Part shown: in pieces, positions 1 to 64,000 of the stretch
Layout: each line of letters starts with the position of its first letter
How positions within the stretch are numbered: the first letter of the stretch is position 1
Origin: Lineus longissimus
Lineage: Eukaryota; Nemertea; Pilidiophora; Heteronemertea; Lineidae
Direction: 5' to 3'
Assembly: GCF_910592395.1 (NCBI RefSeq)
Contig: NC_088323.1
Coordinates: 10,401,501 to 10,465,500 of the forward strand
Length of the DNA stretch: 64,000 bases
Program-made: the position numbers and the translations under genes
Notes under the pieces: model-generated
Seen by the model: only the letters and a program-made list of their open reading frames with translations
Told to the model about the DNA's origin: nothing
The model's database searches: none

Positions 1-22
1 AAATGTTTGTTTTGCATTTCAG

Positions 23-341
23 AATGGAATTAGCTGCCATTCACTTCAATGAGAATGGTCACAAAGTGTTATGAAATTACCTATTACTCGTTATACTAAC
101 CATATACCTTATATAGCTTACTAATCATCACGTGACCTGTATCTTTATATATCTTAGTTACTTTAATAAACTGGCTTATACCTGTCGACCGTTGTGCGTG
201 TTGCATCTATGCCTGAGCAAGAAACAGAACACAAAGGGCAAAAGAAATCAAGTGATGGGAAGCATTGTTTCAACATAAAGTTTCCAAAAAGTTGTGGAGG
301 ACAATATGTTGTGGTGCCGGTGCAGAATACCTGTACATATG
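23..341 (+). pseudogene. Penultimate exon of an unnamed gene, split by a solo LTR
   Basis: The exon starts after a TTTCAG acceptor at 17-22. It is open from 23 to 66, is interrupted by a 165-bp LTR (67-231), resumes at the duplicated target CAAAG (232) and ends at 341 before a GTAAGA donor. Without the LTR and one target copy the reading is uninterrupted and includes LAAIHFNENG and, near the end, VVVPVQNTCTYG. It ends in phase 1, which matches the exon at 12160-12335. The same right half occurs again at 9540-9649. The segment resembles the C-terminal part of a large family of uncharacterised invertebrate and fish proteins. I do not know a function and give none. Confidence 0.6.
67..231 (+). 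mobile_element. Solo LTR of the Gypsy element
   Basis: This 165-bp LTR begins TGTTATG and ends GAACA (TG...CA). It is flanked on both sides by the 5-bp direct repeat CAAAG (62-66 and 232-236). It matches the 3' LTR at 9375-9539 nearly base for base; one visible difference is TGAAATTACC against TGATATTACC near the start. Exon sequence follows it directly rather than a primer-binding site, so here it is a solo LTR and not the 5' LTR of the full element. Confidence 0.85.
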
Positions 342-381
342 GTAAGACAACTAACTTGTCATTAACAAAAACATGAAGCTA

Positions 382-510
382 TATACCTTATATAGCTTAC
401 TAATCATCACGTGACCTGTATCTTTATATATCTTAGTTACTTTAATAAACTGGCTTATACCTGTCGACCGTTGTGCGTGTTGCATCTATGCCTGAGCAAG
501 AAACAGAACA
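382..510 (+). mobile_element. 5'-truncated 5' LTR of the full-length Gypsy element
   Basis: About 129 bp match LTR positions from roughly base 37 to the end. The first ~36 bases are missing and replaced by exon/intron sequence that ends GAAGCTAT. The junction has microhomology (TAT/ATAT). The LTR is followed at once by a primer-binding-site-like sequence. The truncated start marks the join between the solo-LTR copy and the full-length copy of this locus. Confidence 0.8.
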
Positions 511-528
511 TGGTGACAGAAGTGGTCA
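511..528 (+). promoter_or_regulatory. Primer-binding site of the Gypsy element
   Basis: TGGTGACAGAAGTGG follows the last base of the LTR. TGG immediately after the LTR is the usual start of a tRNA-complementary minus-strand primer site in LTR retrotransposons. I cannot say which tRNA is used without a tRNA set. Confidence 0.6.
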
Positions 529-555
529 CTCTTCGACGATCATAACGTTCTTAGG

Positions 556-1539
556 GTGGACTATCAGTATTCATGGACTATGTCGTCCGATGACGAGACA
601 GAGGAGGAAAACACGGGCCCACAAATAGTCATGGCAGAACGTCCGAATCTCAAGCCGCCGGCACCTCTTGCTCTAACGGGGAATATTTCGGCGAATTGGA
701 GGCGATGGAAGCAGAAATTTACGATATTTCTAACGGCATCACGGATAACGGAGGAACCTGTCAAGGTCGCTCTTCTTCTCCACTCAATCGGAGATGAAGG
801 ACTGGAAGTTTTCAATTCATTTGGATTACCTGATGATGTCGAATACGCCCCGCTTATTCAAAAATTCGAGGAATATTGCACGCCTCAGAAGAATGTAACA
901 TTTGAACGCCATAGATTCAATTCAAGGATACAGCAGGAAGGCGAGTCCTTTGACTGTTTCCTCACGGATATAAAAATAAAAGCCAAGGACTGTGAATTTG
1001 ACACTCTAAGAGACTCCTTAATAAAGGATCGCATTGTATTTGGCATACGAATGGATCGCACGAGGGAACGTCTGCTTAGGGAGAAGGAACTCACCCTCAC
1101 CAAGGCGATAGATATATGCCGGGCAGCTGAGTTAACCAAGGAACAGATGAGTTCGCTGTCTAACGGACAGCGGCGTGATGAACAGACTCACAAAACAGTA
1201 AATGCAGTAGGCCGACAAGGATACAACAAAGCCGCCTCGGGTTATCATAACCAATCAACGTATAAAGGCAGCGGACCCAAGTGCGGGAATTGCGGGACTT
1301 TTCATCAACCACGGCAATGTCCTGCCTATGGCAAACAATGCAAGGGTTGCAAAAGGCTAAATCACTTCATCCGCTGCTGCAGGTCAACCAATAAACAAGT
1401 CCACAGCGTAGAGGAGGAGGACGATGACGGTACGTACGAGTCTTTGTTCATTGGCAGCATCAATCAGTTAAAGGGAACAGACGAGTCTGATCAACAATGG
1501 CTAACGAAACTGAAGATGGTCAGCGGCAGGTTTTCGTGA
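556..1539 (+). CDS. gag: Gypsy Gag polyprotein
   Basis: This 327-residue ORF is acidic at its start, then has a helical capsid-type region, and ends with two closely spaced zinc knuckles: CX2CX3HX4C (1282-1320) and CX2CX4HX3C (1339-1380). Zinc knuckles in this position are the nucleocapsid RNA-binding motif of LTR retrotransposons. The first ATG of the frame, about 45 bp after the primer site, is taken as the start. The pol frame overlaps its 3' end by about 43 bp in another frame, which suggests Gag-Pol expression by frameshifting or reinitiation (inference). The frame is intact. Confidence 0.85.
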   Translation: MDYQYSWTMSSDDETEEENTGPQIVMAERPNLKPPAPLALTGNISANWRRWKQKFTIFLTASRITEEPVKVALLLHSIGDEGLEVFNSFGLPDDVEYAPLIQKFEEYCTPQKNVTFERHRFNSRIQQEGESFDCFLTDIKIKAKDCEFDTLRDSLIKDRIVFGIRMDRTRERLLREKELTLTKAIDICRAAELTKEQMSSLSNGQRRDEQTHKTVNAVGRQGYNKAASGYHNQSTYKGSGPKCGNCGTFHQPRQCPAYGKQCKGCKRLNHFIRCCRSTNKQVHSVEEEDDDGTYESLFIGSINQLKGTDESDQQWLTKLKMVSGRFS

Positions 1540-2066
1540 ATTTAAAGATAGATACGGGAGCACAGGCCAACGTGCTGCCGTATAACCTATTCAAGCGGAT
1601 CTGTAACAAACGAGATCTCATAAAAACGAAAATACGGTTAACCACTTACGACGGAACACAGCTACCGGTGGCAGGGAGTTGCAGGATTCGATGCATATAC
1701 AAGGATAACACGTTTTACGAGGATTTCGTAGTAGTGGACAAACGCAGTGATCCGGTCCTAGGGCTTCGCCCATCTGTCAAGATGAATTTGCTTCAATGTA
1801 TCGATGCGCTTAATAGGCCTACGTCCGATAGTGAATGCATACTCGACGAATATAAGGATATATTCGAAGGTCTTGGTTGTCTAGATGTGCCAGAGCATCA
1901 TATTGAAATTGATCCATCAGTGACACCAGTGATTCATGCGCCGAGGAAATTTCCCATTGCAATGCGGGATAGATTCAAAACTCAACTTGATCGATTGGTT
2001 GGTATGAATGTGCTCAAAAAAGTGGATGAGCCCACTGATTGGGTAAATTCAATTGTGTTAGTTGAA
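1497..2066 (+). pseudogene. pol: Gypsy Pol, 5' part: protease and start of reverse transcriptase
   Basis: The frame opens with a retroviral-type aspartic protease. The catalytic DTGA is encoded at 1551-1562. It is followed by the usual protease-RT linker and the first RT block, ending near the conserved WVNSIVLV (2038-2063). Pol sequence then stops abruptly at 2066, where a repeat beginning CAAGAGGCCC is inserted. The open frame runs on into the repeat to 2153 but is no longer pol. The remainder of RT resumes near 6555. Confidence 0.85.
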
Positions 2067-3224
2067 CAAGAGGCCCAAGGGCCTGGCGCTCAGCTGAGTT
2101 GTTGCTGCGTTGTTCGTATATATTACATTACTCGTCAAACTCTACTAAACTAAGGACTCAAAGCCTAAGGATATTAGCTTCTGGATGTGTAACAGTGAAT
2201 TACGGTAGACTGGCGCAATCTACTTCAAGCAAGCTCCACCCTTGCAATGTGTGCGCAAACAGATAACCTAACCTATATTGGACCATCAATTCTACACACA
2301 GCAACATGATTCATCCTCAGCTGTTACCATGATGATGATGATGATGATCCTTTTCGCAAATTGGTCGTCTTCTGTCTTTCTTCCATACTTCAGTGCCACC
2401 GGATGTAGTCTGCCCTTGTGGAGGGATCCTTTCAGCACCGGGACACAAGAAACAAGACACAAGAGACTAACCCAATCACCCGCTTTTGGCTGGGTAGAAA
2501 TGGGTAAATCTCACAGACTGGACCTTAAACTCTACTGCCGACGTGTGAGGCCGGTCTGACAGATGAGTAAGTGGGGTCCACCTAATGCAGAAGGCACCAG
2601 TTTCCCTAACTAAAAGGGTAACATTAACAAAATGCTCTACCCAACTCTATTATTGCCTAAAGGCCTGTGTACACTAGTAAAATATTAGCAACATTTTTAC
2701 ATTTCCAGTTGCAACAAATGTTGCAAAAATGTTGCGCAGTGTGTACAGAGCAAAACGCGTCTTACAACATGTTGTAAAATTGTTGCAAATTAAATGCAAT
2801 GCAATTCTTTGTTGCATGTTGTAAAAATGTTGCAAACTCTTCAGCCAATCAGAAATAGGATTTGCGTCATGTGATCTACCGGAGTTCATGTGACTTGAAC
2901 AAGAAGCAGGTATAGCAACTCTCAAGTGAGTGTCTTGCTTCGTAGGGTGATGAAACCTTTTCTAGAAGTTTTTGTGTGACGGCTTGTCAGTCAGCCGCAA
3001 CTCCTTTAGGCTGCGTATCCATAGGCTGTTCCGTGCCCTGCACAACATTCCCTTTTTACCGCCTGGCGCGCCACACGGACAATGAACCTTCGTTGGTGTT
3101 ATTGATCGTTCCCATAGGTTATGCCGTGTCACATTGCGGGCTTATATGCACTGTGGATTGGGAATATAGGCCCATATTGGGATTGAACATGTCCATTCTT
3201 TTGCGAGTGAACAACACGGAAGCA

Positions 3225-3344
3225 ATGTCTGAGGCGAAATTAATTCAAGAGGTTCATCAACGGGAACTACTCTGGGACCCCGAAACTGATGATTATCATA
3301 ACGAGCACGAACCTGTAATTTGTTGCTTAAAAGTCAGGTTTTAA
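3225..3344 (+). pseudogene. MADF-like domain fragment
   Basis: From ATG 3225 the frame encodes LIQEVHQRELLWDPETDDYH, which has the start of a MADF/Myb-SANT-like DNA-binding domain (L-I-x-x-V, a W/Y-D, then Y-x-N/H). The sequence loses similarity after about 30 residues and stops at 3344, so it is a fragment or a first exon. Its place inside a Harbinger-like element makes a transposon-encoded DNA-binding protein likely (inference). Confidence 0.35.
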
Positions 3345-3621
3345 ATACATGTACATGTCAATTTGATGTTGCAAGTGAAAATACAAGTTACTTGTATTTT
3401 TATTTTCAATATTCATAAGAAATTGTCTTCTGAAATAATGACAGCGTGCGGATAAACGCGATTGACCGCTGCGAAATGAGGACTACAAAGGCCTACATGA
3501 CCAATGAAATGGCCAGGGCCATTGTGCTCACCTCATGTGGAGGAAAGATGGATAAAGAGCATGGTATTGTGTCATGTAGTGTTAGGTTTGATGTAGGTCC
3601 AAGCAATTACAATTTCCCCAA

Positions 3622-4520
3622 AATGGCCAATTTACAGTACATTCGACCTCTGTGACCTTGAAAAGTAGGTCAAATCAAAGAAGACCCGGGTGACACATTG
3701 AATGGTTGTTAGAAGTAGATGTACCTATGATATAAAATTGGTGCCAATCAGGCAAGTAATACTAGGAATAATGGTATTTTGAAGAATTTACGATTTGGCC
3801 CCCTCCCTGGAGGCCAAGCGGCAAATCAGATCGCACCAAACATCGGTACCTGAGACCACCTGACCAAGGGGTACATGTGTACTTAATTTGTGATCAATAG
3901 TCATTGCAGTTAAGAAACGTGCCATAGTTACGGCCTGACGGCCAATTTACGCCATTTGACCTCTGTGACCTTGACAAGAAGGTCAAATTAAAAACCTGTG
4001 TGACATATATTGTATGGCGGTTAGATGTACCCATGATATCAAATTGGTGGCAATCGGGCAAGAAGTTAAGGAATAATCAAATTTTTAAGGTTTTTGGATT
4101 TTGCCCCCTGGTGGTCAAGTGGTGAATCATATTGGACCAAACTTCGGTCCCTGAGATTACCTGACTAAGGGGTAAATGTGTACCAAATTTGGGATCAATA
4201 GTCATTGCAGTTTAGAAACGTGCCATCGTTACATCCTAACGGCCAATTTACACTATTTGACCTCTGTGACCTTGAAAAGGAGGGCAAATCAAAAACCCGG
4301 AGGATATATGATGCACCTTTGCTAGAAGTACCTACCATATTTTTTTCAAAATTTCCCGACTACTATTAAGGGAGATATTGCATATTTTCACTTTTAACGT
4401 TTGGCCCCCTGGTGGCCAAACCATGAAACGAATCGGACCGAAACTTGGTCTCCAAGGTGTCATTACATAAGGGTACATGTGTACCAAGTTTCAACTCAAT
4501 AGCTCTAACAGTTACGAAAC
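3622..4520 (+). repeat. Three ~300-bp imperfect tandem units
   Basis: GGCCAATTTAC followed by TTGACCTCTGTGACCTTG recurs at about 3622, 3940 and 4240. Each unit also holds a CCCCCTGG(T)GG(CC) block, a GGACC(A/G)AAACTT(C/G)GT block and a GTGTACCAA block. They form the body of the dispersed repeat that ends at 4620. The stretch has no gene. Confidence 0.65.
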
Positions 4521-4620
4521 GTGCCCTGCTAACGGACGACGGACAACGACGACGACGACGACGACGACGGACGCCACGGTATGGGATAAGCTCACCTCTG
4601 CTAAGAGGTGAGCTAAAAAG
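4520..4620 (+). repeat. GAC-rich tract and terminal hairpin of dispersed repeat
   Basis: (GAC)n-type sequence from about 4530 to 4573 is followed by GCTCACCTCTGCTAAGAGGTGAGC (here split as arms GCTCACCTCT and AGAGGTGAGC) and AAAAA. The same layout closes the outer insert at 6470-6554. Confidence 0.65.
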
Positions 4621-5103
4621 GAATATCCAATGGAGACTCAGGGCATAGTGCCAGGTCACAAGGCTGTTACGCCATAACGCCACACTACACAAGGGCATAC
4701 CCTATGGATACGCGGCCTTAACAGGCAGTGGTATGCCCCATCATCCACCCTCATTTTGATCCAGGGCCTGGTCCATATTCTCTTTGGTTATTTCGCCGCC
4801 TCTTCCGTCTCTCAACAATGACAGCTAAAATTGCTGCAGAAGCACTCAAAACACATCTTCTCTCCTTGGAATCATCCATTTTCCCTCCAAAATACCTATT
4901 TCCCTTTGTTCCCACTAAAAAGTTTGCAACAATTTACCAACATGTTGTAAAAATGTTGCGAATTTGTTGCAATTTTGTTGCTAGTGAACACAGGGCCTTG
5001 AAGGGCTTGTTGCAAAATTGTTGTAAAAATGTTGGTAAAATGTTGGTAAAATGTTGGTAAAATGTTGGTAAAATGTTGCTAATATTTTACTAGTGTACAC
5101 CCT

Positions 5104-6300
5104 GCTTAAGTCAAGTGAAACTCTTAACAAACCTTAGCAGAATGCCACCATTGAAATGTTGATAATAATGATAGCAAGTAAAAACTTTAAACAGATAGAC
5201 TTGATTTTTTTAACCAACTGCCACATGCGGTTTTCTTTATTTAGTAAATTTTGAGGTAAGTATTACAGAATAAAATACTTGAATACTAGAATTGCCTGGC
5301 TCTTCTGATAATTGCACTGGTGAACACCGAAGTCGATGGGATGTGCAAAGTCATAGCTCGATCCTCTCTCTTGGTCATCTTTGAGATGTGGTCACAAAAT
5401 ATGTTCAAATGCAGCTGCAGATCATTCCTGTCCTGCAAAACATGATGAGGTGAGGAGATAACATTTTAATTTTGATAGAATAGGTAAGCTAGCCAAGTTT
5501 TATATCAAATACAAGGCCAACAACAACTGATAAGGCGCTAGGGCCGAATGATCAAGGAAGTTCATTGATATGATTGGGAATACATTGTGATAAGAGTGAT
5601 GAATCGGCCCCGTTTGAAGCATTGTGCTATGTACAGTGTGCAAGTGTCAGTGTGTATCATATCGCATTTATTGTTTGTTGATATTTCAAATCGCTGGCGT
5701 CGATCCTCAATTACACTGTTTATGTACATTGCCAACGTTACCCGATGATATCAGAACGATGTTTATTATTGTCTTGTTTATTCACATTAGTTCTGCTATG
5801 TGACAAGAGTTATTTGTTGAGAAATCCATGATTTAAAGCCGGACTTTGACATCGTTTCTCAGACCAACCAAGCTGCATTTCGCAGATCGTTTTTCGACGA
5901 TCGTCGACGAACTATTTCAAATTAATCACATCCAATTAAACAATCCAAGCCTTCCCTAATGTCATCAACATGCAATAACACAAGCAGCCAAATATTATCG
6001 CCTATGAAATTGTGAATTTAATGAGAACTTACCTCTGAATTGACAGAACGCGATCTATTCCATAGCATGGTCTCCTTACGTCTGAACTGCGCAGACTCGA
6101 GACGTGACGTTCGCTGCATGTGTGATTGGACGTGGGATAACTCGCGCGAAATTTAAAATGCTCTTCTTGGGGGGTGCTCACTAAATTGCGCCAGTAACAC
6201 CACCTGGTGAGAAATTCATGAACTACGCCTATTGATAATGAAAGAGAAAGCTTTGCTCTATAAAATTAGATTTGATTCATGATCCCCAACTGAGAAATCA
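5104..6300. other. Stretch without a recognised gene
   Basis: This is part of the outer insert to the right of the Harbinger-like element. It has only short ORFs. A CTCGCGCGAAAT run near 6143 and CGATCGTCGACGA near 5898 are local palindromic curiosities. I see no domain or RNA signal. Confidence 0.5.
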
Positions 6301-6468
6301 GCTGCTGGAAAAGTTTTTGGAAAATTTCGCTCGGTGCCACCTAGTGGCCAAACCGCTCATCCTGCCGGACCCACATTTGGTCTATTCAGGAGTCCTGAAG
6401 GGTCTCAACGCCTCAGAGGGAAAATCTATCGCCTATCCACCATAGTTTTGAAACGTGCCTGTTTAACG

Positions 6469-6499
<31 letters not shown>

Positions 6500-6554
6500 G
6501 GACACTCATTCTACCACTTACTCATATGAATAGCTCAGCTTTTCAGCTGAGCTA

Positions 6555-8721
6555 AAAATCAGATAAATCGCTACGTATTTGTTTAGATCCGAAAGATTTA
6601 AACACTGCTGTGAAACGGGAGCATTTTCCATTGATCACATTGGATGAAATTAGCACTAAACTCGCTGGGGCGAAGTACTTTACTGTTCTTGACGCGTCCA
6701 ATGGATTCTGGCAACAAAAGTTGGATACGGAAAGTTCTATGCTCACAACATTCAACACATGTTTTGGGAGATATTGCTTTCTCCGTCTTCCGTTCGGAAT
6801 CTCCTCGAGTGCTGAAGTGTTTAATAAAGCAGTGACGCAAATTCTGGAAAATTTGGAGGGAGTCATCAGCTACATCGACGATTTGTTAGTCTGGGGACGC
6901 ACGAAAGAGGAACACGACGAGCGACTTAGGAAAGTATTGGATCGCCTACGGGAGAAGGGGTTAAAGCTCAATAGACGCAAATGCAGAGTTGGACTCTCAG
7001 AGGTTGTTTACATAGGAGGATTACTAAGTGCAGATGGGGTCAAACCGGACCCGCAGAAAGTGCAAGCAATCGTGGATATGCCTCAACCAGATTGCAAGGC
7101 CGCATTACGCAGATTTCTAGGACTAGTAACATACTTTGGAAAGTATTTGCCGAACTTGTCAGACATTACGTCACCGCTCAGGCAGCTTCTTCCAGAAGAT
7201 GCTGAGTGGGCTTGGCTGAAACAGCAGTCCGATGCTGTAGCGCAATTAAAAACAATGTTGACAACAGCACCAACGCTGAAATTCTATGATGTAACAAAAC
7301 CAGTGACATTGACAGTTGATGCATCTCAGAAAGGACTAGGTGGCACCATTTTGCAAGATGGGGCACCGATAGCTTATGCATCAAGGGCATTAACGCCAAC
7401 CGAACAGCGTTATGCCCAGATTGAAAAAGAAACATTAGCAGTTGTGTTTGGGTGCGAGCGTTTCCACCAATTCTTATATGCGCGGAATTTTGACGTCGAA
7501 TCAGATCACAAACCACTTGAGTCAATTCTTAAGAAACAATTTGGGCAGACACCGCCCAGAATTCAGAGATTTCTACTGAGGTTGCAAAAGTACACTTTCA
7601 ACTTGCGTTTTGTGCCTGGTAAGGAAATGTATGTAGCTGACGCGTTAAGTCGAGCATACTTGAAGGACTCAGATCATGATAATGAACTCTCACAGGAAGC
7701 CCAATTACAAGTTCATGCGCTAGTGTCTAGCTTACCAATAACCGCAGGAAAAGCTGATGAGCTAAAACGTGAAATACAAACTGACTCTGAATTGCAGACA
7801 TTGTATAAAACTATAGAATCAGGTTGGCCGGAAAATTGTTCTGAAGTTCCAGATGTCGTGAAACCATACTGGAACTGTCGCGATGAACTATACATTACTG
7901 AAGGATACATATTCAAAGGACACAAAATTGTGATTCCGCCATCAATGCGCAAAGACATGCTGCAAAAAGTGCATGAGGGACATCTAGGAATAGAAATGTG
8001 TCGAAGACGTGCGCGGGAGGTCATATATTGGCCAGGACTAAATAGTCAAATCGCTGAAATAGTCTCAAAATGCACAACATGTCAGAAACATTGCAATAAA
8101 CAGCAAAAGGAACCGCTCATGTCGCATCCCATACCGCAAAGGCCGTGGCAAAACATATCTAGTGATCTATGTGTGGTCTATGGGAAGGACTACTTAGTGA
8201 TAGTTGATGCGTACTCAGGCTATTTCGAGATAGCACTGCTTGAGGACACTACAAGTGAAACCATAATCAAACATTGTAAATCTATATTTGCGCGCCATGG
8301 AATACCTGACGAATTCTTCACAGACAATGGTTCTAATCTAGTTAGCCGGAACTTTCAAGCTTTCGCAAAAGCATGGGAATTTAAGCTGGTGACATCATCA
8401 CCAAGATTCCCACAATCAAATGGACTAGTTGAAAAAGCTGTGCAGACCGTCAAGAAAATTCTCAAGAGAAGCTTCTCCACAGGAGAAGACCCGTATCTAG
8501 GACTTTTAGCATACAGGAGTACACCACGTGAAGCAGACATGGCATCGCCTGCCAAGTTGCTTATGGGTAGAAACCTGCGCACGAGGTTGCCAACGGCAAC
8601 TTCACAACTCCTACCAGCGGATGCAGTCAAAGTTCAGCAGCAGATACAAACGCGACGGGATACGGCAAAGGCATTCTTTGATGGGAAGTCTAGAGCACTC
8701 AAACCTAAACCCCGGCGATAA
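6555..8721 (+). pseudogene. pol: Gypsy Pol, 3' part: reverse transcriptase, RNase H, integrase
   Basis: Pol resumes straight after the insert. The RT active site YIDD is at 6871-6882. A Ty3/Gypsy RNase H domain follows (about 7300-7660, with DASQKGLGG and the SDHKPLE strand). Next come the HHCC zinc-binding integrase N-terminus (about 7970-8090; GHLG, C..C) and the DDE catalytic core (D near 8164-8205, DNGSN near 8321, E near 8431). The order RT-RNaseH-IN defines Ty3/Gypsy; a Mag/SURL-like clade is possible. The frame ends early at 8721, while the C-terminal integrase tail continues in another frame. The gene is therefore broken twice: by the insert and by a small frameshift near 8690-8715. 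Confidence 0.9.
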
Positions 8722-9046
8722 TGTTATCATAACCTCTCCGGATAAACAGGGATCCCCAGGAATTGTGGAACAGCAGACATCTGATCCGAGATCATATCTG
8801 GTCAGAACAAGGAATAACACTTTGCGACGTAACCGTAGACACCTCTGCCAGGTGCCCAGGGGCAGTATCCAGGAAAATGACCTGGAACAGGAAATTGAAG
8901 ATGTAGACTCTGACGCAACAATCTCTAATGAAAGACTAGAATCTCGTGAGAATGAACTCCTCATAAACACTACGCCTGACACCCCGCAGTTAGTTACAAC
9001 AAGGTCAGGTCGTCTAGTCAGACCACCGGATAGAAATGGTCATTAG
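8700..9046 (+). pseudogene. pol: Gypsy Pol C-terminal tail in shifted frame
   Basis: The frame continues with LNPGDNVIITSP, a typical integrase C-terminal beta-barrel strand, then a basic and acidic tail ending TRSGRLVRPPDRNGH. This R-x-G-R-x-x-R/K-x-P-x-R ending is common in Gypsy Pol. It is displaced by one base from the 6555-8721 frame. Confidence 0.75.
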
Positions 9047-9374
9047 TTCAACTTATGCTAAAGTTACTCAACTCAACAGATGTGAATAGACTGATTAATT
9101 AGAGCAGACCAGCCTCTAATCTCTTGTGTTTAGGTTTCGGAAAATGCGTGTGGTTCTTATATAACTTTTAAATGTTTATGTTTTATCATTAGCGTGACCT
9201 TAGTTCAGTTCATAGTTATTTTCATTCAGACATAACAAGGTGATTTACTTGCAGACTATTTGGATTAATCTTTATTCAGCGTCTCGTGCGATATGAGTTT
9301 TTGATGTTTGTAATTGACTCTTGAATTTGCAGTTAACTATTTTGTGTTGCTTTGCTTCCTCTCCGTAAGGGGGA

Positions 9375-9539
9375 TGTTATGATATTACCTATTACTCGTT
9401 ATACTAACCATATACCTTATATAGCTTACTAATCATCACGTGACCTGTATCTTTATATATCTTAGTTACTTTAATAAACTGGCTTATACCTGTCGACCGT
9501 TGTGCGTGTTGCATCTATGCCTGAGCAAGAAACAGAACA
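9375..9539 (+). mobile_element. 3' LTR of the Gypsy element
   Basis: This 165-bp LTR (TGTTATG...GAACA) is preceded by the purine-rich AAGGGGGA at 9367-9374, the polypurine tract. It is followed by target duplication CAAAG (9540-9544). The near identity with the solo LTR at 67-231 implies recent insertion. A TATA-like TTTATATA lies inside, but I do not assign a transcription start. Confidence 0.9.
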
Positions 9540-9649
9540 CAAAGGGCAAAAGAAATCAAGTGATGGGAAGCATTGTTTCAACATAAAGTTTCCAAAAAGT
9601 TGTGGAGGACAATATGTTGTGGTGCCGGTGCAGAATACCTGTACATATG
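9540..9649 (+). pseudogene. Right half of the interrupted exon (second copy)
   Basis: This copy is identical to 232-341 and ends TATG before GTAAGA. It reads GHKGQ... through CTYG in the same frame and joins in phase to the exon at 12160. It shows that DNA to the right of the 3' LTR is the native gene and that 232-381 is a duplicate of it. Confidence 0.7.
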
Positions 9650-9710
9650 GTAAGACAACTAACTTGTCATTAACAAAAACATGAAGCTATTCATCAGTCA
9701 AATAAGTGCC

Positions 9711-12015
9711 TTAACCCTTTGAACCCGAAATGCCGGAAAACCGGCATTTTCCCTAAAGCGTATATACCCGAAATGCCGGAAAACCGGCATCCACATGGTC
9801 TTGTTGACAACTGCCAATAATAGCGATGCAGCAGCCAATCAGAAGCCGGCTTTCATCGACGTTCGGTAGCATCCTTCTGAGACTCCCGGATGAAGCAAAA
9901 TCGAACCGATTTCGCTAGAAAAAAGGGATAAATGGCCCGAAAAAGGGTGAGTGCTGAGGAAGTCTTGGCACAGGTGTTAGAAAGTGACGATGAGGAGTTA
10001 GATGAAAGTGACTACGGTCACGATAGTGATTTTGAGAGTGAGAATGAGTCGGAAAGTGGGGCGAGTGATGGTGACAGTAGCGGTGATGATGTACATGATG
10101 CACAGCCTGTATTACATGCACAGGGTCCTCCACCGCCACCTGCTGCTAGGGGGCGGCCCGCCCGTGGTCGTGGAAGAGGTGGTGGCATTAGGAGAGCTCC
10201 GGATATGGTTATTCCACCCCCCTTGACTAGGGATACTGCTCGTTTTACTGCAACTGATTTCAATCCAAGGAGAGATCCTGGGCCTACTGCTATTCCTGAT
10301 AATATAAATGATGAAAGTACCCCACTACAGTTCTTCTCATTGTTTTGGGATGACGTTCTTTGGGAACTGTTAGCAACCGAGACGAACAGGCAGGCTGCCC
10401 ATCTAAAAACTGCTAAGCCTAACAATTATGTTGCTAAAAACTGGACAGATTGTACTGTCATTGAAATAAAAGCCTTCTTCGGCCGTAGGGTGGCTATGGA
10501 AATGCTTATCCATAAAGACAGGTATGAACAGTATTGGAAGGTGAAAAAGAACATGTTGACAGTCACACCAGGGTTCCCAAAAGTGTTTTGTCGTGATCGG
10601 TTCTTGGCAATCTGGTCAGTCTTGCATTGTGTTGATGAACAGGACCCAGCTTTAGATAAAACTGATAAGATATACAAGTCAAGGCCAATTTTCAACTACA
10701 TCCTTGAGAGATTCAAGAGGCATTACACACCCGAACAAGAGCTGTCCCTGGATGAAGGGATGATCCCTACCAAGAACTCTTTGTCAATAAGACAATACAT
10801 AAAGGATAAACCTATAAAGTGGGGCATCAAAACTTTCCTTCTCACAGACAGTGAAAATGGATTCATAATAGATGCAGAGGTGTACACAGGTAGGAGAGCT
10901 GATAATCAGGATGTGGATAACCTGGGTGTGACTGGTTGTCCGTATGACCAAGGACTATCGTGATCAGAACTATTGTGTATTCACGGACAGGTTTTACACA
11001 ACTGTTCAACTGGTAGAATATTTGCTTACTAAAGGTATTGGTCTTTGTGGGACTGCAATGACTAACAGAAGGTCCTTCCCTAAATGTCTCAAGAGGACCA
11101 ACAGACAAATGAACAAGGGGGACTCTGAACTTCTCTTCAATGGGAATGCCGCGGCCATTGTGTGGATGGACAAAAGGCCCATCTACTTTTTTACTTCAAT
11201 ATATGTTGACAGTCCTATCACCTCTGTGCCAAGATATGATCCTCAGGAACACAGGAGAGTTCCAGTCAGGTGCCCAATGGCAGTGAAGTGTTACAATCAG
11301 TTTATGGGAGGGACAGATAAGAATGACCAGATGACTCACCTCCACAAGTCCAGACGCCATTACAAGTGGCCATGAAGGTTGGTCATGAAATTCTTTATGT
11401 GGACTGCGTACAATTCATATGTGATTCAGGTATTCTATAGGCCTCATGCTGTGAACAACAAGAGGACACTGACATTTCACTTGTTCTTGGAGCAGCTCTG
11501 CAATGAACTTGTTGGTGGGGTGAGGAATAACACTTCGGTTGGAAGACGTCGTTCAGATGTTGACATTGACACACGCCTGGTTGACGTTGGGCAGCACATG
11601 GTTGAGCGTGCTGAACATGCTACTTCTAACAACAGATGTACAGTCTGTATGCAGAAGCACAAGAAAGCTAAGGAGGCCAACCCAAATGCAAACTACAAGG
11701 ACTTGCCAAAAATGTCAAAGACTGTTTATTGGTGCAACCAGTGTCACGTCTTCTTGTGCATTGGGAAACCTGGCTCTAACTGCTGGCAAAACTGGCACAC
11801 CAAAGTCAAATACTGGTTATAATTGAAGAAAAGGACTCATATATAAGGTAGGACACATTTATTATTCATTATACAGGAATGTTTTCTTACAGAACCATGT
11901 ATAACACAAGATAAATTGAGAGTAGTACATTATAGTGCATTATAATGCATTACCGCTGGATAACTCAGGGTGGCGTATGCACTACCCTCAGACAATTCGG
12001 GGTTCAAAGGGTTAA
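9711..12015 (+). mobile_element. piggyBac transposon with TTAA target duplication
   Basis: The element lies between TTAA (9711-9714) and TTAA (12012-12015). Its ends are inverted repeats: CCCTTTGAACCCGAA on the left, and on the right TTCGGGGTTCAAAGGG read outward. The left subterminal region holds two copies of CCCGAAATGCCGGAAAACC (about 9724 and 9768), each containing the near-palindrome ATGCCGGAAAACCGGCAT. It sits in the intron just after the exon ending at 9649. Confidence 0.9.
9932..11822 (+). pseudogene. piggyBac transposase, broken by a frameshift and one stop
   Basis: From ATG 9932 there is an acidic N-terminus, then the DDE_Tnp_1_7 core. Visible landmarks are LSLDEGMIP, FTDRFYTT (second catalytic Asp, about 10980), GGTDKND (third Asp, about 11307) and a C-terminal Cys-rich CRD (CTVC, CNQC, C...NWH at about 11636-11800). 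The frame shifts by one base between about 10915 and 10945. In the second frame a TGA at 11373-11375 replaces what is normally an Arg; CGA to TGA is a CpG transition. Everything else is readable, so this is a recently inactivated copy. It resembles PGBD4-type transposases. piggyBac transposases cut and paste at TTAA. Confidence 0.9.
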
Positions 12016-12159
12016 AATCACAAGCCCATCAACTGAGACAGTTTCTGACAGCTTGCCTGACATCACACATACATGTATTCTTGAGTATGCCCCAGCTGTC
12101 CACTCCAGCTGTCAAGACTGCTGTTGGCCCACATCAGCTAATGTTATTTTCCTTTCCAG

Positions 12160-12335
12160 GATATGCCGATAACATCACACGTCAAGTGGTCAAGCTTGTT
12201 GAAAGTGGCCAAACATTTACTTTGGATGAGGATCCACCGTCTCTCTGTGCGAAATACGAGCGACCAGCCAGCAAGGACCAGGCAATTGCAGAACACCATG
12301 CCCATGCTCGTTTTAGGCAGTCCAACACCAAGTAG
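12160..12335 (+). CDS. Last exon of the unnamed gene hit by Gypsy and piggyBac
   Basis: Acceptor CCTTTCCAG is at 12151-12159. The exon takes phase 1 from the exon ending at 9649 and reads YADNITRQVVKLVESG and on to RFRQSNTK, then TAG at 12333-12335. A possible polyadenylation signal is at 12486. It is the short C-terminus of the same uncharacterised protein family. The piggyBac insertion lies wholly in the intron (9650-12159) and could be spliced out, unlike the Gypsy insertion in the exon. Confidence 0.55.
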
Positions 12336-12485
12336 GGAGGCTCTTGGCAGGGCAAGGATTACTGTTGTACATACGGGTACCTCTTCGCCAATACCTGCAT
12401 GGGAACAGTTACATAACTTACTTTGATGAGTGGGACAACCTTGGGGGTGATGATAAGTTTCAAGACCATGTTCTTTTTGATGGAG

Positions 12486-12491
12486 AATAAA
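12486..12491 (+). terminator. Polyadenylation signal AATAAA
   Basis: AATAAA lies 150 bp after the stop at 12335, in the sense of that gene. On the opposite strand an AATAAA (plus-strand TTTATT, 12527-12532) lies about 200 bp after the stop of the minus-strand gene. The two genes therefore appear to end convergently. Confidence 0.5.
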
Positions 12492-12732
12492 GTTGTTATT
12501 CTAGTAGTAAATTTATCTTGATATCATTTATTGACTTCCATCTGCCTTGGCCTACAGTGTTTCAGTCAGAAGTTTGGTACTTCTGGTATATGAGAGACAG
12601 TTAGGCGAGTGATACTTTTGAAGGAATCAAAGACAAGTTTTCCATGTACATTTCATTTAATTAGGACAAATATTTATAGTCTTCACTGGAATGAACTGAA
12701 CATACATCCTAGTGTAATGTCCCATGAAGTCA

Positions 12733-13654
12733 TCATGCATCAAAGTCCACAAATCCCACAAATTCAGCGTCTTCTTCCATGCCTGGGGGAGGGAAGAATG
12801 CTCTTATCATGGCAACAGCGCATGCAGGGAGAACCACACGAATGTCTTTCCCCAGAAAACCATAGCATCACCGAACCAATTGTCTATAGGCAACATGGCG
12901 ATTACGTTTGTGGTCTGGACCAGTGAATGCCTTCTTGCCATACTGGCGGTACTGCAGCCAGGCAGTCTCCAACACATATTTGTTCAAGCAGACACTCCTG
13001 CTCCACTTCTTCCTCGAAATCTGCCAACTTCGTACAGTAGCTGCCAATTGTCTTGCAACAGACGCATTCTTTTCGGGTTGGGAGGACCTGGCAATTACCA
13101 CAGGTGCACCTGTAAAGACAAAGGTTATAGAACTGATTGGAGAAGTACACAACATGACATTATAGTAGGCCTATGGATGCTGCACATTTGGTATATATAT
13201 TGACTGTTGTGTAGGCCCTATACAAAATACAGAACAATCATCCGTGTAAAGAAAGACGAATTTCTCCTAACTTCAGTTAAATTTAGAACTATGTTGCAGC
13301 TAAAAGTTGACGGGAACAAAGAACAATGAGTAAGAGGATATTCTCCTTGTTAAAAACGATGATTTCGTACCAGTTTTCAATGACAGAATAGTCAATTTCG
13401 TCCTCAACTTCCATCGCGTCCGGATCAGCTGGTTGAACTGGTTCGTCTTCGAAAGGCCCTGGCTGATATAAATACGGCATTATCATAACCCTGTCTTGGT
13501 CAACAGTATCATTCGGTTCTTCCAAGCCTGCCTCCTCAAATCGCATACGATATTCATCGCTATCACTGGATGAATAATCGAAAAAGTCCGACGAAGTATC
13601 GCTATCGCTTGAGGTGTTTACAATGCCTGCCATGTTGAATGGAAATGAGGTCAA
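12733..13654 (-). pseudogene. P2X7 intracellular-domain (P2RX7_C)-like protein, decayed
   Basis: Exon 1 (13654 down to 13371) encodes a Ser/Asp-rich acidic leader beginning near MAGIVNTSSDSD and ends in phase 2 at a GTACGA donor. Exon 2 starts after TTTACAG at 13109 and begins with WCTCGNC and ECVCC, the zinc-binding core of the P2RX7_C family. After about 13000 the match continues in another frame (VCLNKYVLETAWLQYRQYG, then AYRQLVR). A TGA stands where this family has Trp, and the sequence runs on with FLGKDIRVVLPACAV to TGA at 12733. One frameshift and one stop make it a pseudogene. Stand-alone P2RX7_C proteins are abundant in invertebrates; their function is not settled. Confidence 0.7.
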
Positions 13655-14478
13655 GTGAGCGTTCCTTCGCCTACGTCACAATAGCGCCGGTAGGGGGCTC
13701 ATTGAAGATGACCTATTTATAGCTGACTGATTTTTTTTCGTGAATGGCTTGAAATCGTGGAATTTAACTCCAGTTTTCTTGGTAAAAGCATTTGGCATGT
13801 TTTCAAACGTTGGGTGATTATTGAAAGACATAATGTAAGACAAACATTCATTAAAACTCTTTTTGTTTTGGGTTTTTCATAATTGTAGGTCTTTAACAAG
13901 AAGAAACGAAAAAACCGACACTAGAACAGCCGATACCCACTGCCCAGACGCCAAAACTACCTGTAGTGTCAGGTCCAACAGGGAGAGGCCTACAGAAAAA
14001 AACAAACAAACAAGGTAGGTTTACAAAGAACAGTATATATGTGTATATATATAATAGCATAACACCCCAAATACGGGGTCTTTTTGTGTATGAAACCTTT
14101 TTTGTGGGGTATACCAAAAATATGGGGCATACATAATGCCCCACAACTAAAAGCATTATTAACGTGTAGCATGGTCCAAGGGAACCAGTCTGGTGATGTC
14201 CCTGATAACTCTGTCTGATATGCACATGGGTGAATTCGTTACTTTTCCATTCGTTAGGTGGCAGCACTGGTATTGTTTTAACTGTGAGGCATTTTTGTAT
14301 GTGGGGCATATAAAATTGTGGGCTATTGCCTTCATATATACCCCATATCTTGGTGAAATCACTGTTCATCTAAACACAGTCCAGGTTCCCGGCCTATTAT
14401 TTTCAACATGTAACCAGCTGACTGTGCAGCGCAAGTGGTGACCATACACTTGTAAAAATAAGGGGGTAAAAATGTTAG
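13655..14478. other. Gene-free stretch with two short GGGGCAT repeats
   Basis: There is no supported gene. A possible exon-like stretch (13889-14012, between TTGTAG and AAG/GTAGGT) has a basic reading but no recognisable domain. Two copies of the dispersed GGGGCAT repeat lie at 14051-14155 and 14296-14351. Confidence 0.45.
14051..14155 (-). repeat. Dispersed GGGGCATNNNNATGCCCC repeat, copy 1
   Basis: The core GGGGCATACATAATGCCCC (about 14125-14145) lies beside a GAAACCTTTTTTG block and a CCCCAAATACGGGG block. The same ordered blocks occur at 16234-16312, 27465-27525, 33305-33405, 33845-33950, 34152-34250 and 41930-42010, in both orientations. This is a short interspersed family of about 80-100 bp. 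Confidence 0.65.
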
Positions 14479-15296
14479 CGGGCCAGATCCAGGAATTTTA
14501 GCGGGGGGGGGGAGGGGTCGAGATGAAGCCCGCGATCTCGGCGCGCCTACGGGATACCTAGAGCCTCCCCAAGAAAATGTTTCAATCTAGATGCCCCCAG
14601 ATGGGTTTTCCCGGTATTTGAGAACATCAAAAATAGCAAGATTCAGTTTGATTTAGGATGTTTCAGTGCCGTGGGGGAGGGGGCTGGCAGAGATTCTGGA
14701 AGCCAAAAACATTATAAGAGCCGAAAGTCCGACCCAGACGCTATATGTGGGATCCCTAGAGGTGAGTTCTTGAATGAAACAACTCGGCGGCTGGGTCAGT
14801 CGAGCGCCCGGGCCCTCCCCCCAGGACAATTTGAAATTTAGAAAACCGCAGATGCGTTTTCCCGACATTTCAGCATCTCATTTTCACAACACTGACTTTT
14901 TTTGACAAGCCAAATATGGAGGGTGGCCTGCGTTTATTTTTTGAAAAATAGTGTCGAACATCAAAACGTTTTCTGACAGTGACCTGACCATGTTCCAGTG
15001 TTGTGGAAAGTAATCTATGATGTACGAAATGCCACTAGACGCGACCCGACCGCAGAAGTTGCCGGGCACTTCCCGTGTGCGGAAAACACCTTGACAGCGG
15101 AAGACTTTATTGGTAGGGCGGGTTTTGGTCCGATCGAGTTTCCAACATGACTCGTGGTCAGGGAGAGGCTTACTAGTCTTTTACCAAGATTACGGTCATG
15201 AAGGGATGTCGTTACTTAGGCTGTCTCGTCGCGGAAAATCGATGGATAAATCTTTGGTGGTCGAGAGCAGGGGGGGGGGGGCTGGATCCGCCCCTG
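14479..15296. mobile_element. hAT-like nonautonomous element, copy 1
   Basis: The right end read inward is CAGGGGCGGATCCAG. The left end is a decayed form (CGGGCCAGATCCAGG). An inverted second copy at 43079-43755 shares internal landmarks: TTCCCGGTATTTGAGAAC, CACAACACTG(A/G)AC, the GACTAGTAAGCCTC-type segment and runs of G or C. CAGGGGCGGATCC ends are typical of hAT MITEs. There is no transposase. Confidence 0.6.
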
Positions 15297-16528
15297 GTAA
15301 GCACATGAAATAATCCAACTTAGACCGAACAATGTTGCAAGTGGATAGTATAAGCAATGCATGGTTCGACGTTTAAAATGAACTACTTGTAATCATTATT
15401 TCGAGGTTTAGAAAAAAAGTGAACCGTGAACCAGGTAGTGTTCCATAATAAAACGGAAAACCAAGTGAGGACCATCCTCCCTTAGCAAGGTAAGCTGGTA
15501 TTCTTAATACCCTTACATAGTTGTGTAAAGGTCTGAGGAGAACTGAGCTAAAAAAGCCTGCTCAATAGTAAGATGTGACATCCCATAGTCAGAATTCGCT
15601 GAAGATCTCTCCACTTGTGTGAGTGACAATCATCCGACGACCATTTCACCAAAGATCAGTGGCTTCAAATGCTGAATTATGATGCAGAAAAATGTTATCA
15701 AGACACTTTCATTTTTATTTGAGCAACATTTTATCACCAAATCTCTAATTTTGTGTAATTAAGCCGAATCAAGAGGAAATCCTGGGAAAATGGAATATGT
15801 TGCATGGTGACTTAGGACCGGTATATCACCCAAGACATTTAATATTGACTAAGAGCAAGTTTGAATATTGACTCGGTTGCCAACTAAACCAGTTTTTCAT
15901 ATTTATAAATCCTGTTGCACAGTGCCAGCTAATGAAAGGAGGCAGATTTATAGAAATCTTTGTGTTGAGTTACCTATTTTCACAGTCGCTCAATGAATTT
16001 GGGTTTATGACTTCCTTTCCTATACACGCTGTACATATATATGCCCCTCAAAAAATGCCACTTATTTCGGTATAATCTGCATATTGATGATAGTTTTCTA
16101 TATTTAGCCTGATATGTATATATGCCCTGAAATTTTCCAACCTCGTGAAATTGCTTGGTTTTGAGAGAGGAATCTTTCCCAATTACTGTACTGTGCTGCC
16201 ACCTTAAAAAGTGACTGTACAGATTGAAACCAATTATTACGGGGCATTTTTACAAATGAAACCTTTCTTGCGGGACATATATAAATCACGGGGCATATAT
16301 AATGGCCTTGCATAATGTTTAATGGGAAGGATACCAACTTTATGTCAACAAGCACCGAAACGGACCTCCCTTGGACTGCCAGCCCCTTCAATAGTGAAAT
16401 GAATGTCAACAATAGAGAAAGTCAAGAGAAGTGTTCATTGTCGAAACGAGGAGTAGGCCTACATCTGATACAAACATGAGGTTGAACAACAAATGCCCAG
16501 AAGTGCAATCGCAATTGGTTGATAGTTA
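15297..16528. other. Gene-free stretch
   Basis: No coding or RNA feature is supported. One copy of the GGGGCAT repeat lies at 16234-16312, where ACGGGGCATTTTTACAAATG is followed by the AAACCTTTCTTG block. Confidence 0.5.
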
Positions 16529-16969
16529 TAAACTACAGGCCAAAAGTTTGGGACCACCCTTCAAAATTCTTCTCATTTCCAATAAATCCTTTCTATCCTC
16601 ATAGTGTCAAGTCATTGAACCAATTGATATTAATATTTCTATCTTCAGTTATGTATCTGATTTCTCTTCAGGACATTTTAGTTGTTTCACTGTTGGTACT
16701 TTGGGCACTGAGAACATTTTTTAAAGGAAGGAATTCATTTCAATTGATTTCTCAATTGCTATTTGCTGTCCTCTTTCAAAATGGCCCCATAGACAAAACT
16801 ACTGGTAAAAAACAACCAAGTTTAGCCTGAAGATGCATCAGTTGCATATCCACACAGAAACAGAAAGATCTGTCAATAGCCTGAGGTGCAGTGACTTGTG
16901 GATAAAAGGGATTTATTGGAAATAAGTAGGATTTTGAAGGGTGGCCCTAAACTTTTGGCCTATAGTGTA
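16529..16969. mobile_element. Tc1/mariner-like MITE with ~40-bp inverted repeats
   Basis: The left end reads TAAACTACAGGCCAAAAGTT and continues GGGACCACCCTTCAAAAT. The right end, read inward, is TACACTATAGGCCAAAAGTT, then AGGGCCACCCTTCAAAAT. Ends start at TA, as expected for Tc1/mariner. The 441-bp body has only a short meaningless ORF, so this is a nonautonomous copy. Confidence 0.75.
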
Positions 16970-17633
16970 TTACAGCTAGGTTGTCATCCATTTGTCGGAA
17001 ATTCACCACAATAGACGACGTACATAATCTACCTGCGGCGGACACCTTTAGTGTCTTGTTTGAGATGAAAATATCGCGAAATAGCTGGCTACTTACCACA
17101 CCCAGCCAAGACACCGTTTTAATATTATCAATGTGTAGACTGATCTTGTTTGACTTGTAGTTTGCCTTAAGTCAAGCCACCTTTGTTACTAATGCTAATC
17201 GCCAACATTGCCCTTGGTTGTGACATTTCTGTATAGCATGCAACGATCGTACGATCGAAGGTTCTTCGCAGACATTATGCTCTCCAACAACACTAGTGTT
17301 CTGGCTAAGATATGTAAACGTCTGCGCATTGGTCATCATCTGTGGGCAGAATGATTGAAATTTCTCAAACTATGGGCGTACTTGAGTGGCAACGAAAAAT
17401 GGAGCTTCTCTCAGAAATTCTGTACAATGGTTAAATTCAGTGGAATTATGATCATTGTCCGATACAATCAAAGACAAGACAAAGACAAAGACAGGCGCAG
17501 AAGAACGTCATAAAGAACAATGTCTTCGGTCGGGATTGCGTACATGCTTTCCCATTATTATAAAAGCCATCATTTGTTGACTATAACGACTTGTGTGGGC
17601 GTCACGTCCGTGGAGACGTCGTAATATGCGAGT

Positions 17634-17867
17634 CAGGGCCCGGTTGCTCAATCAGCGTTAACACCAAAGTTTGTGTTAATGCCCGCTTTAAAATATAGCT
17701 TATGTAACGTTGAATAATGTTGATTATGTCAATTTGTGTATGGAAAACAGCAGTTTTGAGTTAGATACCATTTCAACTAAAACAAGCTCTTACATTAGTG
17801 AGATTTAAGCTAGCGTTAGGGCTAACGTTGGTGGTAGTGTTAACGTTAATTGTGCAGCCGGGCCCTG
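17634..17867. mobile_element. Short MITE with CAGGGCCCGG ends
   Basis: The left end CAGGGCCCGGTTGCTCAAT and the right end read inward CAGGGCCCGGCTGCACAAT are inverted repeats of about 32 bp with few mismatches. The GTTAAC motif is repeated inside both arms. The element is 234 bp with no coding potential. The superfamily is uncertain. Confidence 0.7.
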
Positions 17868-19097
17868 AAAAAAAAAAATTTTTGTTTATGGAAAACATTT
17901 CCTCCAAAAAATATCATATGCGACCTTTAAAATGAGGGCCAGTAAAGCCACTAGATGGCCAAATTTGTTTCCGAGAGGTTTCGTTCTTTAAGCCTATACC
18001 TGTATGGCCTGTAGGTCCCGCTCCGAAAGTTTTCGCTGGACTTTATTTGGAAATGTTCTCGGAACGGGATAGCAAAACGTACCTCTTACGACGGCGTTCT
18101 CGTTTTGTGCAGGCGGGGACGCGTTTGGGTTGCGGCAGAGGCAGACCTTGGTCATCCCCGCCGGAGATGGTTTGTGACTTTCCGGTAAAAAAAGAAACTA
18201 TGTAGGGGGAAAATAGGGATAAAAAGGCCTGTGTATAGACCATGGGTCGGGAGCAAGATCTTTAATGAGCCCAAGTTTGCAAATTGTGAAAAAAACTCAG
18301 TCGATTGTCCCCTGCGGCCGATCCATCCGAAAACACTCTTATTTGGCTTCGATTGAGTTTTTGATGCTGGCCAGTCATGCAGTATCGGAGATGACCTAGC
18401 TTGAATACCTTGGGGCATGCTTTGACATTCCCAGCAAAGAACGCACTCTTCGGAGGCTACAATTGGCCATTATTTTTGGCATCTAGCAGCTTATTGACCT
18501 TCATTTTGAGGTCGCATGCAAATTTCGAAGAAAAATAATGTTTTAGGTTATAGGCCCTTTGAACCCTTTGAGCCGCACGGGTTGTGGTCCTCCTAATCTC
18601 TACGTGAAGGTATTTTGCAGTGACATTTTACTGCATGGCTTTCAGTCTACACAAATCCGTCTCAGTAGTTTTGTGGCGTCTTTGTCTTCGCGAATTACGC
18701 GAAAATATTTTTTTTTGTCTTCAAGAAGGTTGTGACCAGGAAATTGCATTTTTGGCACTTTTCTCGGCTCTCCGTGGTTAAAATGACGTGGCAAATGTTG
18801 TCATTCTGGGCTGGCTTTTCTTAGACAACCGACGACCCCCCCCCCCGGGCGACGACCCTAACCCTTTTTTATTTTTGAAGGAACTTAAGACAATTTTTAG
18901 GCCTAGGCCTGATTATTGGACGTATAGGCCTATACGGTAACACGTTCAGGAAAAGGAAGAGTGGCTTTTTCATCGGCAATATAGCTTGGATATCCACGTT
19001 AATCCCTTAATCTACCGACCAAACCCCCGTTAGTGCCTTCAGTCAACAACACGTATGGCCATTATATTGCCATTACATTTCTATCCCCGACATTTAT
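17868..19097. other. Gene-free stretch
   Basis: I see only spurious short ORFs. A C-run near 18837 and GGCCTA-rich sequence near 18900 are simple or low-complexity DNA. Confidence 0.45.
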
Positions 19098-19484
19098 CCC
19101 TACTATAAAAATAATTTTCTAGGGTGTCCAATGGTGTTCTAGGGTGTTCTAGGGTGTTCTAAGGTTTTTGTTCCAAAATACCCTTTGCTGAGAGGTGCTC
19201 TATACTAAGTGGTATCTCTTAATGTGTTCAAGGGATCTCTCGGGTTTTCTAGGGTGCTCCAGGGCACAGGGACATGTGTCGTGAGTTAAGGGGCCGGGGG
19301 GGGGATTTTTATCCCTAGGGTTGTTTTATGTTTTTTGGCCCCCGAACCCCGAATGAGCTCATATTTACCTCACGAAACATACCCCCTGTGTTCTAGGGAA
19401 TACCACTTGGAACAAAAACCTTAGAACACCCTATGAGAACACCCTGGGACACCCTAGCTAGAAAATTATTTTTAGTAGGCCCCT
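19098..19484. mobile_element. Foldback/MITE built on GGGTGTTCT repeats
   Basis: The left arm (CTATAAAAATAATTTTCTAG, then GGGTGTCC, GGTGTTCTAGGGTGTTCT and AAGGTTTTTGTTCC) is mirrored by the right arm at about 19398-19484 (GGAACAAAAACCTTAGAACA, then CCCT repeats and CTAGAAAATTATTTTTAG). The arms are about 85 bp, with a ~215-bp middle and no gene. Confidence 0.65.
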
Positions 19485-20681
19485 ACGGGAATTGAGGCAT
19501 AGGTAATAATGGCTTTATGATTTCACCGGCGAATTTTCTCCCTAACCAACCATGGAGGTATTACCGCCATGAACCAACGGAGTACTGGGTAAATTGACCC
19601 ATTTTCCTGCAAATCGGTCCCCTTGGCAAGGGGCCTTTCTCAGGGGGGGGGGAGCATCGAGGTTGGCCAGTCAGTCGAAGAAGATTTTGAGACCTGAGAC
19701 CGTTCCTGACCTATAGGGCTACCACGGCGGTTCAGTGTGTGTGTTTTAGTTTCTAGGCCATAGTAATTACCTATCGCATTCCAATGATCTAGACTGGCCT
19801 ACTTGGAGTTCAGACAATCAACTGCTGACCTCGCATGACTGGGGCTCACATATTATTCTATTTTTACTTGCTTCCTGGATGGGGTTACCGAGGTGGGACA
19901 GTGTGTGTCTTGAAATAGACATTCCAGGCTATAACTGGGTGTTTGAATCACTGAAATCGGTTCAGCAGTTACTGAGCTACAAGCATGTGAACTTCTGCGA
20001 GTATTTTTCTGCATGTAAATTATGCGTGTTTAAATTAATCTTTTGATAACTGATCTCTGGTTCTTATGAACACAATTTAGTTACCATAATCAAGAGAATC
20101 TTTTCATCTTTCAGAAACAGTAAAAACTTTGGTGTTAGGATTTACTTCCTTGATCAACTTTTGCAATTGAAAGTTGCTCCATTTCAGTCTGTGGCCGCTT
20201 GCACATCAAATGTTAGTATTATTGGTCAATGTATACTGTGGGTAATATTGATGTTTAACAGTGTTACAATGGTGTATTAAATGACAGAAACATTCATTAT
20301 GGATTTTAATATCAAATGAACAGGTTTTTGTAAATTTGACAGCAAAAACATAGTACGTTAACCCACTACTTTTAATATCATAACCAATAATGAATTTGAT
20401 TTCCAGACATCTCATCATCAGATTTTTGAATTTCAAACAAATGAAAATATGAACTCCATCCAAGCCACACAATGCACAAACTTACATTGTAATCAATATC
20501 ATAATCTTCTTTCTGTTAAAACCGAAATTCCCAGAAGAATTAAAACTGATATTGTATAAATTCACACAACGAACATAAGGTGCAATGGCTTTAAGCACAG
20601 AATAAAATAGAAAACTGACAGATCACACTTCAGATCAGGCAGTATTCAATCACCAAGCAGGTGTATAAGTGTTCAAACTAG
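19485..20681. other. Gene-free stretch downstream of the RAG1-like gene
   Basis: No domain is visible. The A+T-rich DNA at about 20200-20680 would be the 3' flank of the minus-strand gene that ends at 20682. I looked there for a RAG1 catalytic core and did not find one. Confidence 0.45.
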
Positions 20682-21467
20682 TCATCCAAATTGTCTTGTC
20701 TTCTTAAGCTTTCCTGTTCCCTTTTTATGATTCGATCCGCACACCTCGGCTCCCTTCTTCTTCAGTTCTGGATGGTTGTGAGTATGGTGCTCTTTTGGGA
20801 TAGAAGCAGGGCAACTGATTGTATTGAGCCTTGCGTTGCAAAACAAAACGCTTAAACAAGATGAACAAAATACATGCTGGCATGGGGTTATGACTGACTG
20901 GGGGTGATATATGTTCGAACACACACAGCAAATAAAAGTAGAACTTAATTCTTCTGATAAACCGACAATTTCATATTCATCTAACAGGGGAATACGTTGT
21001 TCATGAGCTGGAAATAAATGCTGAAAAATCCCATTGGCTGCATCTTCTAGAACAAAGTCTAGTTTCTTCTTACTGGGTCGCCCTGCTTTCTTTTTTTCTC
21101 TCGCATTACACCCACCCCTTTTATAAATAGCAACTTTGGCACAGACTTTACATGACTCCTCAGTTAGAAGGAATGGAGTGAATAACTGCTCATTATCAGC
21201 AGCCAAAACTCTCTGCTCTGCAACTACAGATGAATCTGGTGAATATTTCTTCATGAAGATATAGCACAGCATGCACAATTTATCTGGGTGTTGCCTTGCG
21301 ACGTCACACCGAATATCTAAACACAAGGTGGAAGAAATCCCTTCTACATAGTTATTGCACAAAAGAGGTGACTTTCTTTTCTGAGCTTGACTTGGTGATT
21401 GTGCTGGTCTCAGACATATTCTGCACACCCTATTAATATTGTTCACATGAGTAATTTGATCGTGCAT
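20682..21467 (-). CDS. RAG1 N-terminal-like protein with RING-type zinc finger
   Basis: This single open exon of 261 residues has landmarks in the order of the non-core half of RAG1. First is CRIC followed about 40 residues on by LCLDIRCDVARQHPDKLC and MLCYIFMKKYS (the N-terminal zinc region). Next is a TPFLLTEESCKVC motif, then a basic RPSKKK stretch. Last is a RING-like finger, CCVCSNIYHP, TPCQHVFCSSCL. The final RING pair is not a clear CxxC (CPAS...H), so one ligand may be lost or replaced. There is no DDE catalytic core, and the frame ends in a basic tail. RAG1 N-terminal regions act in zinc-dependent dimerisation and ubiquitin ligation in vertebrates. Related N-RAG/RAG1L sequences exist in molluscs and deuterostomes. 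It may be a domesticated fragment or a transposon-derived gene. The start ATG follows CACC. Confidence 0.8.
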   Translation of the reverse strand: MHDQITHVNNINRVCRICLRPAQSPSQAQKRKSPLLCNNYVEGISSTLCLDIRCDVARQHPDKLCMLCYIFMKKYSPDSSVVAEQRVLAADNEQLFTPFLLTEESCKVCAKVAIYKRGGCNAREKKKAGRPSKKKLDFVLEDAANGIFQHLFPAHEQRIPLLDEYEIVGLSEELSSTFICCVCSNIYHPQSVITPCQHVFCSSCLSVLFCNARLNTISCPASIPKEHHTHNHPELKKKGAEVCGSNHKKGTGKLKKTRQFG

Positions 21468-22205
21468 GGTGAAAAAGGGGTTAAAATGACATATTACAAT
21501 GCAGTGACATCAAAATAATGCCTGCTACAAACAATGAAACAACAAAAAGAAAACATATCAACATGAAATCAAGCTTAAAGAAAAGGAAAAGACACAAAAT
21601 TTACAAGAGTAGTGAAAAATCAACTCACAGGTACCTTGACAATGGGTGTTCAAAATAACCTTGAATTCATGAAATATCCAAATCCTAACAGACTAATGCT
21701 GATATATTCCGAAATTTGAGGATATCCTTTATTGAATAAAAGAAACAAAATTGGCCTCAGAACCAGAGAACCCCCCACAATTCTATGCTAGATTATCAAC
21801 TTTCATGAGGAAACCACACATAATCCAATGCTACAGTCATGCCACGTGTAAACCACTTTTAAGAATGAGAAGCAAGAAAAGAATTTGACCTTAATGATCA
21901 GATATGTGATACGGGAAGCAGTAAACAAGAAAACACAAAGTTCACGGAGAGACAGACATTTATTAGTCATTAGAAGTGGCAGACCTCACACTATTCTATT
22001 CATGGCCGCCATTTTGAAACAAAGGTATTGCCAAGGAGATGACAGTGACCCCGTTTCCGCTGATGATTATCACTGCTGTGGCCTAGAAAACTAAAACACA
22101 CAATTTGTGGTGATTTGAACCGCCGTGCTACGTCATCATCGGACCACGCCAGCTCCGCGCCTAGATGCAGTGTAAAAAAATTCCAATCCAATGCATGCCA
22201 TGTCA
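21468..22205. promoter_or_regulatory. Head-to-head intergenic region, possible bidirectional promoter
   Basis: 738 bp separate the start of the minus-strand RAG1-like gene from the proposed start of the plus-strand SET gene. GGCCGCCATTTTG at about 22003-22015 matches a YY1-type core-promoter site. CpG-containing DNA follows (22100-22165). There is no TATA box in a convincing position. Promoter function is an inference from layout. Confidence 0.4.
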
Positions 22206-22229
22206 ATGACCAGCATGGCAAGTAGGAAG
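22206..22229 (+). CDS. Proposed first coding exon of the SET gene
   Basis: ATG 22206 (with a second in-frame ATG at 22215) encodes MTSMASRK and ends in phase 0 at AAG/GTAAGT, which matches exon 2. An out-of-frame upstream ATG lies close by. The exon is short, so its assignment rests on phase and on the strong donor. Confidence 0.4.
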
Positions 22230-25200
22230 GTAAGTTTCTTGCCCCTTTCCTTCAGTAATTTATATACCCTGTACTTATATATGTGCCACAACCACGCCCA
22301 GCGCGCTGTAGCTATAAAATTAGGTCACAGAGACTACTCGCTGATGCTGGCCTACGTGGTTTGATAGGGATACACTACCGACGGCCCTATGCATGTATGC
22401 TACACACACGTTGGTTACAGAATACACAAGGCTTGTCATGCTGCTCATGAGATCTGACATGGTCAAGTGCGGTGCTGGCGAGCATTAGTCATTTTTGTCA
22501 GTGATGGATTTACTTCAGCGTACGATTGTTTTCCTGGACTTTGTTGCATACAATGTCTTCAGGCCTTTGGTGAACTTAACTCGGATTGCCATTTTCTTCT
22601 AGGCCTATTCTGGATTTCATTGTGTTCGTTTTTAACTCTGGAGTCCCATGCGGACTTCCTCACAGCCAATGACACTGGCAGCAGTCTATTTTTTTTATGG
22701 AAGGAATATTATCATGGTCCCAATATTATTAGCCATCGGCGCTGGGTGATGAATGAAACCTCATCATCATCATTATCATTTCCTATGGAAACATGGGCAT
22801 GGAATGGATTATGGAACTTGGCCCAACCAGGTAAGCATAATGCTGGGGTCTGGGGAAATCATTATGAAAAAATAGGCCTGGCCTAGATCGAGCCCATGAT
22901 TATGAATTGGCCCTGTGTTTACATAAATGAGACGTGTCATGGTTTTTCGAACTTCCATAACTTTCAAAGTGTGGCACCTACAAAACAAAGAAATACACCA
23001 AAACAGAGCAGAAAAAGCCCGTAGATTTTGTAATCTGCAAGTTAGTAGGCCTATAGGCCTGACTTCTCAAGTGGGTGCAAAAACCACTTTAAGTCCAGAC
23101 TTGCCGGAATTCAAGGTTCAAAGTTTGCATTTTTTAAGTTTCGATCGTTCTGGAGGCTTCCATTTTGGAAAATTTCAATCGAAAAAAGGTTCATTCGATA
23201 GCCCACTGTCTGACAATTGAAACCTGCTGCAAACAACCCTTAAAAAGCTGAGTTACTCATGAGACTTTAAAGAAAAAACTGTCCATATCAAGTGCCGTTT
23301 TAGAGCCCGCTGTGAACCACGTGTGCGCGATGTGACATCGCTTCACAACAGTGCAGTCTGCAGATCGATAGGACGTTCTGATGTTACGAAGTCAACTTGG
23401 TGCAAAGGTACTGGAACTTTTACATTTTTGGTTATTTTGAGGAATAAATTATAAATATTTGGGTTTTCACCGATTTGGCCTAATTGACCATCTATAGTCA
23501 TTGTTTTTAGGAAAACTACAGTTAATTTTGTTGTCCTAAAACGTACTGGCAAAAAGTGAAAATACAGATGAAGTTGGGAACAATACACAAGGATTTCTTT
23601 GGGGTAAACAGCCCTGATAAACATGCTTCTCTTTGCGTCATGTTCTTCAGAATTTACAGATTAAAAACATTTCTTTGGTCAACTTGTGAAGTTTATATGA
23701 ATCTCAAAGGAAGCATACGCATGTAAACCATGGAAACAGTGAAAACTTGGAAAGAGTGTGGAAAATCATGGAAACAGTCAATAGAATCATATTATATTTA
23801 GCAAGAAAACACCCCACAATAGCCTGATACACAGTACGCATGTCATTACACATCATTATGAGTGAGTGAGTGAGGTCAGAGTTAGACCTACAGTTCATTC
23901 GGAAATGATTTTGCGCTGGGTTTTTGGGGATTTTGATTATATAGAATTTAAAGAGCTGGAGTTCTTCAAATCGCTTCGAATTTCAAAAATTCTCTCTGCA
24001 TTATAATAGCAGCGATATTTTATTCAAAAAGAATTTTAAAAATATCTAGATTTAAAAAAAATCGATATTCTGATAAGACTGTACATTTGTTTAGGGTGCT
24101 TGTACATTTCGCCATCGTGATGTCGAAATGATGTCATCTCGAGTCATGGACGAAAATTGTAGTTTTTCCCTATTTCTCAGTGGCAAATTGAGCTATGAAG
24201 ATATTTTTTTCTGCATAGAATACCACCCAAATTACCTAAACTGCTGGGAGATTGTTTTGGATTGTTGAAACAAAAATAATTGAATATGAGACATTTGCAA
24301 AATTTGATTTAGCTGACTGTATAACTTATTGTAACAGCCCAAAAATCATCTTCCAACTGGGATTTGAACCCAGAACTTCCCATACCGAAGTCTAATGCTC
24401 GACTGCTCGGCGGGCTTGAATGAGCATTGACACTGTTATCAGTAGGCCTATAATTAATTGTGAGCAAAATATATTTTTTCAAGAATTTCTTGATCTGGCC
24501 ACACAAAATAACAATATTTTAAAACATTTTCTTTTGATATAGACGAGGGGCCCACGTGCGGGAAATGGCACTGAAGCATGTGAAGAGAAGCCCTGTACTG
24601 ATCTGGAAATGAAATTTTTCAATCCCAGAAAAGGTAAGCACAAGATTTGTAACTAGAACTATTGTAAAACTATTGTGCCACGTTTCCTTCTTCCCGCCAG
24701 TTTGTTGCATGTTGGACAGTTTGTCGGCAAACATTTGAAATGGGTGGACTGGGCGACTGACTAGGGCCAGTTGGTTTTATTCAATCATGTCTGGCAACCC
24801 AACGCTTCCATTTTTAACCTTCACTTTTGAAAACATGACATTCCTGTGAAGTTACAATGCTCTGTTAATTAGGCAAATTTGGCAGTGTCCTCACTGACCT
24901 CATTTGTCACGTCCGATATCTTGATGAAGGCAACTGGCTAGGAGAGAATTGGTACAAGAATGGCCTGATTCTCCCCACAGATTATGGCCTTCTGCAAAAA
25001 AAATGTCAATTATAATCAAATTTGACACATAATTCACCCGGCTCCACCGACAATTGCTAGGTTCATAGATGAGAATGTAAGTTAACGATCCCCAAATCAT
25101 GCAAATCGCTGCATCAGAAGTTCGCAAAAAATATTTTTTTTGCATTTCATGGTAAACTAAGGTGAATGATTCCACGTCAGCCGTGGCTTGATCAATAATT

Positions 25201-28200
25201 TCAACTTCGTTTCCATTGATTGTACGCCTATCCTTTCTCTAGTGCATAAAAGCTTGCCATGCTGTTGCGTCGAGGATGAAGAGGATTCATAGCGTAGCAT
25301 GGCCTTATAAGGAATGTCACGTGCCTTTGGCGGGAGCGTGGTTCTGATTCTCGATTGGCGTAAATCTACATGACAATAGTACCGTTGACATCGACTATTG
25401 AATCTATTGTAGTTTGTACATCGTATTGTACTGCATGTAGGATTGTGATCAAGTTTAAGGGGCAAAGAGCAAAAGCACACCACATTCCAATACAATTGGA
25501 TCATTAAAACATTTTCCTCATTTTTTTGGAAGTGGCAATCTCATCTATAGATGTAGGTTGAAAAAGACCTCCCCCCTCTTCCTACCAAGAAATGTCCAAG
25601 GTGGCAACATTCTCCTTAGAACCATTTAGTAATATAGGGCGGTGAGGGTAAGGGTAACTGACTCCATGGACTCCAAGAATTGCAGTGAGTCCTGTGTCCT
25701 TCTCATACATGTCATACCTTGAAAAAATGAGATTTCATTGGAATCTTGATTTTATGAGGTTTCTCATTGTAAAACCACTTTTTCAGGGTTCTGCAAACCT
25801 CAAATAAATCAAGTTTTTAACAACCTTCAAAAAAGGTTATCAATTTCATGAACCTCATTTACTGCCATCCAAAGGAAAATTCTGATTCATTCATTTGATC
25901 AGTGAAAACTGATTTCTTTCTTATGAGTAACCCTTGAAACAATGAGTTTCTAGCAAACCTCACTTTTTTTTAGTTTGACTGGACTGCCTTAGTAAATATC
26001 AACACAGGGATAATAATTACTCTCTAATTCAGAATCCTAGCATGAACCCTGTGCCCCCATGCCCCATTTCAATGAAATTCATATCAGATGTTAGTATGGG
26101 AAGGGTGCCCTGCAGAAAAAAGCAAAATTTCAGGTCTTTCTGCAGTGTCCCGCTAAAGGGCCAGGTCATGTCAGAAGGAACAAAAAGTGTGTCTTTTTGT
26201 ATTGAGTTTGTATCAGCTGAAGTTAGCCAAAATAGGTGGGGAATGTACTTTCAATTGGCTTAGGCCGAATCCTTCTTGATGGCTTAAAAATTATACGTAT
26301 TGACCCCCCCCCCCCCCCCCCCGTTTTAAAAACCTGGTACTCAACTCTAGTTCATCTTGGCAATGGAAAGCCCAAGCCCAAGTCCACCTACAGTTACGTT
26401 TTTTTATGTTTCAGGTAGAGGTGTTATTGCTACAGACAGTATTCAACCTGGGCAATTTCTGCTAAGATACAGTGGGGATCTTATCTCTGCTGATGAAGGA
26501 GACCGGAGGTGTGAAGAATATAAGGAGCTGGAACTGGGAAATTACTTATATTACTTTTCACACAGTGGCAAGGAATACTGGTAGGGTTGTGCTTTGCATC
26601 TGGATTCGTGATGCAGGTTTTTCAATTACATGAAACAGGACGTTATGTTGTAGGCCCAAATTGGGCACCCAAAATGAGAAAAAAAAATGCTTAAGTTTCT
26701 CTTTGTCTTAAAAGTCACCAATTTAACTATTTAGAGTCAAAGTCTTTATTGCTTAGGACTAATAGGAGAAAAAAGCCTATAGTTGTAACTGAGTTCAACC
26801 ATGTCACAAACTACATTCACGGGCAAAAAAGCCCAAATTTATTGGGGACCATTTAAAATAGAGGGTGTAGCCCAAATGCCGTAATTGAAAGGCCTGTGAT
26901 GTCATGTCATGATGTTTTACTGTACTGGTACTCGGATGTAAGGTCAGGGAAGGCTGAGTATCATCTGGTAAGCCATAGGCCTACATTTTCCAGCATGTGG
27001 GATTAAGCCACTAGGCCGTGCTAGTTTAAATAGCAAAAAAAATGCTATAGCTGCCAAGCTGGCATGGTGGCTCAATCCCACATGCTGCATATTTGCCAAT
27101 TCGCCATGTTTTATAGAAACCCGGTTTGATTAACCAAGCCCAGAATATTTGTAAAATTAGTGCCTCCATCCATTCTTCACTAGTTTAATACCGGTTAGGT
27201 TGGTCATGTTGATTTATCAAATGAGCAATGAATTAGATGAATCACCTGCTGATAGCATTGAGATGTCTTTTAGTTTGCATAATCTAAAACTTAGCATGTT
27301 TTTAGTCAAATGACATGAAAAAGTATGTAAAAAATCCAGGCCACCTCCCTTGACCTTACAGTTACTGTGTACTTGCAGGAAATTCTGTCTCAGGTCAAGT
27401 ATAATTACGATTTTTAGCCTTTTTACAAAAAAATGGATGTAGCCCAGTGAATGCTTGGAGGTTGGGAGTTGTGGGGCATTATGTATGCCCCATATTTTTG
27501 GAATGACTCGCAAGGAAGGTTTCATTGCGGTGGTCTTCACGGTTTCTTCATGTCCACTTAGATATATGGCTCGAGCGCATAGATGTTGGTTTTCTTGTTA
27601 TTTCAAACTTGGATTGGCTTAGGCCATCTGTCTTGTCATCCTTTTTCATCATGAGTATGATTCTTGCGTCGTCTTTTTTCAGCATCGATGCCACTTCAGA
27701 AATATGCCTAGCAAGGCTGGTGAATGATGGCACGGGGAGAGAGAAGAATGCAAAAATGAAGAAAATAATCACTAATGGCAATCCTCATCTCTGTCTTTAT
27801 GCTACCAAAGAAATCAAGAAAGGGGATGAAGTTTTATATGATTATGGAGAAAAAGAGTTGGAGTGGAGAAAGGTTTGTTTGGTTATTTAATTTTTAGTCT
27901 GGGTTGATTGTGGTATACAATAGCCGCACTTACACCACCTGAAAATGGACCACCAATCTTGGTTCGGGAACCAATGCCGCACCATCGAAAATCCACCAAG
28001 CGCTTACACCAGCGCTGCAGCTAGTTATAAAATCCGGCTACAGATGGCGCGCAAACAATAAGCAGAACGCGGAAAGCCTTGGCAGAAAGCGCCATTTCGA
28101 AAGCGCCGCCTGGAGCCGAACCATCTAACTAGCTAATTGCCGATCCATTTGCGCTTACACCACGACAAAGCCGAGCTTTTAACAAGCCGGGCGAATTTGG

Positions 28201-31200
28201 ACCATCAAGCTTGGTGGGACAAATTCGCTCGGCAATTTGTATCGGCAATGGATTGCCGAACCAATTTGTCGCGGCAATGTGGTGGTGTAAGTGCAATTGG
28301 TCCACCAATATTTCGTGGTGTAAGCGCAGCTTATGCGACAATAAACCCTGATTATTCTGGTTTGTCATTCATCCGTTTACCAATGCAATGAATGCAATAT
28401 TTAGATTGGGTTTCAAAACCAGTTCCATTCATAAATGTTAGTCCAGCCACCAATTTTATCTGAAACATATGTTATATAAGCCAGTATTTTTTTCTGCTTT
28501 TAATTGAATGCATCCAGTCAGTTGTTAATAAATTGCTGTGTTGATAGTGTTGAAGATGGTAGGGACTGACATAGGGAATCCCCCTTACTGAGTCATCAAA
28601 CAGCCAGTGAGAAATGTAGCCATGGTATTACAGCTACACCAAATCTGAATATCCATTTTTCTGCATGGGGCCACAGGGGTAGTGAAAATTATCATCAGAA
28701 CTGAATAGTTTTTTTTGCCAGAAAAAATGATTTTAAGGCATTTTGTTCTGCCAATAATCACTCCCCAGGCCAGTGCCTTGTTCTAGCATGATTATTACAG
28801 GTGCATCCCCATAGATAACATATTTTATAGGAGGTCCTAGTTGAAGCACCAGCAGTTGAATGGACTCATTCTAATTTCAGGAGCCAGAGCAAATCAGAGT
28901 GGATGATTTCTGTAAGTAGTGAATTAAATTACCAAACTATCTCCCATGAGAGAGCATGACAAAAATGCTTGATGCTATTCCTTTCAGAGGTTGCCAACAA
29001 CTCTTTAGTACCAAACCTTGCCACAAAAAACAGAGGCCAAAGCCAGGCTGATGGTTGCCTTACGTAGCTTTTTTATGAAATCTGATGGCTGATAGCTCCT
29101 TTGGATAACCATCATCAATCTAGGCTTAGGGGGGTGAAACTGGAACTAAATTGACATTGTAGACAGTGATGTATGCAGCACTAGTTCCATTTCCCATCAT
29201 TTTTCAATGTTAAGTTGACAATGAGCATCCCATCTTTACCTGCCATATTGTGCCCTGTGCATACATGAAAGGAAATTTGAGGGTGTCCAGTTACATTACG
29301 AAAATCTAAAAACTTTGTTCTCCTTTATTTGCCATTTGGCAAAAACACTGGTCTGTTACAAGGGCATAATCCCCGCATAATTGAGACATAAGTTATTGGT
29401 GCAAACTGGGTCAGATAAGAATGGTTTGTTGTATGGCACATTAATCCTATTGTCTTATCTAATAACACTATAACAGCTAGGGCATTTATTAGCTTGAAGT
29501 AGGTCAATCTGATATTGAATTTTGGTACCAATTTGGCTGAGGGCTCATTTTCGTAATGCGCATTCAGTTTCACCACTAGTGATGCTCATCAAATGTACTG
29601 AATGAATTGCTGACCATAGTTTATGCCATGCGATGGACACATCTGGTACGGTACATGTGGCATTTTTCATTTTCAGGGTATCTGTTTCTGGTTCAGCTCA
29701 ATCACGACCTTTGTGTTGGCCAACAACAGGCAGCTGAAGGGGTTGAACAGGTGAGTGACCACACATACTCCCTCTAAGCACTGGAGTGTTAGTCTTAGAT
29801 CTTGCAATCACATGGCGTCCGTCGTCGTCGTCCGTTAGCTTGGCACGTTTCGTAACCACTGGAGGGATTGACTTGAAACTTCATACATATGTTCCCCTTG
29901 GTCAAATCTCCCCACATATCATATTTTCGGTCCGATCCAATTCTCTGGTTGGCCACAAGGGTGCGCAATGTAAAAACAGAAAAAGTGCAATAACTCTCAA
30001 ACGAATGGTTGTAACCTGACCAAATTTTTATGGTATGTGTATCTAGAGAGGACACATGACATATCAAACATGTTTTTGATTGACCTACTTTTCAAGGTCA
30101 CAGAGGTCAAAAGTTCAAGACATCACTGTCCGAGGTCAGAGTTCAAGTGTTCTAATCTTGTGTGTGCATGTATCTAAGTTGACTCTAACATGTCATTAAA
30201 TTTGAGGCTGATCAGACATCCAATATGGCTACCAGACGGCCATCATGAAAATTTGACTTCATCCAGTAACTCACTAATTAAGTCAGAATGTTCTTGGCTT
30301 GTGTGAGCATGTATCTAAGTACCTTCTACCATGTCGCCTAATTTTGGCCTGATTGGATACAAAAAATGGCTGCAAGGTGGTCATCTTGAAAATTGGACTT
30401 GGTCCTATTACTCACTTATTATACATGCCAGAATGTTCTGGGCTTGTGTGAGCATGTATCAAAGTACCCTCTACCATGTGACCAAACTTTGACCAGATTG
30501 GATATCCAATATGGCCACCAGGAGGCCATCTTGTATATTTGACTTGGTCCTCTAGAAAATTCCACCATGTCCCCAACTCGGGCATTCCAACTGTGTCAAT
30601 TTTCTCGAGGTAAGCACATGGTCCATTTCATAAGCTCAGCTGGCAGAGCTGGTAAAATGGTTCAAATGACATCGGATGTCCTTGGCATCCGTCCACTCGT
30701 CAACATGGGGTGGATGTTTTGTCATCTGGAGAGCTGTGAACCTCAAATTTAGTGGAGAGTAGCCCTTAATTAGGAGCTCTGATGGGAAACCAGAAATCAG
30801 TCCTGATCAGACAAGTTTTCACTAGGAGGGGGCACTTTAGGCGTAATATTTCTAAAATTTGCTAAAAAACAGAGGGACGTCAGATTCATTTTTCTACTAG
30901 TGAATCATGGATATCCCTGCTCCAATGGAACTTTTGATGTATGGAGTATTTTGATTAACCCTTTTGGGACTGAATTACCTCAGAAATGAGGGATTTTTGC
31001 ATAGGATTTGTCACATTTTAGAAAGTCGGCAGGTGCTATGCAGGTTGCAGCCCAATACTGTGGGGTTTTTGAAATACCCCTTAATTCCCAGCTGATAGTC
31101 TACTTATCACAGCAAGGAAAAAAATCACATACCGGTACATGTAACAGCATAGTTTCAAAATGACTGTCAGCCCCTCAGTATATTGACAGGCGCTGTTTAA

Positions 31201-34200
31201 AGTTCTCAAACTTCTTGAACTCATCAGCCCCAACGAGAGGTATGTGTCCCAAAACTAATCTCCATCCTATATCTAACTATTTGTTTTGTTATCGTACTCC
31301 TTTTTGTAATTACAGGCAGTACTTTTTACAAGAAGGACATTGACTCTGATACTTGATGATATAGAGGCAACACCTCAATTTTTACTTGGCCTTAAAGAAT
31401 TAGACCCTAAACTTTTGCAAACATTGGACAAGGTGAGTCATGACATTACAGTCGCAAGTATTCTGTTCTCCGAGTCTTGTTTCTTTTCCGTGGTCATAGT
31501 CTAGCATCAATGGTGCAAGGTTCGAAATTACTTTTGCCAACCATGCAGCAATTTTGCATTTTAAAATCTAAATCAATGACGCCATATCAAAATTTTGTTT
31601 AGCAATTCTAATAGAACTTTGATTACTGTATTTGTCAATCAACTATTGCCTTTGGGTAGGAATTCCTGAAATTTATTTCGAACCATATAGATGTGAATTT
31701 GCCTTTAAGTTCATTCACCACTCAACTAATCTTGTTTGTGAGTAGAGGAAGGCTGCTTTTGAAAATGAGCTTGCATGATAATCCTTTCTTTTACAGTGTG
31801 CGTCCAGTTGTGATGAGGAAATAAGGATGAAAGCCAAAGGCCTTCTTACCAAATTCAAACTTGGGGATAGACCTGGCAATGTTAAGAAAGGTAAGATTGT
31901 GAATTGTTATTAAATGAAGGCTCTTGAGTTAGTCATATAATAATAAAACTGCCCGAATGGGTGATCCGAGTCACTAGATCGCACGAGGTCATGTTCTCCG
32001 GCAATGACTTTTTGTTGCCGGAGAACATGATCTCGTGCGAGCTGGTGACCACAGGAAAATTGAAGGATGAAAATGGGCGCCTATTGATCACTCTGATGGA
32101 TATCCTGCTGCAAGATTTCCACCTTTCTTTCGAAGGTAATAATGAGAAGATATTTCTTAAAAGATTTGATTGAAGAACGTTCAAAACCAGTCAGAGAGGT
32201 AGTCTCAGTATGCACTAACAGTAACTAATGGTTGTGATGTGTTGTCCACTGCCTCTATCAAAGATATTGAGAATAGAGCTGAGTGCCTAATACAGCATTA
32301 TTAGCACTTTAGACAAATTGGGCAAATTTGGTGCTATGTAGGAGGAAACCGGAGACCTCAGAGTAAACCTACACTGTCAAAGAGAATCGCCCTTTCTATC
32401 ACATGAGGCCTGATGTCGGAGTGTGATTCGAACCAGCCAACTCAGTGGTAACAGGCGTGGATCTTGCCACTGCGCCACTTCCTCTGGTCTGGATGTTTTG
32501 TAATTATGAGCACCACCTATCTCAGAGGAAGGTTTGCCCCCATTGTCATTTACAGCGGCTTTCAAGTAAACTTTGGTATTTGTTTTAACTGTAACAGTCT
32601 GATCCTTGTCCTCTTGTCGGATATAGTCTTCCGTGGTGTTCATCAAATTTGCCAAGCAAATTTCCAATTCTAGTTTTTGAATTGACTGCTTTCAGGAAAG
32701 TCGCAACTCCTGTCTGACGGAAGTAAAAGTGCTATGACCGAGTCTGATCAGCCAGGGAAAGAAAATGTCCGGCCAATTAATCAGGAGGATGTGACTGAAA
32801 CCTCGGATATACATCGAACCAAAGGTAATTTAAAAAAAAACTTGCACAGAATTTGATGAAAGGTAACTTGTGTAGTGTTGTCAGCATGTAGCGCCATTTG
32901 GCTGTTGCAGTCCCTCAAAAGTCACAAAACAGATCCACTGCATGGATTATGATCACTGATTAAAGAAAACCACTGAAACCCATTGCAAACAGCACAAAGT
33001 GAAAATAAAATCCATGTTCAAGTTGATAAACTTGAGAAAAGCAGGCTTTGAATTTGGAACAATAGACATTAATTCTGGGACTGTATTCACGAAGCCCTCT
33101 TAACTATACGCAATGCGTAAACTATTGTCCACTTGCAGGTTTCCTTTTGTTCATTCCCGGCCTAACAATAGCTTACGTACTGCGTAAAGTTAAGAACTCA
33201 AGGCTTTGTGAATATGGCCCCTGATTTCTAACTGAACAATGCACACTAATGCAAAAAATTATAGAAAAAAATCAGAAAACAATGAAGAAAATGTGATAAT
33301 AGCATATATAGTATCACCCCAATTACGGGGGTACTTTTAAGAATGAAACCTTTCTTGTGGGTCATTTAAAAAATATGGGGCATATATAATGCCCCACTAT
33401 TACATGCACCTGACCTAATTACCCTTCAAATCCACCAGTGTTTTGTCTAAAAACTTTCATGGAATTAAGATAATTGGATACTTCTTGAATGCCTTTAGTC
33501 ATACTCGCAGGTATTTTGGACCTCTGTTCAGTTTAAAGGGGGTATTTGCCCCATGAGTCACCTGTAGGCTAGATTACAGGTTCCCCTCATTACTTGATAC
33601 TTTCAGACCTTTCCTCAATTTTTGTTTTCATTCCAGCATTCAGAGGTCGACAATCTCTTAAAACCTTCGGTGTCCGAATTTCTTTTGAGTTTTCCCAATG
33701 TGACTGGAATTCACCTATTTTTGTCAAATTTTGATGGCTTGCAAAAAAATAGAAAGATCAAAGATTTTTTTTGCTGGAAACTAATCAGGCACTAAAGGTC
33801 ATGAATTGTCACAAAAGTAAAATGCAGGCAAACGTTTCCCAGATAACAATATGCCCCTTATTTCTATATGCCCCTTATTTCTATATGCCCTACATGAAAG
33901 GTTTGATTGGTGAAACTGAAAATATCCCGTACATGATTATCATGCTACATGTACTTCCGAGTATGAGTGTGCAGACCTCTCATTTAAAGGAAAATAGTCA
34001 GCTGACTCTCTAAGGAAGTTGCCTTTTCAGGGGCATACCACGCTCTGCATTGCTTATGTCATAGGGTCGGATGAGGCTCAGTTACAATTACATTATTATA
34101 CCCATGCCTTAATAAAGTAAGATGTATCTTGTAATGAGCCGTGCCATGTGCAGAATTGTGGGGCATTATATTCATATGCCCAATATATTTGAATGCCCAA

Positions 34201-37200
34201 CAAGGAGGGTTTCATTGGTAAATATACCCCATACTTGGGTGATGTGTTATAGGTATCATGAGTGTGCATATTGTGTCAGTGTCATAGTCTTTCATTTAAA
34301 AGAAAATGGACCGACTGATTTTTTAGCTCAGCTGGCGAAGTCAGCAGAGCTGGTACGAGTAAAATGGCTCAAATGGCTTATGTGTGTGGCGTCAACATGG
34401 GGTGGAGAGGTAGCCCCTGGGGGTCTCTAATAGGAAACCGAAATTCCGCTGAATTGAGTGCCCTAATTTGCCACCAGGTGGTGCTCAAATTCACGGCCCT
34501 AATTCAAACTCTTTTGGCCATATCTTGCAAATGCTGCTATCTAGAACCATAATGACTTTTGATTATTGATCTGCCCATGTCCCTGCATCATATGATACGT
34601 GATTTTTTTTCTGGACGCAGTTTCCTTTTTCAAATTATTTGAATTCCCGCTTTTTTGCATTTCCTTTGCTTGACTTGGGGTATAGTCGGGCAGGTGGCTG
34701 CCAAATGTGTGTCCCAGTTTCTCAATAACAACGAGACATAACATGTAAAGTGTGTATTTTGTCCTTGACAAAATTTTCAAAGTCACCGAGGTCAAAGTGT
34801 GTTCAAAATAACAATATATAATTTTTTTTATTACCAAGTTCACTTAACTGGTGTTGACTCAACATCCCTCATCCAATATGGCTACTAGCCTTAGGCCATC
34901 TTAAATGGCTTCTGCTCATTTCCAACAAATATATGTTACGGTTATTTCCTGTAGTGTAGATGCACACATGGAGCAAGGCAGGCTGGGGTATCTCCATAAT
35001 TGCTCACAATCATTGACAATGTCTAGATTGAAGGTATAACAAAAAGTACGGTATATTGTCTTGTTTATATAATTGCAGTGACATCATCAGAACAAAGTGA
35101 TACTTCTCATAGGAGTAATGGAAATGGGGATCGTGCAGTAGGAAAGCAGCCTCATATTACATGTTATCATGATGAAGAAGTCACAGAGGAACTTCAAGGC
35201 AATTCATCTGAGGACAATGCCAAAGAAACCGTCATCTTGGTAACACAGGAGGATAGTGATCCACATTGTGTCGGAGTGGGTGGCCGGACTATGAGAGGTA
35301 TTCACAAACTTACCAATCAGTGGGAAGAGTTCCACTACACAGCACCATTGAACATATTTTTGATGATTCAAATAATGTTGAAAATGATGGTGATAAGACT
35401 GAGGCATTGGTACCACTCACTAGGCCTACTATGTGTGTAGACATTGAAATTAATATGCAAGATGTAACTGATAATAATTTTCCTGTATCACCAGTTTCAT
35501 TCAGCACACCAAAAGCAATGAAACAGAAATGCCCCCATCAAAGTGCAAACAGTTCTCATGAAAATGTTCCTGAAAGTCTTAGGCCTATCTCGGACATGCA
35601 ACATATCAGTTGCACATTTCCAGAACCTGATGTACATGTTGATGGCATAGGATTAGGAAGGTTGAACTCTAACGATTTTTGCAAGGAGAGTGTAATGGTT
35701 GAAGAGAATCATACAGGCAATACAGCGATAATGCTAACCTCTGCATCAGATGCTTCTGAATTGGACTTAATTCATGAAGATGCTGGTGGAAATGCACCCC
35801 TGTTAGCATGCGCAAACAATGAAGACAGCCTTGATGATGATCCTCCCAAGATGAATGATTCCGTGCCTGACCCTGACCCTGACGCAAAAAATAATGAAGA
35901 CAGCCTTGATGATGATCCTCCTGAGACGAATGATTCCGTGTGTGACCCTGACTATGACCCCAATCAGGATGAAAATGAATCTGAATCTGATGAAGAAGAT
36001 GTGGAAAACATGAAGGCAGCACAAAAAGCAAAGCTTACTGTAAAATTTTCTGACCAATCTGCTGATGATAATGACCAGGCTCCAGACTTGCAGAAAAAAC
36101 AGAAGAAAACCAAAGATGTGAGTGATGATGATGGACTAGATGAAGATGCTAGTAAAGGTCATATGGATGAAAAGGAACTTCATACCCATGTGAAAAGGCA
36201 AATGGTTAATGTGACAATACCATGCTATAGATCTGAACAAAAAAGAAATTATCAAAAAATTGATCACTGTCTGTATTGCAGAAGACCATACAAGTCTAAG
36301 ATATCTACACATTATACTTCTGTTCATCCAGATGAAAAAGAGGTAAAAGAGATCATAGGGTATCCTATCAAATCTATTGAGAGGAAGAGAGCTCTTCTTG
36401 CACTCCAAAACCGGGGTAATTTCTTACACAATGCCAAGGTTATTGAGCTAGGAGAGGGTGAATTAGTTGTTGCACGACGGCCAAGGGAAAAATGTGCAAG
36501 AAAGGCTGAAGATTTTCTCCCCTGTGAATTTTGTCTCGGTTTTTATTTGTCTGAATGTCTTTGGCTACATGTGAAGAATTGCTTGTTAAGACCATCAGAA
36601 GACTTGTCTGAATCTAATTTCAAGAGAAATGCTCTGATGATGATTTCTCCTTTCTTGAGGATTAATGCAGATGATGACGAAAAAAAGATCGATGACCTAA
36701 TGGCTGGGATGAAGGAGAGAAAAGATGACCCTGGCATTGCAAAGATCTGCAAAGATGATCTTCTTATTAGAGAATTTGCTCTGTCCCTTTTAGATAGACT
36801 TGGTGATGAAGATGAACGACGGAGGAAGGACATTACAAACTTACGGCAGAAAGTTCGAGCGATTGGCAGGCTTCTCAAGTGTCTAAATGAGGAAAATGGT
36901 GTGTCACGGAAACCTTTAATGTATTTTTTGTCTCCTACAAAATTTAGACATCTTGTCAAATGTGTAAAGAGTTTGTCCAATGATTCAGATTCACCGCAGC
37001 TTGCACTGGTATTGGGGCACTATGTTAAGCAGTGCAACTTGCTTAAGATAAGTATAGGAATCAAGGAGAAGTCAAAAGAAATCCAAGAGGAAGCAGATCA
37101 TTTCAAATCATTTTATGAATCACATTGGAACAATATGGTTTCCTGTGTTGCCCTTAGGAGGCAGAGGCTTCGTAAGATCAATAAGCCAGAGAAGATTCCA

Positions 37201-38364
37201 CAAACTACTGACTTAGTAAAGTTTAAGGAATGGCTAACCACTATGTTAGACAAGTGCATGCAGAAAAAAGAGCCTTCGAATGAAGATCTAAAATGGATGG
37301 GTCAGTTACTGATGGTGAGAATATTGCTATTTAACAAAAGAAGGGTGAGTGAGGTGGAAGAGCTTAAAGTCAGTGACTTTCTTCAGAGACAATGTAACAC
37401 TGACAATGAAGACATACTCGCTTCACTTCATGTATCTGAGAGAGCCCTGGCCAATCGCATGTCTCTCATTGAGGTTCGTGGCAAAAGTACCAGATCCATC
37501 AGGAAAGTCTATATTCTGCTTTCTCCGGATATGGTTGGACAAATCGACTTCCTCATCAGAAAAAGGGGTTACACCAGCCCCTATGTATTCGCTAGATCTA
37601 GGGAAACCAACTCGCCGTTAGATGGATGTCAGGCCATGAGAATTGTTACAAAAAAGTGCCACGTTATCAGGGACCCCACTTTGATTAGAACAACAAAGTT
37701 GAGAAAATATCTTGCGACCACCGCACAAATATTGGATATGAAAGATAGCGAATTGAAAATGGTCGCTGATCATATGGGTCATGACACCAACATACATACT
37801 AATGTGTATAGGCTGCAGAGCAGTCTGCTGGAACGAGCGAAAGTAGCCAGGGTACTTCTAGCAATGGAAAACGGATTGATTAACAAATTTTCTGGACAAA
37901 GCTTGGATTCCATTAACATAGACCAATTGCCTATGCCAATTGCATATGAGGATTCCTGGGAAGATGGAGGAAGCAATGAAGGGGCTGTTGACGGGCCAAT
38001 TGATAGTAGGGAGGGGTCGGGCAATGAAGATGAAAAAGAGGACAGACCTGTTGCTGGGCCAAGTTGCAGGGGATCAGACAATGAAGATTATGAACCTAAA
38101 AAAAAGAAGAGAAAGCTAGAAACTGGAAGTAAGACCGGCCTCAAGAGTAAAGCCCGATGGACAACAGAGGAAAATGCTGTCTTTTTTAGATACATGGAGC
38201 CATACATTAAAGGGAAGAAAAATCCCCATGGTACAGTAGTGAAGGAAGTTGTACAAAAGCTAGGAAGTACTAGGACTGCAGCACAAGTACGGACCAAAGC
38301 TAATAACCTTGTTACAGGAAAGCAAAAGTTAGATCTTCAACCAAATATGGGAGAAGGGAAATAA
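22206..38364 (+). CDS. SET-domain / tyrosine-recombinase-like fusion gene (multi-exon)
   Basis: The exons chain in phase: 22206-22229, 24543-24633, 26415-26580, 27683-27872, 28881-28911, 29677-29750, 31316-31432, 31797-31890, 32696-32824, 35079-about 35297, then a last exon to the stop at 38364. Every join but the last has a GT-AG pair and preserves the frame. In order the product has a KMT5A-like SET domain, a helical region, an acidic linker, two zinc-finger-like motifs, a tyrosine-recombinase-like domain, a PKKKKRKL nuclear signal and a Myb/SANT-like tail, about 1,390 residues. KMT5A enzymes monomethylate histone H4 Lys20. The recombinase half matches a family common in fish and invertebrates. 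Whether the two halves share one transcript needs RNA evidence. The alternative is two adjacent genes. Confidence 0.65.
22230..24542 (+). other. Intron 1 of the SET gene
   Basis: GTAAGT...GATATAG, 2.3 kb. It holds the tRNA-like sequence at 24344-24415 and otherwise no feature I can support. The short ORFs inside have no domain. Confidence 0.4.
24344..24415 (-). repeat. tRNA-like sequence (SINE head or decayed tRNA) in intron 1
   Basis: On the minus strand an A-box-like GCCGAGCAGTCGAGC is followed by a B-box CTGGGTTCAAATCCCAG with a perfect T-arm stem. The flanking acceptor arms pair poorly, and the anticodon stem does not pair well. It is therefore more likely a tRNA-derived SINE head or pseudogene than a working tRNA gene. 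Confidence 0.45.
24543..24633 (+). CDS. SET gene exon 2
   Basis: The exon runs from GATATAG to AAAAG/GTAAGC. The reading TRGPRAGNGTEAC... ends DLEMKFFNPRK in phase 1. Joined to the next exon it completes KGRGVIAT, the invariant entry to the KMT5A SET domain. That join is the best evidence for the exon. Confidence 0.65.
26415..26580 (+). CDS. SET gene exon 3: first half of SET domain
   Basis: Acceptor TATGTTTCAG is at 26405-26414. The exon encodes RGVIATDSIQPGQFLLRY, SGDLIS and NYLYYF, then GKEY. It ends in phase 2 at TACTG/GTAGGG, so the split codon gives Cys, as in the KMT5A Y-C-I/V-D-A-T motif. RGVIAT and the GDL strand belong to the S-adenosylmethionine-binding part of SET. Confidence 0.8.
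27683..27872 (+). CDS. SET gene exon 4: second half of SET domain
   Basis: Acceptor TCTTTTTTCAG precedes 27683. The reading IDATSEICLARLVNDG, then NPHLCLYATKEIKKGDEVLY and DYGEKELEWRK, ends in phase 0. DYG is the conserved C-terminal SET motif. The usual NHS of KMT5A is VND here, a change that also occurs in SET proteins of this composite type as far as I recall. It leaves methyltransferase activity open. Confidence 0.8.
27922..28331. mobile_element. MITE with CGCTTACACCAC ends in SET gene intron 4
   Basis: The left end AGCCGCACTTACACCACC and the right end read inward AGCTGCGCTTACACCACG are inverted repeats. Further CTTACACCAC copies (27991, 28153 and, reversed, 28282) lie inside, with ACCAATTTG-type blocks on both arms. 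It has no coding potential and lies between exons 4 and 5. Confidence 0.65.
28881..29750 (+). CDS. SET gene exons 5 and 6 (28881-28911, 29677-29750)
   Basis: Exon 5 follows CTAATTTCAG, encodes EPEQIRVDDF and ends in phase 1. Exon 6 follows TCATTTTCAG, completes a Trp codon and reads YLFLVQLNHDLCVGQQQA to EGVEQ, phase 0. Both are short, but splice sites and phases agree on both sides. No domain is recognised in them. The intron between them carries no identified element. Confidence 0.55.
29812..30160 (-). repeat. Reverse copy of the GAC-tract dispersed repeat in intron 6
   Basis: GGCGTCCGTCGTCGTCGTCC, followed by GTTAGCTTGGCACGTTTCG, is the complement of the 3' part of the repeat at 4480-4560. 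It continues into CAAGGTCACAGAGGTCAAA, which matches the complement of its TTTGACCTCTGTGACCTTG block. Confidence 0.65.
30160..30560 (+). repeat. Three ~125-bp imperfect tandem units
   Basis: GTGTGAGCATGTATC(T/A)AAGT recurs at about 30164 (variant), 30299 and 30435. Each is followed by CTCTACCATGT, GA(C/T)(C/T)AGATTGGATA and CAATATGGC(C/T)ACCAG-type blocks. The units form the inner part of the dispersed repeat in this intron. Confidence 0.6.
31316..31890 (+). CDS. SET gene exons 7 and 8 (31316-31432, 31797-31890): helical region
   Basis: Exon 7 (after GTAATTACAG) reads AVLFTRRTLTLILDDIEATP and FLLGLKELDPKLLQTLDK, phase 0. Exon 8 (after TTTTACAG) reads CASSCDEEIRMKAKGLLTKF and KLGDRPGNVKK, phase 1. 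The pattern of Leu-rich helices ending E-I-x-x-x-A-K-x-L-x-x-x-(W/F)-K resembles a TFIIS N-terminal (LW) domain, a transcription-elongation interaction fold. This is a pattern-level resemblance only. Confidence 0.5.
32340..32490 (-). mobile_element. tRNA-derived SINE in SET gene intron 8
   Basis: On the minus strand an RNA polymerase III A box (AGTGGCGCAGTGGCAAGATCC, 32459-32479) and a B box (TGGTTCGAATC, 32425-32435) are spaced as in a tRNA. A body follows with CGGTTTCCTCCTACA, a motif seen in conserved SINE central domains of marine invertebrates (recalled, not checked). It is not a working tRNA because the arms do not pair. Confidence 0.55.
32696..32824 (+). CDS. SET gene exon 9: polar linker
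   Basis: Between CTTTCAG and AAAG/GTAATT the exon encodes a Ser/Asp/Glu-rich linker (KSQLLSDGSKSAMTESDQP and on). It keeps phase 1 at both ends. No domain is recognised. Confidence 0.55.
33305..34250. repeat. Three copies of the GGGGCAT dispersed repeat in intron 9
   Basis: 33305-33405 (minus-type: CCCCAATTACGGGG, GAATGAAACCTTTCTTG, GGGGCATATATAATGCCCC), 33845-33950 (a degenerate plus copy with ATGCCCCTTATTTCTAT doubled) and 34152-34250 (plus: GTGGGGCATTATATTCATAT, then GGAGGGTTTCATTGG). The clustering in one intron is notable. No gene is present. Confidence 0.6.
34320..35078. repeat. Degenerate copy of the AGCTCAGCTGG dispersed repeat
   Basis: TTTTAGCTCAGCTGGCGAAG at 34321, AAAATGGCTCAAATGGC and CAACATGGGGTGGA match a segment at 30634-30720. 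The rest up to the exon at 35079 has AGGTCAAAG-like blocks near 34790 but no gene. Confidence 0.5.
35079..35297 (+). CDS. SET gene exon 10: acidic linker
   Basis: Acceptor ATAATTGCAG is at 35069-35078. The reading TSSEQSDTSHRSNGNGDRA continues with acidic residues to GGRTMRG. The exon probably ends in phase 1 at ATGAGAG/GTATTC (35297). The next open frame is displaced. It can be joined only by removing 23 bp (to CAATCAG at 35320, too short for a normal intron) or by a longer intron ending at an acceptor such as CACCAG near 35493. Confidence 0.5.
35321..38364 (+). CDS. Last exon: zinc fingers, tyrosine-recombinase-like domain, Myb-like tail
   Basis: The long frame is open from about 35260. 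It has an acidic linker with a 25-codon tandem duplication (about 35814 and 35889, NNEDSLDDDPP). A C2H2-like finger follows (CLYCRRPYKSKISTHY, VHP at about 36268-36333), then a second CxxC...HxxxxC motif (CEFCLGFY, HVKNC at about 36520-36590). The recombinase-like domain has RRVSE (about 37340), a Lys in VRGK (about 37473), KLRKYLAT (about 37696) and MGHDTNIHTNVYRL (37773-37815) with the candidate nucleophile Tyr at 37807. The His of the usual HxxR box is Thr. The tail has PKKKKRKL and RWTTEENAVFFRYMEPY (Myb/SANT-like). It is related to fish and invertebrate proteins with the same YR-like domain, possibly Crypton-derived (inference). The stop is at 38362-38364. Confidence 0.8.
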
Positions 38365-38693
38365 TTTGGGTGAAATGGAAATAAGCCAGTTTCAGTACTC
38401 TCTAGGAATGTCCTTTTTTGATAACACAATGAACATAGTTTTCCTCTACCAATATAATCAAGAATAGAATATAATACCCAAGAATGAACAAGTCGTGTAA
38501 TGTAGCAAACATACCTACATGTAGTGTCTTCATTTGCCACTAGGTGTTTTTTTGCCTTTCAGACTTTTTATATCTAGTCACATGCAAAAACACTTGATAT
38601 TCTTTTAACCTAATTTTTTATGTATTTCAAATGTACATATTTATGATTCAACCACCATGTTTCATTTTTCATCCCTAATATTGTGCTAGATTT
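38365..38693. other. 3' flank of the SET/recombinase gene
   Basis: A+T-rich DNA with no clear AATAAA near the stop. It is probably 3' untranslated region. No other feature is seen. Confidence 0.4.
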
Positions 38694-39000
38694 TTAGCTG
38701 ACCTGGGTCAGCTTATGTCATAGCGATCCGTCCGTCGTCCGTCGTCCGTTGTCCGTCGTCCGTCGTCCGTCCGTCGTCCGTCCGTCGTCCGTCAACAATA
38801 GTGGCACGTTTCGTTATCCTTGGACCTGGACTTTTGAATTTTGATGCGTGGGTGTGCTTGGGCAAGTGCAACTTGCATGCCGAAAATTTCCGCGATCTGA
38901 CCAGCTTTCTGGCCACTAGGTGACGTAATGTGAAAAACTTAAAACGGTCCTATGACACTTATTCTTTGAGCTAGGACGCTCAAATTTTTACTGACCTTTC
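38694..39000 (-). repeat. Reverse copy of the GAC-tract dispersed repeat
   Basis: It starts TTTTTAGCTGACCTGGGTCAGCT (TTTTT plus hairpin arms AGCTGACC and GGTCAGCT). A GTCCGTC/GTCGTCC tract follows to about 38793, then TGGCACGTTTCGTTAT and a TGGCCACTAGGTGA block. This is the complement of the family right end seen at 4480-4620 and 6310-6554. Confidence 0.7.
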
Positions 39001-39377
39001 ATTTAATACTAGACCACATGCTCTTGTATGGCAATATAACCGGTGTTGTTTACCTGGATGAACAAAATGTTGCATAACTTCCTTCTGAATGGGAGTATTC
39101 TCATTAATGAGGTGTCATCTTTTTTGTCTTGAAATTCTCCTTCTATGCTGAAGACAACTCATTTTCTTCTTGATAAATTGTTAAAATTAAGTGACAAACT
39201 CATCTACAAGATTCAGCCGTATCTAACTTGTGTTTTCTTGGCTATAGTATATACTTGATGTAATGAAGCACTTTGTCCTGTCATCTTTCTGCTCAGATCC
39301 TGGTTCAAGTTAGAACCCCATTGAAGTGTACTCTCTTGCAAAGTCTGGTTGCTTGCTGGCTTTTGAAAAATCATAAC

Positions 39378-40354
39378 TTTTTTTTTTCTTTAATAACCCC
39401 AAAAGTGGGGACTTTTGAACACATTACAGAATACACAACAGTAAAAACATGTTATAAAACAATACATTGATGGTATTAATATTGCACAAGTTGTGTGACC
39501 ATATGATGGGAACAGGAACTACGGATGCCATAATCGCCCTTATGAAGCAGACCGCGCAATGTATCAACCACAACATCTACTCCATCCGGGCAACCAGCAA
39601 GCTTCATCCGTGGTGCCCGTCCCACTGCAAGGCCAGATGGTGAACCGACCATACTGAGCACTCGGTCCAGCAGCGTGCCCTTTATTCTCCTGCCAGATGC
39701 AAGGAACTTGCCCAGTAAAGCAATATTCAAAGTCCTATCCGGACCAGTGCTACGATTAAAAATTCTCGAATACAGAGAGAATACACTTACCCTTAAAATA
39801 TCACATATTTTTGGTATATAAAGCGCATTTAGCAACTTAGAGTGATGGCATCGCTTACCTAGCCCATTTACACCTTTCACAATTGTGCCCTGGGTAGATT
39901 CCAGTCTCTTCAGGTCAGAGCTGGTGATAAGTTGTGACTCGGCGCAAAAAACCAGGGAAGGGACACCTAGTGTCTTCCACAAGAAAGACTTAGCTGCGGC
40001 AGAGAGGCCGGGATACCTCATCATGCCAGATGACGAGAGGCTAAACATAGCACGCCTGCAGCTGGAAATCCTGCTGTCAACATGCTTTCCACTCGAAAGA
40101 TCACTAGAGATCGTGCTACCTAAAATAACCATGTTTTCAGCATTACTAATAAGTTGATCACCCAGATACCAAAGAGGCTCTTGCTGAAACACCAATTTAC
40201 CTATTACCATGCAGACAGTCTTTTTTATACCAAATTTAAAACGCCATATGCGAGAGTAGATGACACAAATGTCTATTACTACCAATGCTGCAGGTTCTAT
40301 CATGTTTCTTACTGCCTTCTTGAAAGGCTTCCAGTTCAGATTATGAGCGCTTGA
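39378..40354 (-). mobile_element. 5'-truncated LINE fragment (end of reverse transcriptase)
   Basis: The minus-strand open frame (40303 down to 39476, 275 residues) resembles the C-terminal part of a non-LTR reverse transcriptase, downstream of the catalytic YADD. Landmarks are YSRIWRFKFGIKKTVCMV, VILGSTISSD, HVDSRISSCRRAMFSL, a Trp/Lys-Leu-Trp-Lys helix and TSSDLKRLESTQGTIVKG. The catalytic half is absent. It is followed on that strand by ATTAAAG and an A-run (plus 39378-39393), consistent with a polyadenylated, 5'-truncated copy. The clade is uncertain. Confidence 0.75.
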
Positions 40355-43072
40355 AGTGATAAAAGTTAGTGATGTGACTGGCCTGATTAGTAATTTCTAT
40401 TTCATGGTAGAATTTGATTTTTATTTAAGTGTTTCTTAAGTTTATTGTTTTCTAAATGTAAAATGTTTGTTAAGCTGAGGTGCAGCCTGTGTAATTTACT
40501 AAAAAATATATACCAAAACCAATCAGTTCTAGTTACACTGTTAAAAGGGGATTTTGCCTATTATGGGACTTAGCAAAAATCACTGCATGTTCAGAATGGG
40601 ATTAACTGCGGTCACACCTGTAAAATTAATAGATGTGTGTCTCACCACTCCTATAAAACCACAGGATCACTTCATTTCTGTGGTATAACTGCTTGTTATA
40701 TCAATGCTGTGTTTCTTTTGGTTCGACATTATGCCCATGTCTAACACAGGGATTTATAATTGGTATGACCATACATGTTGATTAGCCGGTAATCCTGTTA
40801 TTTTGTACTACAATTTATTAGATGATAGACGGGAGAGTCAGGTGTGTCATGGAGCTATAAATAAATATCCATGGTTGTCCCAGAAAACAATGCACAGGCC
40901 ATACAGCCACCCCATAATTCATTTCTCCACATATCCTGATAGCAAGTGTTCTGAAATGAAAATTGATCTTTATTAGATCAAAATCACTCTATCCAAACCA
41001 GATATTTTCATAAATCAAAGTCAGGCCTTGAAATGCCCCAATCCCACCACCTAATAATGTGAAGCTATTCAATTGAAAATCAAAAGTTGGATCACCTCCT
41101 GACTTGAATTATGGCAGTTCTTGAGGTCTGGAAGATTATGTAATGAGCATCCTACAGCTTTCATGCATAATAACCAAGCTATCATTTGCTTTCTCTTTAT
41201 GAAAGAAAGGGCCAATGAAGAGTGAGAATTTCAATCCTAAAATCCTAAATCCTGATCATGAGACATGTGAGATGACACTCTGAAATAGCGGCTAAAAACA
41301 GTCGGTTGTATCTCTGGTAGGGATGGACTCATTTTGATGAAATCACAGGTCGAAAAATCAATCAAATCAAGTTTTGAAGCCACCTAACCCATGAGAAGAT
41401 TTCCCTAAATATTGCGTTTAAATTGCTTCAGTAATTCAAGTTCATTTTACTCTTTCAGTGCTAGCCCAACCACAAAAATCACTAATCCCGGGTAGTGGCC
41501 GAGTGGATTTTGATTCGTGTGAAATGATTTTTCATTGAAAAGGTGTCCTATCAGGACCTGTGGAGAATTCGATTATGGCACATCCGAGCTTGGCCTTTGT
41601 ACTTTTTTGGGACACCTTGTGTACTGTGTACTGGCATCCTGTTTGAAGATGTCAATTTACTTCATTCATTTTACAAGTTCAGTTCAAAACTGTACATGTG
41701 CTGGTTTAATTATAGAGGAATTTCTGTATAAAAAATCCCACCTGAGTGGGATTTCTGAGGGAATGGAATGCACGAGTGATGATAGTTTGCTCCGTTTTTG
41801 TTATTTTCCAACAAATCTAGTAGACGAAAACAACGTTATTTTGAACTTCAACAGTTCAAAACTATTATTTGAGCCAGAAACATAGATGTTTACATGCAGT
41901 GTTTGTGAGTACAGCTTAAGTGGTTGTGGGGCATTATGTATGCCCCATAGTTTTGAAATGACCCGCAAGAAAGGTTTGATTCTTAGAAGTACCCTGTAAT
42001 TGGGATGGGCTATTTTAATTAGGAATGTACACAAAGTATACAATTTCTTTATTTTTGGAAATATTTTAATCACACATGTTGGCAGATGTAAGAGGGAAAT
42101 GTGGGTTGTAGTAAAGAACTGTATGAGTTTCAAAGAGCACGTCATATCAATATTACCTTGATCGTTTTGTAGTTCTATATTTTAATCAAATCTGTTTTAT
42201 GTTTTACTCTTTAAATAAAAGAATACTTAAGTCAATTCTGATTCTCTATTTTGATTTCTTATAACATGTCCTTTTGATGTGTTGATTTGTAGTTTCCTTT
42301 GAGGATTATCAAAGAGAGAATTTTAAGCCAGGCCAAGCATGGTGAAGGAACTCTCAATATTACCATATTCCTATAAACAGCAGGACATCGTTTTAGCTCA
42401 GTCCTCACCAACCCCTGCTGAATGTACACGTATGTTTGAAAGGCTGTTATTGTCCGTACAGCCTATAGGAAAAGCAGGTGTTTGTTGGTCCAGGAGAGAG
42501 ATGACGTTTCTGTCTCGGTCTACTGTTTCAGTGAGATAAAAGGCATCTTGGTGATGTTGCCCAAGTAATATGAACAAGGAACTACAATAAGATAACAATG
42601 GACAGAGCCTGGAGACAGTAAAGTGAATGGACAAATGTTGATATTTTTAGTATAATATCATTAATTTGCGAGAGTAAAGAACCTTAATAAACAAATCAAT
42701 GGGACTAAGAGTAACTTCTACCATTGTGAGGGTCTTCTACAAAAGGTTTCGTTAAAGTTGAAAACTTTTGGACATGACAGAATAAAATGGATTTCATCCT
42801 CTACCAAATTACACTGGAAAGGGCACAGCCTAACCATCATCTTCGAAAAGATAATTCCAGGGTGGTCTATCAAAAACTACCTAATTTGTTTTCCCGCTAA
42901 AAAAAGTTCCTAATAATATTGCTCCATTATGCTCTGCTGATATTGAGTAGATGCCCAGCACCGGATATAAATCGTTGTGGCCTATACTCAGCGATAAAAT
43001 CAGTGGTGACGCAAAGACAGTATGCAAGAGATTTTGGAAGGGGACAATGTGCCGACCAGACGGACTATGGAG
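40355..43072. other. Gene-free stretch
   Basis: No coding region is supported. One plus-oriented GGGGCAT repeat lies at 41930-42010 (GTGGGGCATTATGTATGCCCC, then GACCCGCAAGAAAGG). TTGTACATGAGT-like and A+T-rich DNA make up the remainder. Confidence 0.45.
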
Positions 43073-43078
43073 CGCCTG

Positions 43079-43755
43079 CAAGGGCGGATCCAGTTTTCCG
43101 TGACCAGACAGCCTAATTAACGGCATACCTTCATGACCATAATCTTTGTAAAAGACTAGTAAGCCTCTTTCAGACCCCCCCCCCCCCCCCCCCCGAGTCA
43201 TTTTGGAAACTCGGGCCGAAACTCATCCTACCAATTAAGTCTTCTCGACCACGTGTTCTTCTGCGGTCGGGTCGCGCCTAATTATATTAAAATTTTTGTA
43301 CATCATGGATTACTTTCCACAACACTGGAACATGGTCAGGTCACTGTCAGGAAAAGTTTTGAAGTTCGTCACTATTTTTCCAAGGAAAAAAGCAAGCCCG
43401 TAGGAGCAGGGGGCAGCTCCCCCCCCCCCCCCATATTTGGCTTGTCAGTGTTGTGAAAATGAGAGTGCTGAAATGTCGGTAAAACGCATCTGCGGTCTTT
43501 AAATTTCAAATTTTTCCGGGGACAGTGATCAGACCCCCCCCCGCTGGCGGTTCACCTATACATCCCCACCCTGAGCCGGACCTTTAAACAGTGGATGTTT
43601 TATTGAAGAACCCACCTCAGCCCCCTCCCATCCCAAGTCGTTCCTACGGCCCTGAAACATCCTAAAATCAACTGAATCTTGCTATTTTTGATGTTCTCAA
43701 ATACCGGAAAACCCATCTCGACCGCCCCCTGCTGAAATTCCTGGATCCACCCCTG
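43079..43755. mobile_element. hAT-like nonautonomous element, copy 2 (inverted)
   Basis: The ends are CAAGGGCGGATCCAG (from 43079) and CTGGATCCACCCCTG (to 43755), an inverted pair. They are flanked directly by CGCCTG at 43073-43078 and 43756-43761. The body is the reverse complement of 14479-15296, shortened and carrying C-runs at 43167 and 43418. Six bases of direct repeat are clear, although hAT normally gives eight. Confidence 0.7.
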
Positions 43756-44261
43756 CGCCTGATACCTAAGTTTAAGGAGACTGGGAGTGTTGGAGACAAT
43801 AATATTGGTCGACCATTTCAGAGGTTATTAAGGAACATTCCGGCAGACATGATTGCAAGAGTCTGTTCGTGTCGCTGCCCTGGATATAGCACATTATTAT
43901 CAATCATTGAAATTTGACTACCTAAAAAGTTTCTAATTTCTGCAAAATGGTGATCCTTATGGAACAATTTGGTGAAAGAAAATTGGAAATATCTTAATTG
44001 TATCAAAATTGAGATGGAAAGTGAAATAGGTCGTTTTTTGATGGACATAATTATGGGGTATATAGGGACACAACCTTAAAAGAATAATTAATAGTGTGAC
44101 CCCAGGTGGCAGCAGTATACAGTAAAATTCTCTCAAACAGATTGTCAAAACAAGCCCAATTACGGTGGTGGAAAATTGCAGGGCATATAGTAGTGGGAAA
44201 TTGGTGGGCATATATATTGTATATATGTTGTTGGACATATAAATGAGTGGGGTATATATAA

Positions 44262-45872
44262 TATATATAAGATGGGGTATGAGGAAATATCAGTGAAAAA
44301 GCCCTATATTCGGGTACAGGTTGTGTGGCCTCACTGTACGTTTTTACCGCGTTAGTTCATTTTGAAGAAATATACTAATTCTCACTCATAAAAGAAAGAA
44401 ATATACTAATTCTCACTCATAAAAGAAAGTGATCAGACGCTTGGCATCTAGATCTCAGTGCTTAAAGGGTTAAATGTCCACGTAACGAAGGGAAAATAAT
44501 ACAATTTGTCAAAAAACACCTCAAAGATTTTCTAAGATGGGGTATGAGGAAACTGATCATTCGCTTGGCGGCTAGATCTCCGATAAGACATGTGGAAAAC
44601 CTCAAGATCAGCGAAAAGCCATATACATGTATGTGTTAGGTGTACAAAAATGTACTGTACTTTTTTACCGAGTTTACCGGAATGTTTTTCTTTCACAATG
44701 TCACCGTAACGTAGGAAAATTACCTAAGTATATATATTGCAATTTTGCTGGCTGCGTGGAATCAGGCCCACGGTCATACAGCACTCATGCTCATGAGTAG
44801 TACTTGACGTCAAAGATGGAAATGAAGACCAAATAACCTTTATACAGATGTACGCCATGTTCAAGCGCTGTCCGTTTTGACCGAGTCAGGACGTCAATTG
44901 AGATATCAGTCCTTGTACAATGTAGGATACGTAACGAAATAAAGATGTACAGGGTCAAAAAATACACGAACGCATTTTTTACCTGAGCCCTAATGAGAAA
45001 AACTCGAGGTCAACAGAGAGCCCTTTATTAGGGTCTTACATACAGCTTTTTCGCTGTATGTAAAACAAAGAGTCAGGGGGAGGCAACATCTGTGGACGCA
45101 TGGACCCTCACTCATCATTTTCTTCCACACTCGACCCTATAATAGGGTGTCATGAAATTCAAAGATATGACATCTTTTGGTACATGCATACATGCAGGTA
45201 GAAAAACATCGGTGTCAACGTAATACTCCTTATACTGATGCACGTTAGGTGTACAAACTGTACACTTTTACCGCGTTAGTTCATTTTTGATAAGACTCTC
45301 TCATGGATGAAACTAGTCATTCGCACGGCGGTTAGATTTCCGTGCATCAAAGGGTTAAATGTCAGCGTTACAAAAGGAAAATACTAGGCCTACAAATATT
45401 TTTTAAGATGGGGTATGAGGCAATATCAGTGAAAAAGCCCTATAGGCTATATTCAGGTGCAGGTTGTGTGGCCACACTGTATTTACGTTTTTACCGCGTT
45501 AGTTCATTTTTGAAGATATATACTAATTCTCTCTCACGAAAGAAAGTGATCAGTCGCTTGGCATCTTGATCTCAGTGCTTAAAGGGTTAAATGTCCACGT
45601 AACGAAAGGAAAATAATACAATTTGTCAAAAAACACCTCAAAGATTTTCTAAGATGGGGTATGAGGAAATATTATTGGGAGGGCCCTAAGTGCAGGTTAT
45701 CTGGACACACTGTTCGTTTTAACATCGTTTGTTCATTTTGATTATCTCTCACAAAAGAAACTGATCATTAGCTTGGCGGCTAGATCTCCGGCTTAAAGTG
45801 TTATTATGTCAATGTTCGAAAGATAAATCCAATGTATATCTGTCAAAAACACTACAAAGATTTTCTAAGATG
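44262..45872 (+). repeat. Interrupted tandem array of ~240-bp units
   Basis: Units begin AAGATGGGGTATGAGG (44268, 44535, 45406, 45652) and share TTTTTACCGCGTTAGTTCAT, GTGATCAG(T/A)CGCTTGGC, AAAGGGTTAAATGTC and CAAAAAACACCTCAAAGATT. The first unit has an internal 30-bp duplication (GAAATATACTAATTCTCACT repeated). About 500 bp of other DNA (44740-45240), including a perfect 11-bp-stem hairpin at 45036-45064 (TTACATACAGC arms), splits the array. Confidence 0.7.
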
Positions 45873-46979
45873 AGGCATCAGTGGCCACTCTACCCTACGC
45901 TCACTTGCACAAGGGCCACGGAGAGACTGTCATTGTGTGGAATGATTTTTATATCTAAGTGGTAGCGATATTTATTTGTGAACCAAGAAATTTGTTTTGC
46001 TCTCTTCCCAATCACTGCGTATGACGACGGGGTGTTAAAAAGAAAAGCTTGTAACCGAAGATATCTACTGATCGACCTTATTGTCTGAACCATCGAATCT
46101 GAACCATGGGAGAAGAAAGGACCTGATGAAAAAGGCCCGAGTAGCCTATCCTTATGTTGATGTTGAAGTGAAAAAGTAGACCGGATTTCATAGAGGACTT
46201 CAAATCCAAAAATGTAGGCCTGCATTGTAAGATTCCTTAATAGAAAACTTTATTATAAACGATTACAAACCTGCGCTGTTTTGATGATAATATCCACTGT
46301 AATTCCAATAAAATGCTTTTACGAAGAACACATGAAATACACGACTGCTAACACTCATCACCATTGAAAAGTGCGCGAAATCGATGGAATGTGACCTACT
46401 CCTGATTCTAGGCCATCTCTATTGTTTTACTTCGGTCCAGGCACTCGGCTCATGACACAGGAAAAAAAGCGTAACTTCGTCACTCCCGGGAAGTCCTCGA
46501 TATAGGGCAAACCTGCAGAGACCGCCACTGGACAGTGCCCGTTGTATATTGGGATAGAGGGGACACTTACCATGGTTATGGGGACACTTTCCAGGACGCT
46601 GTATCTCCATTGATTAAGGCATTTTAAAGCGTTATGTCTCGACCGTATAAAGTGGACCAGCCTTTGGCAACTTAACGCACTTCGTGTCCACTTAATAGAG
46701 TAAAAAAACCATTGAAGTCAACTTAACTGAGGGTGAACAAAAGTAATATATACAACCTCTGTATGTAGGTTTGATTTTCATGCGGGATTTCTAGGTCTCA
46801 TTTCAATACCCCATAATTGGCACTGTACGCCTATATATATATATATGAAACATTCAAAAAGGTGTACAGTACAGTACTGTTTTTTCAACATAAAGGATTG
46901 CAGAGTGAAATTTGTTAGCACTTCATACAGACTTGCATGGGATTACTTTGACTATCATGTAAATATTTACCTGTGGACA
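45873..46979. other. Gene-free stretch
   Basis: Only spurious short ORFs are present. I see no repeat ends or RNA features up to the CACTA-like element. Confidence 0.45.
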
Positions 46980-47419
46980 CACTGCACGAAATGGGTTGAA
47001 ATACGTCTGTTACGTCTGTTATACTGTGATCAGTATTCTAGCTGTGATATGTGTTATACTTACAATATACTGGGATATACTGAGATGTTGTATATTTCGA
47101 ATATAATGATCAGTATATCACGGCATATTCTGTACCCCTAGTATACCAAGATGTATATCCCAATATACTAGGTTTATCAATGTGTTATACTGAAGAAAAA
47201 TATGCAATTATATGGGAAAAGAAATGCGATAATATAACACATGATATCATGGAATCTGTGCAGTATAGAATATAAACTTGAGAAATGCTGCGTCAGTATT
47301 TCATAGGAAATGTAAGTATATCCTCCCCCATTCCTCCCCTTGTTAATGTGCATTCTGGGATTGAGTATCAATGTGATATATTCAGTTCTATTTCAAGATA
47401 TGCTGCATTAAAAGTTGTT

Positions 47420-48728
47420 GGATGAAGTGTGTACTGTTAAAATACTGTCACAGTATTACAAATGGAACTCTCTCATCGTTTTTACTTAGATGTTATGGGC
47501 GTGTGATCGCCACTAGATGCCAGTGCGATTGCCGAGAGCGTGAAGACAAAGGCACAATGACCTGTCCTCAGTTTTGGGGCACTAAACTGGCGAGGTGGAC
47601 GGGTTAAGGGCGAACTACGAACATTTGGCTAACCTAACACTGAAGGCTGGTGATTTTCGACTTACATATTATAGGCCTTCTTCCCCAAAATTGGCCTGGG
47701 TAGCTTAGAACAGCTAAGGATTAGGCCTACTGATGGCACTGAACGACAATGGTATAGGGACAGTTTAATTTTGCCCCTTGAAATACTGCAGAGACACTGC
47801 AGCTTAGGACAGAACTCCGTCGGTTTTATTTAAAGGGGTATGCCATTCGTTATTAGTTGTGGTCCAGTTAGAAATAGAAATCCACTGATACATCATAATG
47901 ACGTAGTTCAGTTACATGTATGCAGACAAATCTGCTGTCATGTGGTTCTAACCACCGACGAGTGTGCGAGGCCGGCCGGGAAGGAGGATACGACGTACTG
48001 ACTCCGGATATTTGAGGAAGGGGATACATTATAGTATTCAATGTAATCAGGTGCCTCCCATATCGTTGACCATGATTATGAATTAAAACTTAAAGAAATA
48101 TAAAAATATAAATTGTGGCACCACGAAACACCCCCTTTCCCGACTTCTAGATACGCGCTTTGACATTATATGTCATATCATACTTGTAGTTTGTGTACAT
48201 TATACATGTAATTATATAGTACATGTATATGGCATTTCTGGGCCAGATTGATTGTCGCTGCCCAACCCTATATTATTGTACAACCCCCCCCCCCCCCGAT
48301 CTCAAATATCTTTTATCCCTCAATATATGTAGGCCTACTTCCTTTCTGTATCAAACATTCATATTTGGCAACATTAAAATGACTCTATTTAGGCAGCATG
48401 CAGCCTGGTAGGCGCTATAAAGCACAGTCTCCAAGCGGGGGCTCTGCCATCTCACAGTAAGTCAACCTACCAATGCAAAAGTTTGGGAAAAGGACGATCT
48501 TCAACCCTCCTCCTTTTTAATATATAATAGGTGCTGTTTGGCATACTTTCATCGCAACAGGCGCACGTTTTCCATTTGTACTCTCTGGCGGGCACCCGCC
48601 TCGCCACCCGCCTTGCATCATCGTCCATGACGTCAGCAGTGGCGGGAATGTACAATGTAGGCTAACGGTCACTTGAACTCTAGAAGTGAGGGTACCTACA
48701 TCGCACTGCTGCTGTTCCGATTTTTAAG
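47420..48728. other. Left part of the CACTA-like element upstream of its gene
   Basis: No further gene is visible. A C-run lies near 48284. GCCACTAGATG-like DNA and CpG-bearing sequence near 48590-48650 precede the first exon and may hold its promoter. Confidence 0.4.
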
Positions 48729-51682
48729 ATGGCTAATATTCAAGGAAGATTTCATAGTACTCCGACATCGTCGAGGAACAATCGGGGAGGCTCTATGACA
48801 AGCAGGTCTGAAGGTTCACGATCTGCCGGGACGAGGGATGCCATTAGAGACGTATTCCAAGACAATATGGATGTGTTAATTGATGGGGTGACCAAATGTA
48901 TTGAAACTCTTGGCGAAAAAGTAAGTAATAGTAGTTTTCTCGTAATAATTCCTAGTACCATGCAGGATCACAGAGATACATTCTGCTGTGCGGCCAACTG
49001 GCGCTATCAATTTTTAATCTCTCTAGAACTGTTATTAATGCTTTATTGAAAGTTTTTCTAACCGCACCGTTCATACGTGTAGTAGCAACTACCTAGTGTA
49101 TGCAGCCATCAGCCAAGACAACGACGAAGGCAACGCAGCAGGCATCATAGCACAGGATACACGCATCATGATACAACTTGCGAAAATGATTTTTCGTTCC
49201 TAGTTGGCCTCAAATATTATATGAGTTATATCATGAATGTAGCCTAAGCATTGGGAACAAGGTCGCCTACCTGTAAGTGGAGTGGCTGGGGTTACATAAT
49301 ATAACGTGAGTCGAGAAGCTGGCTTCGGTCTGTGTGTTTGTCAATTTTGTTAACCATCGTTACCCAAGTACGCAAAAACAAACTGGTTAATTACCTGCAT
49401 TTGGTTTGATCGTGTCGGAAAAGAAAATAACGAAATTTTGTTAAAACATTTCGCCGACTCTGTCTTTATAGATGAAACAGGGATTCGACCGACTTGGTCA
49501 AAAAATCAAAGGTCTGAGCGAGCGGCTTACGGACATTGAGGACCGTATAATCCAAATGGAGCAGCGGCTCACGGTGGAGACTGATGGGGCAGGGGCAGAA
49601 GGTGCAGCAAGAGTGCAGAGGAGAGGAAAGACTCCGACTGCAATTAAGGTAAACTTATATCAGTTACTTTCAGAATGTTTGAAATGGAGGGGAGGGGTTC
49701 TCCAAACTAGGATTATGGAAATGAGGGCAAATGACATGATAATAATGTGTTGCCTGGGCATCTGAAGGCATCCTGAAAACCTTTGTTTCCCCGTTGAGCG
49801 CTTCATGAGCAACTGCAACGGACTAACATCTACTAGTACTCAATATCACAAAAATAATATCATTAACATGTAATGCAAGCATAGCAATTCATTTGATGTC
49901 TACAAGTCAGAATCTTACGGTAATTCACTGTTCATCAGACGAATGAGACAATGCACTCATCATCTCAATGTCATCATCATCATCGTCATCAGTATATTAC
50001 TATCGCCATTGCCAATTGTTTCCTTCTATTATTTTCAGACTGCTGTACACGCATGCTACAATGCTGAGGGAAATGAACTGCAGTACAATGTCAATGAAAC
50101 GTAAGTACCGTGTTGTGTAAATTGACGAATTGATACGCTATACAGCCTCCCACCGGTGTATGCCACCATAAAAAAACTACCTCGGCAACTAATTTTAAGA
50201 TGCGAATAACTCTTTCATCATGCTCCATTAGATGTAAAATGCAGTCAAACGGTACGTTTTTTAATCTGATGACACTTCTTTTTCACGCCCGGGTCCATGT
50301 CGCTGCAAATGATATTTCACAGTCAAGCAATTTTACCTTTACTTTTTCAGTTTCAAGAGTCTCCACAATGAAAAAGTGTCGGCTCACATATCGGCCGTGG
50401 TCCGCCAAGCCCAAAATGAGGCCCCAATGGATACGATCAGAGGTAAGATCGATGAGCTCCAAGTGATTTTGTACCAGTTACCAGTGCTCATTATATTCTA
50501 TCGCAGTGAACCGCACTTGTAATCTATTCATTAGATACATAGATGTACTGTTTTTATTTCAGTGTCAGCCCAGCGCTTGTTCACCAGCCGGAAAAGGGCG
50601 GCGAAGGAGAGGGAAATGTCAGAGGAAGCGGCTGCCACCAACAAGATGTTAAAGACTGTCAGATCGAGGAAGAAGCGGGTAAGATGAATATTAATGTTTA
50701 CATTATTCGACCCTCTTCGACTTCGAATTCACTCAATCACTGATGAGGACCCTGGTTCGTTGGCTGGTTGGGCTTAGCCAATGTGTACTGTTGATTTGGT
50801 AGCCGAAGTGTACTGTTTTGTTGCCTTAATTACAATTACATGCACTTTCACACTTGTAAGAATCCATCCCAAAAGACAACATAACCAACTGACGACAAAG
50901 ACAATTATGAAGAAAATCAACAACACTATAAACTGGTCGGCAGTTTCTTTTGGGTTTGAGATCTTTTACAGTGGTGCTGTAACAAAATATGACAGGGTGG
51001 GGGGGGGGGGGGGGGGCGATTTCATGGAGAGCAGCATGACTTTTTTGCAAACATTTCTACAAGTTTAACCAACAGGAATATAGCTCCTCGACTGAGGTTC
51101 TGGGTAATCGACCACAGAACAGTAATGTTTGAATAGGGAGAAACTCTTACACAAGGTTGACAGCAAGCAGATCAACACAGTCTGAATCTCGTTGCTCCAT
51201 TTGTCCACGTCTTTTTCAGCCTGGACTCTATATTTCCTCGGGTCCATTCACAAAACCTTTCAAGAAAGGCTAAGGAAGGAGTTACCCTACCACTCTGCAC
51301 ACAGAAATTCCCCTTTTCTCCTATATATAGCATTTACTTATTTTTCTTACAGATGGACCATTGTTGATAGCAGCCATGTTTGTGATCAAATAGAACAGTC
51401 GTGAATATTCAATTGATGTTATTATCATTACTATCATTTCAGCTTTTCCAGTCGAGGAGCCGACACCTACGAGGGGCAGAGGAGAAAGATCTCTGGGATA
51501 AGGTGAAGGAGCGGGACATGTCTGCTGAGGAGGACGCCGAGGATGGAGGAGAGAAAGTCCTGCGGCGGATTTCCAACGCAAGAAAGAGAAAGCCAGAGGT
51601 GAACGAACTAGTCGCAGTATTGGACTCACGAATGGATGCCAATACTGAGTGGAACAGTGCCCCGAAACTGCGACGGATTTGA
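48729..51682 (+). CDS. Six-exon coiled-coil protein carried by the CACTA-like element
   Basis: Exons: 48729-48920, 49472-49648, 50039-50100, 50351-50442, 50563-50678, 51443-51682. All have GT-AG borders and agreeing phases (0, 0, 2, 1, 0) and give 292 residues. The N-terminus is Ser/Arg-rich (GGSMTSRSEGSRSAGTRD). Helical heptad-like segments follow (DNMDVLIDGVTKCIETLGEK, then GFDRLGQKIKGLSERLTDIE). Next is a basic stretch (KTVRSRKKR), then an Arg/Glu-rich end with AEEKDLWDKVKERD and a final KLRRI. I recognise no catalytic domain. By position it may be an accessory or DNA-binding protein of the element (inference). AATAAAA follows the stop at about 51740. No frame damage is seen, so it may be functional. 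Confidence 0.65.
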
Positions 51683-52650
51683 AAATTAAGATCTTGTGTA
51701 AATGAAATCAAGTACATGTAAGGAAACATGAAATATAAAAATAAAATTCAATGAAGATTAAGAATTTTTTGTGGAGTTATTTCCATAAACCTGCTTTACG
51801 GATAAAAGGCAAATCGGTTGGACGTGTGCATAACCACGTAGCCATACCACTACCCCCACCCCCACCCCGCCACCCCCACCCCCGAGCGGCAGTCACTGGA
51901 ATATACTGACATATGTTCAGATAATTTACACATAATACTCAAGGATATGTACATAATTCCCATCATACTACAGGATATCCCCACCATCATTGGAATACAC
52001 TTCCCGAATACTGACATATAATGGGATATCTCGACAGAACCGGACGATATGCTGGAATATATCCGAATAATCAACTCATTATACTAAAGGACACGTAAAT
52101 AATTCCCATTATACTGCAGGATATCTGGTCAATATCTGTCAGCATGTCTGAATACATCCCATGATACGGCCAGTATACGGCAAGTATACGGTCAGTATTA
52201 CTGACATATACTGACCTATACTGGCATAGAATAATGCGATATACTGTGCGTATAATGTGATTTCCCTAAGAATATTGTCAATATATTGTGGTATACCGCG
52301 TTATACTGTGAGAATATTGGAAAATATTGAGTCATTATAACACATGGTTACAAATGTTCCGGATCATTTGATATACTGACATTGCACTGACTCATGATAC
52401 TTGAAGTATCCTGCCAGTATTTTTCATTCTACGTCATAACATGCCTCATATACTGAAATATATTGTCTCATTGAAGTCATTATTTCAACCCATTTCGTGC
52501 AGTGACAATGCCTACACAATGCATTTGGAAGACTATTTAACTCTTGATCATATATGGACTAGTATCGGAATATTATTAATATCACTTTTGTGCATGATAG
52601 GAAAAGAGAAGCAAGTTGGAATATACTTTTCCTCTTTTTGGTTTGTATAA

Positions 52651-54330
52651 TATGTTTCAAATATGCATGCCGTGCTATGGTTTGTCATTGAACAAACATT
52701 GATGAGGTCTCTTAAAAGCACAGGAGGTCTTACTCGTGGCAGTGGGATGACTGAGGACATGCGCAATCTATGGACATTGTCTGCACCCGTGACTTCAGAG
52801 TACAACAGTGCGATGCAGGATTTCACCGACCTGACTTACACTACAAGTCCGCAACACAAAGACTCCACTGAAGCGCGAATCAAAAGAGATACATCTGATC
52901 TTGAGAAAATTCGATTGAAGCTTGCTGCCTGCTCACCGTTCACTTCAGATCCTACTCTGAGGAATATCGTCAATGGGATCGTAGCTGGTCAAGATGTGAA
53001 TGTACATGACTTTGAATCAGTTGGGAACAAGATAATAGAGGATATGATCGGAAAATCGGCATTCGCCTACAAATTCAAGCGAAAGGACCGAGCCAAAACC
53101 CTTGGGAATATCTCTGCCGTGAAGATTGCCGCTGATCGCACAATTGATCCTGCTCTCCTTTTCCAACGTTTCCTTGTTGTGTCGAGGTCAGGAGATCTTT
53201 CCCAGGATGAGGTTTTGAGTTATGAACTGAGCCCCTTCCCTCCAGCCCTCTTTGAGACAAGGAACATTCTTCGAAAAGCAGACAAACCGCAACTTGCACA
53301 GGCAATTCGAGACCATGTGACAGGCTTATCAAGTGAGGCGGTCCTGTACCCTGTACCTGAAACAGATTGTTACGTGTTGGATGGTGGTTCGTTGCTGCAC
53401 CTTGTACCGTGGATGAGAGGACAAACATATGGTCAGATAGCAGACTCCTATGCAGACTTCGTGGTGAGACACTACGGTCAAGCGACAGTTGTCTTTGATG
53501 GTTATGGCGAAGGGCCATCTATAAAGGACAATACACATCAAAGACGGGGGAAAAACACGCACCCTCTGTTTAACTTCACGGCAGAAACAGAGTTTTCCGG
53601 GAAAAAGGAGGATTTCCTGTCCCGTGACAAAAACAAGGCAGGGATGATTGGACTCATCAGCACGGCACTTGCTAAACGAGGGTGCCACATCATTCAGTCG
53701 CCAGGGGATGCGGACGTTGATATCGTCAAGGCTGCTGTTGATCGTTCGCGCACTTGTACCACAACTTTGGTTGGTGAAGATACAGATTTGCTAATCCTAC
53801 TGCTACACTATGCTAGAACAGACAATCAGACGATTTATTTCCGTTCCGACGCAAACAAGCAGTCAAAGGACCACAAGGACAAAGTCTATAACATCAACCT
53901 CTTGAAAGAAACCCTAGGAGATGATGCGTGCAATGAGCTGCTCTTTCTTCATGCCTACACAGGTTGTGATTCAACATCTAGGATCTTTGGCATAGGCAAA
54001 AAGTCAGCCTTCCAGAAATTAGTGAAACCTGATCCTGTCATGAAGTCCTGCGCTAGCACATTTATTCATCCAAATAAATCTCCGGAGGAAATATCCGAAC
54101 AAGGCCAAGACCTGATGGTTAATCTCTTTGGCGGAAAGTCTAAGGACACGCTATCATCGCTGCGCCATATCATTTTCACCAAGAAAGTTGCAACCGCTAA
54201 AGCATTTGTCACCCCAGAAAGACTTCCCCCAACTTCTCCAGCCACACGATACCATAGCCTACGTGTTTACTACCAAGTCATGGTGTGGATGGGTATGGAA
54301 AACGAACTGAATCCTAGGGATAGGGGATAA
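52651..54330 (+). pseudogene. FEN/PIN-like nuclease gene, 5' part before LINE insertion
   Basis: The open frame (ATG 52663) starts with VIEQTLMRSLKSTGGLTRG, typical of the middle of a large invertebrate protein family, so the true N-terminus lies upstream or is lost. The nuclease part has spaced acidic motifs like FEN1/XPG proteins: VLDGGSLL, VVFDGYG (about 53489), GDADVD (about 53704), GEDTDLLILLLHY (about 53773), then HAYTGCDSTSRIFGIGKK (about 53950) with a helix-hairpin-helix-like end. Metal-dependent cleavage of flap or branched DNA is the family role; for this protein it is inference. The frame ends at 54330 where the LINE tail begins, and the remaining C-terminus is at 57131-57367. Confidence 0.7.
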
Positions 54331-54379
54331 TAATAATACGAGTCTTATATAGCGCAGTATCCAACCATTAACTGGCCGC

Positions 54380-55804
54380 TCAAAGCGCTTGATAGGCCTC
54401 TTTAAAAAGCAAATGTTTCAGTTGTCCCTTGAAAGATAACAGAGAGCTGCAGTTCCTAACAGTTGAAGGAAGTTTGTTCCACAGCTGAGGAGCTCCAATT
54501 GAAAATGCTCTACCACCGACTGACATGACATTGGCCTTTGGGATAGACAGAAGAACGGCCGATGAAGAGCGCAGAGTTCGAGAAACGGTATGAACGGAGA
54601 GAAGTTCTGAAAGGTATTGGGGAGCAAGTTGGTGAAGACACTTGTAAGTAAGAAGGAGAACCTTGTACTTGATGCGCTGTTGCACAGGAAGCCAATGTAG
54701 AGACCTGAGTACTGGGGAAATGGAAGATCGTTTCTTGGTCTTGGTAATTAGGCGAGCGGCAGAATTTTGTACCTTCTGTAGGGGTATAATTGTTGAATTG
54801 GGACAACCAAGGAAAAGGGAATTACAGAAATCCAGGCGAGATATTACAAGAGCCTGGACATATAACCTGGTGGTATTTGGAGTTAGATATTTTCTGATTT
54901 TCCCGATGTTACGAATGTGAAAATTGGTGGCCCGTACACATGTGTTAATGTGTTCTTTGAAATTGAAATCACGGTCCAAGATCACACCCAAATCTCTTGC
55001 AGAAACAGAAGAATATACATTTGCATCAATGATACGGATGGCGGGGAGATTAATAGTGCTGCTGAACCTGCGGGAACAGATTAGCAGAATCTCGGTCTTG
55101 TCGCCATTACAGCTAAGAAAGTTGTCGACCAACCAGAGATTTAAATCGTGGACAGCATTAGAGATCTTGGAGCAGGTGGTACTAATCTCAGTTATAGTGA
55201 AGGCCACATACAATTGACTGTCATCAGCATATAAGTGGTACATAATGGCATGCTTACGGATGATTCCACCCACTGGGGTAGTGTAGACAGTAAAAAGTAC
55301 TGGTCCCAGTATAGAACCCTGGGGAACACCGAACTTGATAGGACTAGGTCTTGACAATTTGCCGTCAATGCATACCTCTTGTGATCTGTTATCAAGATAA
55401 GACGAAACCCATGCCAGTGCTGTGCCAGTAACACCCATAGCAGCAAGTCTCTGAAGTAGTCTGGAATGGTCCACAGTGTCAAATGCGGCGCTCATATCGA
55501 GTAATACAAGGAGTACACACTTCTTTTCATCAAGTGCATGAATTATGTCATTGTGTACTCGCAATAGTGCCGTTTCAACACTGTGAAGTGGTTTGTAAGC
55601 AGATTGAAACTTGTCAAGAGCACCGTTTTCAGCAATATGGCTTGATAACTGATTGCAAACCACCCTCTCCAAAACCTTTGAAAGGAAGGACAGGTTAGAG
55701 ACAGGCCTGTAGTTTTTGAGTGTGTCAGCATCTAAGGATGGCTTCTTAATCAAGGGATTAAGAATAGCTCGTTTGAAAGAGCTTGGCACCATGCCACTTT
55801 CCAA
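54380..55804 (-). pseudogene. LINE ORF2: reverse transcriptase
   Basis: 474 residues. Motifs are [64 protein letters not shown] and the catalytic LYADDSQLY, followed by a thumb region with [20 protein letters not shown]. This set is characteristic of the CR1/L2 group. It is displaced by one base from the endonuclease frame (about 55785-55800) and is otherwise uninterrupted. Confidence 0.9.
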
Positions 55805-57128
55805 TGACTATCTTGACAATCAGGCGCATAATGTCTCCTGGTAGGCACTTCCTAAGCAAAGATGTTGGGAGTGGGTCTAATGCACACTGTATTGGTTTCA
55901 TGTCACTAATGAGTTTGAGTAGCCCGTGTTCAGTTACAGGCTTAAATACATCAAGGTATGAAGTCAGTGAATAATGTTCATCTAATGATTCATTCGAAAC
56001 TGACGCTGGAAACTTGTCTCTGATGAGTTGCACCTTCTCACTGAAAAATGAACTGAACCGTTCAGCAAGTTCAGAAGAACACTCATGACTAGGCAGAGTA
56101 ACAGACCCCCTTCCATACAGAAGTGATTTAACAGTCTTGAAAGTCTCTGTAGTTGGTGAATTGAGAAGACGAGCTGAAAAATGTTCCACCTTGGCAGCTT
56201 CGATCATTTTGTCAACATTACGAGCTTGACTCTTCCATACCTGCCGATCAACGGTGAGTTTACTCCGGCGGTATTTTCTCTCGAGCTTGCGCTCCAGCTT
56301 CCTGGCAAGAATGATATCATCGTTGAACCAGGGGACGTTGGGTCGCACATGCACAAGTTTCGACTTGGCAGGTGCATGCTTGTCTAGAAGGGAAGCAAGC
56401 AATCGATCATAGCTATCAACGAGTGACTCGAGATCGGAAGACAAATCTAAGCCTTGAACACCATCAGAAACATCAGAAGCAAAAGATTTGATGTCAATTG
56501 ATTTGACCTTCCGGTATCTAATAGTTTTAACAGGCAATGGCGGCTTGGCCATGTTGACCGTGAACGACACTGCATAGTGATCGGAGATGCTGGCATCTGA
56601 TACATGAATGTTGGACACAGATGCATCACCGACCCTTGAAATAACAGCATCTAACAAGTGGCCCTTGTCATGGGTTGATTTGTCAACGTGCTGTAGAAGA
56701 TGATGATGTGCAAGAATGTCAGTGAATCTCAACGTGTCTGGGTGGTCAGTTTTTTCAAGATGAAAGTTAAAGTCTCCAGTGAGAATCAACTTGTCATGTG
56801 GCGTCTTTAAGGATATAACACTAATTAACGTATCGAACTCCTCAAAGAAAATTCCACGGTTTGAGTCGGCACTTGGTCCTTTCTCCGGCCTATAAACCAA
56901 GAGAAGCGAATACACACGAGTGTTCCAAGTAATCCTTGCTTGAAGACATTCAAAACTTTTCGGCCACGACACGGATTTCACAGTGCATTCCAGAGATGAC
57001 CTGAACATTATACCAACTCCGCCTCCTCGTCTCCCAGGCCGTGGAACATGTCTAAAAGTATATCCATCAATGTTAATGGCAGCAACTGAAGCCGTATCAG
57101 TATTGGTAAGCCATGTTTCTGTTATCAA
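55758..57128 (-). pseudogene. LINE ORF2: apurinic-like endonuclease
   Basis: The frame (456 residues) opens at ITETWLT, which is the E-x-W-L region of an APE-type endonuclease. The very N-terminus is missing. It contains RGGGVGIMFRSS, LTGDFNFH (catalytic Asp/Asn) and SDHYAVSFTV (catalytic Asp-His), then a linker region toward reverse transcriptase. It runs out of frame at about 55790. Confidence 0.85.
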
Positions 57129-57130
57129 CA

Positions 57131-57367
57131 GATGGAAGGAGGAAAATGATAGATTGATTCCAGTGATGAGACAAGAACGCTGCCCCTGATGAACTTCTAA
57201 AGGTCATCCATTGTAATTGTTCAGCAGGATGCACATCTGCCCGATGCAGTTGCAGACGCTATGGACTTCCTTGCACTACGGCATGTGGCCCTTGCCAAAC
57301 TGAAAACTGTGACAATCCTAACAACAACAAAGAAATTGAGGAGGATGAGGAGGAGACTGACAATTAA
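57131..57367 (+). pseudogene. Nuclease gene C-terminus with CXC (tesmin-type) motif
   Basis: Host coding sequence resumes after the LINE with KEENDRLIPVMRQERC. It then shifts by one base near 57185 and continues DELLKVIHCNCSAGCTSA, RCSCRRYGLPC and ACGPCQTENC, to a Glu-rich tail and TAA at 57365. The Cys spacing (CxCxxxCxxxxCxCxxxxxxC) is a tesmin/TSO1-like CXC motif, a zinc-coordinating DNA-binding element. It is the usual end of this nuclease family as I know it. Confidence 0.7.
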
Positions 57368-57953
57368 AGACCTAAACATATTCTATGGACCAAGGTGATA
57401 AGTGGTTTCTTGAATTGGTTTCAAGACAATACAAATCCCAGGGTGGAACCCGCGTGTGTTATAGGCGCTGCTTCCCCCTTGGCGATCATCTTGTTTGGAT
57501 GCCATAGTGAATTTCTTGATAATGCAATAGCCATGTGTGATCCAAAAAAGTCTTAATGTGTTCCTTACCCCCAATAACCTGGGGATAGACACCAAGATTG
57601 TCAAATTTGATTGACAAATAACTGAGTAATGGCTAAAAACAAGTGTCGGCCGCCATTTTCGGACGCCATATTGGATTTCTATGATATGTAATTGTCCAAT
57701 TTCATTTTCTTTTGTATCATTGCATTCCTTGACCCCCAAAACATATGGATAGACAACAAAATCATCAAATTTGAGTGACTAATAACTGAGTTATGGCCAT
57801 TGAGAGGTTTTGGCGGCCATCTTGGACGCCATCTTGAAAATGACCCTTTTCCGGGGGTTGGATTTTGGTAGACTTTTAGTATGTTATAAAGCACATCAAA
57901 ACCTAACAGAATCAGTTGAAAAACCTTTTGTTGCAATTTTTTTGGGGTCAAAC
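57368..57953 (+). repeat. Degenerate ~165-bp repeat units upstream of the polymerase
   Basis: CCTTACCCCCAATAACCTGG with GGATAGACACCAAGATTGTC (about 57564) and CCTTGACCCCCAAAACATAT with GGATAGACAACAAAATCATC (about 57728) are tandem-like units. Each leads to AATAACTGAGT(A)ATGGC and a GGCGGCCATCTTGGACGCCA-type block. There is no gene, and the polymerase reading emerges directly from this repeat. Confidence 0.55.
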
Positions 57954-60823
57954 TGTATATTGACCCGACTACCTTCCCTAGTCAAGGGTGTTTTGACTTC
58001 CACAGGACGTCGACCCTTGTGCAAGAAGTTGTTAGGGCCGGTAAAAAAATTAACATAGGCAGTGTATCGCCTTGCGATGACTTAGAGAAATGCAAGTGCG
58101 GTAAGGTTATTAAACGGTTTGATATTGACAATCCCCACATTTGCGGGGAAAAATGGTGCAAGCTCTGCGAGCGCATGACGGAGCCGGGGCACAGGTGTTA
58201 TATGCAGCCGGCGAATGGTGCTGATCTGTCGGTTGAGCAAAGGCTCATTATTTTGCTTGAAAAGCGGCTTAGGGATGGTACAGTCGGTGATGATGTTGAA
58301 GATATTCATCACCAACTTGAAGAATTATATCTTGCTGTAGAGCGAGAGGCAGAAGAAGAAGAGAAGTCTGAGAAGAAGTAGAAAAAAAAGTCATGCTATG
58401 TATTGTTTGATTACGAAGCTATGTTCGACGATAGCGGTAAGCATGTGCCTAATCTGATTGTGGCTCACAGCGTTTGCAAGAAATGTTTTTCAAAAAAAGA
58501 CTTTTGTAAAAAGGGTGAGTGCAAACAACATGTGTTCAGAGGAGAGAAGTGTAATGACGATTTTTGCGAATGGTTGTTAAATAAATCGGGGGTTGCGATT
58601 TGTCATAACTTTAAAGGTTACGACAGTTATTTCATTCTCGACTATCTGCACCAAAATGCCTATGCACCCACTTTTTTCCCAATGGCCCTCAGGAAGCTTC
58701 CCGATGCCTTTGGCATCGTTGAGGCGCGCAAGGGTTATTTTCCATTTCTATTTAATACGCCCGCGAACCAGGAGTACACGGGACCGTACCCCGCCCTTGA
58801 GTACTACGACCCTGGTGGAATGCAACCGAAGGATCGTGAAGCTTTCCTGCGCTGGTATGAAAACCATAAAGACGGCCATTTCGATCTTCAGGAGGAGCTT
58901 CTTTCCTACTGCATATCCGATGTGGAAGTGCTAAGAAGGGCTTGCGGTAAATTTAGGAATTTATTTCTAACAGTTACAGGCAATGGCAAGCTGGAGGCCG
59001 GGATCGACCCTTTCAAAACTTGTCTGACGATCGCCTCCGCCTGCAACCTGGTGTACAGGTCGAATTTCCTGCAGGAGGAAGCAATCGCCATAATCCCGCT
59101 GCAAGGATATGCGCCGAAGGATAAGTGTTCGGTTAAGGCCATTAAATGGCTGAAATGGGTAAGTCACTCGCGCGGTGTTGCTATCCAGCATGCACGGAAC
59201 GGCGGTGAGAAATCCATTGGTCGGTTAAAAGTTGACGGCTTTGCCGGTAACACGGTGTTTGAATTTTATGGATGTCTATTCCACGGGTGTGAACGGTGTT
59301 TTCGGTTCCGGCAGCTGGTTTCCCCTTTTGTGGATATGACGATGTACGAGTTGAAGATGCGTACCGTCGAGCGTGAGGAGGAGTTGGCAAAACGCGGTTT
59401 CCAGTTGGAAACAATTTGGGAGTGTGAATACGAGCGCCAGCTAAAAACAAATCCTGAAATGGCCGAGTACATTTCAAAGTTAGATATTGTCGACCCGCTG
59501 GAGCCCCGCGACGCGTTTTACGGAGGTCGGACAAATGCGGCACGTCTCTATTATGAGGCAGGTGTTGGTGAAAGTGTTAAGTATGTGGACGTGTGCTCAC
59601 CTTATCCGTGGGTAAACAAATACTGTAAGTACCCCACTGGTCATCCGGAAATACTCACGGATAATTTGAGTACAGATGTTTCAAAATATGAAGGTTTGAT
59701 GAAGTGCGTTGTGTTACCACCGCGTTACTTATTTCACCCTGTCTTACCCTACAGAAGCAATGGTAAATTACTGTTCCCTCTGTGTAGCACCTGCGCTGAC
59801 ACCCTTCAGCAGGCCGAGTGCAACCACTCGGCTGAGGAGCGTGCCCTTCACGGGACGTGGGTTTCAGTGGAGTTGCACAAAGCTATTGAAATGGGTTATG
59901 TGGTGGTGGCTGTGCACGAAGTCTGGCACTTCAAAAAGACCTCCACAACCCTTTTTAAGGAGTACATCAATACGTTTTTGCAGCTGAAGCAGCAGGCCTC
60001 GGACTGGCCCCGCGGCTGCGCCTCTGAGGAGGCCCGCCAGGAATATTTGCGAAATTATGAGGAGCATGAAGGGATCGCCCTTGATCCTAAGGCCATTGAA
60101 CACAACCCGGGGATGCGGTCATTAGCGAAGACAATGCTTAACGGATTTTGGGGAAAACTGGGTCAGCGCTCTAACCTTGGGCAGACAATCTACGTGAAAG
60201 ACCCGGATGTACTCATAAATTTGCTCCTGGACCCCGCATCCCGAATAAGCGATGTGTATTTTGTAAATAATGAAATGGTCAGGGTTCAGTACACCACCAT
60301 GGATGCCTTCGTTGAGCCGCTGAAAACTGCCAACATTGCTATAGCCTGCTACACCACTGCGCATGCGCGGCTGAAATTATTTAGCATCCTAGAACCGCTA
60401 GGTGATAGAGTACTCTATTATGATACGGATAGTTGCATATATATTCACCGAGAGGATCAGTGGAACCCTGAATGTGGTCGTTATCTAGGCGATCTCACCG
60501 ATGAATTGGATGGGGATAGCATTAATATATTTGTTTCTGGGGGCCCCAAGAACTATGCATATAAAACGGTTCAAGGTAAGTTATCCTGCAAGGTGAAAGG
60601 GTTTACACTGAGCCATGCCGCGTCTCAGAAAGTCAATTTCCGCAGCATGGCTGACATGGTCAAAACAGCATCGACAGAGAGGGTGGGGATCACATACCCC
60701 AATAAAATTATTAAGAACAAAGATGGCACAATATGTTCAGTCGAACAAACAAAGCACTACAGGCTTGTGTATAACAAGCGAAGGCTTATTGAAGACTACA
60801 GGACGCTGCCATATGGGTATTGA
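57954..60823 (+). pseudogene. Protein-primed family B DNA polymerase (Polinton/adintovirus-like)
   Basis: Zinc-binding N-terminal motifs (CKCGKVIKRF, CGEKWCKLC, GHRCYMQP at about 58090-58210) come before the exonuclease domain. ExoI FDYEA is at about 58406, ExoII NFKGYDSYF at about 58610, ExoIII YCISDVEVLRR at about 58909. The polymerase domain has motif A DVCSPYPW (about 59590), motif B KTMLNGFWGKLGQR (60127) and motif C YYDTDS (about 60418). This is the DNA_pol_B_2 type used for protein-primed replication by Polintons, adintoviruses and bidnaviruses. A TAG at 58379-58381, beside an A-run, interrupts the frame just before ExoI, so the copy is probably inactive. The 5' end is lost in a repeat near 57954. 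The catalytic region is otherwise open to TGA at 60821-60823. Confidence 0.88.
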
Positions 60824-61043
60824 TAAATAAGTGAGTAAGTAAGTAAATTCATTTCCCCACTCACCTGTTGATCATATTTTATTGTGTGATCCTTCAATGG
60901 CTCATCTTTACCTGTTGCTCATGTTTTATTTTGAAACATCATGAACTACGCTTTTATCCTCCAGGTTTTGTTTTTTTATCCTCCATTGTTTTATTCCGTG
61001 ATTTATTTAACAACCACTCGCAGAAATCATCCATTCTTTCACT

Positions 61044-61565
61044 ATGCTTCAGCCTGTGAACATTGTTCTCACTGCAAAATTAAATTATGAATTCAATTTG
61101 GCAACTTTGGCCACCACTATGTCGAATATTGTGTATAATCCACGCGTATTTAGTGCTGCGATATTGAAATCTAGAAAGATTTCCTCAACTTGTCTTTTAT
61201 TTAGAAATGGTAATGTGGTTTGTTGTGGTGCCAGGACCGAAGTCATGGCCCGCCGATCTGTACGCAAGTGGGGTAGAATGATTCAGAAATTGGGTCACAA
61301 GGTCAGACTGAGTCATGTAAAGTTGCAAACTATGACTCTCACCTATAGCATCGGTCGTCGAATTAGTCTAATTGATTTCTGTGCTTTGCAAGAATGTGTG
61401 TCATATGAACAAGAAATATTTCCGGCTGCAATGGTAAAAATGTGTAATATGAATTTTGCCATTTTTGGCAGCGGTAAGGTGATCATAAGCGGTGTCAAAG
61501 TTATAAAAGATGCGGAAAGCACTTTTTTACCTATCCTTTTGAATATGCAATTATCTGGTGTATGA
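61044..61565 (+). CDS. TATA-box-binding-protein (TBP) homologue in a virus-like cluster
   Basis: 173 residues, nearly the whole being the two-repeat TBP saddle. Repeat 1 has NIVYNPRVFSAAILKSRK, TCLLFRNGNVVCCGARTE and RKWGRMIQKLGHKV. Repeat 2 has SYEQEIFPAAMVKMCN and FAIFGSGKVIISGVKV. These align in order with the conserved TBP segments (YNP-R-F-A, F-x-x-G-x-x-V-C-x-G-A, Y-E-x-E-x-F-P, F-x-S-G-K-V). It is very divergent from cellular TBP, has no N-terminal extension and is uninterrupted. It starts 220 bp after the polymerase stop, and its own TGA abuts the ATG of the integrase. TBP binds the promoter TATA element; a role in transcription of the element's own genes is inference. Confidence 0.82.
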   Translation: MLQPVNIVLTAKLNYEFNLATLATTMSNIVYNPRVFSAAILKSRKISSTCLLFRNGNVVCCGARTEVMARRSVRKWGRMIQKLGHKVRLSHVKLQTMTLTYSIGRRISLIDFCALQECVSYEQEIFPAAMVKMCNMNFAIFGSGKVIISGVKVIKDAESTFLPILLNMQLSGV

Positions 61566-61715
61566 ATGTTTAACAGCCTTGAGTCAATGGAGGCTGTGTT
61601 GAAAAGCATTTATTATGACTCTTCGCACCCTGCAGGTTTTGGGAGTGTGCAGAAACTTTACAACGCCGTAAAGCATCGGGGTATAACTATATCGAATGTA
61701 AAGAAGTGGTTAAAA
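61566..61715 (+). pseudogene. N-terminal fragment of a Polinton-type integrase
   Basis: ATG 61566 is immediately after the TBP stop. The reading KSIYYDSSHPAGFGSVQKLY, then ISNVKKWLKQ, matches the conserved segment that precedes the zinc-binding part of Polinton/retroviral-like integrases (Y-Y-x-P-x-H-P-x-x-F-G-S-V, W-L). Coding sequence stops at 61716, where a repeat starting CAAGAGGTCCAAGG begins. The DDE catalytic core is not in the window. Confidence 0.65.
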
Positions 61716-61770
61716 CAAGAGGTCCAAGGTCCTGGCCCTCAGCTGGATGACCTAATAACATAGGACTGAG
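61716..61770 (+). mobile_element. Left end of the CAAGAGGYCC dispersed repeat
   Basis: CAAGAGGTCCAAGGTCCTGG followed by CCCTCAGCTG matches the left end at 2067 (CAAGAGGCCCAAGGGCCTGG, CGCTCAGCTG). The right end of this copy is not clear; a degenerate GGTGAGCTGAGCACATAAAA at about 62771 may be it. Confidence 0.6.
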
Positions 61771-64000
61771 GGTATAAAGTAGTAAATATCGGCTTTATAC
61801 TACTGTTTGAAGTTCAAGAGAACACGTTATACCACTAAAATTTCCAATGCAGAGCTGCCAGCTGGATGAAATATGATTGAACTAATCAGCCATGGTATGT
61901 AAATATTACAGGAGGCAACGGAAGATATCCCTAGTTTAGTATGTTGTATCGGTAGCTTTACAGAAAAGAAGTGTCAGAGAGGATGAGACTTCTCCATGGA
62001 CAACTGTGGTATGTCCAGGCTGGGTTGTACAGCACAAGGATACAAAATGCTGTCTGTAATTGAGAGGTATCCTGATTTAACAGAGATCAAAATAAATAGA
62101 AATTACCAGTTTGGGACTAACACCACGGTCTTTTTTTTTAATAGGGTAGAGATTACAGGAGTCAACAAAATTAATTTTATTGAGAGAAATTGACCTGTCC
62201 TGCAGGTGATTGGAATTTACAATACAAATGGTCGTTTTTCATGACATTGTGCTCTACTGCATATCCCTAGTGAGTCGATCTGGAACCAATCTATCCTTGG
62301 CGCAGACAGGTTCAAATTGGCTATATCTTAAATAGATTGAATTGCGATGAAAATCTAATGCAATAAAGGAGCAATATCGAAGAGACAAATTAATCAAACC
62401 AATTGTCCACAGACTCGGACCCTGAAATGGCGTGATGTATGCGTGCATATAAAAGTATATCAATTGGTTCGATAAAGATGATGAGGCAATGTCAATATGC
62501 CTTGTTCCTTCAGCAATATGCCCCTTCTTATACGGAGAAGAAGGAGAACCCAGATAGGCCTTCACATGTCGGCTTCCAAATGGCTCGAACCAACTGTACT
62601 ATCACTACTATAAATTTAAAATGCGTGCTCCTCCTACATGTAGCAATGTCTCGGCCAAAAAGGCACTTAGTCGACAGGCAAGTTAGAAGTTCAGCACCGT
62701 GAGCAGCTCCTTGGTAAGGCCATGTCAGGTTCCGCGCGCCTCTTCAGATACATCAAGTATTGAAAGCTGTGGTGAGCTGAGCACATAAAAAGACCATGGT
62801 CACCTTAATTTGAAAATCCCTTCATAATCAAGGGCTACCTCTGACTAAAACAGCACAATAGACCACCAATTTGACCCCAGCTCCTAACTGCGGGAAAACC
62901 CAAGTCCAGCAACCAAAAGTACCAAAAATACATTTTTGTTTACATTTCATTTGAACTGCACACATGCGTTTGTTTACAATTTCATTTCCCGTGAAATCCC
63001 GAAAATCAGGTGACCTGCAATCGTGGATTGAAAATAACATTAACCTGGGTTCAGCAGGTCAGCAGGTATACCGGCTGTTCCAATCATCCCCCTACAGCCA
63101 GCTGTTCAAAAGGTAATGTTATTCACCCAACAGGGAGTGCAGGTAATTGATTAAGCCCCTGCATAACTTAACAGCAACGCCAATGGCTTGGCTTCTGGTA
63201 AGGAGAATTGACAGTTTTTTTATGTGAGTAACATTATTGTGTTGCTTAAAACGTCTACTTTTTACTCATGTAAGAATCGTAGTACTAATAATAACTTCAA
63301 CTTATTTTCCGGTTATGATAACACAACACGCATCTTCATGATCATGATCTTTCTCAAACAAACCGAATGACCTAATCGCCTTGGACGCACAACCTAACCA
63401 CAAATCAATCCGCCCCGACGATCGACACATCCATTCCATTCGAGAAAACTCAATAAAGTTTGATAAATAAACCAGAACTGAGATTTCACAGGAGCACCTG
63501 TGAATTCATGACTCCAGGATTGTTTTGAGGGCGATATCGTAAGAGTTGGTCTTGAGTATGGGGACCTGTGAAGGTCCGTGTGAGGCACCTGGGGAGAGAA
63601 GACTAGTTGAACGATGGGATCTGACGCGGACACTACTATTGATCTCATTATATGAATACCATTTAATTACAAACAAGTGAAAACAGATCATATCATATTC
63701 CTTGGCATAAATTAAAATAGGAGTGCGGGAACAAGGTTTTTTAGCAGGAGGAAAGCGAGAACAGTTTGCGCCGTCGTATTCCGATTTGACTGGTTAGTGG
63801 TGAAATCTGCTTTTAATTCTGCAAATTAACATATTCGTTTTACTAGTTCTAGCGTTGTCTGAATTAAAGATGCTTTCCCAATGCTTGACTGGTCTGGCAA
63901 GAGGCATTGCCAGGAAAACGTGACGTCATTTTGGCCATTCTTCTTACCGCACGCCCTCCCTCTCCGTAAAACTTCCTGACATGGTGTGAAGTGGGAGGGC
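61771..64000. other. Stretch without a recognised gene
   Basis: I read both strands and found no domain, tRNA or clear repeat ends. It may contain the rest of the repeat inserted in the integrase and flanking genomic DNA. The remaining integrase and capsid genes of a Polinton were looked for and not found. Confidence 0.4.

Follow-up and report, generated by a model that had tools for sequence, protein, structure and literature searches.

Background

The closest described systems to the locus analysed here are the Polintons, or Mavericks, taken together with the adintoviruses; with these the Lineus longissimus elements share a family B DNA polymerase (PolB), a retroviral-type (rve) integrase, an adenovirus-type protease, a packaging ATPase and long terminal inverted repeats. 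To this set the TBP-bearing Lineus elements add a gene encoding TBP and, in two types, a gene encoding a PC4-domain protein as well. Promoter recognition in eukaryotes centres on TBP, whose paralogues TLF/TRF2 and insect TRF1 are thought to serve separate promoter classes. Viral TBPs as such are already known, and the virus-encoded TBP fold is common to the Lineus protein and to those of giant viruses (Nucleocytoviricota) and mirusviruses, both of which are far larger than Polintons. A TBP has been reported in mirusviruses (PMC10132985) and a TBP accompanied by TFIIB in giant viruses (PMC12085832, PMC11464507), and the virus-encoded TBPs met in the literature searched belong to these two groups; for a giant algal virus that encodes no RNA polymerase, the authors state that TBP and TFIIB redirect host Pol II (PMC12085832). 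No report of a TBP in Polintons was found in the literature searched, and the occurrence of this gene in such small elements appears to be new.

Results

PolB, TBP and the start of an integrase form a single row on the plus strand, within positions 57971-61721 of the window, the whole 64,000-nucleotide stretch of L. longissimus DNA that was analysed (Table 1). The original prediction had described this row as a virus-like cluster. It does belong to a Polinton-type provirus lineage, but the copy in the window is best described, from its sequence, as a decayed Polinton/Maverick fragment, with a truncated PolB and a split integrase. The predicted polymerase is recovered, with 97% identity over 717 residues to that of an uninterrupted copy on another chromosome (the C12 copy). 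The match to the C12 copy starts only at 57971, so that neither the 5' terminal repeat nor the beginning of PolB is preserved in the window; an in-frame stop closes the N-terminal remains of PolB upstream of the main open frame, which, compared with the C12 copy, lacks about 66 bp in frame near 58670. The stop codon of TBP (TGA, 61563-61565) abuts the start codon of the integrase (ATG, 61566), as it also does in the C12 copy; this contact had been taken as a viral sign, but alone it is weak evidence of a virus. The integrase start predicted after TBP is confirmed by its match to the C12 frame, but the gene is interrupted by an insertion. The 65-aa integrase piece in the window has by itself no Pfam match at E <= 0.01, and the remainder of the gene lies some 9.2 kb downstream, beyond the window, where its C-terminal part matches rve (E 1.3e-12). 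The insertion contains a 1,017-aa open frame (ORF L009:3922-6972) without Pfam match. The packaging ATPase and the terminal ends are missing from the window's own copy.

Table 1. Features of the Polinton-type locus and its insertion (window positions)
Feature	Position	Strand	Remarks
PolB N-terminal remains	57971..58381	+	97.6% nucleotide identity with C12 copy over 57971-58672; same frame as main PolB ORF
Main PolB open frame	58403..60823	+	Pfam DNA_pol_B_2 E 2.1e-36; protein-primed viral type, family B
Virus-type TBP	61044..61565 (coding 61044-61562 + stop)	+	173 aa, two repeats, uninterrupted; Pfam TBP
Integrase, first 52 codons	61566..61721	+	92% identical to uninterrupted C12 integrase frame (Pfam rve E 2.9e-12)
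Insertion splitting integrase, ~9.2 kb	61722..64000, continuing past window to about C16:10472460	.	C12 integrase matches stop at 61721-61722 and resume at L009:9461

The PolB-TBP-integrase order of the window recurs in the C12 copy, which spans about 17.35 kb, and protease, ATPase and capsid-like genes, for which a search beyond the window had been suggested, are found there, downstream of the row. The terminal inverted repeats of this copy (2,679 bp, or 2.68 kb) are 100% identical, and it is flanked on both sides by AGAAT, a 5-bp target-site duplication; the length known for Polintons is 6 bp. Its PolB is of the protein-primed type by family match (Pfam DNA_pol_B_2, E 2.8e-45), and its retroviral-type integrase ends in a chromodomain-like tail (Chromo E 3.9e-5, narrowly below the family threshold). 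The protease is an adenovirus-type cysteine protease (Peptidase_C5, 31.7 bits for a cut-off of 21.3), and the packaging ATPase matches both Adeno_IVa2 (24.4 bits, above the cut-off of 21) and Pox_A32 (23.7 bits, above that of 22.8). Two frames of 448 and 285 aa occupy places fitting the double jelly-roll major capsid protein and the penton protein; neither has a Pfam match at E <= 0.1, and the former has no PDB sequence match at E <= 1.

The two-repeat TBP homologue proposed for the window is upheld by highly significant similarity: the Pfam TBP family matches in two stretches (E 7.4e-29) and the best PDB sequence match is human TBP (E 1.3e-25). The AlphaFold2 model of the protein (mean pLDDT 96.9) matches TBP crystal structures, the best being 1qn3 (TM 0.94, rmsd 1.6). 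Human and plant TBP structures head the PDB structure list with 30-36% identity, whereas the giant-virus models in the top 20 BFVD matches reach 10-18%; at E <= 0.001 the BFVD comparison yields 43 viral models in all. The window protein is, by family match and predicted structure, a two-repeat TBP with the saddle fold. Introns, which had been named as an argument for a host gene, are absent: virus-type TBP frames are intron-free, the one in the window being single and unbroken, and the host TBP lies elsewhere in the genome, in several exons.

Polinton genes adjoin all nine virus-type TBP loci of the genome (one of them by way of its 99.8-99.9% identity to another). This agrees with the suggestion that the lineage carries its own TBP, and it establishes that the PolB-TBP-integrase arrangement is not due to chance. 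Three divergent Polinton types, as well as metagenomic contigs, contain related TBPs, and PC4-domain proteins adjoin the virus-type TBPs of two other TBP-bearing Polinton types; none of 14 queries detects a Polinton neighbour of the PC4 at C20:9.19 Mb in the 5.5 kb examined. The 23 loci of another Polinton (PolB) type in the same genome all lack a TBP within 30 kb, and so Polintons in general can do without this gene. The TBP frames bear apparent signs of purifying selection, with a rough dN/dS of 0.087 (about 0.09) between the window TBP and the TBP at C12:8.56 Mb, a comparison in which dS is near saturation and the second copy has a stop codon.

In phylogenetic trees, the window TBP falls, among the matches listed, with 142 compact TBPs, mostly unnamed metagenomic proteins and some bivalve ones, apart from 73 cellular TBPs. 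The protein sample consisted of the best 120 of 341 and the best 120 of 205, amounting to 210 different proteins. The compact/cellular split is supported at 100/100 in both careful trees (46 and 47 rows), and in the quick ones by SH-aLRT values of 99 (125 rows) and 98 (215 rows); these trees are unrooted, leave out archaeal TBPs and contain no giant-virus TBPs by name. Rows were defined as viral or compact by their side of the split in an earlier tree. The 90 proteins new in the second listing, which had been retrieved by a profile built on the first, were assigned to the compact side before the later tree confirmed it, which makes this a check rather than a fully independent test. Among compact TBPs, location in Polintons is shown for the Lineus types alone.

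As to the TBP paralogues, for which a tree had been suggested, insect TRF is placed with the cellular TBPs and so is the host TLF in the best tree (96/92), the latter retaining the Asn of repeat 2, whereas the viral TBPs stand apart from host TBP and insect TRF; a grouping of TLF with the viral TBPs is not rejected (p-AU 0.256). Neither is the window type rejected when held on the cellular side (p-AU 0.351), and the C16:8.7-Mb type adjoins that side at 95/89. A tree that joins the viral TBP to host and human TBP is rejected (p-AU 1e-4), which refutes a recent capture of the host gene; ultimately, the viral TBP is likely to go back to an ancient capture from a eukaryote. No relative was retrieved from IMG/VR, whether the query was the TBP or the PolB of the window or one of three TBP alignments, nor from phage records by tblastn.

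Residues are numbered here after human TBP, with the roles that we take them to have, and the alignments bear on the letters alone; the hallmarks of TBP are presumably four intercalating phenylalanines and paired minor-groove asparagines. The viral TBP has in common with cellular eukaryotic TBP, a TFIID subunit, the two-repeat saddle, N163, V165, F210, F284 and the presumed TFIIB contact E282, but it is only about 170 aa long, without N-terminal extension, belongs to a separate tree group and carries replacements at N253 and V255. Among the matches listed, position 253 is T in 139/142 compact rows and N in 72/73 cellular ones, and position 255 is S or T in 141/142 compact rows and V or I in all 73 cellular ones. 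Among the same matches, the presumed TFIIB contacts are kept in most compact rows (E282 in 141/142; E280 in 124/142, with D in 12 more), as are R231 (138/142) and R235 (141/142) of the basic convex helix. The window TBP retains the four phenylalanines, N163 (the first Asn) and V216, its second Asn is changed to Thr, and its position 218 is C, not N. In the compact group T218 is often replaced by N and E187 by R. Since position 218 varies in this way, one related virus type is without two of the four phenylalanines and His stands at F301 in 54 of the 142 compact rows listed, function may differ across the group.

Discussion

We consider it probable, if by no means certain, that the TBP encoded by this Polinton lineage, of which the window holds a decayed copy, serves the virus as a promoter-recognition factor of its own, through which host TFIIB and Pol II are recruited, a function and a DNA target that we infer. 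The viral TBP would sit as a saddle on viral promoters, where its conserved phenylalanines would bend DNA and its conserved C-terminal stirrup would recruit host TFIIB and RNA polymerase II. Because repeat 2 has exchanged its minor-groove residues (T for human N253, S or T for V255), it would prefer a different DNA element, and the loss of the presumed TFIIA-contact glutamate E187 would render it less dependent on host TFIIA; the virus would thus have a promoter class to itself. The presence of TBP together with a PC4-domain protein in two further Polinton types fits a small transcription-initiation module. In the C12 copy, motif enrichment upstream of genes was not detected (5- to 8-mers, P 0.69-1.0) and an ordinary TATAAAAG lies about 65 bases upstream of 2/10 genes; hence the altered specificity is without support from these promoters.

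The same conservation of TFIIB-contact glutamates and basic convex helix, in combination with an altered DNA face and the loss of intercalating phenylalanines in some members, might also be expected of a decoy or host shut-off factor that, instead of directing viral transcription, would compete for the partners of TBP, TFIIB among them, and depress transcription in the host. This we regard as rather unlikely, for the window type keeps all four phenylalanines and N163, and the changes on the DNA face are specific replacements common to the group, not random loss. It appears quite improbable, too, that the viral TBP is a partner of the integrase, bending DNA or choosing targets, by analogy with the Ty3 retrotransposon and its use of TFIIIB. 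TBP does lie directly upstream of the integrase in 6/9 loci, spanning two gene orders, and the touching codons of the window and C12 copies point in the same direction, but the C4 type has TBP upstream of PolB instead, the integrase is already provided with its chromodomain-like tail, no tRNA gene was found in 11/11 loci examined (ARAGORN, bacterial settings) and TBP-less Polintons insert as well. Finally, that a captured or domesticated worm TBP merely chances to lie in a Polinton is hardly credible, despite a single uninterrupted frame that is intact inside an otherwise decayed fragment: the tree test speaks against placing it beside host and human TBP, relatives are present in divergent Polinton types and metagenomic contigs, and the window gene differs from the C12 copy (98% identical in protein) by only 5/519 bases, so that its intactness needs no host selection.

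Beyond the private promoter-recognition factor proposed for this lineage, we put forward more tentatively, as a possibility somewhat short of probable, that the Polintons, as an entire family of small DNA viruses of animals, possess a rewired TBP that defines a core-promoter class of their own and assembles, with host TFIIB and RNA polymerase II, a hybrid pre-initiation complex, to which some lineages would add a viral PC4; the compact TBPs of bivalves and metagenomes would then constitute a wider, unnoticed record. That Polintons of about 17 kb contain a TBP, and that positions presumed to contact bases are changed throughout the group, suggests that small viruses supply the first step of transcription themselves instead of borrowing it, and small Polinton viruses may thus mark their own gene starts. 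More than 100 TBPs with altered DNA faces also provide a natural series, in which what fixes the DNA choice of TBP becomes directly testable. Some bivalve genes named TBP may likewise be viral in origin, for instance the Crassostrea virginica 'TATA-box-binding protein 2-like' (P0134).

A TBP gene in Polintons of Lineus longissimus

The row of genes for a DNA polymerase B (PolB), a TATA-binding protein (TBP) and an integrase start that the original prediction placed on one strand of the window is borne out by Pfam matches and coordinates (see table), down to the touching stop and start codons of the last two genes, and the similarity to TBP is significant in the profile check. A search of the genome (391,118,348 bases, 30 contigs), in which the window spans C16:10401501-10465500, recovered the same gene order in a Polinton of about 17.35 kb on contig C12 (C12:14795479-14812828; the C12 copy). 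The 2.68-kb terminal inverted repeats of this copy are 100% identical and AGAAT flanks it on both sides, which points to a recent insertion. Its frames run from PolB (1,316 aa, stop to stop) through TBP, integrase (Pfam rve, 2.9e-12), a penton-like protein (285 aa), a basic protein (143 aa), a capsid-sized protein (448 aa), a protease (Peptidase_C5, 31.7 bits) and an ATPase (IVa2/A32-type, 24.4 bits) to proteins of 121 and 250 aa. Of the capsid, ATPase and protease genes sought beyond the 64 kb, the latter two are matched in the C12 copy. The capsid-sized and penton-like proteins are named by place and size only; neither has a Pfam match, and the former, alone searched of the two, has no sequence match in the PDB.

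The window copy is decayed. Its similarity to the C12 copy starts abruptly at 57971, so it lacks the terminal repeat as well as the N-terminus of PolB, and relative to that copy its PolB carries an in-frame stop and has lost about 66 bp. An insertion of about 9.2 kb breaks the integrase behind codon 52, and the gene restarts near C16:10472461; further downstream, the penton-like gene has a broken frame, a stop lies within the capsid-like gene, and the ATPase-bearing stretch of the C12 copy is absent. The TBP frame is intact and, because it differs from the C12 TBP at only 5 of 519 bases, this is uninformative on host use.

Features of the window and of stretches at other TBP loci (L numbers are single genome stretches with their own numbering; L009 runs past the window end)
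Feature	Position	Strand	Evidence or remark
PolB	window 58403-60823	same as TBP and integrase start	Pfam DNA_pol_B_2, 2.1e-36
TBP, 173 aa	window 61044-61565	same as PolB	Pfam TBP, 7.4e-29, two stretches
Integrase start	window 61566-61721	same as PolB and TBP	ATG touches TBP stop codon
Insertion splitting integrase	window 61722 to about C16:10472460		1,017-aa open frame (L009:3922-6972), no Pfam match at E <= 0.01
Non-LTR retrotransposon, just upstream of Polinton fragment	window 54380-57128	-	RVT_1, E 1.1e-32; endonuclease, E 1.9e-6
555-aa open frame	window 52663-54330	+	no Pfam match at E <= 1
Weak similarity to Polinton integrase	window 8194-8508		25%, E 2.5e-5; perhaps LTR-retrotransposon integrase
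PC4-domain (p15 coactivator) protein, C4:10.76 Mb	L015:118-1125	-	E 7.7e-24, two stretches
PC4-domain (p15 coactivator) protein, C16:8.71 Mb	L016:7030-7518	-	E 3.1e-8
dUTPase near C4 virus-type TBP	L014:5336-6034	-	Pfam, E 2.1e-22; between two PolB pieces

Distribution of TBP loci across the genome

Manual grouping of the 21 TBP-profile matches in the genome yields 11 TBP places: the host TBP on C3, whose two main exon pieces share 86% and 97% identity with human TBP; a gene resembling the TBP-like factor (TLF) at C4:0.67 Mb; and nine virus-type loci, in the window and at C12:14.80, C12:8.56, C12:13.48, C16:12.04, C2:13.92, C4:10.76, C16:8.71 and C16:9.05 Mb. Polinton genes adjoin all nine, C16:9.05 Mb being assigned by its identity to C16:8.71 Mb. 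Three TBP-bearing Polinton types can be distinguished. TBP pieces of the window type are 60-98% identical to the C12 TBP; the C4 type has a TBP 55% identical to it, adjoined by a PC4-domain protein and with a dUTPase nearby; and the C16:8.7-Mb type combines a TBP of 35% identity with a PC4-domain protein. The integrase (INT), or its remnant, lies directly downstream of TBP at six of the nine loci; at C16:12.04 and C12:13.48 Mb the stretch from TBP to the following gene gave no integrase match, and the C4 locus has its TBP upstream of PolB. Gene order in the C16:8.7-Mb type is ATPase-p121-p250-TBP-INT (partial)-penton-PC4, and in a TBP-less type (C8:12.36 Mb) it is PolB-ATPase-p121-p250-INT.

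PolB has 98 matches in the genome, 28 of them with at least 500 bits, and TBP lies at most 30 kb away from three of these 28. None was found within 30 kb of the 23 loci among them with 44-48% identity, nor within 30 kb of two window-type PolB remnants on C6. Further PC4 matches occur at C20:9.19 Mb and C12:3.00 Mb. The C16:8.71 and 9.05 Mb loci (L016/L017 and L018/L019) each occupy a stretch of nearly 20 kb; the two stretches lie about 336 kb from each other and are 99.8-99.9% identical except for a gap at around 7.2 kb in L016. Either the segment was duplicated or the assembly contains an artefact here.

A wider family of compact TBPs

As sole query against 5.8 billion proteins, the window TBP retrieved two relatives with identities of 64% and 55%, whose contigs measure 14.8 and 5.4 kb. 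Profile searches with cut-offs of E <= 1e-10 and E <= 1e-15 returned 341 and 205 proteins, of which the best 120 per search were used. Among the matches listed, compact TBPs are nearly all unnamed, the named ones all coming from bivalves (Pinctada imbricata P0031, Mytilus edulis P0056, Crassostrea virginica P0134), and clusters reach 91 members (P0190, 84; P0208, 91), sizes that would be consistent with mobile elements present in many copies. All trees were unrooted. Compact TBPs split from 73 cellular-side rows with SH-aLRT 99 in a 125-row tree (52 compact TBPs) and 98 in a 215-row tree (142 compact TBPs among the matches listed), and two careful trees, with 46 and 47 rows, gave the split 100/100. 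A tree joining the window type to the TBPs of host and human was rejected (p-AU 1e-4); placing this type on the cellular side of the other compact TBPs (p-AU 0.351), or TLF with the compact group (p-AU 0.256), was not.

Residues (human numbering) were counted in the 142 compact rows, drawn from the best 120 of 341 and best 120 of 205 proteins, and in the 73 cellular rows. Among the matches listed, compact TBPs retain N163 (135/142), F210 (138/142), F284 (139/142) and E282 (141/142), the last of which we take to be a TFIIB contact, with E (124) or D (12) at position 280. In these same listed matches, N253 is replaced by T in 139/142 (N in 72/73 cellular rows), V255 by S or T in 141/142 (V or I in 73/73), T218 by N in 113/142 and E187, presumably a TFIIA contact, mostly by R (86/142; E in 70/73 cellular rows). 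Position 193 is F in 118/142, and position 301 is F in 79/142 and H in 54/142. The pattern was noticed first in 52 proteins and later in 89 of the 90 newly found among the matches listed. At E187 and T218 the window TBP carries V and C, and it retains all four of the phenylalanines presumed to intercalate, two of which are lost in the C16:8.7-Mb type. Its AlphaFold model (pLDDT 96.9, 42-row alignment) matches TBP crystal structures (1qn3: TM 0.94, rmsd 1.6, 30% identity), and giant-virus TBPs match its fold more weakly, at 10-18% identity in the top 20.

Comparison of the window TBP with that at C12:8.56 Mb gives dN 0.125 and dS 1.44, a ratio of 0.087 that is rough because dS is near saturation and the latter copy carries a stop codon; decay would raise the ratio. 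The two synonymous and three non-synonymous changes relative to C12:14.80 Mb are too few to judge selection.

Proposed role of the viral TBP

A full-text search (polinton, adintovirus, Maverick, virophage; TFIID; Lineus) returned no report of TBP in Polintons, in a corpus that mostly excludes subscription journals, where an earlier mention is possible. TATA and TBP are absent from the searched passages of PMC11071296, PMC11071308 and PMC10120064; in those of PMC11640650 and PMC12220804 'TATA' is confined to a primer and an author name, and in those of PMC7786948 a TATA or TBP term is confined to a reference. Passages from other papers report a TBP in mirusviruses (PMC10132985), in an alga's virus-derived elements, which are presumed to come from mirusviruses (PMC10675990), in a megavirus (PMC11464507), in CpV-BQ1 (PMC12085832) and in Yellowstone Lake algal viruses (PMC4602308).

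We infer that the viral TBP, a Polinton-linked gene product with a TBP-like predicted fold, low dN/dS and altered residues, would bind viral promoters, bend their DNA and recruit TFIIB and host Pol II, and that it might prefer a sequence other than TATAAA. Two observations on the C12 copy count against such an altered preference: no shared motif is enriched upstream of its genes (P 0.69-1.0), and an ordinary TATAAAAG lies at about -65 of two of its ten genes. The protein may possibly serve instead as a decoy or as a helper of the integrase. For a role in viral transcription, a close mechanistic precedent is the giant algal virus CpV-BQ1, for which the authors of PMC12085832 propose a redirection of host Pol II by the TBP and TFIIB of the virus.
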